Part shown: positions 1-64,000 of the stretch, in pieces
How the letters are laid out: each line of letters begins with the position of its first letter
How positions within the stretch are numbered: the first letter of the stretch is position 1
Assembly: GCA_020845705.1 (NCBI GenBank)
Contig: JADLFH010000040.1
Span: forward strand, 62,001-126,000
Direction of reading: 5' to 3'
From: Microthrixaceae bacterium
Lineage (GTDB): Bacteria > Actinomycetota > Acidimicrobiia > Acidimicrobiales > Microtrichaceae
Length of the DNA: 64,000 nucleotides
Translations under genes and position numbers: made by a program
The notes under the pieces: generated by a model
Databases searched by the model: none
Seen by the model: only the letters and a program-made list of their open reading frames with translations
What the model was told of the DNA's origin: nothing

Positions 1-1716
1 ATGAGCGCCTCGATCACCGTCGGTGAACTTCTGGTCCGCTGCCTTCAGCTCGAAGGCGTGGACTTCATGTGCGGGATAGTCGATGGGGCCCACATACCCT
101 TCGTGCGCCACCTCGACGCGTACGGCATCCGCTACGTCAACACCCGCCACGAGGAGGCGGCCGCACACATCGCGGAGTCCTACACGCGACTCACGCATCG
201 GCCCGCCGTCGTGATCGGCAACCCCGGCCCCGGCGGCGCCAACGCCCTCGCCGGGCTGACCAGCGCTCATGGCGAAGGACACCCGGTGGTCGCCATCGCC
301 TGCACACGCCGCGCCGCGGTGAACTCGCCCGACCGCGGCGGCGCCTGGCAGGCAACCGACCTGGTGGCGATGGCGCGGCCCATCACCAAGTTCGCCGCGT
401 TGATCTCCCGGGCCGACCGGGTGCCGGATCTGGTGCGCGCAGCATTCCGGGCCGCGACCGTCGGTCGTCACGGACCTGCCTTCCTGGCCATCCCCGACGA
501 GCTGCTCAACGAGGAGATCGACCTCGGGCCGCTGCGGGTCACACCAGCGACCCACAACCGGGTCCTCAACGTAGGCGCAGGCGACCCGGGCCTGATCGCG
601 GCCGCAGCCGAGCGCCTGGCTGCGGCGCAGCGACCGCTGCTGTTCGCGGGCAAGGGTGTGTTGTGGTCGGAGGCTTCCGGCGCTTTCGTCCAGCTGGGCG
701 ATCATCTGGCCGCGGCGATGAGCACTACCTTGGGCGCCCGGGGCGCGGTGCCCGAAGATCATCCGCGCTACTTCCACATCGCGGATGCAACCACCCTGCG
801 CGCGGTACGAAACGACGCCGATGTGGTGCTGGTGGTCGGCGCACGCCTGGGCGAGTACGACGGTTGGGGCATGCCGCCCGCATGGGGTGAGCCCGACGAG
901 CAGTTCACCATCCACATCGACGCGGATCCGATGTCGATCGGCCTCAACCGGCCGGTGGACCTGCCGATCGTCGCCGACGCCCGAGCCGCGCTGGAAGCAC
1001 TCGGCGCCGAGGTCCGCGCCCGTTGCGAGCCACGCAAGGAGTTGGCCGGTGCGGCGCGATACGCGGAGCTGCACGACGAGGCGGTGGCCAACGCTGCGCC
1101 GGCCGTGCTCGCCGAGCCGGCCCGCGGGGTGAACCCGGGCCAAATGGTCATGGCAGCGCGCGATGCCTTCCCACGCGACGCAGTGGTCGTGGTCGACGGG
1201 GGCAACACCACCCTGTGGAGCGTCGCTCTGAACCCGGTCTACGTGCCCGACTCGTTCCTCTACTCCGTGAAGATGGGCTACCTCGGCACGGGCCTACCCT
1301 TCGCCATCGGGGCGAAGTTGGCTGCGCCGCAGCGGCCCGTGTACCTGATCTCGGGCGACGGAGCATTCGGGTTCAACGCCATGGAGTTGGAGACCGCACT
1401 GCGGGAGGGCACTCCGGTCGTCTGCATCGTCGCCGCGGACGACGGCTGGGGCATGGAACGTACCGCGCACCGCTTCGGCGGCGTGCCCGACGATCAGGTT
1501 CACGGGACCGAGCTGTCGGCATCGGTCCGCTACGACGATCTGGCCCGGGCGCTGGGATGCCACGGTGAACTGGTCGAGTCCATCGCCGAGCTGGCCCCCG
1601 CCGTCGAGCGTTCGGTCGCCTCAGGCCTCCCCTCGGTGATCCACGTGCGCATCGACCCCGACCTGAACGCGAACCCCATCGGCTACGAGCAGTTCCGTGC
1701 TGCACGCACCTACTGA
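1..1716 (+). CDS. Thiamine-pyrophosphate-dependent enzyme (acetolactate synthase/benzoylformate decarboxylase-like)
   Basis: 571 aa ORF; N-terminal TPP-binding HEEAAAHIAESYTR..GNPGPGGANALAGL and C-terminal ISGDGAFGFNAMELETA motifs; begins with ATG at base 1. Confidence 0.85.
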   Translation: MSASITVGELLVRCLQLEGVDFMCGIVDGAHIPFVRHLDAYGIRYVNTRHEEAAAHIAESYTRLTHRPAVVIGNPGPGGANALAGLTSAHGEGHPVVAIACTRRAAVNSPDRGGAWQATDLVAMARPITKFAALISRADRVPDLVRAAFRAATVGRHGPAFLAIPDELLNEEIDLGPLRVTPATHNRVLNVGAGDPGLIAAAAERLAAAQRPLLFAGKGVLWSEASGAFVQLGDHLAAAMSTTLGARGAVPEDHPRYFHIADATTLRAVRNDADVVLVVGARLGEYDGWGMPPAWGEPDEQFTIHIDADPMSIGLNRPVDLPIVADARAALEALGAEVRARCEPRKELAGAARYAELHDEAVANAAPAVLAEPARGVNPGQMVMAARDAFPRDAVVVVDGGNTTLWSVALNPVYVPDSFLYSVKMGYLGTGLPFAIGAKLAAPQRPVYLISGDGAFGFNAMELETALREGTPVVCIVAADDGWGMERTAHRFGGVPDDQVHGTELSASVRYDDLARALGCHGELVESIAELAPAVERSVASGLPSVIHVRIDPDLNANPIGYEQFRAARTY

Positions 1717-1731
1717 GACCACCCCGCTGCA

Positions 1732-2748
1732 ATGACCGAACACCGCCCTTCCTCTGTGTTCATCACCGGAGCGAACGGGTTCGTGGGTCGTGCGCTCGCG
1801 GAGCGTTTCCGGGCCGAGGGAGTCGAGGTTCGCGGGGTGGACGTGTCGGCCGATCCCGACCACGGAGTCGTGGCGGGCGACATCGCCGACCCGTCCACCT
1901 GGAGCCACGCACTCGCCGGCGCCGAGGTGGCCATCCACACTGCCGCGATCGTCTCGAACAACATCGCCACCGAACGCGCCTGGCACATCAACGTGGTGGG
2001 CACACAGCGCGTGTTGGATGCTGCGGCGCACGCGGGCGTGGGCCGGTTCGTGCAGATCTCGACGATGGGTGTCACCCGCTTCGCCCACGCTCACCCCGAC
2101 GCTGCCCGCCGCTTTCTGCCCGACCGTGAGCTGGACGAGCGTTGGCCGCTCATGCCCACCGGCAACCCCTACACCGACACGAAGATCACCGCGGAACACC
2201 TGGTGCTGGCTGCCCACGCCGCCGGAGAGCAGTCGTGTTGTGTGATCCGCCCGGCTGACATATATGGGCCGGGTTGTCGCCCGTGGGTGCTGGAGCCGAT
2301 CGCGGCGCTGCGATCGGGACGCTTCCTGCTGCCGGCCCGGGGCAAGGGCCTGTTCACCCCCATCTACATCGACGACCTGGTCGACGGAATCGTCACGACC
2401 GCGACCCACCCCGCTGCTACGGGCCAGATCTTCAACCTGGGCGGCGAGTCGCCCGTCACCACCCTCGAGTACTTCGGTCACTTCACACGGATGTTGGGGA
2501 TGGACGATCCGCCGCGGAGCGCGCCGACATCGGTGGCCGTCGCCGCGGCGGAGGCCGCCCGACTGGTCGCGGTCGCGCGGCGACGACACACCGAGCTGGG
2601 GCGTGGGGTCATGTTGATGTTGGCCAAGACGCGTGGCGTGTCCAACGAGAAGGCACACCGGGTCCTGGGCTGGTGGCCGAAGGTGGACCTCGACGAGGGG
2701 ATGCGCCGGGTGGAGGCCTGGCTTCGCTCCGAGGGTCACCTCGGCTGA
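1732..2748 (+). CDS. NAD(P)-dependent epimerase/dehydratase (3-beta-HSD-like extended SDR)
   Basis: FITGANGFVGRALAERF Rossmann motif, YTDTKITAE active-site region. Confidence 0.85.
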   Translation: MTEHRPSSVFITGANGFVGRALAERFRAEGVEVRGVDVSADPDHGVVAGDIADPSTWSHALAGAEVAIHTAAIVSNNIATERAWHINVVGTQRVLDAAAHAGVGRFVQISTMGVTRFAHAHPDAARRFLPDRELDERWPLMPTGNPYTDTKITAEHLVLAAHAAGEQSCCVIRPADIYGPGCRPWVLEPIAALRSGRFLLPARGKGLFTPIYIDDLVDGIVTTATHPAATGQIFNLGGESPVTTLEYFGHFTRMLGMDDPPRSAPTSVAVAAAEAARLVAVARRRHTELGRGVMLMLAKTRGVSNEKAHRVLGWWPKVDLDEGMRRVEAWLRSEGHLG

Positions 2749-2749
2749 A

Positions 2750-3367
2750 CTATTCGCCCATCCGCGGAACGACACGTTCGACCAACGAGAGCAGCGTGCC
2801 GTGCAACAGACGAGCAGCTTGCTCTCGGTCGATGGAGCGCTCCGCAATCCACTCGTCGGTGACGGCTCGGGCGAATGCCGCGTAGGCACGAAGGGCGCTC
2901 CGCAACAGATCGCGGTCCAGGTCGTCCGGAAAGGGGACCTCCACGAGCATCCGCTCCACGAGATCGTCGCGCGCGGACCGCAGAACGTCGTCGAGGTCCG
3001 ACGCGCCGAGCACTCCCCCGCCGCCCGACCACAGGCCACCTGCCGACTCGATCATCCGCAACCAGCTGTCCACCGAGGCGCGCAGCACTCCTGCAAGGTC
3101 GCCCGCAGCCCCCTCGGGCACCAGTCGAGCCTCAGGAGGGATGCGCGCTGCCGCCTCAACCACGGCCAGGTACAGATCTCGCTTCGAACCGAAGTAGTGG
3201 TGCAGCAGGCCGCGGGTCACCGAGGCCGCACACGCCACCTGCTCGAGCGATACCGCTGAGTACTCGTTGTCACGGAACATGCGCGTGGCAACGTCGAGGA
3301 TCTGTTGGCGTCGAGCATCGGGATCCAGCCGGGTGCGCCGCCGCTCTTCCACCCCGACGACGCTAAC
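2750..3367 (-). CDS. TetR/AcrR family transcriptional regulator
   Basis: ILDVATRMFRDNEYSAVSLEQVACAASVTRGLLHHYFGSKRDLYLAVV; start trimmed to internal GTG of the longer ORF (2750..3502). Confidence 0.85.
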   Translation of the reverse strand, partial: VSVVGVEERRRTRLDPDARRQQILDVATRMFRDNEYSAVSLEQVACAASVTRGLLHHYFGSKRDLYLAVVEAAARIPPEARLVPEGAAGDLAGVLRASVDSWLRMIESAGGLWSGGGGVLGASDLDDVLRSARDDLVERMLVEVPFPDDLDRDLLRSALRAYAAFARAVTDEWIAERSIDREQAARLLHGTLLSLVERVVPRMGE

Positions 3368-3391
3368 CGTTGCCCCCCGCCACCCCTTGTG

Positions 3392-3405
3392 CGAACATTT
3401 GTTCG
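3392..3405. promoter_or_regulatory. Putative LexA/SOS box CGAAC-ATTT-GTTCG
   Basis: Perfect 5-bp dyad with 4-nt spacer, matches actinobacterial TCGAAC-N4-GTTCGA core; last base is first base of dinB GTG start. Confidence 0.75.
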
Positions 3406-4598
3406 TGTCATCTGTCGCCCACGTCCTCCACGCCGATCTCGACGCGTTCTTCGCCTCGGTCGAACAGCGCGACGACCCGGCCCTGAGGGGCCGTCCGGTC
3501 ATTGTGGGAGGCGGAGTCGTGTTGGCGGCGAGCTACGAGGCCCGTGCCTACGGAGTGCGCAGCGCGATGGGCGGCACCCAGGCACGGCGCCTCTGTCCAC
3601 ACGCGGTGGTGGTCTCGCCTCGTTTCACCGCCTACACCGAGGCGTCCCGTGCCGTGTTCAGGATCTTCGAGGACACCACACCACTGGTCGAGGGGATCTC
3701 GATCGACGAGGCATTCCTCGACGTGGGTGGCCTGCGCCGCAGCGGTGGCGAGCCCGTCGAGATCGCGCGGTGCCTCCGCCGGCGCGTCCGCGACGAGGTC
3801 GATCTTCCGATCACGGTCGGCATCGCCACCTCGAAGTTCCTCGCCAAGGTGGCAAGTGCGGTCGGCAAACCCGACGGTCTGTTGCACATCCCCGCAGGCG
3901 AGGAGCTCGACTTCCTCCACCCGCTGCCCGTCGAGCGGCTCTGGGGCGTCGGCCCGAAGACCGCAGCAAAGCTCCACGACAAGGGACTCCGCACCGTGGG
4001 CCAGGTCGCGGCCGTCCCAGAGAAGGCCCTGGCAGCGATGCTCGGCGGGGCGGCTGCACACCACCTGCATGCGCTCGCCAACCACCGCGACCCACGGCGC
4101 GTCGAGAGGGGACGGCGGCGCCGCTCGATCGGATCACAACGCGCCCTGGGCAGAGGGCGACACGACCCGTCGGAGATCGACGCGATCCTCGTCGGCCTCG
4201 TCGACCGCGTGACCCGACGACTGCGTGACGGCTGCCGTGTGGGGAGAACCGTGGTTCTGCGCATCCGCTTCGACGACTTCTCTCGCATCTCCCGTTCGCA
4301 CACTCTCGCCCGCCCCACCTCCCGGACAGATGCGATCCTCACGGTCCTGCGCCGCCTGCTCACCGATGCGATTCCCCAGATCAAAGCTGATGGCATCACC
4401 CTCCTGGGCGTCTCTGTCACCCAGCTCGACGGCGACGACGCCGTCCAGCTCGAGCTGCCCTTCGATCGCCGCAGGGAGAACGATCGCTTGGACGGCGCGC
4501 TCGACGAAGTGCGCCGTCGCTTCGGAGCCGACGCAGTCACCCGTGCCGTTCTCGTCGGTCGGGATGCGGGCTGGTCGATGCCCACGTTGCCCGATTGA
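3405..4598 (+). CDS. dinB: DNA polymerase IV (Y-family)
   Basis: HADLDAFFASVEQRDDPALRGRPVIVGGGVVLAASYEARAYGVRSAM; ISIDEAFLDV; GTG start at 3405. Confidence 0.93.
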   Translation: MSSVAHVLHADLDAFFASVEQRDDPALRGRPVIVGGGVVLAASYEARAYGVRSAMGGTQARRLCPHAVVVSPRFTAYTEASRAVFRIFEDTTPLVEGISIDEAFLDVGGLRRSGGEPVEIARCLRRRVRDEVDLPITVGIATSKFLAKVASAVGKPDGLLHIPAGEELDFLHPLPVERLWGVGPKTAAKLHDKGLRTVGQVAAVPEKALAAMLGGAAAHHLHALANHRDPRRVERGRRRRSIGSQRALGRGRHDPSEIDAILVGLVDRVTRRLRDGCRVGRTVVLRIRFDDFSRISRSHTLARPTSRTDAILTVLRRLLTDAIPQIKADGITLLGVSVTQLDGDDAVQLELPFDRRRENDRLDGALDEVRRRFGADAVTRAVLVGRDAGWSMPTLPD

Positions 4599-4647
4599 GC
4601 CACCTCGGATTGGCACACCGCGTGGGGCCGTGTGACAGCCTGCAACC

Positions 4648-5469
4648 ATGAGTCGCTTCCTCACCGATACGTCGGTGACCCGCATCGATGAAGGGCGTTA
4701 CCGCGCCAAGGTGGACCGAGGCTGGTGGATCGTCGTCGGCCCCAACGGTGGGTATGTAGCCGCCCTGATGGCTCGGGCGATCACCGCGGAGATCCGACAC
4801 AGCGAACCCGACGACCAGGCGAAGCGCCTTCGCTCCCTCACGGTCCACTACCTGCGTCCCCCTGCCGTGGGCGACGTCGCGATCGACGTGGTGGTTGAGC
4901 GGCGCGGCCGACGCGTGAGCGCCGTGACCGCCCGCATGTCCCAGGACGACGCCCTGCTGGTTGTGGCCGTTGCCGCGGTCGGCGCACCCCGCGAGGCGTA
5001 CGCGTTCAGCGAGATCGACCCGCCGTCGGCACCTTCCCCCGAGGAGTTGCCGTGGGTGGAACCGCCCGACGAGGACGCAGCAGTGGTGCCGATCAACGCT
5101 CGATACCAGATCCTGCCGTGCGTGGGCTCCGCGAGCGCACAACAGCCACCAGCGGATGGCCCCCTGCCCGCGGTAAGCGGAGGCTGGCTGCGATTCGGCG
5201 AACCCACCCCGATCGACGAGGTCGCCCTCACCGCAATCACCGACGCATGGTTCCCGCCCGTGTTCCACCGGGCGAACGAGCCTCTGGCGGTGCCGACGGT
5301 CGACCTCACCATCCACATCCATCAACTCCCCGCCGACCCAATGGACTGGGTGCTGGTCCGCTTCGCCAGTCCGATGGCGCATGACGGATACATGGTGGAG
5401 GACGGTGAGATCTGGGACCGCGCCGGCAACCTGCTGGCGGTCTGCCGACAACTCGCGATCATCCTCTGA
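4648..5469 (+). CDS. Acyl-CoA thioesterase (TesB-like double hotdog)
   Basis: WWIVVGPNGGYVAALMARAI...LTVHYLRPPAVGDVAIDVVVERRGRRVSAVTARMSQ. Confidence 0.8.
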   Translation: MSRFLTDTSVTRIDEGRYRAKVDRGWWIVVGPNGGYVAALMARAITAEIRHSEPDDQAKRLRSLTVHYLRPPAVGDVAIDVVVERRGRRVSAVTARMSQDDALLVVAVAAVGAPREAYAFSEIDPPSAPSPEELPWVEPPDEDAAVVPINARYQILPCVGSASAQQPPADGPLPAVSGGWLRFGEPTPIDEVALTAITDAWFPPVFHRANEPLAVPTVDLTIHIHQLPADPMDWVLVRFASPMAHDGYMVEDGEIWDRAGNLLAVCRQLAIIL

Positions 5470-5472
5470 CCC

Positions 5473-5747
5473 GGCTGCCAGACCCACCTCCACCGAAAGG
5501 GACGGCAAGCGGGTCTACGAGCTGACCGACGAGGGTCGAACCGAGGCGACCGAAAGGATCGAGCAAGCCGGTGGGCCCCCGTGGGGGGGGTGGCGACGGC
5601 AGCGGCGGTCTGCGCGCCGCGGTGACGGCCCTTGGGGCGGCAGCGCGTCAGGTGGGCACAGCCGGCAGCGCAGCGCAGGTCGAGCGGGCAGTTGCGATCA
5701 TCACCGACGCACGCAAGCAGCTCTACCGGCTTCTCGCCGAGGACTGA
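5473..5747 (+). pseudogene. PadR-family regulator C-terminal remnant, 5'-truncated and frameshifted
   Basis: STERDGKRVYELTDEGRTEATERIEQAGG in one frame, GLRAAVTALGAAARQVGTAGSAAQVERAVAIITDARKQLYRLLAED* in the +1 frame; shift at a G8 run (5583-5590); no winged-helix N-terminus. Confidence 0.7.
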
Positions 5748-5768
5748 GACGGCCTTTCGCCGGGCTCA
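5746..5768. terminator. Short hairpin between convergent genes
   Basis: GAGaCGGC-CTTTC-GCCGgGCTC. Confidence 0.4.
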
Positions 5769-6557
5769 GCCCACCGAGTACGCGGCCATCGAGAACGAGC
5801 CGTACGCGTGGCCATCGGTGACCACACGGGCCGCCAGACCCTCCTCCACGGCGACACCCGCGACATAAGCCAGCGGCATGTAGTGGTCGGGTGTCGGAAC
5901 GGCCAGGTGGTAGGCGTCGTGGGCGGCGAGTCCACCGACAACAGCGGGATCGGTGGTCATCGCCGCACGCACCGCATCGTCGAAGGACTCGGCCCAGCCG
6001 TGCGCAGCGTCGACCTTCGACCAGTCGGCGAACCGGAAGTTGTGCACCACGTTGCCGCTGGCGACCACCAGCACACCCTCGTGGCGCAAGCCGGCCAGTC
6101 GCCTGCCCAACTCGAGGTGCTGGTCCCAGGTCTTGGTCGCATCCACCGAGAGCTGCAATATCGGGACGTCCGCATCGGGGAGAAGGTGGGCCAGGACCGA
6201 CCACGCCCCGTGGTCGATACCCCAACTGTCCCGATCGAGCCCGACCCATGACGGAGCCAGCGCCGCCGCCACCTCCTCGGCCACCGCGGGCGCGCCGGGC
6301 GCCGGGTACTCGAACGCGAAGAGCTCAGAGGGGAAACCGTAGAAATCGTGGATGGTCCGCGGTCTCTCCATGGCTGTGATGGCGCTGTGCCCGATGAACC
6401 AGTGGGCCGAGACGACCAGCACCGCCCGCGGTCTCGGCAGCGTCGCTCCCAGCTCCCGCCACGCGAGGGTCCAGCGGTTCAGCTCCAGTGTGTTCATCGG
6501 GCTGCCATGACCGATGAACACCGCGGGTTGGACTGAAGTGTCGGTGTCGGCACTCAT
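5766..6557 (-). CDS. ygiD: 4,5-DOPA-extradiol-dioxygenase-like protein (class III ring-cleavage)
   Basis: FIGHGSPMNTLELN..W..LG..LPRPRAVLVVSAHW; DHGAWSVL; SGNVVHN. Confidence 0.88.
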   Translation of the reverse strand: MSADTDTSVQPAVFIGHGSPMNTLELNRWTLAWRELGATLPRPRAVLVVSAHWFIGHSAITAMERPRTIHDFYGFPSELFAFEYPAPGAPAVAEEVAAALAPSWVGLDRDSWGIDHGAWSVLAHLLPDADVPILQLSVDATKTWDQHLELGRRLAGLRHEGVLVVASGNVVHNFRFADWSKVDAAHGWAESFDDAVRAAMTTDPAVVGGLAAHDAYHLAVPTPDHYMPLAYVAGVAVEEGLAARVVTDGHAYGSFSMAAYSVG

Positions 6558-8188
6558 CGTCGCGGCATCGCACGCGCCGCCAACCCGGGGAGGTCCAAAC
6601 CCGGCGACAGCGTGCCGAAGAGCCCCCCGTGGTCTCCGTCGAGGCGCGAGGCGATCCAGGCGTCTGCCACCGCTGGGTCGCCGTGACGCACCAACAACGA
6701 CCCCGCCCAGGTGAGCGCCATCCGTTCGACCAACCGCCGCGCTCCCGCCTCGGGTTCATCCAGGGACACCAGCGAATCGCGCATCGCCGCGATGGCGGCA
6801 TCGAGACGCCGATCTGCACCGAGGCCGAGCTCGACCTCGGCAATGAACTCCTTCGCTCCCTGGGGTGCGCGCATCAGTGCGCGCAGAACGTCGAGGGCGA
6901 TGACGTTGCCGGATCCCTCCCATATCGCGTTCACCGGCGACTCCCGAAACAGGCGAGGCATCACCGACTCCTCGACATAGCCGTTGCCGCCCAGGCACTC
7001 CATCGCCTCTCGGACCACCTCGCTGCAACGCTTGGTCACCGAGTACTTGGCCACTGGCGTGGCGACGCGGGCGAAACCGGCCTCGGTCGAATCCGCAACG
7101 GCGCGGTCGAAGGCCCCGGAGAGCCGGCCCATCATCAGCGTGGCCGCTTCCACCTCCACCTCGATGTCGGCGATGACGTTCTGCATCACCGGCTGGTCCG
7201 CCAGCCGGTGACCGAACGCGTGGCGGTGCGCGACGTGCCACGCCGCCTGGGTGACGGCCTGGCGCATGAGCGCGGTGGATCCGACCACACAGTCCATTCG
7301 TGTGTGGCTGACCATCTCGATGATCGTCGCCACGCCGCGGCCCTCCTCCCCCACCCGGTGGGCGAACGCCCCGTCGAACTCCACCTCCGACGACGCGTTG
7401 GACCGGTTGCCGAGCTTGTCCTTGAGTCGTTGCAGCCGCAGCCCGTTGCGCGTCCCGTCGGGAAGGACCCGCGGCAACAGGAAGCAGGTGAGACCCCCTG
7501 GTGCCTGGGCCAGCACCAGGTATGCGTCGCACATCGGAGCGGACAGGAACCACTTGTGACCGACCAGGGAGTAGGTGGCACCACCCTCGATCGGGGTCGC
7601 CACAGTCGAGTTCGACCGCACGTCGGAGCCACCCTGCTTCTCGGTCATCCCCATTCCGAGGATCACACCGGCCTTCCGTTCCAGCGGGACGAGGCGGGGG
7701 TCGTATGAGCGGGTGAGGATGCGAGGCTCCCATTCGGCCGCGAGCGACTCCTCGACCCGCAGCGCCGGCACGACCGAGGTGGTCATCGAGATCGGACAGC
7801 CGTGGCCCGCTTCGATCTGGCTGATGAGCATGAAGTAAGCGTCACGGACCACCCTGCCGCCTTCCCCCGCGGCGCGTTCGAAGGGCAGGCTGTGGAGTCC
7901 GTTCGCCACGGACTGGCCCATGAAGTGATGCCACGACGGGTGGTAGTCGACCTCGTCGACGCGGTTTCCGAAGCGGTCGTGGGTTTGCAGTCGTGGCGTC
8001 TGGGTGTTGGCAAGGGCCGCCGCGTGGTACGACTCGGCGGAGCTCACCGACCACCCGAACGCCGCCAGGTCGGCCGACGCCCACCCGCCCCCCTCCCGCT
8101 CGACGGCGGCGGCCAGCACCGGGTCGCTGCCGTAGAGGTCGTAGTTCTCCAGTGGAGGTGGCTGGTTGGTCACCTCGTGGGTAGCCAT
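6554..8188 (-). CDS. aidB: AidB-like acyl-CoA dehydrogenase
   Basis: THEVTNQPPPLENYDLYGSDPVL N-terminus typical of AidB; GMGMTEKQGGSDVRSN; ACAD fold motifs. Confidence 0.88.
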   Translation of the reverse strand: MATHEVTNQPPPLENYDLYGSDPVLAAAVEREGGGWASADLAAFGWSVSSAESYHAAALANTQTPRLQTHDRFGNRVDEVDYHPSWHHFMGQSVANGLHSLPFERAAGEGGRVVRDAYFMLISQIEAGHGCPISMTTSVVPALRVEESLAAEWEPRILTRSYDPRLVPLERKAGVILGMGMTEKQGGSDVRSNSTVATPIEGGATYSLVGHKWFLSAPMCDAYLVLAQAPGGLTCFLLPRVLPDGTRNGLRLQRLKDKLGNRSNASSEVEFDGAFAHRVGEEGRGVATIIEMVSHTRMDCVVGSTALMRQAVTQAAWHVAHRHAFGHRLADQPVMQNVIADIEVEVEAATLMMGRLSGAFDRAVADSTEAGFARVATPVAKYSVTKRCSEVVREAMECLGGNGYVEESVMPRLFRESPVNAIWEGSGNVIALDVLRALMRAPQGAKEFIAEVELGLGADRRLDAAIAAMRDSLVSLDEPEAGARRLVERMALTWAGSLLVRHGDPAVADAWIASRLDGDHGGLFGTLSPGLDLPGLAARAMPRR

Positions 8189-8195
8189 CAGCCGG

Positions 8196-8201
8196 ACCCT
8201 A
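8196..8201 (-). promoter_or_regulatory. -10 element TAGGGT, 7 nt upstream of aidB ATG (leaderless-type)
   Basis: TAGGGT-ccggctg-ATG on minus strand. Confidence 0.45.
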
Positions 8202-8379
8202 CCCCGCCGGAGGGGCTTGACGAGGTGCTGACCTACAGCTCACAGCCCGCACCAACCCGCGGGGACAGCTCCCCCTGATCCGAGCACATCTCCCCCCTCC
8301 GAGGGGGCGACACCGTACACGGCCTCCGGTACAAACAGGCCTACGCCCGTGCAACGGGGTCAGCTGAGGGGATCAGGCC

Positions 8380-8988
8380 ATGTCCACCGAGATCGATCGT
8401 CCATCCACGCGACACGCTGCGCGGAGGCTGCGCGCACCGCTTGTCGTGCTCGCCGCCATGTGTGCCCTGATGGGGGCGGCGTGCACATCGACGCCACCGT
8501 CGCCGCCGGCGGGCGGTGGTGGCCTGGAGATCGACTTCGGGCCGCTCACGATCCCCCTTCCCCCCATCGAGATCCGTCCACCCGCCACCACGATCCCATT
8601 CGGCCTCTGCAACATCTCCTATCGCCCGCCCGGAGTGAACGTCGTCGGCGCGACCCTGACGATCCCCAAGGTTCGGATCGATCCGTCGCTGAGCGTCTTC
8701 ACCGTGCCCAACATCGTCGTCCGCATACCGAAGCTGCGGATTCCGCTCTCCACCATCACCCTGCGATGCGGCTTCTTGGCTTTGCCCGTTCAGGTCGACT
8801 TGCTGATCCCCTCCACGGTCGTGGTGAAGAACGGGACGCTCAACCTCGCGGCGCGGACCATCACGATCCAGGATCCGTCCTTCACCGTGAACGGAGCGGG
8901 ACTGGGAATCCCTGGCCTCGGCGACCTGGTGATCCCGCTGCCGCCGATCATCAACATCCCGCTGCCGACCATGGCCATCCCGTTCTGA
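8380..8988 (+). CDS. Putative lipoprotein with Ile-Pro-rich periodic sequence
   Basis: N-terminal LVVLAAMCALMGAAC lipobox; repeated I-P-x-P strings; SD-like GAGGGG upstream. Confidence 0.7.
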   Translation: MSTEIDRPSTRHAARRLRAPLVVLAAMCALMGAACTSTPPSPPAGGGGLEIDFGPLTIPLPPIEIRPPATTIPFGLCNISYRPPGVNVVGATLTIPKVRIDPSLSVFTVPNIVVRIPKLRIPLSTITLRCGFLALPVQVDLLIPSTVVVKNGTLNLAARTITIQDPSFTVNGAGLGIPGLGDLVIPLPPIINIPLPTMAIPF

Positions 8989-9418
8989 GGTGAGCCCAAC
9001 ACGCCGGATCTCCCGCGTCGGTCCGAGATCGTCGCCAACTCAGCATCACGTCGACACCTGATTCGGATTCCTTCCGTGACGTGACCTGAAGGATGCGGGG
9101 CACCAGCCGCGCGCGCCTGGGGCTCTGCGGGTCGGGTGACTCCCATTGCGTGGCGCAGTCTGCGCTGCACGCACCGTGGTCGGCGGAGAAGTAGGTGAGC
9201 GACATCGCGGGCATCACTGCCAGGTTCGCCGCCTCCGCCGAATCCGCCGGCAGCTCGATCCACCCCTGGATCACCTCGCCGTCCCACTCCCAGACCGGGC
9301 GGACCACGTTGGTCGCGGGTAGGCCGCCAGGTGTCACCGTGGCCGCGACGCACCAACCGATCCGCCCCGCCAGCTTGACGAACTCCGGTGCGACAACGTG
9401 GAGATCCTGGGAATCCAT
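8951..9418 (-). CDS. Pyridoxamine 5'-phosphate oxidase-like FMN-binding protein
   Basis: RIGWCVAATVTPGGLPATNVVRPVWEWDGEVIQGWI...FSADHGACSADCATQWE; C-terminus atypical; overlaps 3' end of the convergent lipoprotein gene. Confidence 0.55.
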   Translation of the reverse strand: MDSQDLHVVAPEFVKLAGRIGWCVAATVTPGGLPATNVVRPVWEWDGEVIQGWIELPADSAEAANLAVMPAMSLTYFSADHGACSADCATQWESPDPQSPRRARLVPRILQVTSRKESESGVDVMLSWRRSRTDAGDPACWAHLRTGWPWSAAGC

Positions 9419-9422
9419 CGAC

Positions 9423-9908
9423 TCAGGCCAACAAGGCGTCGATCTGGTTGATGGCCGACGATGCTCCCTCGACCACCCCCATCTCGAGAACCTTCCGAAG
9501 GCCCTCGACCGACTCGTACACGCTCTCGAATACGGCCTGGGTCCCGATATCGGTGGAGGCGAAGGTGTACAGGTTGCGGGAAACCGGCATGCCTTCGACC
9601 GGCGCAAACGTGTCATCCGCTGCAAACCCGTCGTCGAACGCGAACGACTTCGGTTCATCGACGGCCGTGAGAGCCCACCAGCCGTAGTACCTCTCGCCTT
9701 CCGGTGATGTCATGAAGTAGTGGGCGCGTCCGCCGGGGCGGAACTCGTGGGTGACGAAGGTGGCCGGGTGAGTGGGCGGTCCCCACACCCGCTCGAGTTG
9801 ACGGGGGTCCGCGTAGATCTGCCAGACACGCTCGGGCGGCGCCGCGAACTCGGCGCGGATGGTGAGTGTGAGAGCGTCGAGGTCACTGGTGACACCTGTT
9901 ACCGGCAC
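9423..9908 (-). CDS. SRPBCC / AHSA1 domain protein
   Basis: LTIRAEFAAPPERVWQIYADPRQLERVWGPPTHPATFVTHEFRPGG. Confidence 0.88.
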   Translation of the reverse strand: MPVTGVTSDLDALTLTIRAEFAAPPERVWQIYADPRQLERVWGPPTHPATFVTHEFRPGGRAHYFMTSPEGERYYGWWALTAVDEPKSFAFDDGFAADDTFAPVEGMPVSRNLYTFASTDIGTQAVFESVYESVEGLRKVLEMGVVEGASSAINQIDALLA

Positions 9909-9914
9909 GGGCTT

Positions 9915-10259
9915 CTACTCCTTGGTGATGTCTTCGGCGAGGAGGTCGTCGATGCGTGTGATACGGCCGCGCCAGAGTTCTTCGAGATCCGACAGCAGGG
10001 ACGCGACCGACCGCACCGCCCCGACCTCGCCGCGCGCGAGTTGCTCGCGGCCGCGCCTTCGTTTCGCTATCAGCCCCGCACGGTCCAGGACGGCGACGTG
10101 CTTTTGGACCGCGGCGAAGGACATGTCGTAGGCCGCCGCGAGCGCCGACACCGAGTGCTCGGCGACCAGCACTCGCCGGAGGATGTCACGGCGGGTTCGA
10201 TCTGCGAGCGCACCGAAGAGCGCATCGATGCGATCTTCCTCGATGGTCGCTGTTGCCAC
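9915..10259 (-). CDS. ArsR-family transcriptional regulator
   Basis: FGALADRTRRDILRRVLVAEHSVSALAAAYDMSFAAVQKHVAVLDRAGLI; GTG start assigned just inside an operator-like palindrome. Confidence 0.9.
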   Translation of the reverse strand: MATATIEEDRIDALFGALADRTRRDILRRVLVAEHSVSALAAAYDMSFAAVQKHVAVLDRAGLIAKRRRGREQLARGEVGAVRSVASLLSDLEELWRGRITRIDDLLAEDITKE

Positions 10260-10266
10260 ATGAACA

Positions 10267-10290
10267 ACATACAACCATTTGGTTGTATGT
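10267..10290. promoter_or_regulatory. Perfect operator palindrome ACATACAACCA-TT-TGGTTGTATGT
   Basis: 11-bp perfect inverted repeat, 2-bp spacer, directly upstream of the ArsR gene. Confidence 0.85.
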
Positions 10291-10469
10291 CAACCACCGG
10301 GAGAGCCGGTCGCAACGAAGGCGACCGCCGCGACCATCGCCAACACGATGGCTATCAACACGATCGCCGCCACCTGGTGGCGGATCGGTCGACGCCCCGG
10401 TTGCCGCATCGGTCCTGTTGCCCCGGCAGTGGCCTTCCGCTGCTCCGAGGGGCGTCCTCCACGAGACAT
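10290..10469 (-). CDS. Small membrane protein (59 aa), not in ORF track
   Basis: MSRGGRPSEQRKATAGATGPMRQPGRRPIRHQVAAIVLIAIVLAMVAAVAFVATGSPGG*; one TM helix; TACCCT-N6-ATG upstream. Confidence 0.6.
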   Translation of the reverse strand: MSRGGRPSEQRKATAGATGPMRQPGRRPIRHQVAAIVLIAIVLAMVAAVAFVATGSPGG

Positions 10470-10505
10470 CCCACCAGGGTAGGGGCCGGTAGCGTGCCGG
10501 CCGTC

Positions 10506-11489
10506 ATGTTCCTGATGCGCTTCGACCTACGGTCACCCGGCGCCGACGCCTCCCAGCGTGCAGCCCGGTACCGCACCGCTATCGAGATGTCCGCGTGGGC
10601 CGAGGAACGCGGTTGCGTCTCGGTCGTGTTGTCGGAGCACCACAGCTCCGAGGACGGCTATCTCGCCTCCCCCCTCACCCTCGCCGCCTCCATCGCGGCG
10701 GTCACCCGGAACGTACGGATCGTCGTCGCCGCGACTCTGCTGCCACTGCACGATCCGGTACGACTCGCCGAAGAGATCATCGCCCTGGACCACATCAGCG
10801 AAGGGCGCGTGCTGGTGGTGCTGGGTCTGGGCTACCGGCCCGAGGAGTACGAACTGGCCGGCCTCGACTACCGCCGTCGGGCGCGCCTGGCCGATGAACG
10901 ACTGGCAGAGCTCTTGGACGTTCTCGACACGGCAGGGGACACATCCGCGTGGCCACGGGTCACCCCCGCGCCGTTCTCACCGCCACGACGACGGCTCGCG
11001 TGGGGTGGCCGCAGCATCGCCGCGGCTCGTCGCGCGGGACGCTTCGGCATCGGGTTCTTCGCCCAGACCGACGGTGCCGGCCTGGCAGAGGCATACGAGC
11101 AGGCGGCGACCGAAGCCGGACACACCCCGGGCCTGTGCCTACTGCCGCCACCGGAGATGCCGCTCATCGTCTTCGTCAACGACGACCTCGACGAAGGCTG
11201 GAACGACGTGGGCGAGGCGATGGCGCTCGACGCCCGCGGCTACTACGAGTGGAGCTCGGTGGCCGGAACAGCGGAGCGGACCGCCAGCTTCTCGAAAGCG
11301 TCCGATGTCGAGTCTCTGCGGGCCGCCAACGGCGCCCATCGCGTGGTGAGCGCCACGCAAGCGAAGCAGTTGGTGGCGGAGTACTTCGTGCTGGGGCTCC
11401 ATCCCCTCTGCGGCGGCCTCGACCCGCAGCTCGCATGGGAGTACCTCCGTCGCGCCGCCGATGCAGTGGGCCCGCCACGGTTCGGTTGA
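10506..11489 (+). CDS. Luciferase-like (LLM class) flavin/F420-dependent oxidoreductase
   Basis: EERGCVSVVLSEHHSSEDGYLASPLTLAASIAAVTRNVRIVVAATLLPLHDPVRLAEEIIALDHISEGRV; true start inside long ORF 9720..11489. Confidence 0.88.
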   Translation: MFLMRFDLRSPGADASQRAARYRTAIEMSAWAEERGCVSVVLSEHHSSEDGYLASPLTLAASIAAVTRNVRIVVAATLLPLHDPVRLAEEIIALDHISEGRVLVVLGLGYRPEEYELAGLDYRRRARLADERLAELLDVLDTAGDTSAWPRVTPAPFSPPRRRLAWGGRSIAAARRAGRFGIGFFAQTDGAGLAEAYEQAATEAGHTPGLCLLPPPEMPLIVFVNDDLDEGWNDVGEAMALDARGYYEWSSVAGTAERTASFSKASDVESLRAANGAHRVVSATQAKQLVAEYFVLGLHPLCGGLDPQLAWEYLRRAADAVGPPRFG

Positions 11490-11522
11490 TCCCCACCCGG
11501 GAAGTCCAGGTCTGTTCGACCG

Positions 11523-11574
11523 CCAACCTGCGTAGGAATCCGTCGCTGGAGGACGAATCCGTACGCAAGTTCGG
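11523..11574 (-). repeat. Dispersed palindromic element, copy A
   Basis: On minus strand CCGAACTTGCGTACGGATTCGTCCTCCAGCGACGGATTCCTACGCAGGTTGG; about 43/52 identical to 41197-41248. Confidence 0.75.
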
Positions 11575-11585
11575 AAGGGGCGCCG

Positions 11586-12689
11586 TCAGCCGGCGGCACG
11601 TTCCCAGCGGAGGTAGCCCTCCATGAGCGGGTCCAGGTCGCCGTCCAACACAGCATCCACGTTGCCGATCTCCACCGACGAGCGCAGGTCCTTCACCTGC
11701 TGGTACGGCTGGAGCACGTAGCTGCGGATCTGGCTGCCGAAGTCCACGGCACGCTGCTCGCCTGCGATCTCGGCCAGCTTCTGCGCGTGCTTCTGCCGCT
11801 CCACCTCCAACAGCTTCGCCTTGAGCACCGTCATCGCCCGGTCCTTGTTCTGATGCTGTGACCGTTCGTTCTGACATGACGACACGATCCCGGTGGGCAG
11901 GTGGGTGATGCGGACCGCCGAGTCGGTCACGTTCACGTGCTGGCCGCCGGCGCCCGACGAGCGGTAGGTGTCGATCCGCAGGTCCTTGTCGTCGATCTCG
12001 ATCTGGTCGTCCACGTCGTCGAGCAGCGGCGTCACGTGAATCGAGGCGAAGCTGGTCTGACGGCGGGCGTTGTTGTCGAACGGCGAAATCCGCACCAGCC
12101 GGTGCACACCGTGCTCGGAACGCAGGTAGCCGTACGCGTAGCGGCCCTTGATGATGAAGGTGGCCGACGACAACCCGGCCTCGGTGCCGGCGGTGGCCTC
12201 GTCCAACTCCACCTCGAAGCCCTTGTCCTCGGCCCAGCGGCTGTACATGCGCACCAGCATCTCGGCCCAGTCCTGAGCGTCGGTGCCACCGGCGCCGGAG
12301 TTCACCTCGCAGATGGCGTCGAGCTCGTCGTACTCACCGGTGAACAGCGCCCGCAGTTCCAGCTCGTCGAGGTCGGCTGCGATCGCGGCGATGGCCGCGG
12401 CGATCTCGGGTTCCTGGGATTCGTCGCCCTCCTCGCGCGCCAACTCGGCGAGTGTCGCCGCATCCTCCACGCTCGACGACAGTCGCCCGTAGAGGCTCAG
12501 ATCGTCTTCGACCGCCGCGAACTCGCGTTGGACCGCCTGCGCTGCTGCGGGATCGTCCCACAGGTCCGGCCGCGCCATCTCGGTCTCGAGTTGAGGACGA
12601 CGTGCCCGCAGCTCGTCGATCCGAAGGTACTGGTGAGCTTCTTGGACACGCCGGGACAGCTCGCCCAACGCCGTGGAGAAGTCCTGCAT
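11586..12689 (-). CDS. prfB: Peptide chain release factor 2
   Basis: 367 aa; GAGGQHVNVTDSAVRITHLPTGI GGQ domain; no in-frame stop/frameshift. Confidence 0.96.
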   Translation of the reverse strand: MQDFSTALGELSRRVQEAHQYLRIDELRARRPQLETEMARPDLWDDPAAAQAVQREFAAVEDDLSLYGRLSSSVEDAATLAELAREEGDESQEPEIAAAIAAIAADLDELELRALFTGEYDELDAICEVNSGAGGTDAQDWAEMLVRMYSRWAEDKGFEVELDEATAGTEAGLSSATFIIKGRYAYGYLRSEHGVHRLVRISPFDNNARRQTSFASIHVTPLLDDVDDQIEIDDKDLRIDTYRSSGAGGQHVNVTDSAVRITHLPTGIVSSCQNERSQHQNKDRAMTVLKAKLLEVERQKHAQKLAEIAGEQRAVDFGSQIRSYVLQPYQQVKDLRSSVEIGNVDAVLDGDLDPLMEGYLRWERAAG

Positions 12690-15395
<2,706 letters not shown>

Positions 15396-15405
15396 AGGTC
15401 CGCTC

Positions 15406-15411
15406 AGCCTA
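15406..15411 (-). promoter_or_regulatory. secA -10-like TAGGCT
   Basis: TAGGCT 10 nt upstream of secA ATG on minus strand. Confidence 0.4.
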
Positions 15412-15451
15412 TCGGCGGGCGATCACCGGACCTCCGCCACGCCCACCCCTG

Positions 15452-15507
15452 CCCGTTCTGTGATGCGAGACACGACGCAAACGTCGTGTCTCGCATCACA
15501 GAACGGG
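15452..15507. terminator. 26-bp perfect hairpin with CAAA loop between hpf and secA
   Basis: cccgttctgtgatgcgagacacgacg-caaa-cgtcgtgtctcgcatcacagaacggg. Confidence 0.6.
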
Positions 15508-15571
15508 GGGGTGGGGGGGGTGGGGGGGGTGGGGGGGTTGGGGGGGTGGGGGGGGTTGGGGGGGTGGGGGG
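15505..15571 (+). repeat. G-run tract (eight G6-8 runs separated by T/TT; C-rich on transcribed strand RNA)
   Basis: G7 T G8 T G8 T G7 TT G7 T G8 TT G7 T G6 ending at hpf stop codon. Confidence 0.9.
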
Positions 15572-16189
15572 TCAGGCGGTCTCGTCGATCAGGCCGATGT
15601 CGCCGTCTTCACGCCGGTACACCACAGCGGCCCGTCCAGTGTCCGCGTTGGTGAAGAAGTAGAAGTCGTGGCTGACCAAGTCCATCCGCAGTGCCGCCTC
15701 CTCGGGAACCAGCACCAGCTTCTCCACCTGCTTCATCTTCACGATGCGGTATTCGGATGCGTCGGAACCGGCGGCGACGGTCTCGCCTGTTGCGGTGAGG
15801 GCTTCGGGCTCCTCGGGAAGAAGGTCTACGGGCAGCTCGCTTGGAGTCTGCGCCCACATCTTCGCCTTGGAGTGGTCGCGGTGGGAGGGCTTGCGGGCGA
15901 GTCGGGTCTTGAGCTTGTGCAGCTTGTTCTCCAACTTGGCGACCGCCCTGTCGACAGCGGTGAGCTGGTCGGGCCCGTTGGCAGTACAGCGCACGTGATG
16001 CCCGTGTCCTTCGAGCGTGACCTCACACACCTCCTTGTCGACGATCCGCGGATTGCGCTCCGCTGAGAAGTGGACGTGGGCCGAATCCATCCCCGGTAGG
16101 TACTTCGCGAGCCGGTCGATCTTCTCGACGATCAGGTCGCGGTCACGGTCGGGAAGAGAGGTATGGCGTGCACTCACTCGGATCTGCAA
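15572..16189 (-). CDS. hpf: Ribosome hibernation-promoting factor, long form
   Basis: LQIRVSARHTSLPDRDRDLIVEKIDRLAKYLPGMDSAHVHFSAERNP and C-terminal RMDLVSHDFYFFTNADTGRAAVVYRREDGDIGLI; TTG start with AAAGGAG SD. Confidence 0.93.
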   Translation of the reverse strand: MQIRVSARHTSLPDRDRDLIVEKIDRLAKYLPGMDSAHVHFSAERNPRIVDKEVCEVTLEGHGHHVRCTANGPDQLTAVDRAVAKLENKLHKLKTRLARKPSHRDHSKAKMWAQTPSELPVDLLPEEPEALTATGETVAAGSDASEYRIVKMKQVEKLVLVPEEAALRMDLVSHDFYFFTNADTGRAAVVYRREDGDIGLIDETA

Positions 16190-16871
16190 CAGGATCTCCT
16201 TTGGTGCCGTGGCAAGGTGGGTTTGTGGAGGGATGGTAGACGCCCGGGAGGCGCTTGGGGTCCGGTGTGACCGCGAGCGTTGCCGCCACGATCCGCTCTG
16301 CACCGCCGCAGCGGAGCGCCATTGCGCCCGTCCGCAGCGAGGAGCCGGTGGTGCGGACGTCGTCGATCAGCACGACTGTGGTGGGCGCCGGGGCGCATCC
16401 GGCAATTGCGGGGCCCGCCAAGCGGGTCGCGCGGTCCAAGCCGAGCTGTGAGTGACCGTCGGTGCGCCGCAGGAGACACCGCCGGGGTAGGCCAAGGACC
16501 GCCGCCACCCGCGCCGCGATGAGCTCCCCCTGGTCGACGCCCCGGCGGCGACGGTTGGCCGCCAACGCCGGCACCCAGGTGACCGCGGCGTTCCCCGACC
16601 CGGCAAGCTCCGCTCCGAGTCGACCGGCGACCAGTCGGCCCAGAGCGTCGGCGAAGAGCGTCAACACCTCGCGGTGGTGACGGAACTTCGCCCCCTGGAT
16701 TGCCGTCGCCGCCACGCCTTCGTAGCTGAGCAGGGCGAAGGCCTCGTCGACACCCGGTGGCGACACCAAGGGCACAGCCGGGCGGAGCTGCGCGCGGCAG
16801 TCCGCGCACAAGACGTGGCCGACACGGCCACAGCCGCAGCAGGTGGGGGGCACCAACACTCCCCCCACCAT
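16143..16871 (-). CDS. comF: ComF-family phosphoribosyltransferase
   Basis: CCGCGRVGHVLCADC zinc ribbon; VVLIDDVRTTGSSLRTGAMAL PRPP motif. Confidence 0.9.
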   Translation of the reverse strand: MVGGVLVPPTCCGCGRVGHVLCADCRAQLRPAVPLVSPPGVDEAFALLSYEGVAATAIQGAKFRHHREVLTLFADALGRLVAGRLGAELAGSGNAAVTWVPALAANRRRRGVDQGELIAARVAAVLGLPRRCLLRRTDGHSQLGLDRATRLAGPAIAGCAPAPTTVVLIDDVRTTGSSLRTGAMALRCGGAERIVAATLAVTPDPKRLPGVYHPSTNPPCHGTKGDPVADPSECTPYLSSRP

Positions 16872-16906
16872 AGGAACGCCCTACGACAACGAAGCTTGGG
16901 CCGCCC

Positions 16907-18352
16907 TCAGTAGCGGTAGTGCTCCGGCTTGTAGGGGCCACCGACCGCCACGCCGATGTAGTCGGCCTGGTCCTTGGTCAGCTCGGTCAGCCGCACCCCG
17001 AGCGCGTCGAGGTGCAGCCGAGCCACCTTCTCGTCGAGGACCTTCGGCAAGGTGTAGACGCCGAGGGGGTAGTCCGCGGTCTTGGTGAACAGTTCGATCT
17101 GGGCGATCGTCTGGTTCGTGAAGCTGTTGGACATCACGAAGCTCGGATGGCCCGTGGCACAACCCAGGTTCAATAGGCGCCCTTCGGCCAGGATGATCAC
17201 CGAGTGCCCGTCGGGGAAGACGAACTCGTCCACCTGCGGCTTGATGTTCACGCGCCGGACGTCGCTCATCCGGGCGATACCGGCCATGTCGATCTCGTTG
17301 TCGAAGTGACCGATGTTGCCGACGATGGCCTGGTGCTTCATCCGTGCCATGTGCTCGGCCGAGATGATGTTGAAGTTGCCAGTGGTGGTGATGAAGATGT
17401 CGGCGGTCTCCACCACGTCCTCCAGGCGGAGAACCTGATAGCCCTCCATCGCCGCCTGGAGCGCGCAGATGGGGTCGATCTCGGTGACGATCACCCGCGC
17501 CCCTTGGCCGCGCAACGACGCCGCGCAGCCCTTGCCCACGTCGCCGTAGCCGCACACCACGGCGACCTTGCCGCCGATCATCACGTCGGTGGCCCGGTTG
17601 ATGCCGTCGATGAGGCTGTGGCGACAGCCGTAGAGGTTGTCGAACTTCGACTTGGTGACCGAGTCGTTCACGTTGATCGCCGGGAACAGCAGCGTGCCGG
17701 CTTCCATCATCTGGTAGAGCCGATGCACGCCGGTGGTGGTCTCCTCAGTGACGCCCTTGATGCCCTTGCCCACCTCGGTCCAGCGGTTCGGCTCCTTGGC
17801 CAGCGAGTTGCGCAGGAGATCCAGGACCACCTTCCATTCCTCGGAATCCGACTCGGTTGCCTCCGGCACCGCTCCGGCTGCTTCGTACTCGGCACCCTTG
17901 TGGACCAACATCGTGGCGTCGCCGCCGTCGTCGAGGATCATGTTGGGGCCACCGCCATCGGGCCAGCGCAGCGCCTGGTCGGTACACCACCAGTACTCCT
18001 CGAGGGTCTCGCCCTTCCAGGCGTAGACGGGCACGCCGCCGGGAGCATCGACGCTGCCTTCGGGACCGACCACCACGGCCGCGGCCGCGTGGTCCTGGGT
18101 GGAGAAGATGTTGCAGCTCACCCAGCGCACATCGGCCCCCAGGTGGACGAGGGTCTCGATGAGAACCGCCGTCTGGACGGTCATGTGCAGCGAGCCCATG
18201 ATGCGTGCGCCCTTGAGTGGCTGGGCGTCGTAGAACTCGGCTCTGGTGGCCATCAGGCCGGGCATCTCGTGCTCGGCGAGTTGGATCTCCTTGCGGCCGA
18301 AGCCGGCCAGGGAAAGGTCTGCGACCTTGAAGTCGTCGGGGTTCATGGACAT
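16907..18352 (-). CDS. ahcY: Adenosylhomocysteinase
   Basis: 481 aa; [60 protein letters not shown]. Confidence 0.97.
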
Positions 18353-18498
18353 GCGCGCTCCCGCGTGTGATCAGAGTTGAACGTGAGTGGGTCGCGGGCT
18401 GGGGCCAACAGGCTCCGGTTCAACGGCAGCTCGCAGTCGGCCAAGTGTAGAACGGCAGGCCGTGGGTTGCCCGGCGACGCGCCTCAGGCGATGGTCGC

Positions 18499-19551
18499 TC
18501 AAGAACGCAGATGGTCCTTGATGTAGTCGAGAACGGGTACGGGACCCGGGTCGATGCCGGCCTGAGCGGCCGCCTCCAGCGTCACGAAGTCGCCGACCAT
18601 GACCAGGTCGAGCATCTGCGCCAGGTATCCCTTGCCTTCGGCCTCAACCGTGTGCACGTCGGCCACGACCTCCTCGCAGATCTCCTCCACCAGTTCGAAA
18701 CGACGCCGGGTCTGGGGGTGTTCGGTCCCGTGTCGCAACAACACCATCGAGAACACCTGACGGGTTACATCGCCGTGCTGGCCCCATCCGCAGATCTCGT
18801 TGTGGGTCAGCTCCGGTATGCGGTTTGCGAAGGCAGCGACCTTGGCGTTCTCGTTGAACTGGGCCTTCCAGCGCAATGCCGCCACCTCGCCGATCAGCCC
18901 GCCGCCGTAGATGACGGGGATGGTGCGGCCGATGCGTCTGGCAAGCACCGCCGCCTCGGAACCCACAACGTCGAGGGCCGCGGCCCGCTCGTCGAGGTGC
19001 TCGGCCGCGGCTGCGATCTGGTTGGAGATCCCCGGCAACAACCCGAGCCGCTCCAGCACCACCAGCGGTGGGATCGACACCGCTCCGATACCTGCTCGGG
19101 GCATGGGAATGGACGTGTCGATGGGCACCTGGGCCACACCATGGCGTTGCGCGAGCGCCCCCAACTCGCCGCCCGAGGTGATCATGACGACCCGCGCCCC
19201 ACGCGAGATCGCGTCTTCCGCCACCTGGACGGTCTCCTCGGTGTTGCCCGAGAACGACACGCAGAAGACCAGGGTGTCGGGACCGACGAAGTGGGGGATC
19301 TCATAGCCCTTGGGGACGATGACGGGGATGTCGAGGACCGGACCACAAACCGCGGCGGTCAGGTCGCCGCCGATTCCGCTGCCACCCATACCCGCCACGA
19401 CCACCGAGGTGATCCCCTCGGCGGAGGGAAGCCTCTCGACCGAGTGTGCCGCCGCGGCTGCGATGCGGACCTGGTTGCCAAGCGAGGACGCCGCGGCGAA
19501 CATCCCGAGCGAGTCGAGCCGGGTTGGGGCCTCAGCCCTCGCGGAGGTCAC
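18499..19551 (-). CDS. Bifunctional phosphoglucose/phosphomannose isomerase-like protein (TobH-like)
   Basis: VVVAGMGGSGIGGDL SIS domain, FSGNTEET, HNEICGW; GTG start overlaps Trm112-like stop (GTGA). Confidence 0.88.
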   Translation of the reverse strand: MTSARAEAPTRLDSLGMFAAASSLGNQVRIAAAAAHSVERLPSAEGITSVVVAGMGGSGIGGDLTAAVCGPVLDIPVIVPKGYEIPHFVGPDTLVFCVSFSGNTEETVQVAEDAISRGARVVMITSGGELGALAQRHGVAQVPIDTSIPMPRAGIGAVSIPPLVVLERLGLLPGISNQIAAAAEHLDERAAALDVVGSEAAVLARRIGRTIPVIYGGGLIGEVAALRWKAQFNENAKVAAFANRIPELTHNEICGWGQHGDVTRQVFSMVLLRHGTEHPQTRRRFELVEEICEEVVADVHTVEAEGKGYLAQMLDLVMVGDFVTLEAAAQAGIDPGPVPVLDYIKDHLRS

Positions 19552-19790
19552 TCGGCGTCGAAGTTGGGGCCGATCCCTTCGGCCTCGGCCTTCGCCATGA
19601 GCTTGTCGTGGTCGGCTTCGCTCAGGTTGGTGGCCTCGTCGATCAGCATCACCGGGATGCCGTCGCGGATCGCATAGCTGCGCCGCAGCCGGGGGTTGTA
19701 CAAGATGTCGTCGCTCTCGAAGTACCACAGCGGGCCTTTGTCCTCGGGGCAGGCCAGGTACTCGAGCAGGGTGGAATCGGAAAGGGCCAT
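19548..19790 (-). CDS. Trm112-family small protein
   Basis: 80 aa; LLEYLACPEDKGPLWYFESDDILYNPRLRRSYAIRDGIPVMLIDEA. Confidence 0.88.
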   Translation of the reverse strand: MALSDSTLLEYLACPEDKGPLWYFESDDILYNPRLRRSYAIRDGIPVMLIDEATNLSEADHDKLMAKAEAEGIGPNFDAE

Positions 19791-19819
19791 CGGCCCGAAA
19801 GGGTAGTGCCTTGCGGCTC

Positions 19820-21181
19820 CTATCCCTCCTGTCCATCCCCAAGCAGCGCTCGCAGCTCGGCTACGTGCTCGGCACACTCGGCTTCCGTCGGCGCCTCGAG
19901 GTTGAGCCGCAGCAGCGGTTCGGTGTTGGACGGCCGCAGGTTGAACCACCACTGGCCCGCGTCGACGGTCAACCCGTCGAGCCGATCCTGGGGAAGCGAC
20001 GCGAAGTGCGCGGCCACGGACTCGATCACAGCGAGCGGATCGGAGACCTTGGTGTTGATCTCGCCCGACGCGGCGTAGCGCTCGTACGGCTCACGAAGCT
20101 CCGACAGCCGCATATCGCGAACGCAAAGCTGCTCCAGCACCAACACTGCGGCGATCAGGCCGGAGTCGGCCCGGTAGTTGTCGGCAAAGTAGTAGTGGGC
20201 CGAGTGCTCGCCGCCGAAGATCGCGCCGGTCTCGGCCATGACGGCCTTGATGAAGCTGTGGCCGACCCTGCTGCGGATGGGTTCGCCGCCTGCCTCGCGG
20301 ATCACCTCGGGAACGGCCCGGGAGCAGATCAGGTTGTGGACCACCTTGCCGCCACCGTTTCGTCGAAGGAGGGCATCGGCGAGGATCGCCGTGGTCGTCG
20401 ACCCCGACAGTCCGATGCCCGTCTCGTCCACCAGGAACACGCGATCCGCGTCGCCGTCGAACGCGAGGCCCACGTCGGCTCCCACCTCCACGACCCTCCG
20501 CCGCAGGTCCTCGGTGTTCTCCGGCTGGATGGGGTCGGCCGGATGGTTCGGGAAAGTGCCGTCCAGCTCCGGGTACATGACCTCCAAGTCGAACGGGAGC
20601 GCCTCGAAAACCGCAGGCACGACCAAGCCGCCCATGCCGTTGGCGGTGTCGGCCACCACCCGCAACGGCCGCAGGGCCGACACGTCGACAAAGGACCTGA
20701 CGTGCGCGGCGAAGGCGTCGAGCACGTCTTGGTGGGAGACCGACCCGGGCGTGGCCACCGGCTCCGACCCGGCCGCGGCCCAGTCGCGGATCTGCGCCAG
20801 GCCGGTGTCCTCGCCCACGGGACGCGCGCCCGCCAGGCAGAACTTGATGCCGTTGTACTGGGCGGGGTTGTGCGACGCGGTGAACATCGCGCCTGCGGCG
20901 ACCATCGATCCCGCCGCGAAATAGAGCAGGTCGGTTGAGCCCAGACCAAGGTCGACCACGTCGAGGCCCTGAGAGCACACCCCCTCGGAGAAGGCCGCCA
21001 CCAGATCCGTCCCCGAAGGCCGCATGTCCCGAGCGACGAGCACCCGGGTGACCGCCGGGTCCTCGGCCCGCACGAAGCGCGCGAACGCCGCTCCGATGGC
21101 AAGGGCCATCTGCGCGTTGAACTGGTCGGGGACGGTGCCCCGCACGTCGTAGGCCTTGAAGATCGCTGCGAAGTCGCTCAT
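19820..21181 (-). CDS. manB: Phosphomannomutase/phosphoglucomutase
   Basis: IFKAYDVRGTVPDQ; TASHNPAQYNGIKFC; DGDADRVFLVDE. Confidence 0.93.
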   Translation of the reverse strand: MSDFAAIFKAYDVRGTVPDQFNAQMALAIGAAFARFVRAEDPAVTRVLVARDMRPSGTDLVAAFSEGVCSQGLDVVDLGLGSTDLLYFAAGSMVAAGAMFTASHNPAQYNGIKFCLAGARPVGEDTGLAQIRDWAAAGSEPVATPGSVSHQDVLDAFAAHVRSFVDVSALRPLRVVADTANGMGGLVVPAVFEALPFDLEVMYPELDGTFPNHPADPIQPENTEDLRRRVVEVGADVGLAFDGDADRVFLVDETGIGLSGSTTTAILADALLRRNGGGKVVHNLICSRAVPEVIREAGGEPIRSRVGHSFIKAVMAETGAIFGGEHSAHYYFADNYRADSGLIAAVLVLEQLCVRDMRLSELREPYERYAASGEINTKVSDPLAVIESVAAHFASLPQDRLDGLTVDAGQWWFNLRPSNTEPLLRLNLEAPTEAECAEHVAELRALLGDGQEG

Positions 21182-21194
21182 CGTGGCGGCGAGG

Positions 21195-22400
21195 TTAGTT
21201 AGACAGCACGCGGTGCGGATCGACCAGCGTGGGCGGCACGTCCGCAGCCGAGGTCTCGTATCCCCCTCCGCGGCCGATGCGTCGGATGCGGAACAGGTCA
21301 CGCACCAGCCTCCATGTGTCGCGAACCACGTGCACAGTCGAACGGGTGCTGTTGACCACCTCCACGGGCACCTCACGCAATGTCAGGCGGTAGCGCTCCG
21401 CCAGGTGGAACACCTCCACGTCCATCGCGAACCCGTCGATGCGCGCCAGGGAGAAGATCAGCTTCGCGACATCGGAGCGGAAGGCCTTCAGTCCGCACTG
21501 CGTGTCGCGGTATTGGCCCAACAGGACCAACGAGGTGAGCGCGTTGACGACCCTGCCACCCAACTCCCGAAGCCGTCGTGCCGCTACCAGCGCGCGGGTA
21601 TCGGTGTGGCGCCTGCTGCCCACCACAACGTCCCAGCCGGCCTCGATCTCGGCGAGCAGGCCGAGCACCTGATCCGGCGAATAGGACAGGTCCGCGTCGG
21701 TGAACACCACACAGCGTCCTTGCGCGCTCAGCATTCCGGCGCGCACCGCGGCTCCCTTGCCCGAGTTGCGCTCCAGGCGGATCACCCGATCGGCGCCGGC
21801 GGCCTCGGCGGCCTCGGCTGTGCGATCCGGCGAACCGTCGTCGACCACGACGATCTCCAAGCCCCCCTCCGAGCGCAGGTGACCGAGCGACGCCTCGACG
21901 CGCGCCACCGTCGAGGCGATGCCGTCCTCTTCACGGAACGCCGGGATGACGAGGCTGAGCCGCAATGCACCCGGGGCCGGCGGGCGCGACAGAGGAGACC
22001 CCTGGTCTGCCCGCACGGCACTGAACATCGTTCGCCGGAACAGGACCGAACGGATGCTGAACGCCGCAGTCAGCGACACCGACTTCGCCGCCACCAGCCA
22101 GAGGACCGCGAGCCCCTCCCGCCTCGCGGTGAGGGCCCAGAAGACTCCGACATCGACCGCCAAGGCGAGGAACGCGGTCGCCAGGTAGCGGGGGGCGTTC
22201 GCGAACCAGCGACGCGCCGGCTCGTCCGCGAAGGTGAACCGAAGGTGGCCCGAGGCCGACACGGCGGTGGCCACCAGGATCGCCACTGCGTCTCCGAGCG
22301 CCGGGTGCCAACCCACGACGGCCACCAACACGACCGCCGCTCCCACGTCCAACACCGTGGCGACGACACCGACAGCGACGAATCGACGCAACAACCTCAC
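21195..22400 (-). CDS. GtrA-like membrane domain fused to GT2 glycosyltransferase
   Basis: N-terminal GtrA-like four-TM region; C-terminal LSLVIPAFREEDGI...EIVVVDDGSPDRTAE...VVFTDADLSYSPDQ. Confidence 0.9.
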   Translation of the reverse strand: MRLLRRFVAVGVVATVLDVGAAVVLVAVVGWHPALGDAVAILVATAVSASGHLRFTFADEPARRWFANAPRYLATAFLALAVDVGVFWALTARREGLAVLWLVAAKSVSLTAAFSIRSVLFRRTMFSAVRADQGSPLSRPPAPGALRLSLVIPAFREEDGIASTVARVEASLGHLRSEGGLEIVVVDDGSPDRTAEAAEAAGADRVIRLERNSGKGAAVRAGMLSAQGRCVVFTDADLSYSPDQVLGLLAEIEAGWDVVVGSRRHTDTRALVAARRLRELGGRVVNALTSLVLLGQYRDTQCGLKAFRSDVAKLIFSLARIDGFAMDVEVFHLAERYRLTLREVPVEVVNSTRSTVHVVRDTWRLVRDLFRIRRIGRGGGYETSAADVPPTLVDPHRVLSN

Positions 22401-25276
22401 GACAGCGGCACGGCCTCGTCGTCGGGCTCAGCCGTGCCGGAGGGGTCATCGGTATCGGCCGGCTCAGCCACCTCCGACCCGTCGGCCGAGGCCTCAGGGG
22501 CGTCGAGCTCGGGAGCTGGGACCGAGGGCGGCGGGGACGGGGGCGGGGGCGGGGGTTCACGGTCGCCCAGCCACTGGTGGGCTACGAGCCCACCGGGCTC
22601 CCGGCGGCGTGCCAGCAGCATGAGCAGCACCAAACCGATCGCCGACATCCCCATCGTGGCCAGCTCGACCGAGGTCCGCCCGTAGGTCAGCTTCACGTCC
22701 TTGGAGGTGGGGATGACAACCATGAGGTTCGGCGTGACCCGATAGGGGCCCTTTGCGCCGCTGACCTCCCAGTTCGGGAAGTAGGAGCTGCGCACAAGCA
22801 CCGGCTTGCCCACCTCTGAGACGCTGAAGGAGATCGTGTCGCGGGTGGCGACCACGTCGTCGACCTCGGCGGGCTCGATCTCCTTCGTGTCCGCCCGCTT
22901 CGGGAACTTCACCTTCTCCCACGACGGCTCACCCTTGGACGCCATCGGTGTGTCCCACTGGTCGGAGTCGAGGTACCAGCTCATCGCGGGGTTGCCCCAC
23001 GAATGGAAGTTGTCCTCGACGTTGGACCAGACCGCCGGCTCGCGGTCGAGACCGACCACCAGCTCCGAGCCGGCCATCTCGTAGACGTCCCAAGGTCCGG
23101 TCGACGCGATCTTCCGCAGCCGCTTGTCTGCTTCGGCGGCCTGCTTCATGGTGTCGCTGGTGGCCATGAAGTACTTCACGCCCAGCATCTGCATGTGGTC
23201 GAAGCCCAGCTCGGGCTGCGCACCCTTGTAGACCTCGCCGTATGTGAGGCCGTATGTGTCGGGTCGCTGCGCACACGAGCACTGCGACGACAACTCACCC
23301 TGCATCGCGAAGTGGAACGGGGTGGTGGCCGACGCCTCGAAGTAGAGACCCTCCATCGATCCGATGCAGCTCTGGGTCCAGTACGGCAACAGCATCAGCG
23401 CCATCGGGGTACCGAAGCGGTTGAGGTCGGGCTCGTACTCCCAGTAGGCGCGGCCGCAGCCGTACTTGCGGCCCACCTCCGACATGGTCTGGCGGATCCC
23501 CTCCAGCTCGATGGAATCGCTTCGATCGGTCCTGCTGGGCTTGTTCTCGTAACCGTCGAAGTTCCATCGGACCCAGTCGCGGACCGGGCCGTGGTAATAG
23601 GTCGTGAACGGGCCCCAGCCGTAGGCCTGCTCCCCCCGCTCGTTCGCCTTGACGGCCCCTTTCTCGTCCAACACCGGCTTTCCGCCGGGGGCGATGTGCA
23701 TGCTCACGAGCAGCACGCCGAGCGACCCGACCGAGCACAACACGGTCGTGGGGACTCCGATCCAGTTCGGTGGATGCGCCCATCGTCCCACTATCAGCAG
23801 GTAGACCGCTCTGATCACGAGCCACACGCCGAGCGCCGCGAGCAGATAGACGCAGAGGTAGTAGAGCGGGAGCACCCTTGCGTTCCAGAAACGCCATTGC
23901 GGCATGAGCCAGAACGCGAGCGCTGCCGCCCCACCGACGAGGGCGAGGAAGATCCCGGCCCGCACGACCAACAGCAGCGACAGCAACACACCGATGCCCG
24001 CGAGGATGAAGAACACCCGTCCGTGCAACATGTTCGGCTCGAGCGACTCGGCGCCGGTTGGGTTCAGCGTCGGTGTGTGCGGCGCGATCGGGTACAGGTA
24101 GCGCAGGTACTCGTGGAGGTAGTCGTGGTGCTTGCCGTCGGGTCCGATGAGACGCCCGTACTTCTCCCACCCCATGTCGTTGAGGAAGGTGCTCTGCACC
24201 ATGAACGGGCCGTACCAGAAGATGGACAGCAGGCCGCTGATGAGCCCGACCGGCAGGAACCACTTGACGCACATCGGCACGTGCGCCCAGGTCCAACCAC
24301 CGGCGCGTCGCAGGAGCCCCCGACGTGGCTCCCCTTCGGGCACATCGACGACGCCGTAGCGCTCCGCTGCCCGCGCCGCCCGCGTCCAGGGCATGCGCAG
24401 GAGCATGAGGATCGGGACTGCAAGGCAGAGATAGATGAACGGGATCACATGGCAGAGCATCGCCCCGCTCAACAACAGCACCGCCACCACCCGCCGGCGG
24501 CCCGTCGCCATGCCCCGAGCCGCCACACCCAGGAAGAACAGGCTGAGGGTGAAGGAGATCGAGAAGGAGAACTCCCCCGCCATCGTCGATGCCACGTTCC
24601 CACCCAGGATCGAAAACAGCGACTTGTCCATCAGGAAGAAGACGCCGGCAACCGACATCAGTTCCGGACCCGGTGACCGCAGACCCAGCCCGCTTGCGAA
24701 GTACCACACGCCGGCAGGCAGCAGTACCAGGCCCGACACCACCACCAACTTGAACGCGATGTTGTAGGGGATCTCCACCGACAACACGAACCCCGCGACG
24801 CAACCCACCGTGATCAGTGCCCGAAGCAGCGGGCCCGCGGTCTTCGAGCGGGCGTACCGCCACAACGCCACGAAGGCGATCCCGGTGAGGGGGAACCAGT
24901 ACCAGGGCAGGAGCCCGACGTTCAGCACGACGATCGCCAGGCTGGGCACGACCATGTAGAAGGTGTATGCGGGGAACCCGGCATACCAGTCGGGCGACCA
25001 CCCCGTCAGCCGCCAGTTCGGCAGGAGCTCGTCGCGTAGGTAGGCGGGGCCCCACACGTGGGCTCCCATGTCGCCACCTGTGGGAGTCGTGTTGAGCAGC
25101 AGCCCGTCGCGGACCACGAAGAACATGAACAGGCAGCACGCCGTCACCGTGGCGAAGGTCGAAGCCTTCCGCACGATCTGCCGTGCCTCCTCGTCGCCCG
25201 GGTACGTGGACAGCGGCCACCACCAGGGCAGCCGCTCCTCCTCCGGGCCGCGGTCGATCAGCTCGTCGCCATCCAT
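22397..25276 (-). CDS. Large polytopic membrane protein, putative glycosyltransferase
   Basis: ~960 aa from MDGDELID; multiple TM helices, TTPTGGDMGAHVWGPAYLRDELLPNWRLTGWSPDWYAGFPAY. Confidence 0.75.
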   Translation of the reverse strand: MDGDELIDRGPEEERLPWWWPLSTYPGDEEARQIVRKASTFATVTACCLFMFFVVRDGLLLNTTPTGGDMGAHVWGPAYLRDELLPNWRLTGWSPDWYAGFPAYTFYMVVPSLAIVVLNVGLLPWYWFPLTGIAFVALWRYARSKTAGPLLRALITVGCVAGFVLSVEIPYNIAFKLVVVSGLVLLPAGVWYFASGLGLRSPGPELMSVAGVFFLMDKSLFSILGGNVASTMAGEFSFSISFTLSLFFLGVAARGMATGRRRVVAVLLLSGAMLCHVIPFIYLCLAVPILMLLRMPWTRAARAAERYGVVDVPEGEPRRGLLRRAGGWTWAHVPMCVKWFLPVGLISGLLSIFWYGPFMVQSTFLNDMGWEKYGRLIGPDGKHHDYLHEYLRYLYPIAPHTPTLNPTGAESLEPNMLHGRVFFILAGIGVLLSLLLVVRAGIFLALVGGAAALAFWLMPQWRFWNARVLPLYYLCVYLLAALGVWLVIRAVYLLIVGRWAHPPNWIGVPTTVLCSVGSLGVLLVSMHIAPGGKPVLDEKGAVKANERGEQAYGWGPFTTYYHGPVRDWVRWNFDGYENKPSRTDRSDSIELEGIRQTMSEVGRKYGCGRAYWEYEPDLNRFGTPMALMLLPYWTQSCIGSMEGLYFEASATTPFHFAMQGELSSQCSCAQRPDTYGLTYGEVYKGAQPELGFDHMQMLGVKYFMATSDTMKQAAEADKRLRKIASTGPWDVYEMAGSELVVGLDREPAVWSNVEDNFHSWGNPAMSWYLDSDQWDTPMASKGEPSWEKVKFPKRADTKEIEPAEVDDVVATRDTISFSVSEVGKPVLVRSSYFPNWEVSGAKGPYRVTPNLMVVIPTSKDVKLTYGRTSVELATMGMSAIGLVLLMLLARRREPGGLVAHQWLGDREPPPPPPSPPPSVPAPELDAPEASADGSEVAEPADTDDPSGTAEPDDEAVPLS

Positions 25277-25332
25277 GTGTTCATCGTTCCACGAGACTTG
25301 CCGTCCGCCGCGGCAACCCCGAGGACCGGGAT

Positions 25333-25593
25333 TCAGCGTGCAGCGAGGTTCCGACGATATCGGGTCGGCGACGAGCTCAGGTCTGCCAGCACGCCATCGA
25401 GCGCGATCTCCTCGTCGCCGCGATGCCAGCTCCGCCTGTCGCAGTGTGAACAGGAGCACATCGTTATCGCCTCGCCATCGACGAGGAGGTTGATCCTCAC
25501 CAGCTCCTGCCCACAGACGCAGAGTCGGCGAGGTCCCGTGGTGTCCGATCGTCCAGCGCCGGTGGACGACGGGTCGGAATGGTTGTCGGACAT
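25333..25593 (-). CDS. Small zinc-ribbon-like protein
   Basis: 86 aa; CVCGQELVRINLLVDGEAITMCSCSHCDRRSWHRGDE. Confidence 0.65.
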   Translation of the reverse strand: MSDNHSDPSSTGAGRSDTTGPRRLCVCGQELVRINLLVDGEAITMCSCSHCDRRSWHRGDEEIALDGVLADLSSSPTRYRRNLAAR

Positions 25594-25716
25594 CGCTCGG
25601 CTCCCCGATCTCCCAGTGGTACCCCACCCGATCGTCTGAAAGCCGCCGCTGTTGAGGCCACAGCGCCGAATTGGTGCGTACGGCCTACCCCGGCGCGAGG
25701 GCGACCCTCGGAGGGC

Positions 25717-26385
25717 TCAACCCAGCAGATACCAGAGTGCCGCGGCGTTGAAGCCGACGTGCGCGGCCACCGCAGTACCCAGGCGGCCGCTTCGCAGGCT
25801 CAGCATCCCCGCCAGGAACCCGAACGCGACCAGACCCGGCAACTGAAGTGCCTGGAAATGCGACGCACCGAACACCAGTGCCGAGATGCCCGCCGCGAGC
25901 CAGGGGGCGAAACGCCGGTTCAGGGCGCCCATGACAAGGCCCCGGTAGAAGAGCTCCTCGGTGAGCGGTGCGATCACACACGACATGACGACCAGGATCC
26001 AACGCCCTCCCCCTCCAGCCGCATCCACCAGCGATCGCGAGGGAGCCTCGAGCTCCTCGCGGCTCACGAAAGGCAGGTACGCCGCGGTGATCGCAATCTG
26101 GGCCACCGCGCCAACCAACACCGCCCCGAAATCCGCTGGGTGAACCGCCAGGCGCAACTCTGCCACCGGTCCTCGGCCGCGGGCCCGCGTCGCGAGGATC
26201 GGGCCTGCCACGAACGCCGCCCACAAGGGGACGTTGGCGACGAACCTGGCTCCCATGGAGGCGCCGTCGCCGGCCTGGAGCGCTCCCGCGACGATTCCGG
26301 ACCCGACGAAGCCCAGGAGATACGCCACCATGGCATCGAGGAGACCCCAGGGCGCGACGACACTTCGGGAGTCCTCGGCGCTCAT
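25717..26385 (-). CDS. CPBP family intramembrane (CAAX-like) metalloprotease
   Basis: LTEELFYRGLVMGALNRRF...LVFGASHFQALQLPGLVAFGFLAGML...AHVGFNAAA. Confidence 0.9.
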   Translation of the reverse strand: MSAEDSRSVVAPWGLLDAMVAYLLGFVGSGIVAGALQAGDGASMGARFVANVPLWAAFVAGPILATRARGRGPVAELRLAVHPADFGAVLVGAVAQIAITAAYLPFVSREELEAPSRSLVDAAGGGGRWILVVMSCVIAPLTEELFYRGLVMGALNRRFAPWLAAGISALVFGASHFQALQLPGLVAFGFLAGMLSLRSGRLGTAVAAHVGFNAAALWYLLG

Positions 26386-26401
26386 GGGCTACCGCCGCCG
26401 T

Positions 26402-26671
26402 TCAGGCCGGGATGCGCGCGACGAGGGGTTGATGGACAGACCGGCGATCTCGTAGCTCCCAACCCATGGGTACCCGTGTGGATTCGGTGTGCTGCGCGCA
26501 CAGGTCATGGGTCATCGGGTGCGATTCCGCGGCCAGATCATCCACCCAAACCGCCCGCGGCCCGTACGCGTAGCTCAATGTGGCGACGGCTGGTCGGGGA
26601 CAGCCGGGACGGGCACACACGCGACTCACGGCGGGCACGGTAGTTGGTCGGCGGCGTTTCGATGTGGACAT
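26402..26671 (-). CDS. DUF3499-like small protein
   Basis: CARPGCPRPAVATLSYAYGPRAVWVDDLAAESHPMTHDLCAQHTESTRVPMGWELRD. Confidence 0.82.
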   Translation of the reverse strand: MSTSKRRRPTTVPAVSRVCARPGCPRPAVATLSYAYGPRAVWVDDLAAESHPMTHDLCAQHTESTRVPMGWELRDRRSVHQPLVARIPA

Positions 26672-26748
26672 GTCCGATCACAGCGGCCCACGGCGGAGCG
26701 AGCCGGGGTCCCCGCACCCGCCGCTGGGGAAATGACAGCGCGGCCTTC

Positions 26749-26754
26749 TAGGCT
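26749..26754 (+). promoter_or_regulatory. -10 element TAGGCT, 6 nt before ftsH GTG (leaderless-type)
   Basis: TAGGCT-gggcac-GTG. Confidence 0.5.
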
Positions 26755-26760
26755 GGGCAC

Positions 26761-28746
26761 GTGGCACCCGAGCCGACCCCTCCCAACCAACAGCAGCGAC
26801 CGTTCGGCCGGATGGACCAGGGTCTGCCTCGTTGGGCGCTGTGGATTCTGCTCGTGATCGTCTTGTTGTCCATCCTGTCGTCCCTCGCGCTCGATCGTTC
26901 CGCCGAGACCTCGGTGCCGTATTCGAGCTTCATCGAGCAGGTGAAGGCCGGAAACGTCAAGGCGGTCACCTGGCACGCCGACAACTCCGCCACCGGCACC
27001 TACACCGCCGAGGTGAACGCGGGCGGCGAGTTCGAGACCGCCATCCCGCCCGACATCTCCGACGACGACACCCAGCTTCTGGCCGACAAGACGAAGCTCA
27101 GCTACAAGCCGCCCGAAACGTCGATAATCACCCCGATCATCCAACTCCTGCTGCCGCTTGTGTTGATCATCGGCTTCTTCGTGTGGATGCAGCGCCGCGC
27201 CCAGGGGCAGATGTCGGGGATCATGTCGATCGGTCGGTCCCGGGCGAAGACCTACAACACCGAGCGCCCCGCGGCCACCTTCGCGGATGTCGCCGGCTAC
27301 GAGGGCGTGAAGCAGGAGATCAGGGAGGTCGTCGACTTCCTCAAGGAGCCCGACCGCTTCGCCGAGATCGGTGCTCGCATCCCCAAGGGCGTGCTGCTGG
27401 TGGGGCCCCCGGGAACGGGCAAGACCCTCATCGCGCGCGCGGTGGCCGGCGAGGCGGGCGTCCCGTTCCTGTCGGTGTCGGGTTCGGACTTCATGGAGAT
27501 GTTCGTCGGAGTCGGCGCCAGCCGGGTGCGCGACCTTTTCGACAACGCCCGGAAGTTGGGCCGGGCCATCATCTTCATCGACGAGATCGACTCCATCGGC
27601 CGCAAGCGCGGCGCGGGGCTCGGTGGCGGCCACGACGAACGTGAACAGACCCTCAACCAGATGCTCTCGGAGATGGACGGCTTCGAGGCCACCGAGGGAA
27701 TCGTGATGATGGCCGCCACGAACCGTCCCGACATCCTCGACCCGGCGTTGTTGCGGCCGGGTCGTTTCGACCGCCAGGTCGTCGTGCCGCTGCCCGAGCT
27801 CGACGACCGGCGCAAGATCCTCGACGTCCACGTCCGACACAAGCGCATGGATCCCGATGTCGACCTCGACCTGGTGGCCCGTGGATCGCCGGGCATGTCC
27901 GGTGCCGACCTGTCGAACCTCGTGAACGAGGCCGCCCTCCACGCCGTTCGGGTGGGCCACCAGGCGGTCGGCAACGACGACTTCGAGTACGCCCGAGATC
28001 GTGTGCTGATGGGCCAGCGTCGCGAGTCACTCGTCCTCTCCGAGCGCGAGAAGGAGCTCACCGCCTACCACGAAGCCGGCCACGCCGTCTGCGCAGCGGT
28101 GCTTCCCCACGCCGATCCGCTCCACAAGGTGACGATCCTGCCCATCGGCATGGCGCTCGGGGTCACCCAGCAACTCCCGGCGGAGGACCGCCACTCCTAT
28201 GACCAGGACTACCTCGAGGAGTCGATCGTCGTCGCCATGGGCGGCAGGATCGCGGAACGGCTGGTGTTCGGGGTAGTGTCCACCGGCGCCAACAACGACC
28301 TGGTCGTCTCCACCGAACGTGCCCGCAAGATGGTGCGCGAGTGGGGCATGAGCAACCGGATCGGGCCCATGGCGTGGGGATCCCAAGGCCAGGTCTTCCT
28401 CGGCGAAGACCTGATGACCACCCGTGACTACTCCGACGAGACCGCACGGATCATCGACGAGGAGGTGGAGCAGATCCTCCGCCAGTGCGAGCAGTCCTGC
28501 CAGGATCTGCTCACCCACAACCGCAACTCCCTCGATCTCGTCGCCCGCGCCCTGTTGGAGCACGAGACCATCTCGGGTGACGAAGTGCGCCGTCTGGTCC
28601 GCCTCGGCAACCAACCGGCGGGCTCTGCCGAGTCGGCGGAGACGACGCCGAACGGCGCCGATGGCGGTCGCGCTTCGGACACCTCCACCGCCATCGCCCC
28701 CCCGCCCCAACAGCACCAGCCCACCCCGCCCGACGCTGCGGTCTGA
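26761..28746 (+). CDS. ftsH: ATP-dependent zinc metalloprotease FtsH
   Basis: [34 protein letters not shown] region; 661 aa. Confidence 0.98.
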
Positions 28747-28770
28747 GCTGCCGGCCGGCCGGCGGCAGCT
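28746..28770. terminator. Hairpin overlapping both stops of convergent ftsH and thioredoxin-like gene
   Basis: AGCTGCCG-gccggccgg-CGGCAGCT. Confidence 0.55.
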
Positions 28771-29197
28771 AGCCGCCTTCGGCGGGCGTCGCCCCCATGC
28801 CTGCCAGCGCCCTGCCCAGTTCCGACGAGGACACGGGCCCGATCTTCGACCAGCCGACCACCCCGGCGGAATCGGCGATCACCGTGGTGGGTACCGCCTC
28901 GATCCGGTAGCGGCTGTGCAGATCGGCGTTTGCGACGGCCTCCACCTCGACGGTGCCGACGTCGTCGCCCTCGACTGCCGCCACCAACGCCCACACCGCC
29001 GAGCAGGCATCGCATGTCTTCGAGGAGAACACGACCACGAGCAGTGGCGCCTCTGGACTTGCGAAGTCGGCTCGGTCTAGCTGGTGCGGGGCCGCAAAGG
29101 CCCGGTTGATCGGGGGCGCCGGTCGCCGCCGCTGCATCACCAGCGCAACGGCCACCGCCACTGCCACGATCGCTGCGACCAACAGGACACGGTCCAC
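28769..29197 (-). CDS. Membrane-anchored thioredoxin-like protein
   Basis: N-terminal TM; VVFSSKTCDACSAVW (CDAC), YRIEAVPTTVIAD. Confidence 0.82.
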   Translation of the reverse strand: MDRVLLVAAIVAVAVAVALVMQRRRPAPPINRAFAAPHQLDRADFASPEAPLLVVVFSSKTCDACSAVWALVAAVEGDDVGTVEVEAVANADLHSRYRIEAVPTTVIADSAGVVGWSKIGPVSSSELGRALAGMGATPAEGG

Positions 29198-30763
29198 TCA
29201 GCCTCCTCCGAGCTCGACTGCCGTTGTGTGCGACATCGAAGGCAGCTCGGCGAACTCGCCGTTTCGGCCGATCATCGGGATGACCGCCAAGTCGCCACCG
29301 GATGCCGCGGCAACCCGGCGCTCCGACACCACGGGCGAGGAGGCCTCGATCTCGATGCCCGCGGGTTCCGCTCCGGCAGGACCCAACTCGATGGCAACAC
29401 CACCACTGGGAGCCAACTCGATCTCGGATCCGACCGGAGCCCGGCTTCCGGCAGCGATCCGGCTCACCTTCACCCTCGCGATCGTGTCTGTGGATGGATT
29501 CACCACCACCAGCGTGGAGGTGGACTCCGCAGAACGATCCGCCCAGGGCATCGTCCACCGTCGGGCCATCACGGGCTGGCCGACGCTGCCGCCGACACCC
29601 GAGCGCAACGCCCACGGGGAGCCCTCCGCGAGCAGCTGCGCCAACCGCTGCACCACGACCTGGGCTCCGTTGACCGACTCGAGACGCACCCAGTGCGGAC
29701 GATCCGACGGCACACGGACCTGATCCTGGAGGTCCAGCACCATGTATCGGCGGGGCGGAACGGCAAGGTCGAACTTCTCGGGCAACGACTGGAGATCGGT
29801 GTCGAAGGGCACGACCTGGAGCAGCACCGACGCTTCCTCGTCGCCCGGGTTGTAGACCACGAACCGCTCTCCAATCCCGCCGCCTGAGCGACCGTCGGCG
29901 AAGACGAGCCGGGTCGAGGTCGCGGGCACACCTGGCGTGAGGACGAGTCCGCCGCCCCCTGGTTCGAGCCGGCTCTGCTCGGCAACGATCACCCCGCCGC
30001 GCACCCGCAGTGCCATCGCGAACTGGTCGCGTGTCTGGACGATCCCACCGAGCTCGACCGCTCGTGATGACCCGCCGGCGACGACGAGCCCACGGAGCTG
30101 TCCCGGGGTCCGTACGCCGTCCTCGCTCGCAACCTGGACATCCACGCTCACGTCCGCGGGGAACGGGTTGAAGAGCCAGAGTTGCGACGACGCGCCCTTG
30201 GCCGTCTCGGTGTTCGCCGTGGGGAAGTACGCGACTGCCGATGCGGAGGTAGCGCAGGGAGCCTCGTCGAAGGAGCCCTCGATCACCAAGCGGTGCGTGA
30301 CGACCGGACCGACCGCGGCGAATTCCACCATCGCAGAAGCGCCTGGCGTGGCGAGGGGCACCACGAGGCTGGATCGACCCGCCACGGCCACCTTCTGGGT
30401 GGAAGGTCCGGCGACGACGGTGGTCGTAGGTGACTCAGTGCTGGTTGTGGTCGCAGGTTCGGTCGTCGTCTCGGTGGTAGCCGGAGCCGCAGCCTCGCGG
30501 CGTGCGAAGAAGGTCGAGATGACTACATCGACATCGGCACCGGTGGGGTTGAAGACGACCAACTCGTGGGTGGTGGCGTCGCCGGTGCCCGCGGACCCCG
30601 CGGCGCAGTACCACGTGGATGTGGTCGCCCCCTTCCTTGACAGCGCCGGCCGGGGGGCCTTCTGAGGCGGCTCGGCATCGCGGGTGTCCACCGGATGGTC
30701 CAACAGCATCAGGGACGCGAGCGCCGTCGCGACCAACGCGATCGCCAGCAGATGCCGTCTCAC
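29198..30763 (-). CDS. Exported DUF5719-like protein
   Basis: 521 aa; signal-anchor; WYCAAGSAGTGDATTHELVVFNPTGADVDVVISTFF; Thr-rich TTETTTEPATTTSTESPTTTV insert. Confidence 0.8.
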   Translation of the reverse strand: MRRHLLAIALVATALASLMLLDHPVDTRDAEPPQKAPRPALSRKGATTSTWYCAAGSAGTGDATTHELVVFNPTGADVDVVISTFFARREAAAPATTETTTEPATTTSTESPTTTVVAGPSTQKVAVAGRSSLVVPLATPGASAMVEFAAVGPVVTHRLVIEGSFDEAPCATSASAVAYFPTANTETAKGASSQLWLFNPFPADVSVDVQVASEDGVRTPGQLRGLVVAGGSSRAVELGGIVQTRDQFAMALRVRGGVIVAEQSRLEPGGGGLVLTPGVPATSTRLVFADGRSGGGIGERFVVYNPGDEEASVLLQVVPFDTDLQSLPEKFDLAVPPRRYMVLDLQDQVRVPSDRPHWVRLESVNGAQVVVQRLAQLLAEGSPWALRSGVGGSVGQPVMARRWTMPWADRSAESTSTLVVVNPSTDTIARVKVSRIAAGSRAPVGSEIELAPSGGVAIELGPAGAEPAGIEIEASSPVVSERRVAAASGGDLAVIPMIGRNGEFAELPSMSHTTAVELGGG

Positions 30764-33651
30764 CGCTGCACTTCCGCGTCAGGGGTGGAGCGGGCGTGTG
30801 CTCTTCCTTTGGCGGCTCGGATCGCGGCCACGAGCGCTATCAACTGGATCACGTTCAACGCGATCCGTGACCCCGGGGCGCGGCGGGTACGGCCGAGCGC
30901 CGGGTCGGTGACTCGGCCGTCCGCGACGCGGTACACGTCCACTCCGGGTGCAACGTCGAGCGAGTGCAGGTCGAGCTGCTGTGCGAGCGTCGAGCGGGTC
31001 GCGTCGAGCATCGGACTCGAATCCGAAAGGCTCCCGGCGCTCAGGCTCGAGACCACCACCACGTAGCGGACACCGTGGTCCACGAGCTGGGAACCGAGGC
31101 GGCTCTGTCCGCCTGAGAGCGCCGAGCGAACCGTGTCGGCCAGCGCGTCTGCGGCCCGGGAACGACGCGGGGGGTGCACGCTGCCGAGGCCGGGACGCAC
31201 TCCGCGGGTGACGGCGAACGCCAAACCCTCTTCGAGAGGCACCGAGCGCATGGGAAGCACGTCGGAGTCACCGAGCCACAGGGTGCGATAGTTCGAGTCG
31301 TCGGCTTCCTCCAGCGTCGCGACAGCCGCCACCACGTCCCCGTCGACGAGGCCCCACCTGCCGTCGATCGCCGCCTGGAGGAACGGTACGACGGCTACGG
31401 CTGCGACCAGCGCAACCACGCTCGCGGCGGCCTGGCGCCAGCCGAAGGCTCCGCCCCGGACATCTGCGTGAAAGGACTCCACTCCGAGTCCCACGGCGAA
31501 GGCCAACGCTGCGGCGGCCGGCGCGAGGAGAACACCACTGCCGGGGCGCACACCGTCGGGCCAGCACCGGTAGGACAACAGCGCGGCTCCCCAGGCGGCG
31601 ATCGCGACCGACCACGAGATGGCACCCCAGCGGAACCGCCATCCGCGTCCCACGACCATCACCAGCACAGCCACCACCGGTACCGCCGCCCACAACAGCG
31701 TGTCGCCGTCGCCACCCACGCTCAACCGCAGAAGTTCGTCGAGGTGGGGGCGGCGCGAATCGTTCGGCCCCCACAGGACGCTCCAGCGGTCCGAACGGGC
31801 CAACAGGTCGAGGGATGTGGGCAACGAGCAGAGGAAACCGACCCCGATCGCGATCCCCCCTGACCGAGCGACCCGTCTTGCCCCGGCCACGTCGCCCGAC
31901 AGGGCGAGCAGCGCCCCGATGAGAACCGCCATCCCGAGCGTGATCACGAACCCGACGGCGCTGACCGTCGCAGCGATCGCCACGATGAGGCCCGTCACGA
32001 CCCCCTCGTGGAAGGGGCGGGACGAGGCGAAGGGTGCAACGCCACTCGCGCGTGCCAGATGCGCAAGGATCCAGGGAGCGACACCGTATGAGACCAAGGC
32101 AACCCATCGCCCCGAGGCGATGGCGTCATAGGGAACCGCCACGACCACATATGCCATCGTGGCGGCGAGACGGGCTCTCGGCGACAGGATGTCGCGGCCG
32201 CAACGCCAGGCCCCGAGCGCCCCAAGGGGAAGACCGGCCAACAGAACCAGGGTCCGGGCCGGCCCGCCACCCCCGAGGAGGGCGAAGTGGCCGACGCCCA
32301 ACACCGCCAGCACACCCGGCGCAGCCCCGTTCACCACGAAGCCCTCCTGCCGCCAACCTCCCCACCACTCACGCAGGAGGGCCCCTGGAGGACCCACCGG
32401 AAGGAAGTCACGCAACACCGGCACGCCGTGGGTCAGGAGGCCACGCGACCCGATCGCGAACACGGCCGCCAGGATCACCGCCAACACCGCACCTGCCAGT
32501 ACCGACTCGTGTTGCAGGGTCGATGGCAGGTCCCGTGCCGCGGCTATCGCGTCCGGGATGCGACGGCTCGTCGCAGCCCGGAGGTTCCGGTATGAGGTGA
32601 CGATCCGACCGCTGCCGCGGATCTGGGCGGCCCGGATGTCGCCGTCGGGAACCCTGCGCGACGCCTGCACCTTCCGGCGTCGGGACAAGGCAGAGGGCAG
32701 GTGGAGCAGGTTCCAACCCCAAGCGCGGATGATGTCGAGAGATCGACCGACGTGTCCGAAGCACGTCGAGGTGACGAGATCGGCCACGGAGAGCAGCGCC
32801 GCCAGGGGCGCCACTCGCAGAAGGTGACCGGGCCCGTAGGTGGTCAGCACCACACGCGCCTGGTCACGCACCTCCTTGCGGCGGTCATCAGCAGAGGAAT
32901 CGGCGAGGCTGGAATCCCTGGCGTGTCGGGCAACGGCGGCGGGCATCACCGCGACGCTCGCTCCCGCCACGCGAGCCCGCCAGCACAGATCCAGGGCCTC
33001 ACCCGCCGGGGTCATCGCCGGCGTGAAGCCTCCGAGGTCGCCGAAGAGGTCTGCGCGCACGAGCATCGCGGCGGTCGACACCATGAACACATCTCGGGAA
33101 GCGTCGTGTTGGGACTGGTCCAGCTCACCCGCCTCGATCAAGGGCACTGTGAAGCCGAAGGCATCGACGCCATATCCCATCTCGTCGAGGCGCTCGGGGT
33201 CCTCGGCGCGCACCAGCTTGGCGCCGACGATCCCCGCGTTCGCACGGAAGGCCTCGGTGACCAGCGCGTGAACAGCCCCCGGTTCGAGCTGTGTGTCGTC
33301 GTGGCAGAACAGCAGGAAGGTGGCGCCTTCGACCGTGCCCAACACCGTGTTGCACACCGCACCGAAGCTCGGCGCCGAGAACACCTCACGCACGAACGCA
33401 CCCGGCAGCAACTCTGCGATCTTCTCGGTGGTGGCCTGCTCGGCGGAGGCGTCGAGGACGACCACCGTCAGGTTGCCGTACTCCTGGGCGGCGAGCCCTT
33501 CCAGAGCAGGGGCGATCTCCTCGGGTCCTCCCGTGGTCGCCACCACGGCGACGACCGCCGGCAGACCGGTCCCCACCTGCATTCCTCGCTCGCCATCTCG
33601 CCCCTCGGGCGGATCGCCGTCGGGGTCGGAGGGGGGGGACTGGGACGACAT
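30760..33651 (-). CDS. Large GT2 glycosyltransferase with C-terminal polytopic membrane region
   Basis: 963 aa; GT2 AALE-L..Q.Y..L.VVVLDAS..., FLLFCHDDTQLEPGAV; many TM helices. Confidence 0.85.
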   Translation of the reverse strand: MSSQSPPSDPDGDPPEGRDGERGMQVGTGLPAVVAVVATTGGPEEIAPALEGLAAQEYGNLTVVVLDASAEQATTEKIAELLPGAFVREVFSAPSFGAVCNTVLGTVEGATFLLFCHDDTQLEPGAVHALVTEAFRANAGIVGAKLVRAEDPERLDEMGYGVDAFGFTVPLIEAGELDQSQHDASRDVFMVSTAAMLVRADLFGDLGGFTPAMTPAGEALDLCWRARVAGASVAVMPAAVARHARDSSLADSSADDRRKEVRDQARVVLTTYGPGHLLRVAPLAALLSVADLVTSTCFGHVGRSLDIIRAWGWNLLHLPSALSRRRKVQASRRVPDGDIRAAQIRGSGRIVTSYRNLRAATSRRIPDAIAAARDLPSTLQHESVLAGAVLAVILAAVFAIGSRGLLTHGVPVLRDFLPVGPPGALLREWWGGWRQEGFVVNGAAPGVLAVLGVGHFALLGGGGPARTLVLLAGLPLGALGAWRCGRDILSPRARLAATMAYVVVAVPYDAIASGRWVALVSYGVAPWILAHLARASGVAPFASSRPFHEGVVTGLIVAIAATVSAVGFVITLGMAVLIGALLALSGDVAGARRVARSGGIAIGVGFLCSLPTSLDLLARSDRWSVLWGPNDSRRPHLDELLRLSVGGDGDTLLWAAVPVVAVLVMVVGRGWRFRWGAISWSVAIAAWGAALLSYRCWPDGVRPGSGVLLAPAAAALAFAVGLGVESFHADVRGGAFGWRQAAASVVALVAAVAVVPFLQAAIDGRWGLVDGDVVAAVATLEEADDSNYRTLWLGDSDVLPMRSVPLEEGLAFAVTRGVRPGLGSVHPPRRSRAADALADTVRSALSGGQSRLGSQLVDHGVRYVVVVSSLSAGSLSDSSPMLDATRSTLAQQLDLHSLDVAPGVDVYRVADGRVTDPALGRTRRAPGSRIALNVIQLIALVAAIRAAKGRAHARSTPDAEVQR

Positions 33652-33660
33652 GAGCGAGCG

Positions 33661-33690
33661 CGCCGGCCGTCGCCCGAGCTACGGCCGGCG
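33661..33690. repeat. 10-bp perfect inverted repeat in divergent intergenic
   Basis: CGCCGGCCGT-cgcccgagct-ACGGCCGGCG. Confidence 0.7.
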
Positions 33691-33739
33691 GGCGATCGTA
33701 GCCGACAACGGTCGGGAACCGCCCCCACGCCCAGACCCC

Positions 33740-33745
33740 TAGACT
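33740..33745 (+). promoter_or_regulatory. -10 element TAGACT, 6 nt before leader-ORF GTG
   Basis: TAGACT-cccggc-GTG. Confidence 0.55.
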
Positions 33746-33751
33746 CCCGGC

Positions 33752-33792
33752 GTGCTCGCCCCCGACCCGATCCTCGACCGCCCCTACCCGTC

Positions 33793-33796
<4 letters not shown>
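33752..33796 (+). CDS. Leader ORF (14 aa, VLAPDPILDRPYPS*) overlapping next start
   Basis: gtg ctc gcc ccc gac ccg atc ctc gac cgc ccc tac ccg tcg tga; GTGA overlap with GTG at 33793. Confidence 0.5.
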
Positions 33797-35695
<1,899 letters not shown>

Positions 35696-35708
35696 CGGCC
35701 GGCTGACA

Positions 35709-36668
35709 TTGGGCGTCGGGCCGAGCGTCACCGTCGTCGCCGGCGGGGTGGGCGCTGCGCGCCTGTTGCGCGGCGTGGTCCGCGTCACCGATCCGGACCT
35801 GGTCACCGCAGTCGTGAACGTGGGCGACGACGACATCCTCCACGGGCTGCACATATCGCCCGACCTCGACACCATCACCTACACACTCGCCGAGGCGATC
35901 GACCCCACACGCGGCTGGGGGCTGCGGAACGAGACGTGGCAGGCCATGGAGTTGCTGCGGCGATATGCCGCCTCCGCCGGCCGCGAGGACCTTTCGTGGT
36001 TCAACCTGGGCGACACTGATCTCGGCACGCACTTGTACCGCACCTCGCGTCGCCTCGACGGGGGCGCCCTGTCGGAGATCACGGCGGAGATCGCCGCGGC
36101 CTGGGGGATCCGAGCGCACCTGTTGCCGGTGTCGAACGATCCGATCCGCACTCGGCTAGTCACCGCGGATGGGGTCGAGTTGACGTTCCAGGAGTACTTC
36201 GTGCGACACCACCACGGCGTCGAGGTCTGCGAGGTGAGCTTCGTGGGAGCCGCGGTGGCCGAGCCGGCACCAGGCGTCATCGACGCGATCGGCGCCGCGG
36301 ACGTGGTGATCATCGCTCCGTCGAACCCGATCGTGTCGATCGAGCCGGTGCTCGCAGTTCCGGGGGTCAGAGCGGCGGTCGAATCGCGTCGTGACAGCTG
36401 TGTGGCGGTATCGCCCATCGTGGGAGGCAGAGCGCTGAAAGGCCCCGCCGACCGATTGCTGGCCGAGCTGGGACATGAGGCATCGGCCCTCGGCGTCGCG
36501 GGCATCTACCGGGATCTGGCTGCATCGATCGTGATCGACTCGGTCGATACGGCCCTCGGCCCCGCGATCGAGGCCACCGGCATGCGAGCAGTGTGCGAGC
36601 CCTCGATCATGGTCGACATCGAGGCTGCGACCGCCCTGGCCGCCGCTTGCGTCGGAGCGGTCCGATGA
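35709..36668 (+). CDS. cofD: 2-phospho-L-lactate transferase (F420 biosynthesis, CofD/FbiA)
   Basis: VTVVAGGVGAARLLRGV; NVGDDDILHGLHISPDLDTITYTLA; TTG start. Confidence 0.94.
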   Translation: MGVGPSVTVVAGGVGAARLLRGVVRVTDPDLVTAVVNVGDDDILHGLHISPDLDTITYTLAEAIDPTRGWGLRNETWQAMELLRRYAASAGREDLSWFNLGDTDLGTHLYRTSRRLDGGALSEITAEIAAAWGIRAHLLPVSNDPIRTRLVTADGVELTFQEYFVRHHHGVEVCEVSFVGAAVAEPAPGVIDAIGAADVVIIAPSNPIVSIEPVLAVPGVRAAVESRRDSCVAVSPIVGGRALKGPADRLLAELGHEASALGVAGIYRDLAASIVIDSVDTALGPAIEATGMRAVCEPSIMVDIEAATALAAACVGAVR

Positions 36669-37372
36669 GCATCGAGATGCTGCCGGTCCACGGCATCGGC
36701 GAGATCACCCGGGGCGCGGACCTTGCAGGCATGATCGGTTCGGCAGTGGAGCTGTGTGATCGCGACATCGTGGTGGTCACACAGAAGGTGGTCTCAAAGG
36801 CCGAAGGGGCGATGGTCCGCATCGACGCCACCGATCCGCTCTCGCACAAGCCGGTTGTCGAGGCCGAGTCGGTTCGGATCCTCAGACGGCGCGGCGACCT
36901 CGTGATCAGCGAGACGAAGCACGGTTTCGTGTGCGCCAACGCGGGAATCGACCTGTCCAACGTGGAGTCGGGCTGGGCCGCGCTGCTGCCTGAGGACCCC
37001 GACCGTTCCGCACGAAGGATCCGCGACGGGCTGCGGGGACGTTTCGACGTCCGTGTGGGAGTGATCGTCTCCGACACCTTCGGCCGGCCCTGGCGACGCG
37101 GCGTTGTGGACGTGGCGATCGGATGCGCCGGGCTGGTCCCGGTCCTCGACCTGCGCGGCAGCACCGACGCCTACGGTCGCACGCTCCAGGTGACCGAGGT
37201 GGCCCTCGTCGACGAGTTGGCCGCCGCGGCGGAGCTGGTGATGGGCAAGGCGACGGGGGTGCCCGCTGCGGTGATCCGTGGCGGGGATCCGAGCTGGTTC
37301 CTCGGCGACGACGACAGGGGTGGCGTGGTGGCCGACGTCGTCCGCCACCCCTCCGACGACCTCTTCCGCTGA
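36665..37372 (+). CDS. cofE: Coenzyme F420-0:L-glutamate ligase (stand-alone CofE)
   Basis: VVVTQKVVSKAEGAMVRID; GFVCANAGIDLSNVE; VSDTFGRPWRRGVVDVAIGCAG; ATGA overlap with cofD. Confidence 0.94.
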   Translation: MSIEMLPVHGIGEITRGADLAGMIGSAVELCDRDIVVVTQKVVSKAEGAMVRIDATDPLSHKPVVEAESVRILRRRGDLVISETKHGFVCANAGIDLSNVESGWAALLPEDPDRSARRIRDGLRGRFDVRVGVIVSDTFGRPWRRGVVDVAIGCAGLVPVLDLRGSTDAYGRTLQVTEVALVDELAAAAELVMGKATGVPAAVIRGGDPSWFLGDDDRGGVVADVVRHPSDDLFR

Positions 37373-37401
37373 CTGGGATCCCACCCCCACCACCCCGGCC
37401 A

Positions 37402-38268
37402 TTACAGGACGGAGATGACCTCCGCCGCGAAGCGCTCGAGGGACTCCTGCTGCACCTCCAGGTCCTCGATGTCGCCACCGTAGAAGTACCAGGGGCAAAC
37501 GATCGCGTCGGTAACCCCGACCTCGGCGAGGCGACGGAATCCGTCGACCTCGAGCGCGTCCATCGAGATGGCCTTGATCTCGAAGGGCAGGTGATCGCGT
37601 TCCATCTCGCGGCGCAACACAGCCAGCTTGTCGATGACGACCGCCAGCTCTTCGGTGGTGCTCACGACCGAGATCCAACCGTCGCCCAATCGCGCGGCAC
37701 GTCGCAGGCCGGCAGGCGAGTGTCCACCCACGTAGATCGGCACCTGCCCTGGAGCGGCGGGCCGCATCATCAGCCGGTTGAAGTCGTAGTGGGCGCCGTG
37801 GTACTCGACGAACTCGCCGCTGCAAGCAAGTCGGATGATCTCGATCGCCTCGTCGGCGCGGGCGCCCCGACTTCTCATCTCCTGGCCCAACCAGGTGAAT
37901 TCCTCGGGGATCCAGCTCAGCCCCACCCCCAGCCCGACACGTCCCCCCGACAGCGACGCCGCGGATGAGACGGCCTTCGCCACCAGCAGTGGCTCGCGGA
38001 TGCCCAGCTTCAGGACGTTCGTGTAGAAGCGGATGCGTTCGGTGACCGCCGCCATCGCAGGAATCGCCACGAAGGGGTCGAGGAAGGGTGTCTCCGCCGG
38101 CCAGAACCGCGACCCGTCCTCCGTGTAGGGGTACTTCGCCGAGACGGTCTCGGGGTAGAACACCGACTCCGGCACCGCCACCGAGGAGAAGCCCACCGCC
38201 TCGGCCGTACGGGCAAGTGGCAGGTAGTGGCTCGGATCGAGCATGGGGATGGCGACGGTGAACTGCAT
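37402..38268 (-). CDS. LLM-class F420-dependent oxidoreductase
   Basis: ERIRFYTNVLKLGIREPLLVAKAVSSAASLSGGRVGLGVGLSWIPEEF; VPIYVGGHSPAGLRRAARLGDGW. Confidence 0.9.
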   Translation of the reverse strand: MQFTVAIPMLDPSHYLPLARTAEAVGFSSVAVPESVFYPETVSAKYPYTEDGSRFWPAETPFLDPFVAIPAMAAVTERIRFYTNVLKLGIREPLLVAKAVSSAASLSGGRVGLGVGLSWIPEEFTWLGQEMRSRGARADEAIEIIRLACSGEFVEYHGAHYDFNRLMMRPAAPGQVPIYVGGHSPAGLRRAARLGDGWISVVSTTEELAVVIDKLAVLRREMERDHLPFEIKAISMDALEVDGFRRLAEVGVTDAIVCPWYFYGGDIEDLEVQQESLERFAAEVISVL

Positions 38269-38301
38269 CGGCCCATCCTGTCTCCCCACCGGGACCCACC
38301 G

Positions 38302-39249
38302 CTACCTGCGACCCCGCTCCCACTCGATCACCGCGCGGCTCCCTTCGGGGATCTCGGTCCACGCCTCCCAGCCGAGCTGCATCTTCGCTCGACTGGCGTC
38401 CAGAGCCGATCGGTCCAGCTCGCCGTCACGCGCCGGCGCGTAGATGGCAGGCGTTGTCACGCCGGCAGCCTCGGCCATCGATCGATACAGCTCGTTGACG
38501 GAGGTCTCCCGGCCGGTGCCGATGTTCATGAGCAATCCGCCGCCCCGATCCGACGCCCGGTAAAAGGCGTCGACCACGTCGTCCACGAACACGAAATCAC
38601 GGGTCTGGTCGCCCGTGCCGAAGATCGTGCATGGCTCCCCGTCGAGCAGCTTGCCGGCGAAGATCGAGACCACACCGGCCTCGCCGTGGGGATCCTGACG
38701 CGGTCCGTAGACGTTGGCGAGCGCAAGGGAGGTGTACTCGAGCTGGTACATCTCCCGGTAGGCGGCGAGGTAGTCGGTGAAGACACGTTTCGTGATGCCA
38801 TAGGGCGACAGCGGGCGAAGCGGGTGCGCCTCGGTGACGGGCAGCTCTGACGCGTCCACCTCGCCGTAGATCGTGCCTCCGCTCGATGCGAACACCACCT
38901 TGCGCGCTCCCCCGCGACGGGCGCCCTCGAGCACGTTGATGGATCCGATCACGTTGATCTGCGCGTCGAGCACGGGGTTGGAAACCGACACCCGGACATC
39001 GGCCTGTGCTGCGAGGTGGTACACGACCTCGGGTTTGCGACGCTCGATCAACTCCACCACCGAGTCGACGCAGATGTCGATCTGGTGGAAGCTCAGCTCG
39101 TTGTTGCGGTCCGAGCGGGCCTCCGCGAGGTTCGTGAGGCTGCCGGATGACAGGTTGTCCACCACGTCCACCGACCAACCTTCCGCGAGGAGCCGATCCA
39201 CGAGCGTCGAACCGATGAAGCCGGCACCGCCGGTTACGAGGGCCTTCAC
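38302..39249 (-). CDS. NAD-dependent epimerase/dehydratase (UDP-glucose 4-epimerase-like)
   Basis: VKALVTGGAGFIGSTLVDRLL; YGITKRVFTDYL. Confidence 0.88.
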   Translation of the reverse strand: MKALVTGGAGFIGSTLVDRLLAEGWSVDVVDNLSSGSLTNLAEARSDRNNELSFHQIDICVDSVVELIERRKPEVVYHLAAQADVRVSVSNPVLDAQINVIGSINVLEGARRGGARKVVFASSGGTIYGEVDASELPVTEAHPLRPLSPYGITKRVFTDYLAAYREMYQLEYTSLALANVYGPRQDPHGEAGVVSIFAGKLLDGEPCTIFGTGDQTRDFVFVDDVVDAFYRASDRGGGLLMNIGTGRETSVNELYRSMAEAAGVTTPAIYAPARDGELDRSALDASRAKMQLGWEAWTEIPEGSRAVIEWERGRR

Positions 39250-39289
39250 ACCGATACCTCCGTTAGTGGGACGACCGTGGTCGCCGAGA

Positions 39290-40306
39290 TCAGGTCCACA
39301 TTTCCTTCGGCGGAACTGTGGCTCCTTCAAGGGTGAGGGCGGCATCGACCGACTCACCCGGTCCGATCACACTCAGGTCCAACACGCTCGCATTCGACCC
39401 CACCCGGGCATCCCAGCCGACGATGGAGTTGCGGATCACCGCACAGCCACCGATCACCGCACCCCTCATCACGATCGAATCAACAACCAGCGCCCCCTCG
39501 GCGATCGAGGCGGCTTCTCCCACGACCGAGCGCTCCACCTTCGCCGTGGCCGCGACGAAGGCCCCCGGGTGGATCCCGCTCACATGCGCGCCGGAGCGGC
39601 GTCCGTCGAGCTCGTCGAGCTGCGCTGCGATGTACGCCTCGGGAGTGCCGGCGTCTATCCAGTACGCCTCGGATCCCATCGCGAACAGAGAGCCCTCCGA
39701 AGCGAGCCGCGGGAAGACGTCCCGCTCGATCGACGAAGGTCTGCCCGGCTCCACCAGATCGAGTACCGAAGGTTCGAGTACATAGGTGCCCGCGTTGATC
39801 CAGTTGCTCGGTGCCGTACCCGGCGCCGGCTTCTCGATGAACTGGCGGACCCGTCCATCGTCGTCGGTGACCACGACGCCGTAGCGGGACGGATCCTCCA
39901 CCGGGGTCAGCGCGATCGTGGCCCGCGCGCCCCGCTCCGCGTGCAACGCCCATAGCGCACCGACATCGAGATCGGTGAGCACGTCGCCGTTGAGCGCCAG
40001 GAAGGTGTCGTCGATTCCGGCGGCACGCGCCGCGAACGCGATCGCTCCAGCGGTGTCGAGGGGCTCCGGTTCCTGCGCGTAACACAACTCCACTCCAACA
40101 CAACGACCATCGGGGAACGCCTCACGAAAGCTGTCGGGCTGATAGCCGAGAGACAACACGACCTCGGTGACACCGATCTCGCCGAGACGCCCGACCACCC
40201 GCTCGATCATCGTCGAGTGGACTACCGGAAGGAGCTGCTTCGGACATCCGAGGGTCAGGGGGCGGAGTCGAGTGCCGAACCCGCCCACGAGGACGACCGC
40301 CCGCAC
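39290..40306 (-). CDS. Sugar-nucleotide pyrophosphorylase (mannose-1-phosphate guanylyltransferase-like)
   Basis: AVVLVGGFGTRLRPLTLGCPKQLLPV; NGDVLTDLD; C-terminal left-handed helix repeats. Confidence 0.88.
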   Translation of the reverse strand: MRAVVLVGGFGTRLRPLTLGCPKQLLPVVHSTMIERVVGRLGEIGVTEVVLSLGYQPDSFREAFPDGRCVGVELCYAQEPEPLDTAGAIAFAARAAGIDDTFLALNGDVLTDLDVGALWALHAERGARATIALTPVEDPSRYGVVVTDDDGRVRQFIEKPAPGTAPSNWINAGTYVLEPSVLDLVEPGRPSSIERDVFPRLASEGSLFAMGSEAYWIDAGTPEAYIAAQLDELDGRRSGAHVSGIHPGAFVAATAKVERSVVGEAASIAEGALVVDSIVMRGAVIGGCAVIRNSIVGWDARVGSNASVLDLSVIGPGESVDAALTLEGATVPPKEMWT

Positions 40307-40309
40307 CCC

Positions 40310-41125
40310 CTAGCCCGCCGTCGTCGTGGTCTGTTCCGCCGATGGCGCCGCCGTGGTGGTTGGAGAACCGGCCACAGCGGTCGTCGTTGGCGTCTCGACC
40401 GGCGGCAAGGAGGTTGGGGACCCATCGGTGGGTTCCTGGGTGCCCCCGCCCTCCGCCTCGAGGGGGTTCTTGAGCTGCTCGACAGACGGTGGCAGCGGGA
40501 TGGTCTTGGTGTCCTCCGGCACCAGCGCAACGACCAGGATGCCACCGTCGTCAGTGAAGCGGACCTTTCCGAAGTCCTTGGTGAAGACCTCCGGCTTGAC
40601 CTTCTCGCTGGCCTGAGGCGGCCAGACGAAGACCTTCAGGACTGCCTTCTTCTTCTTGCCGTCGATAGTGCAGGTGGACGGCGACTTCCACATGTCGCCC
40701 CCGGCGCCGGCGGGGAAGGTGACCTCGTCGTCGGAGATCTCCAAGCCGATCTGGTCGGCGAACTTCTGGAACGTCGCGTTCTTGCCGGTCACGGTGGTAC
40801 TGAAGGGGTGGATGTGGATGAGCCCGTCCGCGTGGGTGTGGATGCCGAAGGGGTCACCAGGGCCGTCGGGGAGCTTCTGAAGCGCGTCGGGGTAGGAGTC
40901 GCAGTGGTAGGAGCCGTACCCGTAGTGCCAGTGGTCACCCACGATCGGCGCTTCGCTCGACTGTCCCACCCGGGAGTCACGCGCCAGCCAGACCAGCACG
41001 CTGCCGACCACCACCACAGCCACAACGGCCAACGGAAAGCCCAAGGGCCGGCGTTGTCCGGCCACCTTGGTGGTACCTGCGCGCTGGACGCGCTGGATCT
41101 TCTTGGTCGAGGAGGCCTTGCCCAT
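40310..41125 (-). CDS. Membrane-anchored His-rich extracytoplasmic protein with Thr-rich tail
   Basis: TM helix LAVVAVVVVGSVLVWLA; HWHYGYGSYHC...GIHTHADGLIHIHPF; tail PTTTAVAGSPTTTAAPSAEQTTTTAG. Confidence 0.72.
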   Translation of the reverse strand: MGKASSTKKIQRVQRAGTTKVAGQRRPLGFPLAVVAVVVVGSVLVWLARDSRVGQSSEAPIVGDHWHYGYGSYHCDSYPDALQKLPDGPGDPFGIHTHADGLIHIHPFSTTVTGKNATFQKFADQIGLEISDDEVTFPAGAGGDMWKSPSTCTIDGKKKKAVLKVFVWPPQASEKVKPEVFTKDFGKVRFTDDGGILVVALVPEDTKTIPLPPSVEQLKNPLEAEGGGTQEPTDGSPTSLPPVETPTTTAVAGSPTTTAAPSAEQTTTTAG

Positions 41126-41196
41126 ACGGCCGAACACGGTAGCCGCGCAGCGGCTACCGCCCGGAACCACCCGAGGCCCTCAGGCGATCCCACACA

Positions 41197-41249
41197 CCGA
41201 ACTTGCGTACGAATCCGTCCTCTGCCGGCGGATCCCTACGCCGGTTCGG
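41197..41249 (+). repeat. Dispersed palindromic element, copy B
   Basis: CCGAACTTGCGTACGAATCCGTCCTCTGCCGGCGGATCCCTACGCCGGTTCGG. Confidence 0.75.
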
Positions 41250-42483
41250 AGGTCCGCCGGGAAACGAGCTCCGTGAACAGCGTCTCGTATTCCTCGGCGA
41301 CCGCCGCGGGCGACAACCACTCCTCCACCCACCGTCGGCCGTTGGCACCCAGGCGCGCCCGCTCCACATCGTCGGAGACCAGAGATCCGATCGCCTTTGT
41401 GAGGGCCTCGGCATCCTCCGGCCCCACAACGACGCCCGCGTCCGCGGCCTGAAGCGTTCGCTGGACCTCGGTTCCCGGGTCTACCGACGCCACGCACGGT
41501 CGACCCGCGGCGAGGATCGAATAGAGCTTCGAGGGGACACTGGAGCGGGCCAGGCCCCGACGCAACAAGACGGTGTGGATGTCCGCCGCCGCCAGCACCT
41601 CCGACAGTCGTTCCTTGGGCTGCATCCCGACGAACACCACGTTGTCCAGTCCCTCGGCACGCCTCACCAGCTCAGCCCTTGCGGAGCCGCCGCCGTTGAC
41701 CACGAACACCAGGTCACGGTCGTCGCGCAGCGCGGCGGCAGCATCCAAGAGAAGCTCCACCGGTTGGGAATAGCCCAGGTTGCCGGCGTACATCACGACC
41801 ACCTTGTCGTCGAGACCGAACTCGCTCCGATACGAGTTGTGTTCCCGCTGAGGCGTGATTGCGGCCACGTCGACGAAGTTGGGAATCACCCGAACCCGCC
41901 CTCGGGGATCGCCGCGCAGCTTCTCCACCAGGTTGGCCCGGAGGTCGTCGGAGAGGACGGTGACCGCGTCGCTGGCGCGGTACAGGGTGCGTTCCAGCGA
42001 CTGGGCGGCACGGATCACCTTGGGGTTCGTGATGGCGCCCACCTCGATCGCCACGTCGGGAAACACGTCTTGGATGTTGAACACCAGCGGCACCCGCCAT
42101 CTCCTGGCCAACAACACCCCGGCGATACCGATGATCAGCGGTGGCGACATCGCCAAGACCACGTCGGGTCGGAACCTCGGCCGCAGCCCCGCGACCGCCG
42201 CCAACCCTGTGAAGCCCCCGAAGGCGACCGCTCGTGCCGGAATGTTCGACTTGTCGGTGGGAAACGGGTGCAGGCGGGTGATCGCACCCCACTCGATGTC
42301 CTCCGTGCGCGACCAGCCGCCGCGCCACTCCTCGTCCACCTCGTGGTTGCGGTACCACGGCAGTGCGGTGATCACGTGCAGGCGGTGGCCGCGGGAAGCG
42401 AGCTGCTCCACGATGTTCGACATCACCTCACCGGTCGGCGCGACATCGGGGCGGAAGTGGGGGCAGACGACGAGGATGTTCAC
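41236..42483 (-). CDS. GT4-family glycosyltransferase
   Basis: NILVVCPHFRPDVAPTGEVMSNIVEQLASRGHRLHVITALPWY; C-terminal GRPCVASVDPGTEVQRTL. Confidence 0.9.
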   Translation of the reverse strand: MNILVVCPHFRPDVAPTGEVMSNIVEQLASRGHRLHVITALPWYRNHEVDEEWRGGWSRTEDIEWGAITRLHPFPTDKSNIPARAVAFGGFTGLAAVAGLRPRFRPDVVLAMSPPLIIGIAGVLLARRWRVPLVFNIQDVFPDVAIEVGAITNPKVIRAAQSLERTLYRASDAVTVLSDDLRANLVEKLRGDPRGRVRVIPNFVDVAAITPQREHNSYRSEFGLDDKVVVMYAGNLGYSQPVELLLDAAAALRDDRDLVFVVNGGGSARAELVRRAEGLDNVVFVGMQPKERLSEVLAAADIHTVLLRRGLARSSVPSKLYSILAAGRPCVASVDPGTEVQRTLQAADAGVVVGPEDAEALTKAIGSLVSDDVERARLGANGRRWVEEWLSPAAVAEEYETLFTELVSRRTSEPA

Positions 42484-43625
42484 GACGGTGGCGGCTCTGT
42501 GTCGGCGGCGAGGGCCTGACGCCAGACACCCAGCATCGCGGACGCGCTCCGCTCCGGGGTGAATCGCGCCGCGGCGGCTTGTCCGGCGGTTATCCAGCGG
42601 TCACGCAGCGCGGGCTGTTCGACCAGCGCCCGGATCACAGTCGTGAATCCGGCCACATGTCCGATGGGCGGATGGGGCACCTCTGGAGGGAGCACCTCCG
42701 CCAGCGCGGTTCCATCGGCGCCGATCACGGGTACACCCGCCACCATCGCCTCCAACACCGGGAGGCCGAACCCCTCGTATCGGGAAGGAAGCACCACACC
42801 CAGCGCCCCCGCCGTCAGCGCGTCACGGGTGGCTGCGTCGACCCGACCGAGCCGTTCGACCCGCCCGGCGAGGTCGGGCTGGGAGATCCGCTCGTTGACG
42901 GCCTTCTCCGTGTCGGCCTCACCTCCGATCAGCACCAGGCGGAGCGTGGGGTGAAGGGGCGCGACGTCCGCGAACGCCTCCAGGAGCGTCGCGTGGTCCT
43001 TGTGGTGATAGGTGATGGCCGGGTAGAGGATGTAGGGGCCGTCGATGGGCGCCGGAACCACAGGCGCCGGTGGTGCCGGAGGGGCCGACCACGGGACGAC
43101 CACGACCCGATCGGGCTCCGCGCCGAGGCGTTCCAACACCCGTTGTCGGGTGAACTCGCTGGGCACCGAGGTCAGCCTGGCGCGGCGTACGCTGGGGCGG
43201 AGCACCGAACGCAGGTACACGCGTTTGGCGGGGTGGAAGTTCTGCGGCAGGTCGAGCGGCTGGATGTCATGGACACAGATCGTCGAGGGCCGTCGGTAGC
43301 CGAACGGCAACGTGCCTCCCGCGTGGTGCATGAGTGCGATGCCTGCGGCTTTTGCGGCCTTCGGCAGCCACCTGCTCTCGCCAATGACCCGACGCACCTT
43401 CGAGTTGCCGTCGAGCGGCGCGATCACCGTCTCGAACCTCTCGACGAGATCGGGGTGGGCGTCGGGCAGCGAGGACAACCCGAACAACACGATCTCAAGG
43501 TCATCCGCGACCTCATCGCCAAGCGCCCGCAGGAGCGCGACTGTTGCATCCTCGGACCCGCCGACCACGCCGGGGACCATCCACAACAGGTTCACCCCGA
43601 TGCGGCTGCGTTCGGATTCACTCAA
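42480..43625 (-). CDS. GT4-family glycosyltransferase
   Basis: MVPGVVGGSEDATVALLRAL; LPSRYEGFGLPVLEAMVAGVPVIGAD; TTG start overlaps upstream stop. Confidence 0.9.
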   Translation of the reverse strand: MSESERSRIGVNLLWMVPGVVGGSEDATVALLRALGDEVADDLEIVLFGLSSLPDAHPDLVERFETVIAPLDGNSKVRRVIGESRWLPKAAKAAGIALMHHAGGTLPFGYRRPSTICVHDIQPLDLPQNFHPAKRVYLRSVLRPSVRRARLTSVPSEFTRQRVLERLGAEPDRVVVVPWSAPPAPPAPVVPAPIDGPYILYPAITYHHKDHATLLEAFADVAPLHPTLRLVLIGGEADTEKAVNERISQPDLAGRVERLGRVDAATRDALTAGALGVVLPSRYEGFGLPVLEAMVAGVPVIGADGTALAEVLPPEVPHPPIGHVAGFTTVIRALVEQPALRDRWITAGQAAAARFTPERSASAMLGVWRQALAADTEPPPS

Positions 43626-44755
43626 GACAACACCGCCTCGTAGACCTGCAGCGTCGCGTCCGCCGCCGCCTCCCATGTGTAACCAGCCGCGATTCTCCGG
43701 CCCTGCTCACCGACGCTCCGGCGCAACTCCTCGTCGTCGACAACACGCTCCAGCGCCGTTGCCCACCCATCGACGTCCAGCGCGTCGACCGTGATCCCCT
43801 CAGGTCCCACTAGCTCCAACAGCGCCGGGTCCTTCGACGTAACAGTCGCTGTCCCAACCGTCATGGCGTCGAGCACCGGCATGCCGAAGCCCTCCCCGAG
43901 GCTCGGACAACACAGCGCCATCGCTCCGTCGCACAAGGCGGCGAGCGTGGCCTCCGAGACGAAGCCCACACGCCGGACGCGATCTCCCGCCGCTTCGATC
44001 AGCGGGGCCAGATCCTCGTTCCAGCCGTCGGGGCCGACGACGACCAGCGGATGGTGCCGTTCGAGCTTCACGACTGCTTGGAGCAGGGTGCGTAGGTTCT
44101 TGCGGGGTTCGATGGTTCCGACGGCGAGAAGGTAGCCGTCGCGATCGAGCCCCAGCTCTCGAAGTGCCGCCGTTGTCGTAGCAGGCTCTGGCGGCTCGAA
44201 GCTCGGCCCGAGTGCGACGACGTGGAGCCGATCGCTGCGGAACCCGTTCGCCCGGCACGCCGCTGCGGTTGCCTCGCTGGAGCACAGGATCGCGCTCGCC
44301 TCGTCACGAGCCAGCTCCAGGCCGCGTGACAACAGTCGTGCCCCCCGAGCGTTCAACCGGGAAGGGTCGGTCCAGGGGAACAGGTCGTGGACCGTCACCA
44401 CCAACGCCGCCCCACCACGGGGCGGCACCATCGTCGTCGTGGCATGCACGATGTCGACCCGACCTGTGGCGCGCTGAACGGGCAGCCGACGCCAACGGTG
44501 CCAGACCTCGTAGATCAGCGGATAGGGCAGTGGAAGGCGGTGGATCCCAATCGGCGGGGTCCAGGGTGGGGACGGAACGCTGCTACCCCGCGGCCCCACG
44601 CCTCGCAGCTCGACACGACCGGACGCGGCGAGGGCCGCGGCGAGACGCAGCGCCGATGACGCAGTTCCACCGGGTACTCGGTGCCACGACTGGAGAAGCG
44701 TGAAGGCTACGGACGGCGGGGAGGCCACCCGCTCATCCTTCCAGCTCCGCGCCAT
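43622..44755 (-). CDS. GT4-family glycosyltransferase
   Basis: AVGTIEPRKNLRTLLQAV; CCPSLGEGFGMPVLDAMTVGTATV. Confidence 0.9.
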   Translation of the reverse strand: MARSWKDERVASPPSVAFTLLQSWHRVPGGTASSALRLAAALAASGRVELRGVGPRGSSVPSPPWTPPIGIHRLPLPYPLIYEVWHRWRRLPVQRATGRVDIVHATTTMVPPRGGAALVVTVHDLFPWTDPSRLNARGARLLSRGLELARDEASAILCSSEATAAACRANGFRSDRLHVVALGPSFEPPEPATTTAALRELGLDRDGYLLAVGTIEPRKNLRTLLQAVVKLERHHPLVVVGPDGWNEDLAPLIEAAGDRVRRVGFVSEATLAALCDGAMALCCPSLGEGFGMPVLDAMTVGTATVTSKDPALLELVGPEGITVDALDVDGWATALERVVDDEELRRSVGEQGRRIAAGYTWEAAADATLQVYEAVLS

Positions 44756-44800
44756 GCTGCGGACAGGCCGTAACGAAGCCAGCGGGTAGCCTGCGCGCCG

Positions 44801-45763
44801 ATGTCGGACTTCTGGGCCAGCCGCCGTGTCCTCGTCACCGGAGCCGGTGGATTCCTCGGCACCGCGGTGCGCGACGCGCTCGGCCCACGCGCGCCGAAGG
44901 AGCTCATCGCCCCCTCATCGACCGAAGTCGACCTGCGGCGTGCCGACGCAGTGGACGCGATGGTGGCCAAGCATCGACCGGACCTGATCATCCACCTGGC
45001 GGCCTCGGTCGGCGGAATAGGCGCCAACCGCGAACGGCCCGCCGACCTGTACCTCGACAACCTGTTGATGGGCACCTTCGTACTGGATTCGGCTCGGCGG
45101 TTCGAGGTCCCCAAGACCGTGGTGGTCGGGACGATCTGCTCGTACCCGAAATACACCGAGGTGCCCTTCAAAGAGAACTCGCTGTGGCAGGGATACCCCG
45201 AGGAGACCAACGCCCCCTACGGCATCGCGAAGCTCGCGCAACTGGTGCAGGTGCAGGCGAACCGCGCGCAGTACGGCCAGAACGCCATCTACCTCATGCC
45301 CACGAACCTCTACGGTCCGGGTGACAAGTTCAATCCGGCGGTCAGCCACGTGATCCCCGCACTCATCAAGAAGACGGTCGACGCCGTCGAGTCGGGGGCG
45401 GATCACATCGAGGTGTGGGGAACCGGCTCGGCGAGCCGTGAGTTCCTCTATGTGGACGACGCTGCCGAGGGGATCTTGTTGGCGTCAGAGCTCTACGACG
45501 ACGGCGACCCGGTGAACCTGGGCACCGACGAGGAGCGGCCCATCCGAGATCTGGTGGAGATGATCGCGGAGCTGGTCGGTTTCGAGGGCGAGATCCGCTG
45601 GGACACAACCAAGCCCGACGGCCAACCACGCAGGCGCGTTGACCCGTCGCGTGCCCGCGAGCGGTTCGGGTTCGAGGCCAAGGTGCGTTTCGAGGACGGC
45701 TTGCGCAGGACGATCGACTGGTACCGGGCCAACCGCGAGGCTGCGGAGGCACGTGTCCACTGA
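44801..45763 (+). CDS. fcl: GDP-L-fucose synthase
   Basis: RRVLVTGAGGFLGTAV; HLAASVGGIGANRERPADLYLDNLLMG; NAPYGIAKLAQLVQ. Confidence 0.92.
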   Translation: MSDFWASRRVLVTGAGGFLGTAVRDALGPRAPKELIAPSSTEVDLRRADAVDAMVAKHRPDLIIHLAASVGGIGANRERPADLYLDNLLMGTFVLDSARRFEVPKTVVVGTICSYPKYTEVPFKENSLWQGYPEETNAPYGIAKLAQLVQVQANRAQYGQNAIYLMPTNLYGPGDKFNPAVSHVIPALIKKTVDAVESGADHIEVWGTGSASREFLYVDDAAEGILLASELYDDGDPVNLGTDEERPIRDLVEMIAELVGFEGEIRWDTTKPDGQPRRRVDPSRARERFGFEAKVRFEDGLRRTIDWYRANREAAEARVH

Positions 45764-45769
45764 CCCCCG

Positions 45770-45788
45770 CTGCCACGGGCAGTTTCTT
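45770..45788 (+). terminator. Weak hairpin with T-rich tail downstream of fcl
   Basis: CTGCC-acg-GGCAG-TTTCTT. Confidence 0.35.
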
Positions 45789-45824
45789 GCCGTTGACACA
45801 CCGCTGTGACTAATTTCTCACGCC

Positions 45825-46373
45825 ATGCGTTGGAAGACATTCACCATCCTCAGTGCCCTGACCCTGGCGGTTACCGCTTGTTACACCCCCCCGACGGGAG
45901 GCGGCGGCTCCACCACCACCTCGACGTCATCGACTACTACTACGTCGTCGACGACCACCACCACCACCACCACAACAACGACAACGACGACCACCACGAC
46001 GACGCTGCCACCGTCGCCGATCGTCGTGAACGGCACCGCAGACAAGACCGTCGGTTGCTTCTCCGGCCTCGGCGGCGGTGACGACGAACAGGTCGACCTC
46101 GGAGTGGACGGCTGGTGGGACTTCGGGTTCCAAGGTTGCACGGCCTTCGAAACCGAGACCGTCGCCCTGATCGACCCTATCGGCGGCCCCACCGGTGACG
46201 CCTTCCAGGCGCCCACCGGCTACGAGTGCTCGATGGACGTCGATGGCGACACTGCCGGCCCTTACACCAACCAGATCGGTGCGACGGCCGACACGGGCGG
46301 CAAGATCTTCATCAACTCGTCCCACGCTTGGCCAAACACCACCAACTGGACCATCACCTGCAACCCGATCTGA
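45825..46373 (+). CDS. Secreted lipoprotein with long poly-Thr linker
   Basis: MRWKTFTILSALTLAVTACYTPP lipobox; STTTSTSSTTTTSS-T18-LPPSP; Cys-containing C-terminal domain. Confidence 0.78.
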   Translation: MRWKTFTILSALTLAVTACYTPPTGGGGSTTTSTSSTTTTSSTTTTTTTTTTTTTTTTTTLPPSPIVVNGTADKTVGCFSGLGGGDDEQVDLGVDGWWDFGFQGCTAFETETVALIDPIGGPTGDAFQAPTGYECSMDVDGDTAGPYTNQIGATADTGGKIFINSSHAWPNTTNWTITCNPI

Positions 46374-46383
46374 TCACTCGATG

Positions 46384-46438
46384 ACACGAAGGGCCGGGCC
46401 GTCCACCCCATGGGGCAGGGCGGCCCGGCCTTTCGTGT
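46384..46438. terminator. Strong bidirectional terminator, 18-bp stem
   Basis: ACACGAAGGGCCGGGCCG...CGGCCCGGCCTTTCGTGT, one wobble, between convergent genes. Confidence 0.85.
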
Positions 46439-47362
46439 TCAGAGGTGCCGGAAGTGCTCGATGGTCGACACGAGCCCGTCACGCAGAGCGACCTCGGGTT
46501 CCCATCCGAGAAGTTCCCGGGCCCGCGTGATGTCGGGCTGGCGTTGGGTCGGGTCATCGACGGGCAGCGGCTCGCAGACGATCGAGGAAGTGGAGCCGGT
46601 CAGCTCGATGACGATCTCCGCCAGTTCCCGGACCGTGAACTCCCCGGGGTTGCCGATGTTGAGCGGATCGTGCTCGGAGCTGTCCAACAGGGCCAGCACC
46701 CCGCGGACGGTGTCGTCCACGTAGCCGAAGCTGCGGGTCTGGTTGCCGTCGCCGTACACCGTGATCGGGTCACCCGCGAGCGCCTGGACGATGAAGTTCG
46801 ACACCACACGACCGTCCCCGGGGCGCATACGTGGCCCGTAGGTGTTGAAGAAGCGCACGATGCGGGTGTCGAGGCCGTGGTAGCGGTGATACGCCATGGT
46901 CATCGCCTCGGCGAAGCGCTTCGCCTCGTCGTAGACCCCTCGGGGGCCGACGGGATTGACGTGGCCCCAGTAGCTCTCCGGCTGGGGATGCACCTGCGGG
47001 TCGCCGTAGACCTCCGATGTGGAGGCCAACATGAACGTCGCCCCCTTCGCCTTGGCCAGGCCGAGGGTGTTGTGGGTGCCGAGGCTTCCGACCTTGAGGG
47101 TCTGGATCGGCATCTCGAGGTAGTCCCGCGGCGACGCCGGCGACGCGAAGTGCAAAACGGCGTCGACCTCCCCGGGCACCCACACATGGTTGGACACGTC
47201 GTGTTCCACGAACGTGAAGCGGTGGCCGAACAGGTGCGCCACGTTGTCGTGGGAGCCGGTCACGAGGTTGTCGATGCAGACCACATCGTCGCCGCGCGCG
47301 ACCAGGGCGTCGCAGAGGTGGGACCCCAGGAACCCGGCCCCACCGGTCACGACGACTCTCAC
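46439..47362 (-). CDS. UDP-glucuronate decarboxylase-like epimerase (UXS)
   Basis: [66 protein letters not shown] overlap with ugd stop. Confidence 0.88.
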
Positions 47363-48633
47363 GACCGACCGATGCCCTGGTAGTCGAACCCGGCCTGGCG
47401 CAGGCGGTTGCGGTCCATCAGGTTTCGTGCATCCACGATTCGACGCTTCGCCAGCGCAGCGCCGACCTTCTCGAGGTCGACCCACTTGAACTCGTCCCAC
47501 TCGGTGAGAACCACCAGAGCTGCCGCCCCTTCGCACACCGCGTAAGGGTCGGCGGCCACGGTTATGCCGGCGATGTCGTGGTGGATCGCCGGGTCGTACG
47601 CGATCACCTCCGCCCCCTGAGCCTGGAGGCGCCCGATGATCTTGATGGCCGGAGAGTCCCGCGTGTCGTCGGTGCGGGCTTTGAAGGTGAGGCCCCAGGC
47701 CGCTATTCGCACCCCGTCGAGGCTGCCGCCGGCCGCGACTCGAACCTTGTCCACCACACGGTCGAACTGCTGCTCGTTCACCTCGATCACACCTTCGAGC
47801 AGACTGAACTGGTAACCGGCGTTTTCCGCTATGTGCACCAGGGCGTGGGAGTCCTTCGGGAAGCAACTCCCACCCCACCCAGGACCGGGACGCAGGAACT
47901 CCTGGCCGATCCGCTTGTCGTATCCCATGCCCAACACCACGTCGGCCACATCCGCACCCACCGCTTCGCACACCGCGGCGATGGCGTTGACGAAGCTGAT
48001 CTTCGCCGCCAGGAATGCGTTCGACGCGTACTTGATCGTCTCCGCGGACGCAGGGTCGGTCACCATCAGCGGCGCCGCGAGGGAGAGGTACAACGACGCC
48101 ACCCGGATGGCGGCCGCCTGGTCGTCGGCGCCGATGACCACACGGTCGGGGTGGAGGAAGTCGTGGACCGCGGAACCTTCACGCAGGAACTCGGGGTTGG
48201 AGACGACCGACACGTCGGGACGCCGAAGGGCGCGTTCCACCACTCGGGTGGAGCCGACCGGCACTGTCGACTTGTTGATCACGATGGCCTCTGACAGCAG
48301 GTGCGGAGAGATCTCGGTCGCCGCGTCCTGGATGTAGGAGAGGTCGGCTGAGCCGTCCTCGCCCTGGGGGGTCGGCACGCAGAGGAACACGAACTCCCTG
48401 TCGGCCACCGCGTTGGCGGCTCCGAGCACGAAGCGCAACCGTCCTGCCGACATGGCGTCGCGGACTATCTCCTCCAGGCCGTCTTCGAGGATCGGCAGCT
48501 CGCCCTGGTTCAGTCGCTCGACCTTGTGTTGGTCCACGTCGGCGCAGATCACGTCGTGGCCGATGTGAGCGAGACACGCTCCTGTGGTGAGTCCCACGTA
48601 GCCGGTTCCGATCACTGCGATGTTCGATGCCAC
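47359..48633 (-). CDS. ugd: UDP-glucose 6-dehydrogenase
   Basis: [48 protein letters not shown]. Confidence 0.95.
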
Positions 48634-48723
48634 GTCATCTCCGGTGGTCGGCCGATGCTTCAGGGGCCTCCGATCGTATCGGTGAGCGCCGCGCTTGCCA
48701 CCGGTGGGAAAGGACGGCGCTGC

Positions 48724-50238
48724 TCAGCGACACTTGGCGGCCTCCTCCGGATCGATGGGCACCAACCCCACCACCGTGGTCGACGGCGTCGCCGGTGGAG
48801 CGGTTGTCACCGGCGCTCCGGGTTGCGGCACAAGGGTGGTGGTAGCACCTCGCCGGCCGGGGACCGTTGTGGTCGTGGCGCTGGCGAGGGGCGGCGCCTC
48901 GATCGCCTCGCGTGGCAGTGGCTCGCTACGGACGCCCTTGAGGTCCTCGCCCATCACGAGATGAACCCGGGCGCCGGGGAGATCCGGGTCGTAGGTGAAC
49001 CGAGCGGGCCCCTCCAACCACCTCGCCAGCACTGCCGCCCCCTCGCGGCCCCGCGCCCCGAAGCGGATCACGGTCTTGGCGGGTCGCTTCCCGGAGGCAT
49101 CGCCGTCGGCCATCACGTCAGTGTCGAACCCGTGGGACTCCAGCGCCGACGAGATCGCCGCCGCCGCGTCGGGACCGGCTTCGGGGCCGATCTCAACCTG
49201 AACGTTGCGGGGTGTGACCTCCCGGCCGTAGACGAGGCCGCGGAACACGTCGAGGATCGGCTCTGCCTGTTCCCAGTCGACCACCTGATAGGAGACCTTC
49301 GAGCTCTTCCCCGAGCCGGTCGGGAGCTGGTACTTCTGGAGGGACTCGACGTTGAAGTTGCCGAACCGTGCGGCGAGGTCTCGGATCTGGCCCACCGTCA
49401 TGGTGTTGTCGATGGTGATTGCGTTGGTTGCCGCGTCGATCAGCGACAGCGCCGTGGCGGGATTCCGCGCCCCACGGTCCACCGCCCGCTGTGCAGCACG
49501 TTCGATGAAGTCCTGCTGGCGGCTGATCCGTCCCAGGTCGCTGGAGGCGTCGGGGACCCACTTGCCCGTCTTCGGGTCCTTGTACTGGAGGTGACGGGAA
49601 CGGGCGTACGCCAGCGCCTGAACCGGATCCAACACGATGCAGCCTGTCTCGGTGAGGTTGAGTCCGGTGTGCTCCGTGTCGCGTACGGGCACCGTGAGGT
49701 ACACGGGGATGCCGTCGAGGGCGGCGACCAGTTGGCGGAAACCCTGGAAGTCGACCTCCACGTAGTTGTCGATGGAGATCCCGAAGTCACGCTTGATCGT
49801 GTCGATCAGGTTCTCCGACCCCCGTGACCCGGCGATGGCCGAATTGATCTTGCCCTTGTCTCCGAACGGGGCGATCGGCAGCCAGGTGTCACGAGGGATC
49901 GAAAGCAGCGACGCCCGGTTCTCCCTGGGTTCCAGCCGGGCAACCATGATGACGTCCGCCAGCCGCCCGCCTCGCCCACGCTTCGAGCGCACCGGATCCG
50001 TCGGATCGAGTCGATCCGCGTTGTCGGTGCCGATGATGAGGATGTTGCGCGGCTCGTCGTCGGCGAGCTTCGGGGCCAGCGACACACCCAGCTCCAGCGT
50101 GTCGAGCGATGCGACCTTCGAACGGAACAGGCTCAGGCCGCCCGCCGCGCTCAGGCATACCAGCACCAGCACCACATTCGTTGCGAGTAGGAGTCGCTGG
50201 GGCCACGATCGGCGGACCCGCCGAGCCGAGGGAGCCAC
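48724..50238 (-). CDS. LytR-CpsA-Psr (LCP) family protein with LytR_C domain
   Basis: RNILIIGTDNADR...SLLSIPRDTWLPI; VEVDFQGFRQLVAALDGI; Thr-rich tail; start set at GTG 50238 supported by TAGCGT-N8-GTG. Confidence 0.9.
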   Translation of the reverse strand: MAPSARRVRRSWPQRLLLATNVVLVLVCLSAAGGLSLFRSKVASLDTLELGVSLAPKLADDEPRNILIIGTDNADRLDPTDPVRSKRGRGGRLADVIMVARLEPRENRASLLSIPRDTWLPIAPFGDKGKINSAIAGSRGSENLIDTIKRDFGISIDNYVEVDFQGFRQLVAALDGIPVYLTVPVRDTEHTGLNLTETGCIVLDPVQALAYARSRHLQYKDPKTGKWVPDASSDLGRISRQQDFIERAAQRAVDRGARNPATALSLIDAATNAITIDNTMTVGQIRDLAARFGNFNVESLQKYQLPTGSGKSSKVSYQVVDWEQAEPILDVFRGLVYGREVTPRNVQVEIGPEAGPDAAAAISSALESHGFDTDVMADGDASGKRPAKTVIRFGARGREGAAVLARWLEGPARFTYDPDLPGARVHLVMGEDLKGVRSEPLPREAIEAPPLASATTTTVPGRRGATTTLVPQPGAPVTTAPPATPSTTVVGLVPIDPEEAAKCR

Positions 50239-50246
50239 GAGCCCCG

Positions 50247-50252
50247 ACGCTA
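50247..50252 (-). promoter_or_regulatory. -10-like TAGCGT, 8 nt upstream of LCP gene GTG
   Basis: TAGCGT-cggggctc-GTG on minus strand. Confidence 0.4.
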
Positions 50253-50297
50253 GCAGCCACCTTCGCGGCGCCGGTCTCGGCACCTGGGCGGTCCACT

Positions 50298-50514
50298 TTG
50301 AGGCAGCACGGCCCGGCCCGCCTTGCCTCAAACTCATTCATGAGGCAGGAGGGGCCGGAAACCGCACCGCCTTGCCTCAAGAACCGGTTTGAGGCAGCAG
50401 GGGCCGGGGCATTGAGGCAGGAGGGGCCGGAAACCGCACCGCCTTGCCTCAAGAACCGGTTTGAGGCAGCAGGGGCCGGGGTATTGAGGCAGGAGGGGCC
50501 GGGGCATTGAGGCA
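50298..50514. repeat. TGAGGCA repeat array: two 72-bp tandem units plus two 23-bp partial units, with inverted copies
   Basis: 72-bp units at 50341 and 50413 differ at one base; partial units at 50485 and 50508; 7 direct and 3 inverted copies of the TGAGGCA core. Confidence 0.95.
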
Positions 50515-50573
50515 GGAGGGGCCGCTCACGGGAACCGTCCCGCCTTCTCCGGAAGCCCCTGGAGCCACTCATC

Positions 50574-50579
50574 TAGGCT
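50574..50579 (+). promoter_or_regulatory. -10 element TAGGCT, 6 nt before pabB GTG
   Basis: TAGGCT-tcgacc-GTG. Confidence 0.5.
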
Positions 50580-50585
50580 TCGACC

Positions 50586-51614
50586 GTGGCCGCCGCCCCC
50601 CTCGCCGTGGTCGGCGACCGCCTCTGCACCGACCTGCTCGATGTCACCTCCGACCTCTCGGCACTCGACTCCCAGGGGTTCTGGGCGGTCGTCGTCCCCT
50701 ACGACGGAGCACCTGTGTGTGCTCGCTTCGGCACGGTTCGCCCGGCTCGACCTTGGCGGGGTGCGCGCTGGCACGGGCCGAGCCCATCGTCGTGGTCCTC
50801 GAGTCTCGACGAGAAGGGCTTCGGGCTCGGGGTGGAGGAGATCCGCGCGGCGATCGCGGCGGGCGACGTGTACCAGGTGAACCTCACCCGTGTGCTGTCG
50901 GCCCCCGTCGAGGACCTCGACGACCCACATCACGACATCGCGGCGCTCGGCGCTGCTCTGGCCCTCGGCAATCCGGCCCCCTTCTCGGCCGTGGTGCGCG
51001 TCCCCCCGGCAGGGGTAGCGATCGCTTCGGCGTCTCCCGAGCGGTACCTCCGACGCGACGGACGGCGCGTCGCCTCGTCTCCGATCAAGGGCACCGCGGC
51101 TACGCCCGACGGCTTCACTCCGAAGGACCACGCCGAGAACATCATGATCGTGGACCTCGTACGCAACGACTTGGGCCGGGTTTGCGAGTACGGGTCGGTG
51201 AGCGTGCCTTCGCTGTTGGCGGTCGAAGCCCATCCGGGCCTGCACCACCTCGTCTCCACTGTCAGCGGCGAGCTGCGCGACGACCTCGGCTGGCCCGAAC
51301 TGATCGACGCCACGTTCCCGCCCGGCTCGGTGACCGGAGCCCCCAAGATCGCGGCCTGTTCGATCATCTCCCGGCTCGAGCCGGCCTCCCGTGGCCCTTA
51401 CTGCGGAGCCATCGGGTGGGTTGACGCCGGGTCGCGAACGGGCGAGCTCAACGTGGCGATCCGCACGTTCTGGATCGACGAAGGTCGACTCTGCTTCGGC
51501 ACCGGAGGCGGGATCACCTGGGATTCGACCGCCACCGGCGAGTGGGCCGAGACGCAGCTCAAGGCTGCCCGGCTCCTGTCGGTGGCGTCGGGGGCCGCGG
51601 AGCCCGTGCCATGA
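50586..51614 (+). CDS. pabB: Aminodeoxychorismate synthase component I / anthranilate synthase-like
   Basis: IAAGDVYQVNLTRVL; SPERYLRRDGRRVASSPIKGT; HHLVSTVSGELR. Confidence 0.9.
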   Translation: MAAAPLAVVGDRLCTDLLDVTSDLSALDSQGFWAVVVPYDGAPVCARFGTVRPARPWRGARWHGPSPSSWSSSLDEKGFGLGVEEIRAAIAAGDVYQVNLTRVLSAPVEDLDDPHHDIAALGAALALGNPAPFSAVVRVPPAGVAIASASPERYLRRDGRRVASSPIKGTAATPDGFTPKDHAENIMIVDLVRNDLGRVCEYGSVSVPSLLAVEAHPGLHHLVSTVSGELRDDLGWPELIDATFPPGSVTGAPKIAACSIISRLEPASRGPYCGAIGWVDAGSRTGELNVAIRTFWIDEGRLCFGTGGGITWDSTATGEWAETQLKAARLLSVASGAAEPVP

Positions 51615-51627
51615 GCGATGCTGTGCG

Positions 51628-52464
51628 ATGAGCCGGGTCTGGATCAACGGCGAGATGATCGATGAGGCCGACGCCCGAGTCGCCTACGACGACCATGGGA
51701 TCACCGTCGGCGACGGCGCGTTCGAGACCGCGAAGGTAATCGGTGGCCGGCCCTTCGCCCTCCGCCGTCACCTCGACCGCCTTGGTGGATCGCTTGCCGC
51801 CCTTCGGCTGGGACCCCTTGACCTCGCGACGGTTCGTGACGCGGTCGAAGCGGTGTGCGCCGACCACGGCGGCGACGGCTTCGTGAGGGTCACCGTGACC
51901 GCGGGACGAGGCCCGCTCGGCTCACCACGGGGCGACATCAGCCCTACGGTGATCGTCGCCATCCGGCCGGGGTCGATCCGCACCGAACCCTGCGACGTGA
52001 TCGTCGTGGGCTACACGCGCAACGAGAACGGGGCACTGGCGGGCGTCAAGTCCACCTCCTACGCCGAGAACGTGCTCGCTCTCGCCGATGCGCTGGCCGT
52101 GGGATCCGAGGAGGCGCTCTTCGCGAACACCGCCGGGATGCTCTGCGAAGGCACCGGCTCCAACGTGTTCGTGGGCCTCGACGGCGAGTTGCTCACGCCC
52201 CCGCTTTCCGCCGGCTGCCTGGCGGGGGTGACCCGGGCCCTGGTGCTGGAACAACTCGACGTGGCGCTACGGGAAGCCGACATACCGATGGACGCACTCG
52301 GCCGGTGTGACGAGATGTTCCTGGTTTCCACCGGTCGGGAGGTCCAGCCTGTCCGTTCGATCGACGGCGTCGCGTTGCCGGGCTGTCCCGGACACTGGAC
52401 CAACATGGTCCGGTCGGCGTGGGTCGCGGCGTTCAGCGGCCCCGACGCTCCCATCGACCCCTGA
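51628..52464 (+). CDS. pabC: Class IV aminotransferase (aminodeoxychorismate lyase-like)
   Basis: WINGEMIDEADARVAYDDHGITVGDGAFETAKV; GVKSTSYAENVLAL. Confidence 0.85.
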   Translation: MSRVWINGEMIDEADARVAYDDHGITVGDGAFETAKVIGGRPFALRRHLDRLGGSLAALRLGPLDLATVRDAVEAVCADHGGDGFVRVTVTAGRGPLGSPRGDISPTVIVAIRPGSIRTEPCDVIVVGYTRNENGALAGVKSTSYAENVLALADALAVGSEEALFANTAGMLCEGTGSNVFVGLDGELLTPPLSAGCLAGVTRALVLEQLDVALREADIPMDALGRCDEMFLVSTGREVQPVRSIDGVALPGCPGHWTNMVRSAWVAAFSGPDAPIDP

Positions 52465-52490
52465 GGACGCTGAGGTCGGCGAGGGACCGT

Positions 52491-53273
52491 TCAGCTCAAC
52501 GGCCGAAGGTGGACGATGTCGGCCGCGAACACGCTGCGGCGAACACCCGAGGCCGACTCCACCACCAACGCCCCGTCGGGATCGATGTCGATGGCGAGGG
52601 CTTCGGTGGCTCCGTCGGTGGTTTCGATGCGAACTCTTCGTCCCAGCGTTGCGCAGCGTTTGCGGTAGACCTCGAGCAGCGACGTTGCCGGTTCGTCCAG
52701 GCGGGTCTCGAAGGCTGCCAGGAGTGCCTCCAGAAGCAGGTGACGGTCGATATCTCGGCCCACGAGGTGGCGCAGCGAGGTGGCCGTGGCCGCGAGCTCT
52801 GCGGGGAGTTCGTCAGGCCAGTTCACGTTGATCCCGATTCCCAACACCACCGCGGCCAGACGCTCGCCGTCCAACACCGCCTCGCTCAACATCCCTGACA
52901 CCTTGAGGTCGCCACCCGGCGCCACGCTCACCAGGTCGTTTGGCCACTTCAGCCCGAGGCGGCAGCCCGCCACCTCGGCGACGGCGTCGGTGGCCGCCAC
53001 ACCGAGAGCCATCGTCAAGCATCCCGCCTCGCCCGCGGGGATGTCGGGGCGCAGGAGGATCGAGCACAACAGCGACGCCCCCGGCGGCGCGACCCAGCTT
53101 CGCCCCAACCTGCCTCGCCCCGTGGTCTGCTCGTCGGCAACCAGCACCTGTTCGGGCCCACCCGCCCGGGCGACGGCGAGCAGGTCGGTGTTCGTCGAGC
53201 CCGTCCGTGCAACCCACTCGCGCTTGGAGAAACGGTCTCCTGGGACGGTTCCTTTGGCGCGGCCGGTATCCAC
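52491..53273 (-). CDS. birA: Biotin-[acetyl-CoA carboxylase] ligase
   Basis: TGSTNTDLL...ADEQTTGRGRLGRSWVAPPGASLLCSILLRP; LKWPNDLV. Confidence 0.93.
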   Translation of the reverse strand: MDTGRAKGTVPGDRFSKREWVARTGSTNTDLLAVARAGGPEQVLVADEQTTGRGRLGRSWVAPPGASLLCSILLRPDIPAGEAGCLTMALGVAATDAVAEVAGCRLGLKWPNDLVSVAPGGDLKVSGMLSEAVLDGERLAAVVLGIGINVNWPDELPAELAATATSLRHLVGRDIDRHLLLEALLAAFETRLDEPATSLLEVYRKRCATLGRRVRIETTDGATEALAIDIDPDGALVVESASGVRRSVFAADIVHLRPLS

Positions 53274-53289
53274 GCGGCCACGATAGGGC

Positions 53290-55053
53290 GTGTTTACAAA
53301 GGTGCTCGTAGCAAACCGCGGGGAGATCGCAGTCCGGGTCATCCGGGCCTGTCGGGAGCTGGGGGTGGGCACTGTGGCCGTGTACTCCGAGCTGGATCGG
53401 GAGGCGCTCCACGTCCGTCTGGCCGATGAGGCCTACGCGCTCGGTGGACAGACCGCAGCGGAGAGCTACCTGAACACCGAGGCGATCCTCGACGCCATCG
53501 GGCGATCCGGGGCCGACGCAGTCCATCCCGGTTACGGCTTCTTCTCGGAGAACAGCGACTTCGCCCAGGTGATCACCGACCGTGGCGTGAGCTTCATCGG
53601 TCCCAGACCTGCGGCCATCGACGTGATGGGCGACAAGATCTCGGCCCGTCTCGCGGCGGAGAAGGTCGGCGTGTTCGGGGTTCCCGGCACCACCGAGCTG
53701 ATCACCGACCCCGCCCAGATCGTGGCCTTCGGGGCGGAGCACGGCTATCCGATCGCCATCAAGGCCGCCTACGGAGGCGGCGGGCGCGGAATGAAGGTGG
53801 TCGACTCGGCAGACTCCGCCGCCGAAGCGCTCGAATCCGCGCAGCGTGAGGCGAAGGCGTACTTCGGTCGTGACGAGTGCTACATGGAGCGGTATCTCAC
53901 CAAGCCCCGCCACGTCGAGGTGCAGGTAATCGCGGACGACCACGGCAACTGCGTCTACCTCGGCACCCGCGACTGCTCGGCGCAACGACGCCACCAGAAG
54001 CTCATCGAGGAGGCGCCCGCTGCCGGCATCCCCGACGAGATCCTCCGCCAGATGGGCGAGGCGGCGGTTGCCGTGGCAAAGGGCTGCGACTATGTGAACG
54101 CCGGCACCGTGGAGTTCCTCTACGAGGACGGGGGTTTCTACTACCTGGAGATGAACACCCGCCTCCAGGTGGAGCACTGCGTCTCCGAACTGATCACAGG
54201 CCAGGATCTGGTCGAGTTGCAGCTGCGGGTTGCCTCGGGTGAAGCGCTGCCGCTGACCCAGGCCGACGTGGAGCTTCGGGGACACGCCATCGAGTGCCGC
54301 ATCAACGCGGAGGATCCCGCCGAGGGGCGCTTCCTCCCCTCGCCCGGCCCGCTGACCAAGCTGAAGGTGGCCTCCGGCGCCGGGGTGCGTTGGGACGGCG
54401 GCTACGAGGCGGGCGACGAGATCAGCCAGTACTACGACAACCTCGTGGGCAAGCTCTGCGTGTGGGCCAAGGACCGCCCCACCGCCATCGCCAGGATGAT
54501 CCGGGCCCTGGAGGAGACCGTGGTGGAGGGCGTCGCCACCACCATCCCGGCCGACCTCGCCATCCTCCGCCACCCCGACTTCGCTGCGTTCGAGCACTCC
54601 ACCAAGTGGGTGGAGTCGACCCTGGATCTCACGGGGGTCACGTCGAAAGCGGCGGCGCCTTCTGTCGAGGGGTCCGAGCCGAAGCTGCGCCGCGACATCG
54701 ACGTGGAGGTGAACGGCAAGCGCTTCTCGGTGGCCATGTGGGTTCCGGAATCCGCCGGCGCCGCAACGGCCACGGCCGGTGGCGCCGCCCGTCGCGCCAA
54801 GCCGCGACGTTCATCGGGTGGGTCGGCGGGAGCCGCGGGCTCGGGCACGGTCACCGTGCCGATGCAGGGCACGATCGTCAAGGTGCTGGTGGCCGCAGGC
54901 GACGAGGTGAGCGAGGGCGACACCATCTGTGTGCTGGAGGCGATGAAGATGGAGAACAACATCGTCGCAGACAAGGCCGGGACGGTGGCGTCGTTGAAGG
55001 TGGAACCGGGCCAGTCGGTCGGCGCCGGCGACCTCATCGCAACCATCGAGTAA
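53290..55053 (+). CDS. Acyl-CoA carboxylase alpha subunit (biotin carboxylase + BCCP)
   Basis: KVLVANRGEIAVRVIRACRELG; C-terminal LEAMKMENNIVADKAGTVASL; GTG start. Confidence 0.96.
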   Translation: MFTKVLVANRGEIAVRVIRACRELGVGTVAVYSELDREALHVRLADEAYALGGQTAAESYLNTEAILDAIGRSGADAVHPGYGFFSENSDFAQVITDRGVSFIGPRPAAIDVMGDKISARLAAEKVGVFGVPGTTELITDPAQIVAFGAEHGYPIAIKAAYGGGGRGMKVVDSADSAAEALESAQREAKAYFGRDECYMERYLTKPRHVEVQVIADDHGNCVYLGTRDCSAQRRHQKLIEEAPAAGIPDEILRQMGEAAVAVAKGCDYVNAGTVEFLYEDGGFYYLEMNTRLQVEHCVSELITGQDLVELQLRVASGEALPLTQADVELRGHAIECRINAEDPAEGRFLPSPGPLTKLKVASGAGVRWDGGYEAGDEISQYYDNLVGKLCVWAKDRPTAIARMIRALEETVVEGVATTIPADLAILRHPDFAAFEHSTKWVESTLDLTGVTSKAAAPSVEGSEPKLRRDIDVEVNGKRFSVAMWVPESAGAATATAGGAARRAKPRRSSGGSAGAAGSGTVTVPMQGTIVKVLVAAGDEVSEGDTICVLEAMKMENNIVADKAGTVASLKVEPGQSVGAGDLIATIE

Positions 55054-55126
55054 CCCCTGCGCTTTTGTGGCGCGAGGGAGGCCGAACTTGGCTCTGCTCG
55101 CACCTCGGAACGGCAGGGGGAGGGGC

Positions 55127-55657
55127 TCAGCGGGCGCGGAGGACGATGGTGCCCGCGGCGCGGTCGTGCAGCCCCCGACCCTGCGGGTGGAACAGCGAGG
55201 TCAGATACACGTACTGCCCCGCCACCGACAGGATGAACGCGATCATCGAGTCGGAATCGGGTATGGCCAGGAGAACGAACTCGGGCACCGCCGGAACCAG
55301 GATCCGAAACGCCGCCTGTTGGGCGTTCGGCTTCCCGTCGTCGCTCACGCGCGCGACTCGCAGTCCCATCACCGCCTTGCCGATGGTTCGACCGAAGATC
55401 GAGATGGCCGCCCACTCGTAGACCACCGGCACCAGCGTGCTGAGGACCAGGAACCATCCCGGGGCTTCCAGTCGCACCTCGCCGCCGACCGACCGGACGA
55501 TGCCCGCAGCGAACGCCCACGCCAGGAACGGCGCCTCGATCACCAATGCGTCGAGCAGGCGGGCGACCAGCCGTATCCAGATCGGCGGGATCGACCCCGG
55601 GCCCGAGCCGGCAGAACGCGCGGGCGCGGTTGGCGGTTCCCCGTTCGAGTCGGTCAC
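55127..55657 (-). CDS. RDD-family membrane protein
   Basis: WIRLVARLLDALVIEAPFL; GRTIGKAVMGLRV. Confidence 0.88.
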   Translation of the reverse strand: MTDSNGEPPTAPARSAGSGPGSIPPIWIRLVARLLDALVIEAPFLAWAFAAGIVRSVGGEVRLEAPGWFLVLSTLVPVVYEWAAISIFGRTIGKAVMGLRVARVSDDGKPNAQQAAFRILVPAVPEFVLLAIPDSDSMIAFILSVAGQYVYLTSLFHPQGRGLHDRAAGTIVLRAR

Positions 55658-55673
55658 TTCAGGCTCCGCTTCG

Positions 55674-57053
55674 TCATTCGGCCGCGTCGGCGAGTGCTTC
55701 GGCGAGGGCTGGATGGACCATCAGGCTCTCTGCGATGTCCGACACCCGCAACCCGGCGGTCACCGCCAGGGCGATCACCGAGATCAGCTCCGCAGCGTGA
55801 CGGCCGACTATCGACCCACCCAAGACCACCCCGGTGGCGGGGTCGGAGACGATCTTGACGAACCCCCTCGTGTCGCCGTTTATCAGCGCCTTTGCGGTGG
55901 TGGCGAAGGGGACCTTGGTGACACGTACCTTGCGACCCACGGCGAACGCGTCGGCTTCGGCCAAGCCCACATCCGCGATCTCGGGGTCGGTGAAGATCGC
56001 CGATGCGGCCTTGTCGTAGTCGAGGTGGCGGTGGGAGACGATGTGCATGCCCATGACGTGCTCGGCGATCTTGCGCCCCTGCATCGAGGCCACCGACGAC
56101 AGCGGCAGCTTGCCCGACAGGTCTCCCGCGACATAGATGTGCGCCACGTTGGTGCGAAGGTGGTGGTCGCTGGTGGTCACGTAGCCGCCGTCTCCGACGG
56201 CCACGCCGGCGGCCTCGAGTCCGAGGCCCTCGGAGTTGGGTATCGAGCCGATGGCCAACAGGGCGTGGGAGCCCTCCACCACCCGTCCGTCGTCACAGCG
56301 CACCACCACACCGTCGTCGGTGCGGTCGAGGCCCACCGCCCGCGCACCCTTCAGGAGCTTCACGCCACGGCGCAGGAAGTCCTCCTCCAGGACGGCGGCC
56401 ACCTCCGGGTCCTTCTGCGGCAGCACCTGCTGACGTGACACCACGAGGGTCACCTTGGAGCCGAACGACGAGAACATGTGGACGAACTCGACACCCGTGA
56501 CGCCCGAGCCGATCACCACGAGGTGCCGAGGGAGCTCTCTGGGTGGATACGCGTCGCGGGTGGTGAGCACCCGCTCGCCGTCGGGTTGTGCGAAGTCGGG
56601 GATGCGCGGCCTGCTTCCGGTGGACACCAGGATGGCGTCGGCCTCCAGCTCCTCCTCGGAGCCGGAGCCGTCGGGGCCGGTCGTTGCAACGACCACGGTC
56701 CGTGGACCGCTGAGCCGGCCTACCCCTTCGATGATGCGGACCCCCTGGCTTTCGAGCAGTTGCCGACCCACCGTTGCCAGCCGGCCCACGATGCCCCCGA
56801 TGCGGGTCCGCAGCAAGGGAAGGTCCACCTCGGGAACGTCGACCTGCACCCCCATCTCCGCTGCGGCCGAGATGTCCTCATACGCCGCTCCGGTGGCGAT
56901 CATCGCCTTGGAGGGCACGCAGTCCCACAGGTGCGCGGCGCCGCCGACGACATCGCGCTCTATGAGGGTGACCTCGGCGCCCAGGCGAGCGGCGTAGGTC
57001 GCTGCCTGCGTGCCGGCGGGGCCGCCCCCGATGATGACGAACCGCAGGGCCAT
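55674..57053 (-). CDS. Pyridine nucleotide-disulfide oxidoreductase family (LpdA-like quinone reductase)
   Basis: RFVIIGGGPAGTQAATYAARLGAEVTLIERDVVGGAAHLWDCVPSKAMI; single Cys rather than CxxxxC redox pair. Confidence 0.88.
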   Translation of the reverse strand: MALRFVIIGGGPAGTQAATYAARLGAEVTLIERDVVGGAAHLWDCVPSKAMIATGAAYEDISAAAEMGVQVDVPEVDLPLLRTRIGGIVGRLATVGRQLLESQGVRIIEGVGRLSGPRTVVVATTGPDGSGSEEELEADAILVSTGSRPRIPDFAQPDGERVLTTRDAYPPRELPRHLVVIGSGVTGVEFVHMFSSFGSKVTLVVSRQQVLPQKDPEVAAVLEEDFLRRGVKLLKGARAVGLDRTDDGVVVRCDDGRVVEGSHALLAIGSIPNSEGLGLEAAGVAVGDGGYVTTSDHHLRTNVAHIYVAGDLSGKLPLSSVASMQGRKIAEHVMGMHIVSHRHLDYDKAASAIFTDPEIADVGLAEADAFAVGRKVRVTKVPFATTAKALINGDTRGFVKIVSDPATGVVLGGSIVGRHAAELISVIALAVTAGLRVSDIAESLMVHPALAEALADAAE

Positions 57054-57108
57054 GGGTTTGGAGGCTATCGGGACGATCAGCGGTCCCGGGCGTTGCCCCA
57101 CCGTCATG

Positions 57109-57136
57109 TTGACCGTGCCACAAGGGCGGATATGTT
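57109..57136 (+). promoter_or_regulatory. SigA-like promoter TTGACC-N16-TATGTT
   Basis: -35 TTGACC 57109-57114, -10 TATGTT 57131-57136, then N6 and GTG at 57143. Confidence 0.7.
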
Positions 57137-57142
57137 GAACCG

Positions 57143-57427
57143 GTGGAGAACGAGGACCCCACCGAAGTGGCTGCCCGACTCGAGGCAGAGCTGGTCGAGC
57201 TACGCCAGGACCTGTGGCGGGCCCGTGACGCGGTCATCGGTGCCACCGCGACCGCCGGGTCCTACAGGGCCCGGAACAAGGAGTTGGAGATGCTCGTCCA
57301 CCAGCTTCGGGCAGAGGTGGCGCGTCTGGATAGGGCGTTGAGCGATCGTGGCGGGCCGGATCTGACAGCGAAGCTGAAGAGGGCCGCACGCGATCCCGCG
57401 GCGGTGGCCCGACGCCTGTTGCGCTGA
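57143..57427 (+). CDS. Small coiled-coil protein
   Basis: 94 aa; EVAARLEAELVELRQDLWRARDAV...NKELEMLVHQLRAEVARLDRAL. Confidence 0.7.
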   Translation: MENEDPTEVAARLEAELVELRQDLWRARDAVIGATATAGSYRARNKELEMLVHQLRAEVARLDRALSDRGGPDLTAKLKRAARDPAAVARRLLR

Positions 57428-57443
57428 GCCCACCCGGTCCGGC

Positions 57444-57983
57444 TCAGCGAGTGGGACCGTCGAGGATCTCCTCGAGGAGTAGTCGAGTGACCGGACGCAG
57501 GTGATGCGGCGCGTAGAACCGCTCCACGAGATCGGTCGCTTCCGCCGACGACTCCAGGCCGAGGACGTCCGCAAGCGTGCGAAGGTCCTCTCCGTCGGTC
57601 TCTATTCGGGCAGCCTGCGCCTTCATGGCGAACAAATATTCGGCCGATGCCACACCGACGTGGATGCCTGGTGCGGAAAAGGTTCCGATCCCTTCGATCG
57701 GTGGATGGCGATCGGGCAGCAAGCCCTTCACCGCGTCGTTGAGCCAGTCCGACGCCAGTTCGTGATCCGCCGCCATCCGAGCCGCCTCTTCGTAGATCTC
57801 CGACTTCGGTTCGAAGACGGCATCGACATCCCTTGTGACGCGATCGCGGAGATACGCGATCGCCATTGCGGCACCGCCCACCAGGTAAAGCCGACCCTCG
57901 ATCCCGCGGGCAGACAGCCGTTCGCCCAGTTCGGTGAGCAGCAGGCGGATCCGGCCTGCGTCCAGGTGTGGATCGGAGCTCAC
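57444..57983 (-). CDS. DUF6036-like nucleotidyltransferase (putative toxin-type NTase)
   Basis: LYLVGGAAMAIAYLRDRVTRDVDAVFEP NTase core. Confidence 0.78.
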   Translation of the reverse strand: MSSDPHLDAGRIRLLLTELGERLSARGIEGRLYLVGGAAMAIAYLRDRVTRDVDAVFEPKSEIYEEAARMAADHELASDWLNDAVKGLLPDRHPPIEGIGTFSAPGIHVGVASAEYLFAMKAQAARIETDGEDLRTLADVLGLESSAEATDLVERFYAPHHLRPVTRLLLEEILDGPTR

Positions 57984-58555
57984 ACCGCCGCCAGATCCGC
58001 GGGGTCGACCATGATGCCCCTCACTTGCAACGAGATCGGCGAACGGGCGAACACGTAGGCATCGAGCCCTGGCGACGGGGTCAGGAACCAGAAGGTGTCC
58101 AACGTCCCCTTGCCGACCCAGGTGGGCGGGGTTCCGCCGTCTTCGAGGAACATCGACTCCACCACGCCCGCCACCAACAGATCCCAGCGTCGGTCCCCCG
58201 TCGTAGTGGGTGCGGCGAAGAACGCCGCGTGGTCTGCGGCCGACTCGAGCTGCGACGAGTCTGCTCGCATCTGTCGGACGAGCCGAAGCATCTCTGCGCT
58301 GGAACGGCCCTCCCGCAGACCCGAGCGGATCGCTGCCGCGACGCCCGGCACCGTGAGCAGTCGACTCGTGTGGATGACGCTGGCCGAGCCGGCGGCGATT
58401 GCCGCCTGAAGGCGGGTGAGCGTTGTCTTGTTGGGCCGTTTGGCATCCCGTTCGTACGCGGACACGTTGGTCCTCGATGTCCCAGCGGCTCGCGCGACCT
58501 TCTCCAGTGTCAGCCCGGCTGTGCGTCGGGAGTCGCGAAGCAGATGCCCTTCCAC
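57980..58555 (-). CDS. XRE-family HTH protein (putative antitoxin/regulator partner)
   Basis: LRDSRRTAGLTLEKVARAAGTSRTNVSAYERDAKRPNKTTLTRL; GTGA overlap with NTase gene. Confidence 0.85.
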   Translation of the reverse strand: MEGHLLRDSRRTAGLTLEKVARAAGTSRTNVSAYERDAKRPNKTTLTRLQAAIAAGSASVIHTSRLLTVPGVAAAIRSGLREGRSSAEMLRLVRQMRADSSQLESAADHAAFFAAPTTTGDRRWDLLVAGVVESMFLEDGGTPPTWVGKGTLDTFWFLTPSPGLDAYVFARSPISLQVRGIMVDPADLAAV

Positions 58556-58565
58556 TGACTCAACA

Positions 58566-58585
58566 TATCACGTATCACATATCAC
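58566..58585. promoter_or_regulatory. Three TATCAC iterons at 7-bp spacing upstream of HTH gene
   Basis: TATCACgTATCACaTATCAC. Confidence 0.6.
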
Positions 58586-60975
58586 TCGATGGTCACGGAG
58601 CCACACGTGAGCAACGAGTTGGGCTGGGACCCGAGGGCATCGAGAGCGAACACACACACCTCGTGCGTGCCGACAGGAAGCGTTGGAGAGCGCCACCTGA
58701 AGCCGTGTGCAGCCCCGTAGCCGGCGAATGCCGCTCCAACATCGAGGCGTGGGTCGTCGGCCCAGCCCGCGTTCGCGCCGACACCATCGACATACACGTG
58801 GATCTCGGTGCTCGCGGCGGTGTCCGGATCGATTGCCCAACCCTCGACAACCACCCGGCGCCCGCTGCGCGCGATCGCGTCCACCCACCCGATGGGTGGC
58901 CCCGACGGTGTCCCAACGCGCCGGCACGCGAGCAGGCGGTTGGGGTCGCCTGTCACGTCGATGGCGAAGACACACACCTCATGTCCTCCGGGCGACAGTC
59001 CGCTGCGGGAGGCCGCGAACCCGTGGCGTGGCCCGTACCCCGGGTGCTGGGCGGCCACGTCGGGGCGATCCACCGTGGTCGGCCCCAGGTCCACACCCAC
59101 CCCGTCCACGTACAGGTGGATCGGGATCGCGCTCGACACGTCGGGGTCCACCGCCCAGCCACCGACATCGAGGGTGCCGTCCGGTCCGGGCTCGATCCTT
59201 TCCACGTTGCCGATGGGAGCGCCTCGGGGCGGCAGCAGGTCGCGACATCCCAACAGGGCGTTGGTGCCCGGGCCTTCGTTGATCGCGAACACGCACACAC
59301 GATGCGGCGCGTCGCTCACCTGCGTCGTCCAACTGAACCCGTGACCAAGGCCCGACAACGGGAACGGCCCTACCAGATCACCACGCTCCTCGGACGTGCG
59401 GCCCAGGTTCGTGCCTACGCCATCGACGTACACGTGGGTCTCCAGTGGATCGCGGACATCAGGGTCCACCGACCAGCCGCGTACCGTGAGCTGCCCATCG
59501 GGTCCGAGACCAGCGATGTCGATCATGCCGGTCGGCGCGCCAGTGGGAACCGTGACGTCGCTACATCGCAGGAGCCGATTCGACCCTGGACCCTGGTTGA
59601 TCGCGAAGACGCACAGCCGATGCAGCCCCGGCGACTGGCCCTCGAACACATGGCTGAACCCATGGGCGGCACCCGTTCGTGGAAACGTGGCAGCCAGATC
59701 GGGGCGGTCGTCGGACGCCGGGCCGAGGTTGTGGCCGACGCCGTCCAGGTAGGCGTGGATCTCCACCGACGCAGAGGTGTTCGGGTCGATCGCCCAGCCC
59801 CGCAACAGGATGGCCCGGGACCCTCCCGCCGTGTCGACGACACCGGCCGGCGACGACGCCTCCGGGTAGCGCAACGCCACCAGCGCCCGAAGCTCCTCGA
59901 TCTTCGCTGCCAGCGCGGCGCCCGGACACGCCGTCGAGCCCACATCGCGGTGGCGGACCACTCGGGGGAAGTTGCGGGTGACCCCCGCGGGGATCGTGGG
60001 GCTGCCGTTCGACGTGTAGTCCACAGAGGACGCCGGATCCACGCCGTAGTTCGCGAACTTCCAGGCGATCACCTCGGCGACGCCGCGCATCGACTCGGCG
60101 GTCGGCGAGGCGGCCGAGAAGTCGCCCAGGACCATGATCCCCACGTTGGCGGTGTTGAACCCCTCGGAGTGGGCGCCAACCGACAGCCGGTCGATGCTGC
60201 CGTCACGCCCCTCCCAGATTCGCCCGAAGCGATCGACGACCAGGTTGTACCCAAGATCCGACCACCCTCGGCCTGCCATGTGGAAGGCCTGCAACGATCT
60301 CAGGATCCCCGCCACGTCAGCGGGCCCGTAGGCGTTCGCCGTGGCGGAGTGGTGGACGACGGCCATCTTCAGCTCTGACGCTTCGCCGATCTGCGCGGAG
60401 GGTGCCCGGGCACCCCACTCTGCTCGGGATCGGATCGCGGGCTGGTTCAGTGTGCCTGCGCCCGCCGTCGGGGCATCGAGGTTGACCCGACCGCCGGTCG
60501 GTCGCACGAGCAGCACATCCGCGTCGGGTCGCGAGCCGGCGGGGAGCCTCACCTGATACCCCGTCGCCTCCCCAACCCAGATCGGATCGGTGACCACCTC
60601 GACGCTTTCGTCATCCGAGGCGATCGGCGGGGCGGCTTCGGTGCTGTCGGGATCAGGACCGTGGCCCTCGTCGACCTCGAGGTCGCGCCATTCCGACCAT
60701 CCTGCCGAGCCCTTCCAACGGACCGAGATCGGACCGGGCACCGATCCGGCGGCGACGCTCACCCCGAGCGTGTTGAACGAAGTAGTGGAGACAGGTCCCG
60801 AGTCGAGCCCGGCCGACCTCTCCGTCGTTGAGGGGAAGCGGAGACGCTCGCGGACCACCCCCTGGTCGGCAACCCAGCTCAGGCTCGGAGCCACGACCGC
60901 GAGGAGGCATCCCCCGATGACCGCGGCGGCCGCCAGCACCGCTGTGCGCCGCGGGGGCCGATCAGCGGGCGACAT
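58582..60975 (-). CDS. Secreted N-acetylmuramoyl-L-alanine amidase/PGRP with four C-terminal repeats
   Basis: RAEWGARAPSAQ...MAVVHHSATANAY...YNLVVDRFGRIWEGRDGSI; four ~105-107 aa GWAIDPD...YVDGVG...HGF...CVFAI repeats. Confidence 0.92.
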   Translation of the reverse strand: MSPADRPPRRTAVLAAAAVIGGCLLAVVAPSLSWVADQGVVRERLRFPSTTERSAGLDSGPVSTTSFNTLGVSVAAGSVPGPISVRWKGSAGWSEWRDLEVDEGHGPDPDSTEAAPPIASDDESVEVVTDPIWVGEATGYQVRLPAGSRPDADVLLVRPTGGRVNLDAPTAGAGTLNQPAIRSRAEWGARAPSAQIGEASELKMAVVHHSATANAYGPADVAGILRSLQAFHMAGRGWSDLGYNLVVDRFGRIWEGRDGSIDRLSVGAHSEGFNTANVGIMVLGDFSAASPTAESMRGVAEVIAWKFANYGVDPASSVDYTSNGSPTIPAGVTRNFPRVVRHRDVGSTACPGAALAAKIEELRALVALRYPEASSPAGVVDTAGGSRAILLRGWAIDPNTSASVEIHAYLDGVGHNLGPASDDRPDLAATFPRTGAAHGFSHVFEGQSPGLHRLCVFAINQGPGSNRLLRCSDVTVPTGAPTGMIDIAGLGPDGQLTVRGWSVDPDVRDPLETHVYVDGVGTNLGRTSEERGDLVGPFPLSGLGHGFSWTTQVSDAPHRVCVFAINEGPGTNALLGCRDLLPPRGAPIGNVERIEPGPDGTLDVGGWAVDPDVSSAIPIHLYVDGVGVDLGPTTVDRPDVAAQHPGYGPRHGFAASRSGLSPGGHEVCVFAIDVTGDPNRLLACRRVGTPSGPPIGWVDAIARSGRRVVVEGWAIDPDTAASTEIHVYVDGVGANAGWADDPRLDVGAAFAGYGAAHGFRWRSPTLPVGTHEVCVFALDALGSQPNSLLTCGSVTIE

Positions 60976-62404
60976 CGGAGTCGACCACCACCTGCCACGG
61001 AGCCACGCCGGGATCCACCGGCGGGTTGAGCGGTATGACGCAGCGGTCCTCGATGCGCCGCTCGACGCAATCCGCTCCGGGTCCCCACTTGAGGACCGGC
61101 CTCGGCGTGATCGGGAAGTCCAAGGGCCGCGCCACCACGATCCACACCAACAGCACGCACTTGGAGGCGGCGATGATCCGACGGGAGGGTCGAGCCGAGA
61201 TCAGGCCGATCAGCAAGGCCGCCGCCGGGATGGCCGTGTAACGCTCGGGGAGCAGCGGCGCAGCGGGCCCGAGGCTCATGAAACCGGCTAGACAACTCGC
61301 CGCGGCCACGCCGACGAGCAGGATCGAGGTGGACGGGCGGTGACCGCCGATCAGCACCACCGCGGCGATGAGGCCGGCGATGACGATCAGCACCTGTGCG
61401 GCGAGAGGGAAGCCGGCCAACAGGTTCGCGGGTCGATCGACGTAAGGGCCCGACAACACGAACGGCCCGAGTGTGCGCTCGACGCTCCAGCGGACCAGGG
61501 TGACCGGCCAGGGCAGATCGCCGCCGTCCAGCGACCGCTCGGCGTGGATCAACACCCATCCCTGGATGCCTGCAGCTGCCCACCACACCGCCGCGATCAC
61601 GAGGGAGTGGATCGAGCGGGTGCGCCACCAGCGGAACACCACGAACGGGGCGAGTACCACACCGTTTGCCCCGCTCAGCACCAACAGGGCCACCGCCGCC
61701 GCCTCCGACACCTTCCCCACCGTCGTCGAGGGGTCGTCCAACAGGATGGTTAGCAGCAGGCCGATACCGCACCACCAGATCACGTTCGTGAGCGTGGCGT
61801 GCAGCTCGGCCACCCGGGGCAGGCAGATCAGCCCCACGAACACGGCGATGCGGGAGACCCAGGTGGGCAGCAGCCACGAGGAGCGTCGACTCAACACCAG
61901 CGAACAGCAGGCCACTGTGATGACGGCGGATCCGAGCGCGTACACCACGGGTGTCCACCGGAACGGCAGCCAGCTCGCGACCATCGCCAACAGGCGTGGC
62001 GAGATGTGGAGGTAACCGGCGTAGGAGTCGTTGACAGCCCTCCAGCCACGCTCGAGGCTCTGGCTCAGGAAGATGGTGCCGTCCTCGGCCCACAACGACG
62101 CAGAGGAGATCGCCGAGGGACGGCGCAGCAGGTACAACCCCACGCCGAGGGCGACCGCCACTGCGGTGCGGCGTTGCGGCGACCCTGGCGGCACCCAGTC
62201 CCGCCACAACGCAACCGTCTCGGCCACGCGACGGCCGGTCCCCCCGGCCTCTGGCTCCTCCACCGGCGCGGGGGCCGGCTCGTCGCCCGCTTCGGTCCCC
62301 GCGTCCTCGCCCGGGGATTCCTCGTTCAGATGAGCCCGTCCTCGACTGCCTGGACGATCCAGGGGATGACTGCGTCGAGGGTCTGATCGAGCGTGGTGGT
62401 GCAC
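60962..62404 (-). CDS. Polytopic membrane protein, possible glycosyltransferase
   Basis: Many TM helices; WAEDGTIFLSQSLERGWRAVNDSYAGYLHISPRLLAMVASWLP; exact start uncertain. Confidence 0.7.
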   Translation of the reverse strand: MHHHARSDPRRSHPLDRPGSRGRAHLNEESPGEDAGTEAGDEPAPAPVEEPEAGGTGRRVAETVALWRDWVPPGSPQRRTAVAVALGVGLYLLRRPSAISSASLWAEDGTIFLSQSLERGWRAVNDSYAGYLHISPRLLAMVASWLPFRWTPVVYALGSAVITVACCSLVLSRRSSWLLPTWVSRIAVFVGLICLPRVAELHATLTNVIWWCGIGLLLTILLDDPSTTVGKVSEAAAVALLVLSGANGVVLAPFVVFRWWRTRSIHSLVIAAVWWAAAGIQGWVLIHAERSLDGGDLPWPVTLVRWSVERTLGPFVLSGPYVDRPANLLAGFPLAAQVLIVIAGLIAAVVLIGGHRPSTSILLVGVAAASCLAGFMSLGPAAPLLPERYTAIPAAALLIGLISARPSRRIIAASKCVLLVWIVVARPLDFPITPRPVLKWGPGADCVERRIEDRCVIPLNPPVDPGVAPWQVVVDSDVAR

Positions 62405-63354
62405 TCGAAGCCCAGCACGTTCTTGGCCTTCTCGACCGAAGGCACCCGCTTCTGGACGTCGTGCTCGAAGGGGTCGTCGGACACATACGCGAAGGGGACA
62501 TCTGGGCCGTTGATCCGCGCCCAGATGTTCTCGGCCAGCTCCAAGACGGTGGTGGACTCAGGAGTCGAGATGTTGAAGTCCTCGTTCAGCGCGGCAGGAT
62601 GGCTCATGCAACAGACGATGCCCTTGGCGAGGTCCTCTCCGAAGGTGTAGTGCCGGATCTGGTTGCCCTCGCCGAGGATGTGGAGCGGGTTCTGCCCCTT
62701 GACGACCTTCTGGACGAGATCGGGGACGACGTGGCTCATCGCGAGCTTCACCGATCCGCTCGCCACCTCGACCTCACCAAGAGCCCGCACCTCGCCGATG
62801 CCCACGCAGTTGAACGGGCGCACGATCGTGAAGGGCAACTTGTACTGATCCCAGGCAGCCTGCGCGAAGTACTCCACTGCCAACTTCTGGAAGCCGTAGG
62901 ACGACAACGGCGGTGGCACCTTGCGCTGGTCGCCTTCGACCGAGGGCCAGTGGTCGGTGGACTCGAACACCATCGAGGACGACAGGTAGGTGACCTTCTC
63001 CAGTGGCATGCCGCGGCGTCGCGCCTCGATCGCGGCGTCACAGCTGGCGCCGATGATCCGCTCGTTCTTGGCGAGCAGGTCGTAGGCGTACTCGTGGAAG
63101 TAGGAGATGCCGCCGATCAGCGCTGCTCCGGCGATCATGTGATCGCAACCGTCCAGCAGCTCGACCATCAGGTCGGTGTCCTGGGCGTCGCCCTCGACGA
63201 AGGTGTAGTCGGGGTTGTCGTCGAAGGTGCGGATGACCCGGCCGTACTTCGAGAGGTTGTCGATGCCGACCACCTGATGGCCCTGTGAAAGCAGTTCGTT
63301 CACGACGTAACCGCCGATGAATCCGGAGGACCCGGTGATTAGGACCTTGCTCAT
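62326..63354 (-). CDS. NAD-dependent nucleotide-sugar epimerase
   Basis: KVLITGSSGFIGGYVVNELLSQGHQVVGIDNLSKYG; YGFQKLAVEYFAQ. Confidence 0.88.
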   Translation of the reverse strand: MSKVLITGSSGFIGGYVVNELLSQGHQVVGIDNLSKYGRVIRTFDDNPDYTFVEGDAQDTDLMVELLDGCDHMIAGAALIGGISYFHEYAYDLLAKNERIIGASCDAAIEARRRGMPLEKVTYLSSSMVFESTDHWPSVEGDQRKVPPPLSSYGFQKLAVEYFAQAAWDQYKLPFTIVRPFNCVGIGEVRALGEVEVASGSVKLAMSHVVPDLVQKVVKGQNPLHILGEGNQIRHYTFGEDLAKGIVCCMSHPAALNEDFNISTPESTTVLELAENIWARINGPDVPFAYVSDDPFEHDVQKRVPSVEKAKNVLGFECTTTLDQTLDAVIPWIVQAVEDGLI

Positions 63355-64000
63355 TGGATTGGGGTTCCTTCTGTGGAGGTGCGGGCAGCGAGGCTCTCTG
63401 CACTTAGGCGGGGGCCGTACGCGAAGCGATACCAGTGCAGGTAGCGGGGCAGCCACGACGCCAGCTTGAAGTTCGAGGTGCCGATGTCGCGGTCGAGCCA
63501 GATCGTCGGGACCTCGGCCACGTACGCGCCGCAGCGACGGGCCTTGGCGACGAGTTCGATGCCGATCTCGAAACCGGCCTCGGATTCGATGCCGACCTTC
63601 TCGACCCAGTCCCGGCGGTACGCCTTGAACGAGTTGGTGGCGTCACGGGTACCGACTCGCGCGAACCAGTACAGGCTGAGCCCGGCCCCCCGCGACAGAA
63701 GCTGCTTGAACCACGGTCCGCCGACCTGGGCACCACCGGGCATGTAGCGCGACGCAGCGACGATGGTGCAGCCCCGTTCGATCAGGCGGACCATGTGCTC
63801 GATCGACTCGGGGTCGTCGGAGCCGTCCGCCATCGTAACGATCACGCAGTCGGCCTTCGCCGCGTCGAAACCTGCGCGGATCGCCTTGGCGGGACCGCGG
63901 CCGAGTTCGTTGAGGACCCCGCGGACGCGTGGGTCACGCTCGCCGAACGCCTCGACGAACGGCACCGAGCTGTCATCGAGCGAGTCGTAGACGACCAGTA
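63351..64000 (-). CDS. GT2 glycosyltransferase (dolichyl-phosphate mannose synthase-like), truncated by window end
   Basis: GPAKAIRAGFDAAKADCVIVTMADGSDDPESIEHMVRLIERGCTIVAASRYMPGGAQVGG; frame open to 64000. Confidence 0.88.
   Translation of the reverse strand, partial: LVVYDSLDDSSVPFVEAFGERDPRVRGVLNELGRGPAKAIRAGFDAAKADCVIVTMADGSDDPESIEHMVRLIERGCTIVAASRYMPGGAQVGGPWFKQLLSRGAGLSLYWFARVGTRDATNSFKAYRRDWVEKVGIESEAGFEIGIELVAKARRCGAYVAEVPTIWLDRDIGTSNFKLASWLPRYLHWYRFAYGPRLSAESLAARTSTEGTPIQ

Follow-up and report, generated by a model that had tools for sequence, protein, structure and literature searches.

What is the dense cluster of TGAGGCA motifs that lies between the divergent genes lcp and pabB? 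In the 64,000-nucleotide stretch of DNA analysed here (the window, whose numbering is used for the locus), the original prediction recognized this cluster and offered three options: a multi-site operator for an unknown regulator, a nucleoid- or partition-type binding cluster, or an expanding selfish repeat. The features of the locus are:

48724-50337, minus strand: lcp, a LytR-CpsA-Psr family gene; the start of its open frame lies inside the array
50297-50525, plus strand: the whole array, composed of half-units TTGAGGCA..GGNCCGG
50297-50407, plus strand: canonical 111-bp element of a genome-wide family (123 bits with model R1, E 2e-30)
50297-50332, no strand assigned: first palindrome, with 18-bp arms that are 78% complementary
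50336-50384, no strand assigned: first copy of a 49-nt palindrome with TTC../..GAAC feet (model R2, 59.6 bits)
50341-50484, plus strand: two tandem 72-bp units with one difference
50408-50456, no strand assigned: second copy of the 49-nt palindrome (model R2, 48.5 bits)
50461-50524, plus strand: 23-bp direct tail units, 2.8 copies
50586-51614, plus strand: pabB, a chorismate-binding enzyme gene
51628-52464: aminotransferase class IV gene, downstream of pabB

The layout of the array was largely as predicted. TGAGGCA starts at 50299, 50341, 50390, 50413, 50462, 50485 and 50508; the predicted coordinates were mostly one base lower and correspond to the start of TTGAGGCA. Inverted copies (TGCCTCA) lie exactly where they had been placed, at 50324, 50373 and 50445, giving the half-unit order direct, inverted, direct, inverted, direct, direct, inverted, direct, direct, direct. 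The dyad TGCCTCAAGAACCGGTTTGAGGCA indeed recurs at 72-bp spacing (50373 and 50445), and two 72-bp units with a single mismatch, and 23-bp units after them, were also seen. A third dyad at 50324 (TGCCTCA-N10-TGAGGCA) had been overlooked, as had the nested hairpins of the array and its copies elsewhere in the genome. The ten 7-mers compare with 0.06 expected per region in a first-order Markov simulation, where the maximum in 2000 runs was two. The array had also been placed between the -10 elements of two divergent genes; it does lie between lcp and pabB, but a consensus scan for promoters of the sigma-70 type found no -10 element. As homology of lcp to its relatives begins only at about residue 40-45, the true start of this gene is probably at ~50240 or lower.

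The original prediction called for a genome-wide search, taking a lack of other copies as evidence against it, and many copies were found. A covariance model built from 25 copies detected about 30 strong sites (E near 4e-12 or better) in the 2.9 Mb of the array's own genome, with the window copy scoring second highest. A 19-base array pattern matched this genome 81 times and its reversed control not once; in 60 relatives, including one congener, the same pattern occurred only sporadically and never as an array. Two adjacent tail units had no match in GTDB contigs, a set from which the own genome is perhaps absent. Aligned copies follow one plan, TGAGGCA-18-TGCCTCA-10-TGAGGCA-25-TGCCTCA-10-TGAGGCA-(16-TGAGGCA)n, in which successive half-units, alternately direct and inverted, start 25, 17, 32 and 17 bp apart, with a further direct half-unit every 23 bp thereafter. 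In this species the standard composite holds two palindromes plus half-units in ~111-130 bp. Similarity among copies ends at the array ends, except in a sub-family (L016:2381-2552, L030:2488-2659, L310 and L311); L016 and L030 have in common an extra flank, GCGAACTTGCGTACGGATCCGTCGC, a small palindromic repeat with more copies in L030. Another locus (L010) has two decayed single copies, G000:C23:9011-9115 and G000:C23:10241-10364, separated by 1.2 kb; they enclose small genes, one of them rhodanese-like, and a TetR regulator gene adjoins the second copy.

Could such a repeat family be produced by misassembly of a metagenome bin? The assembly is fragmented (193 contigs, 75% complete) and some copies lie at contig ends, so the exact copy number at this locus is uncertain. 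However, the same architecture is found in many copies with unique flanks, and kindred families occur in independent genomes, one of them a single contig; we consider an assembly artefact extremely improbable.

To see where the element resides, we classified the sites for which both neighbours were known, calling genes with an ad hoc finder based on codon usage. Every one of the 34 sites was intergenic: 15 between tandem, 14 between convergent and 5 between divergent genes. At least one gene 3' end adjoins 29 of them, although divergent sites are not significantly depleted (p = 0.11). In several arrays the TGA of TGAGGCA is the stop codon of the neighbouring gene, or the array begins within ~20 bp of a stop codon.

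We also compared the lcp-pabB region with that of relatives. Of 15 relatives, 14 have the two genes side by side in divergent orientation, and no element match was found in the pabB-flanking regions of any of the 15. The distance from lcp residue 45 to pabB residue 6 amounts to 395 in the window; the 14 relatives that have both genes show 114-261, with a median of 178. The excess is about one array length, and taking out the ~235 bp of the array leaves 160. Because relatives are without the element at this place and the spacing minus the array approximates theirs, the simplest reading is that the array was added to a pre-existing intergenic region. The element would have been gained between lcp and pabB after the split from the sampled relatives. 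The nearest empty site was seen at the family level, since a same-genus genome (75% complete) yielded no clear pabB orthologue (best match 41% identity).

These observations bear directly on the operator option, in which the array would be bound by a regulator dedicated to lcp and pabB. The divergent position and the 7-bp half-sites repeated in direct and inverted orientation are what such an operator might look like. Yet at least 30 other sites exist, gene 3' ends are where most of them are found, and the 14 of 34 in convergent gaps have no promoter to control; the array is, moreover, absent from 15 relatives that keep pabB, 14 of them with lcp adjoining. The half-site spacings of 17, 23, 25 and 32 bp also appear to have no common helical phase. 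We therefore rejected a private operator and regard this option as very unlikely; reading such arrays as local operators is tempting but probably wrong. If lcp or pabB were affected at all, this would be a side effect of insertion into the leader they share.

The core of the array is a 49-nt palindrome with a GTTC foot, a GAGGC shoulder and a CG-N5-CG apex; either of its strands can form a hairpin. When weak model matches in other families were read, they proved to be single hairpins, and strong ones, and a scan of 298 genomes across the order revealed about ten other genomes with several copies. The multi-copy genomes from families other than that of the window are:

G033, G037, G041, G045, G097, G099, G134, G164, G223 and G300 (copies in G300 are somewhat shorter)

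Phylum-wide, only isolated matches and no multi-copy family were seen beyond the order; in these scans E-values are rough, no more than 15-20 candidates were scored per genome, and the model was partly built from the same genomes. Long hairpins are not a general feature, as a de novo scan of 68 relatives' loci found only four that were intergenic. The host is an uncultured actinobacterium, and among named records the closest protein matches come mostly from Acidimicrobiia/Acidimicrobiales MAGs. Three records titled Bifidobacterium breve MAG (L093, L094 and L121) encode proteins 68-75% identical to the product of the own biotin carboxylase-like gene; Acidimicrobiia MAGs have similar identity, and the titles are probably wrong.

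The length of the palindrome is nearly constant and its stem is not. Measured with a loose pattern allowing a free gap of 15-45, the distance from GTTC to the pattern end was exactly 44 nt in 37/41 matches in G045, 16/18 in G134 and 12/22 in G037. The stems are genome-specific (GTTCTCGAGGC..., GTTCATGCGGC..., GTTCTTGGCGC... and GTTCCGGAGGC...), with CG or a C/G pair around five loop bases at the apex and mostly paired GTTC/GAAC feet, amounting to 22-23 pairs in 49-50 bp. In a set of 19 sequences drawn from nine genomes, both partners vary in 16 of the 22 pairs; covariation scored 0.512 compared with 0.164 after shuffling and at most 0.12 in slid controls, and G-C pairs flip to C-G within G037 alone. 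In G134 (L213-L221), the 49-nt hairpins are nested in a longer common palindrome, GGCGAGTTCCCCGACGGG..., that resembles a larger MITE.

Covariation at a fixed length could reflect a host function of the hairpin rather than selfishness. Template switching inside hairpins may preserve pairing without selection for structure, but the constant length is harder to explain in this way. One such function would be that of a beneficial RNA element, in which hairpins at 3' ends stop transcription or protect mRNA ends, so that length and pairing are selected while sequence drifts. The placement at gene 3' ends and near stop codons and the strong compensatory change at fixed length agree with this, as does the folding of the array (RNA folding z of -4.5 on the plus and -3.7 on the minus strand). 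On the other hand, no T-run, as required of an intrinsic terminator, follows the hairpin at the window array, which sits in a divergent region and hence at no 3' end; copies within a genome are far more alike than termination would require, and relatives lack the family at the orthologous place. Rfam 15 gave no match to a known structured RNA at gathering score, and we dismissed miRNA-like matches far below that score as chance. A beneficial RNA element is possible, but we doubt it.

Binding sites spread over the chromosome for a protein of the nucleoid, gyrase or partition type, a role known for the BIMEs spread over enterobacterial chromosomes, would likewise account for dispersed, oriented, intergenic palindromes of fixed size with conserved apex and feet. 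However, stem sequences differ strongly between genomes of the order and the families are patchy, both hardly compatible with a core function of the chromosome, and no candidate protein emerged. We judge this explanation to be unlikely.

The window contains a member of a second hairpin family (family B):

15455-15504, no strand assigned: perfect 50-nt palindrome, GTTCTGTGATGC...GCATCACAGAAC, GTTC-footed

Used as a pattern, one of its arms matched 30 times in the own genome and 30 times in G005, a genome of this family assembled as one contig, and there were a few matches in five further genomes of the family; the two arms of a copy are at a constant offset of 30, for a total of 50 nt. Copies have compensating stems, with C-rich flanks on the left and G-rich flanks on the right. 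In the window, a tandem-repeat finder identified an adjoining G-rich tract (15505-15571, GGGGGGGTG), and the typical right flank of the family appears to be expanded here; hairpin and tract together span 15455-15571.

How might these palindromes spread? The Y1 transposase domain (PF01797; IS200/IS605/RAYT) was found in none of 15 palindrome-carrying genomes, including the own genome at 75% completeness, whereas control genomes were positive, and we therefore rejected mobilization by RAYT or IS200. A transposase beside the elements was rejected as well, as the 60 genes neighbouring array loci were ordinary and included no recurrent transposase family; TetR_N was the commonest domain, with four genes. 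In-place tandem duplication is evident in steps of 72 bp and 23 bp here and of 61 bp in G045, where tandem hairpins (L196, L199, L205-L208, L210 and L212) are often identical and include ~17 bp of locus-specific flank; judged from their sequence, the 61-bp copies are recent in-place duplications.

Of the three options in the original prediction, the expanding selfish repeat fits best, given at least 30 dispersed intergenic copies, absence at the orthologous place and local tandem expansion. Specifically, the array is probably one expanded copy of a non-autonomous REP/BIME-like interspersed palindromic repeat that is mobilized in trans. Spread between sites would most likely involve a trans-acting enzyme that recognizes the hairpin and is other than any Y1 (IS200/IS605/RAYT) transposase of the tested genomes. 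Once gained, the element would have grown in place by tandem duplication with 72-bp and 23-bp steps, probably through slipped-strand copying helped by the hairpins. More tentatively, there may be an order-wide class of Acidimicrobiia-like hairpins, mobile or functional, that is defined by fixed geometry (49-50 bp, GTTC foot, CG apex) and not by sequence, and that is copied, without a Y1 transposase, by an undescribed enzyme that reads shape and length.

REP/BIME and REPIN sequences are mobilized by RAYT (TnpA-REP) transposases (PMC3733652, PMC2817692, PMC3116915), and a 2013 survey defines the GTAG and CGTC super-families of REPs (PMC3733652). The elements described here resemble REP/BIME/REPIN sequences as short intergenic palindromes with tens of copies, genome-specific sequence and paired-stem variation; in their supply of stop codons; and in composite arrays of opposite orientation that are reiterated in tandem with flanking DNA. 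REPs prefer tandem and convergent gaps; here 29/34 sites lie in such gaps, with a depletion of divergent sites that is not significant (p = 0.11). In contrast to GTAG REPs of 20-40 bp with 5-13 bp stems (PMC3733652), they measure 49-50 bp with 17-23 bp stems, and a paired GTTC/GAAC foot replaces the unpaired GTAG tag; unlike REPs with a RAYT, they have no Y1 transposase in the 15 genomes. Dispersal without a dedicated transposase and loops of 4-5 nt are shared with CGTC-tagged REPs, whose 8-9 bp stem, unpaired CGTC tag and CCA tail are, however, absent here (PMC3733652). The hosts are Acidimicrobiia-like actinobacteria, and the word Actinobacteria is absent from the 2013 survey (PMC3733652).

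The elements are small palindromes with many intergenic copies, REP-like in behaviour, and they are not members of the described GTAG or CGTC families because they have no unpaired tag, a longer stem and no RAYT in the 15 genomes. A non-coding, dispersed and composite make-up, with internal modules in varying number, is also seen in MITEs and in modular elements such as the pneumococcal BOX. Yet here the whole element is palindromic, no parent transposon was found among neighbouring genes, and, in family B, none of 31 copies had a target-site duplication (direct repeat of at least 3 bp). The best reading is a new group of non-autonomous REP-like interspersed palindromes, locally expanded at this locus by tandem duplication. 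The best-known REP-like palindromes are those of proteobacteria, and they are tied to RAYT transposases; with near-constant-size palindromes and fast-changing compensating stems in at least a dozen actinobacterial genomes, and no RAYT, the copying of REP-like elements without a RAYT becomes testable in a defined clade. Elsewhere in the window, a further tandem repeat, ACGACCACC (45951-46000), lies within a small gene for a Thr-rich, secreted-protein-like product (45825-46373).
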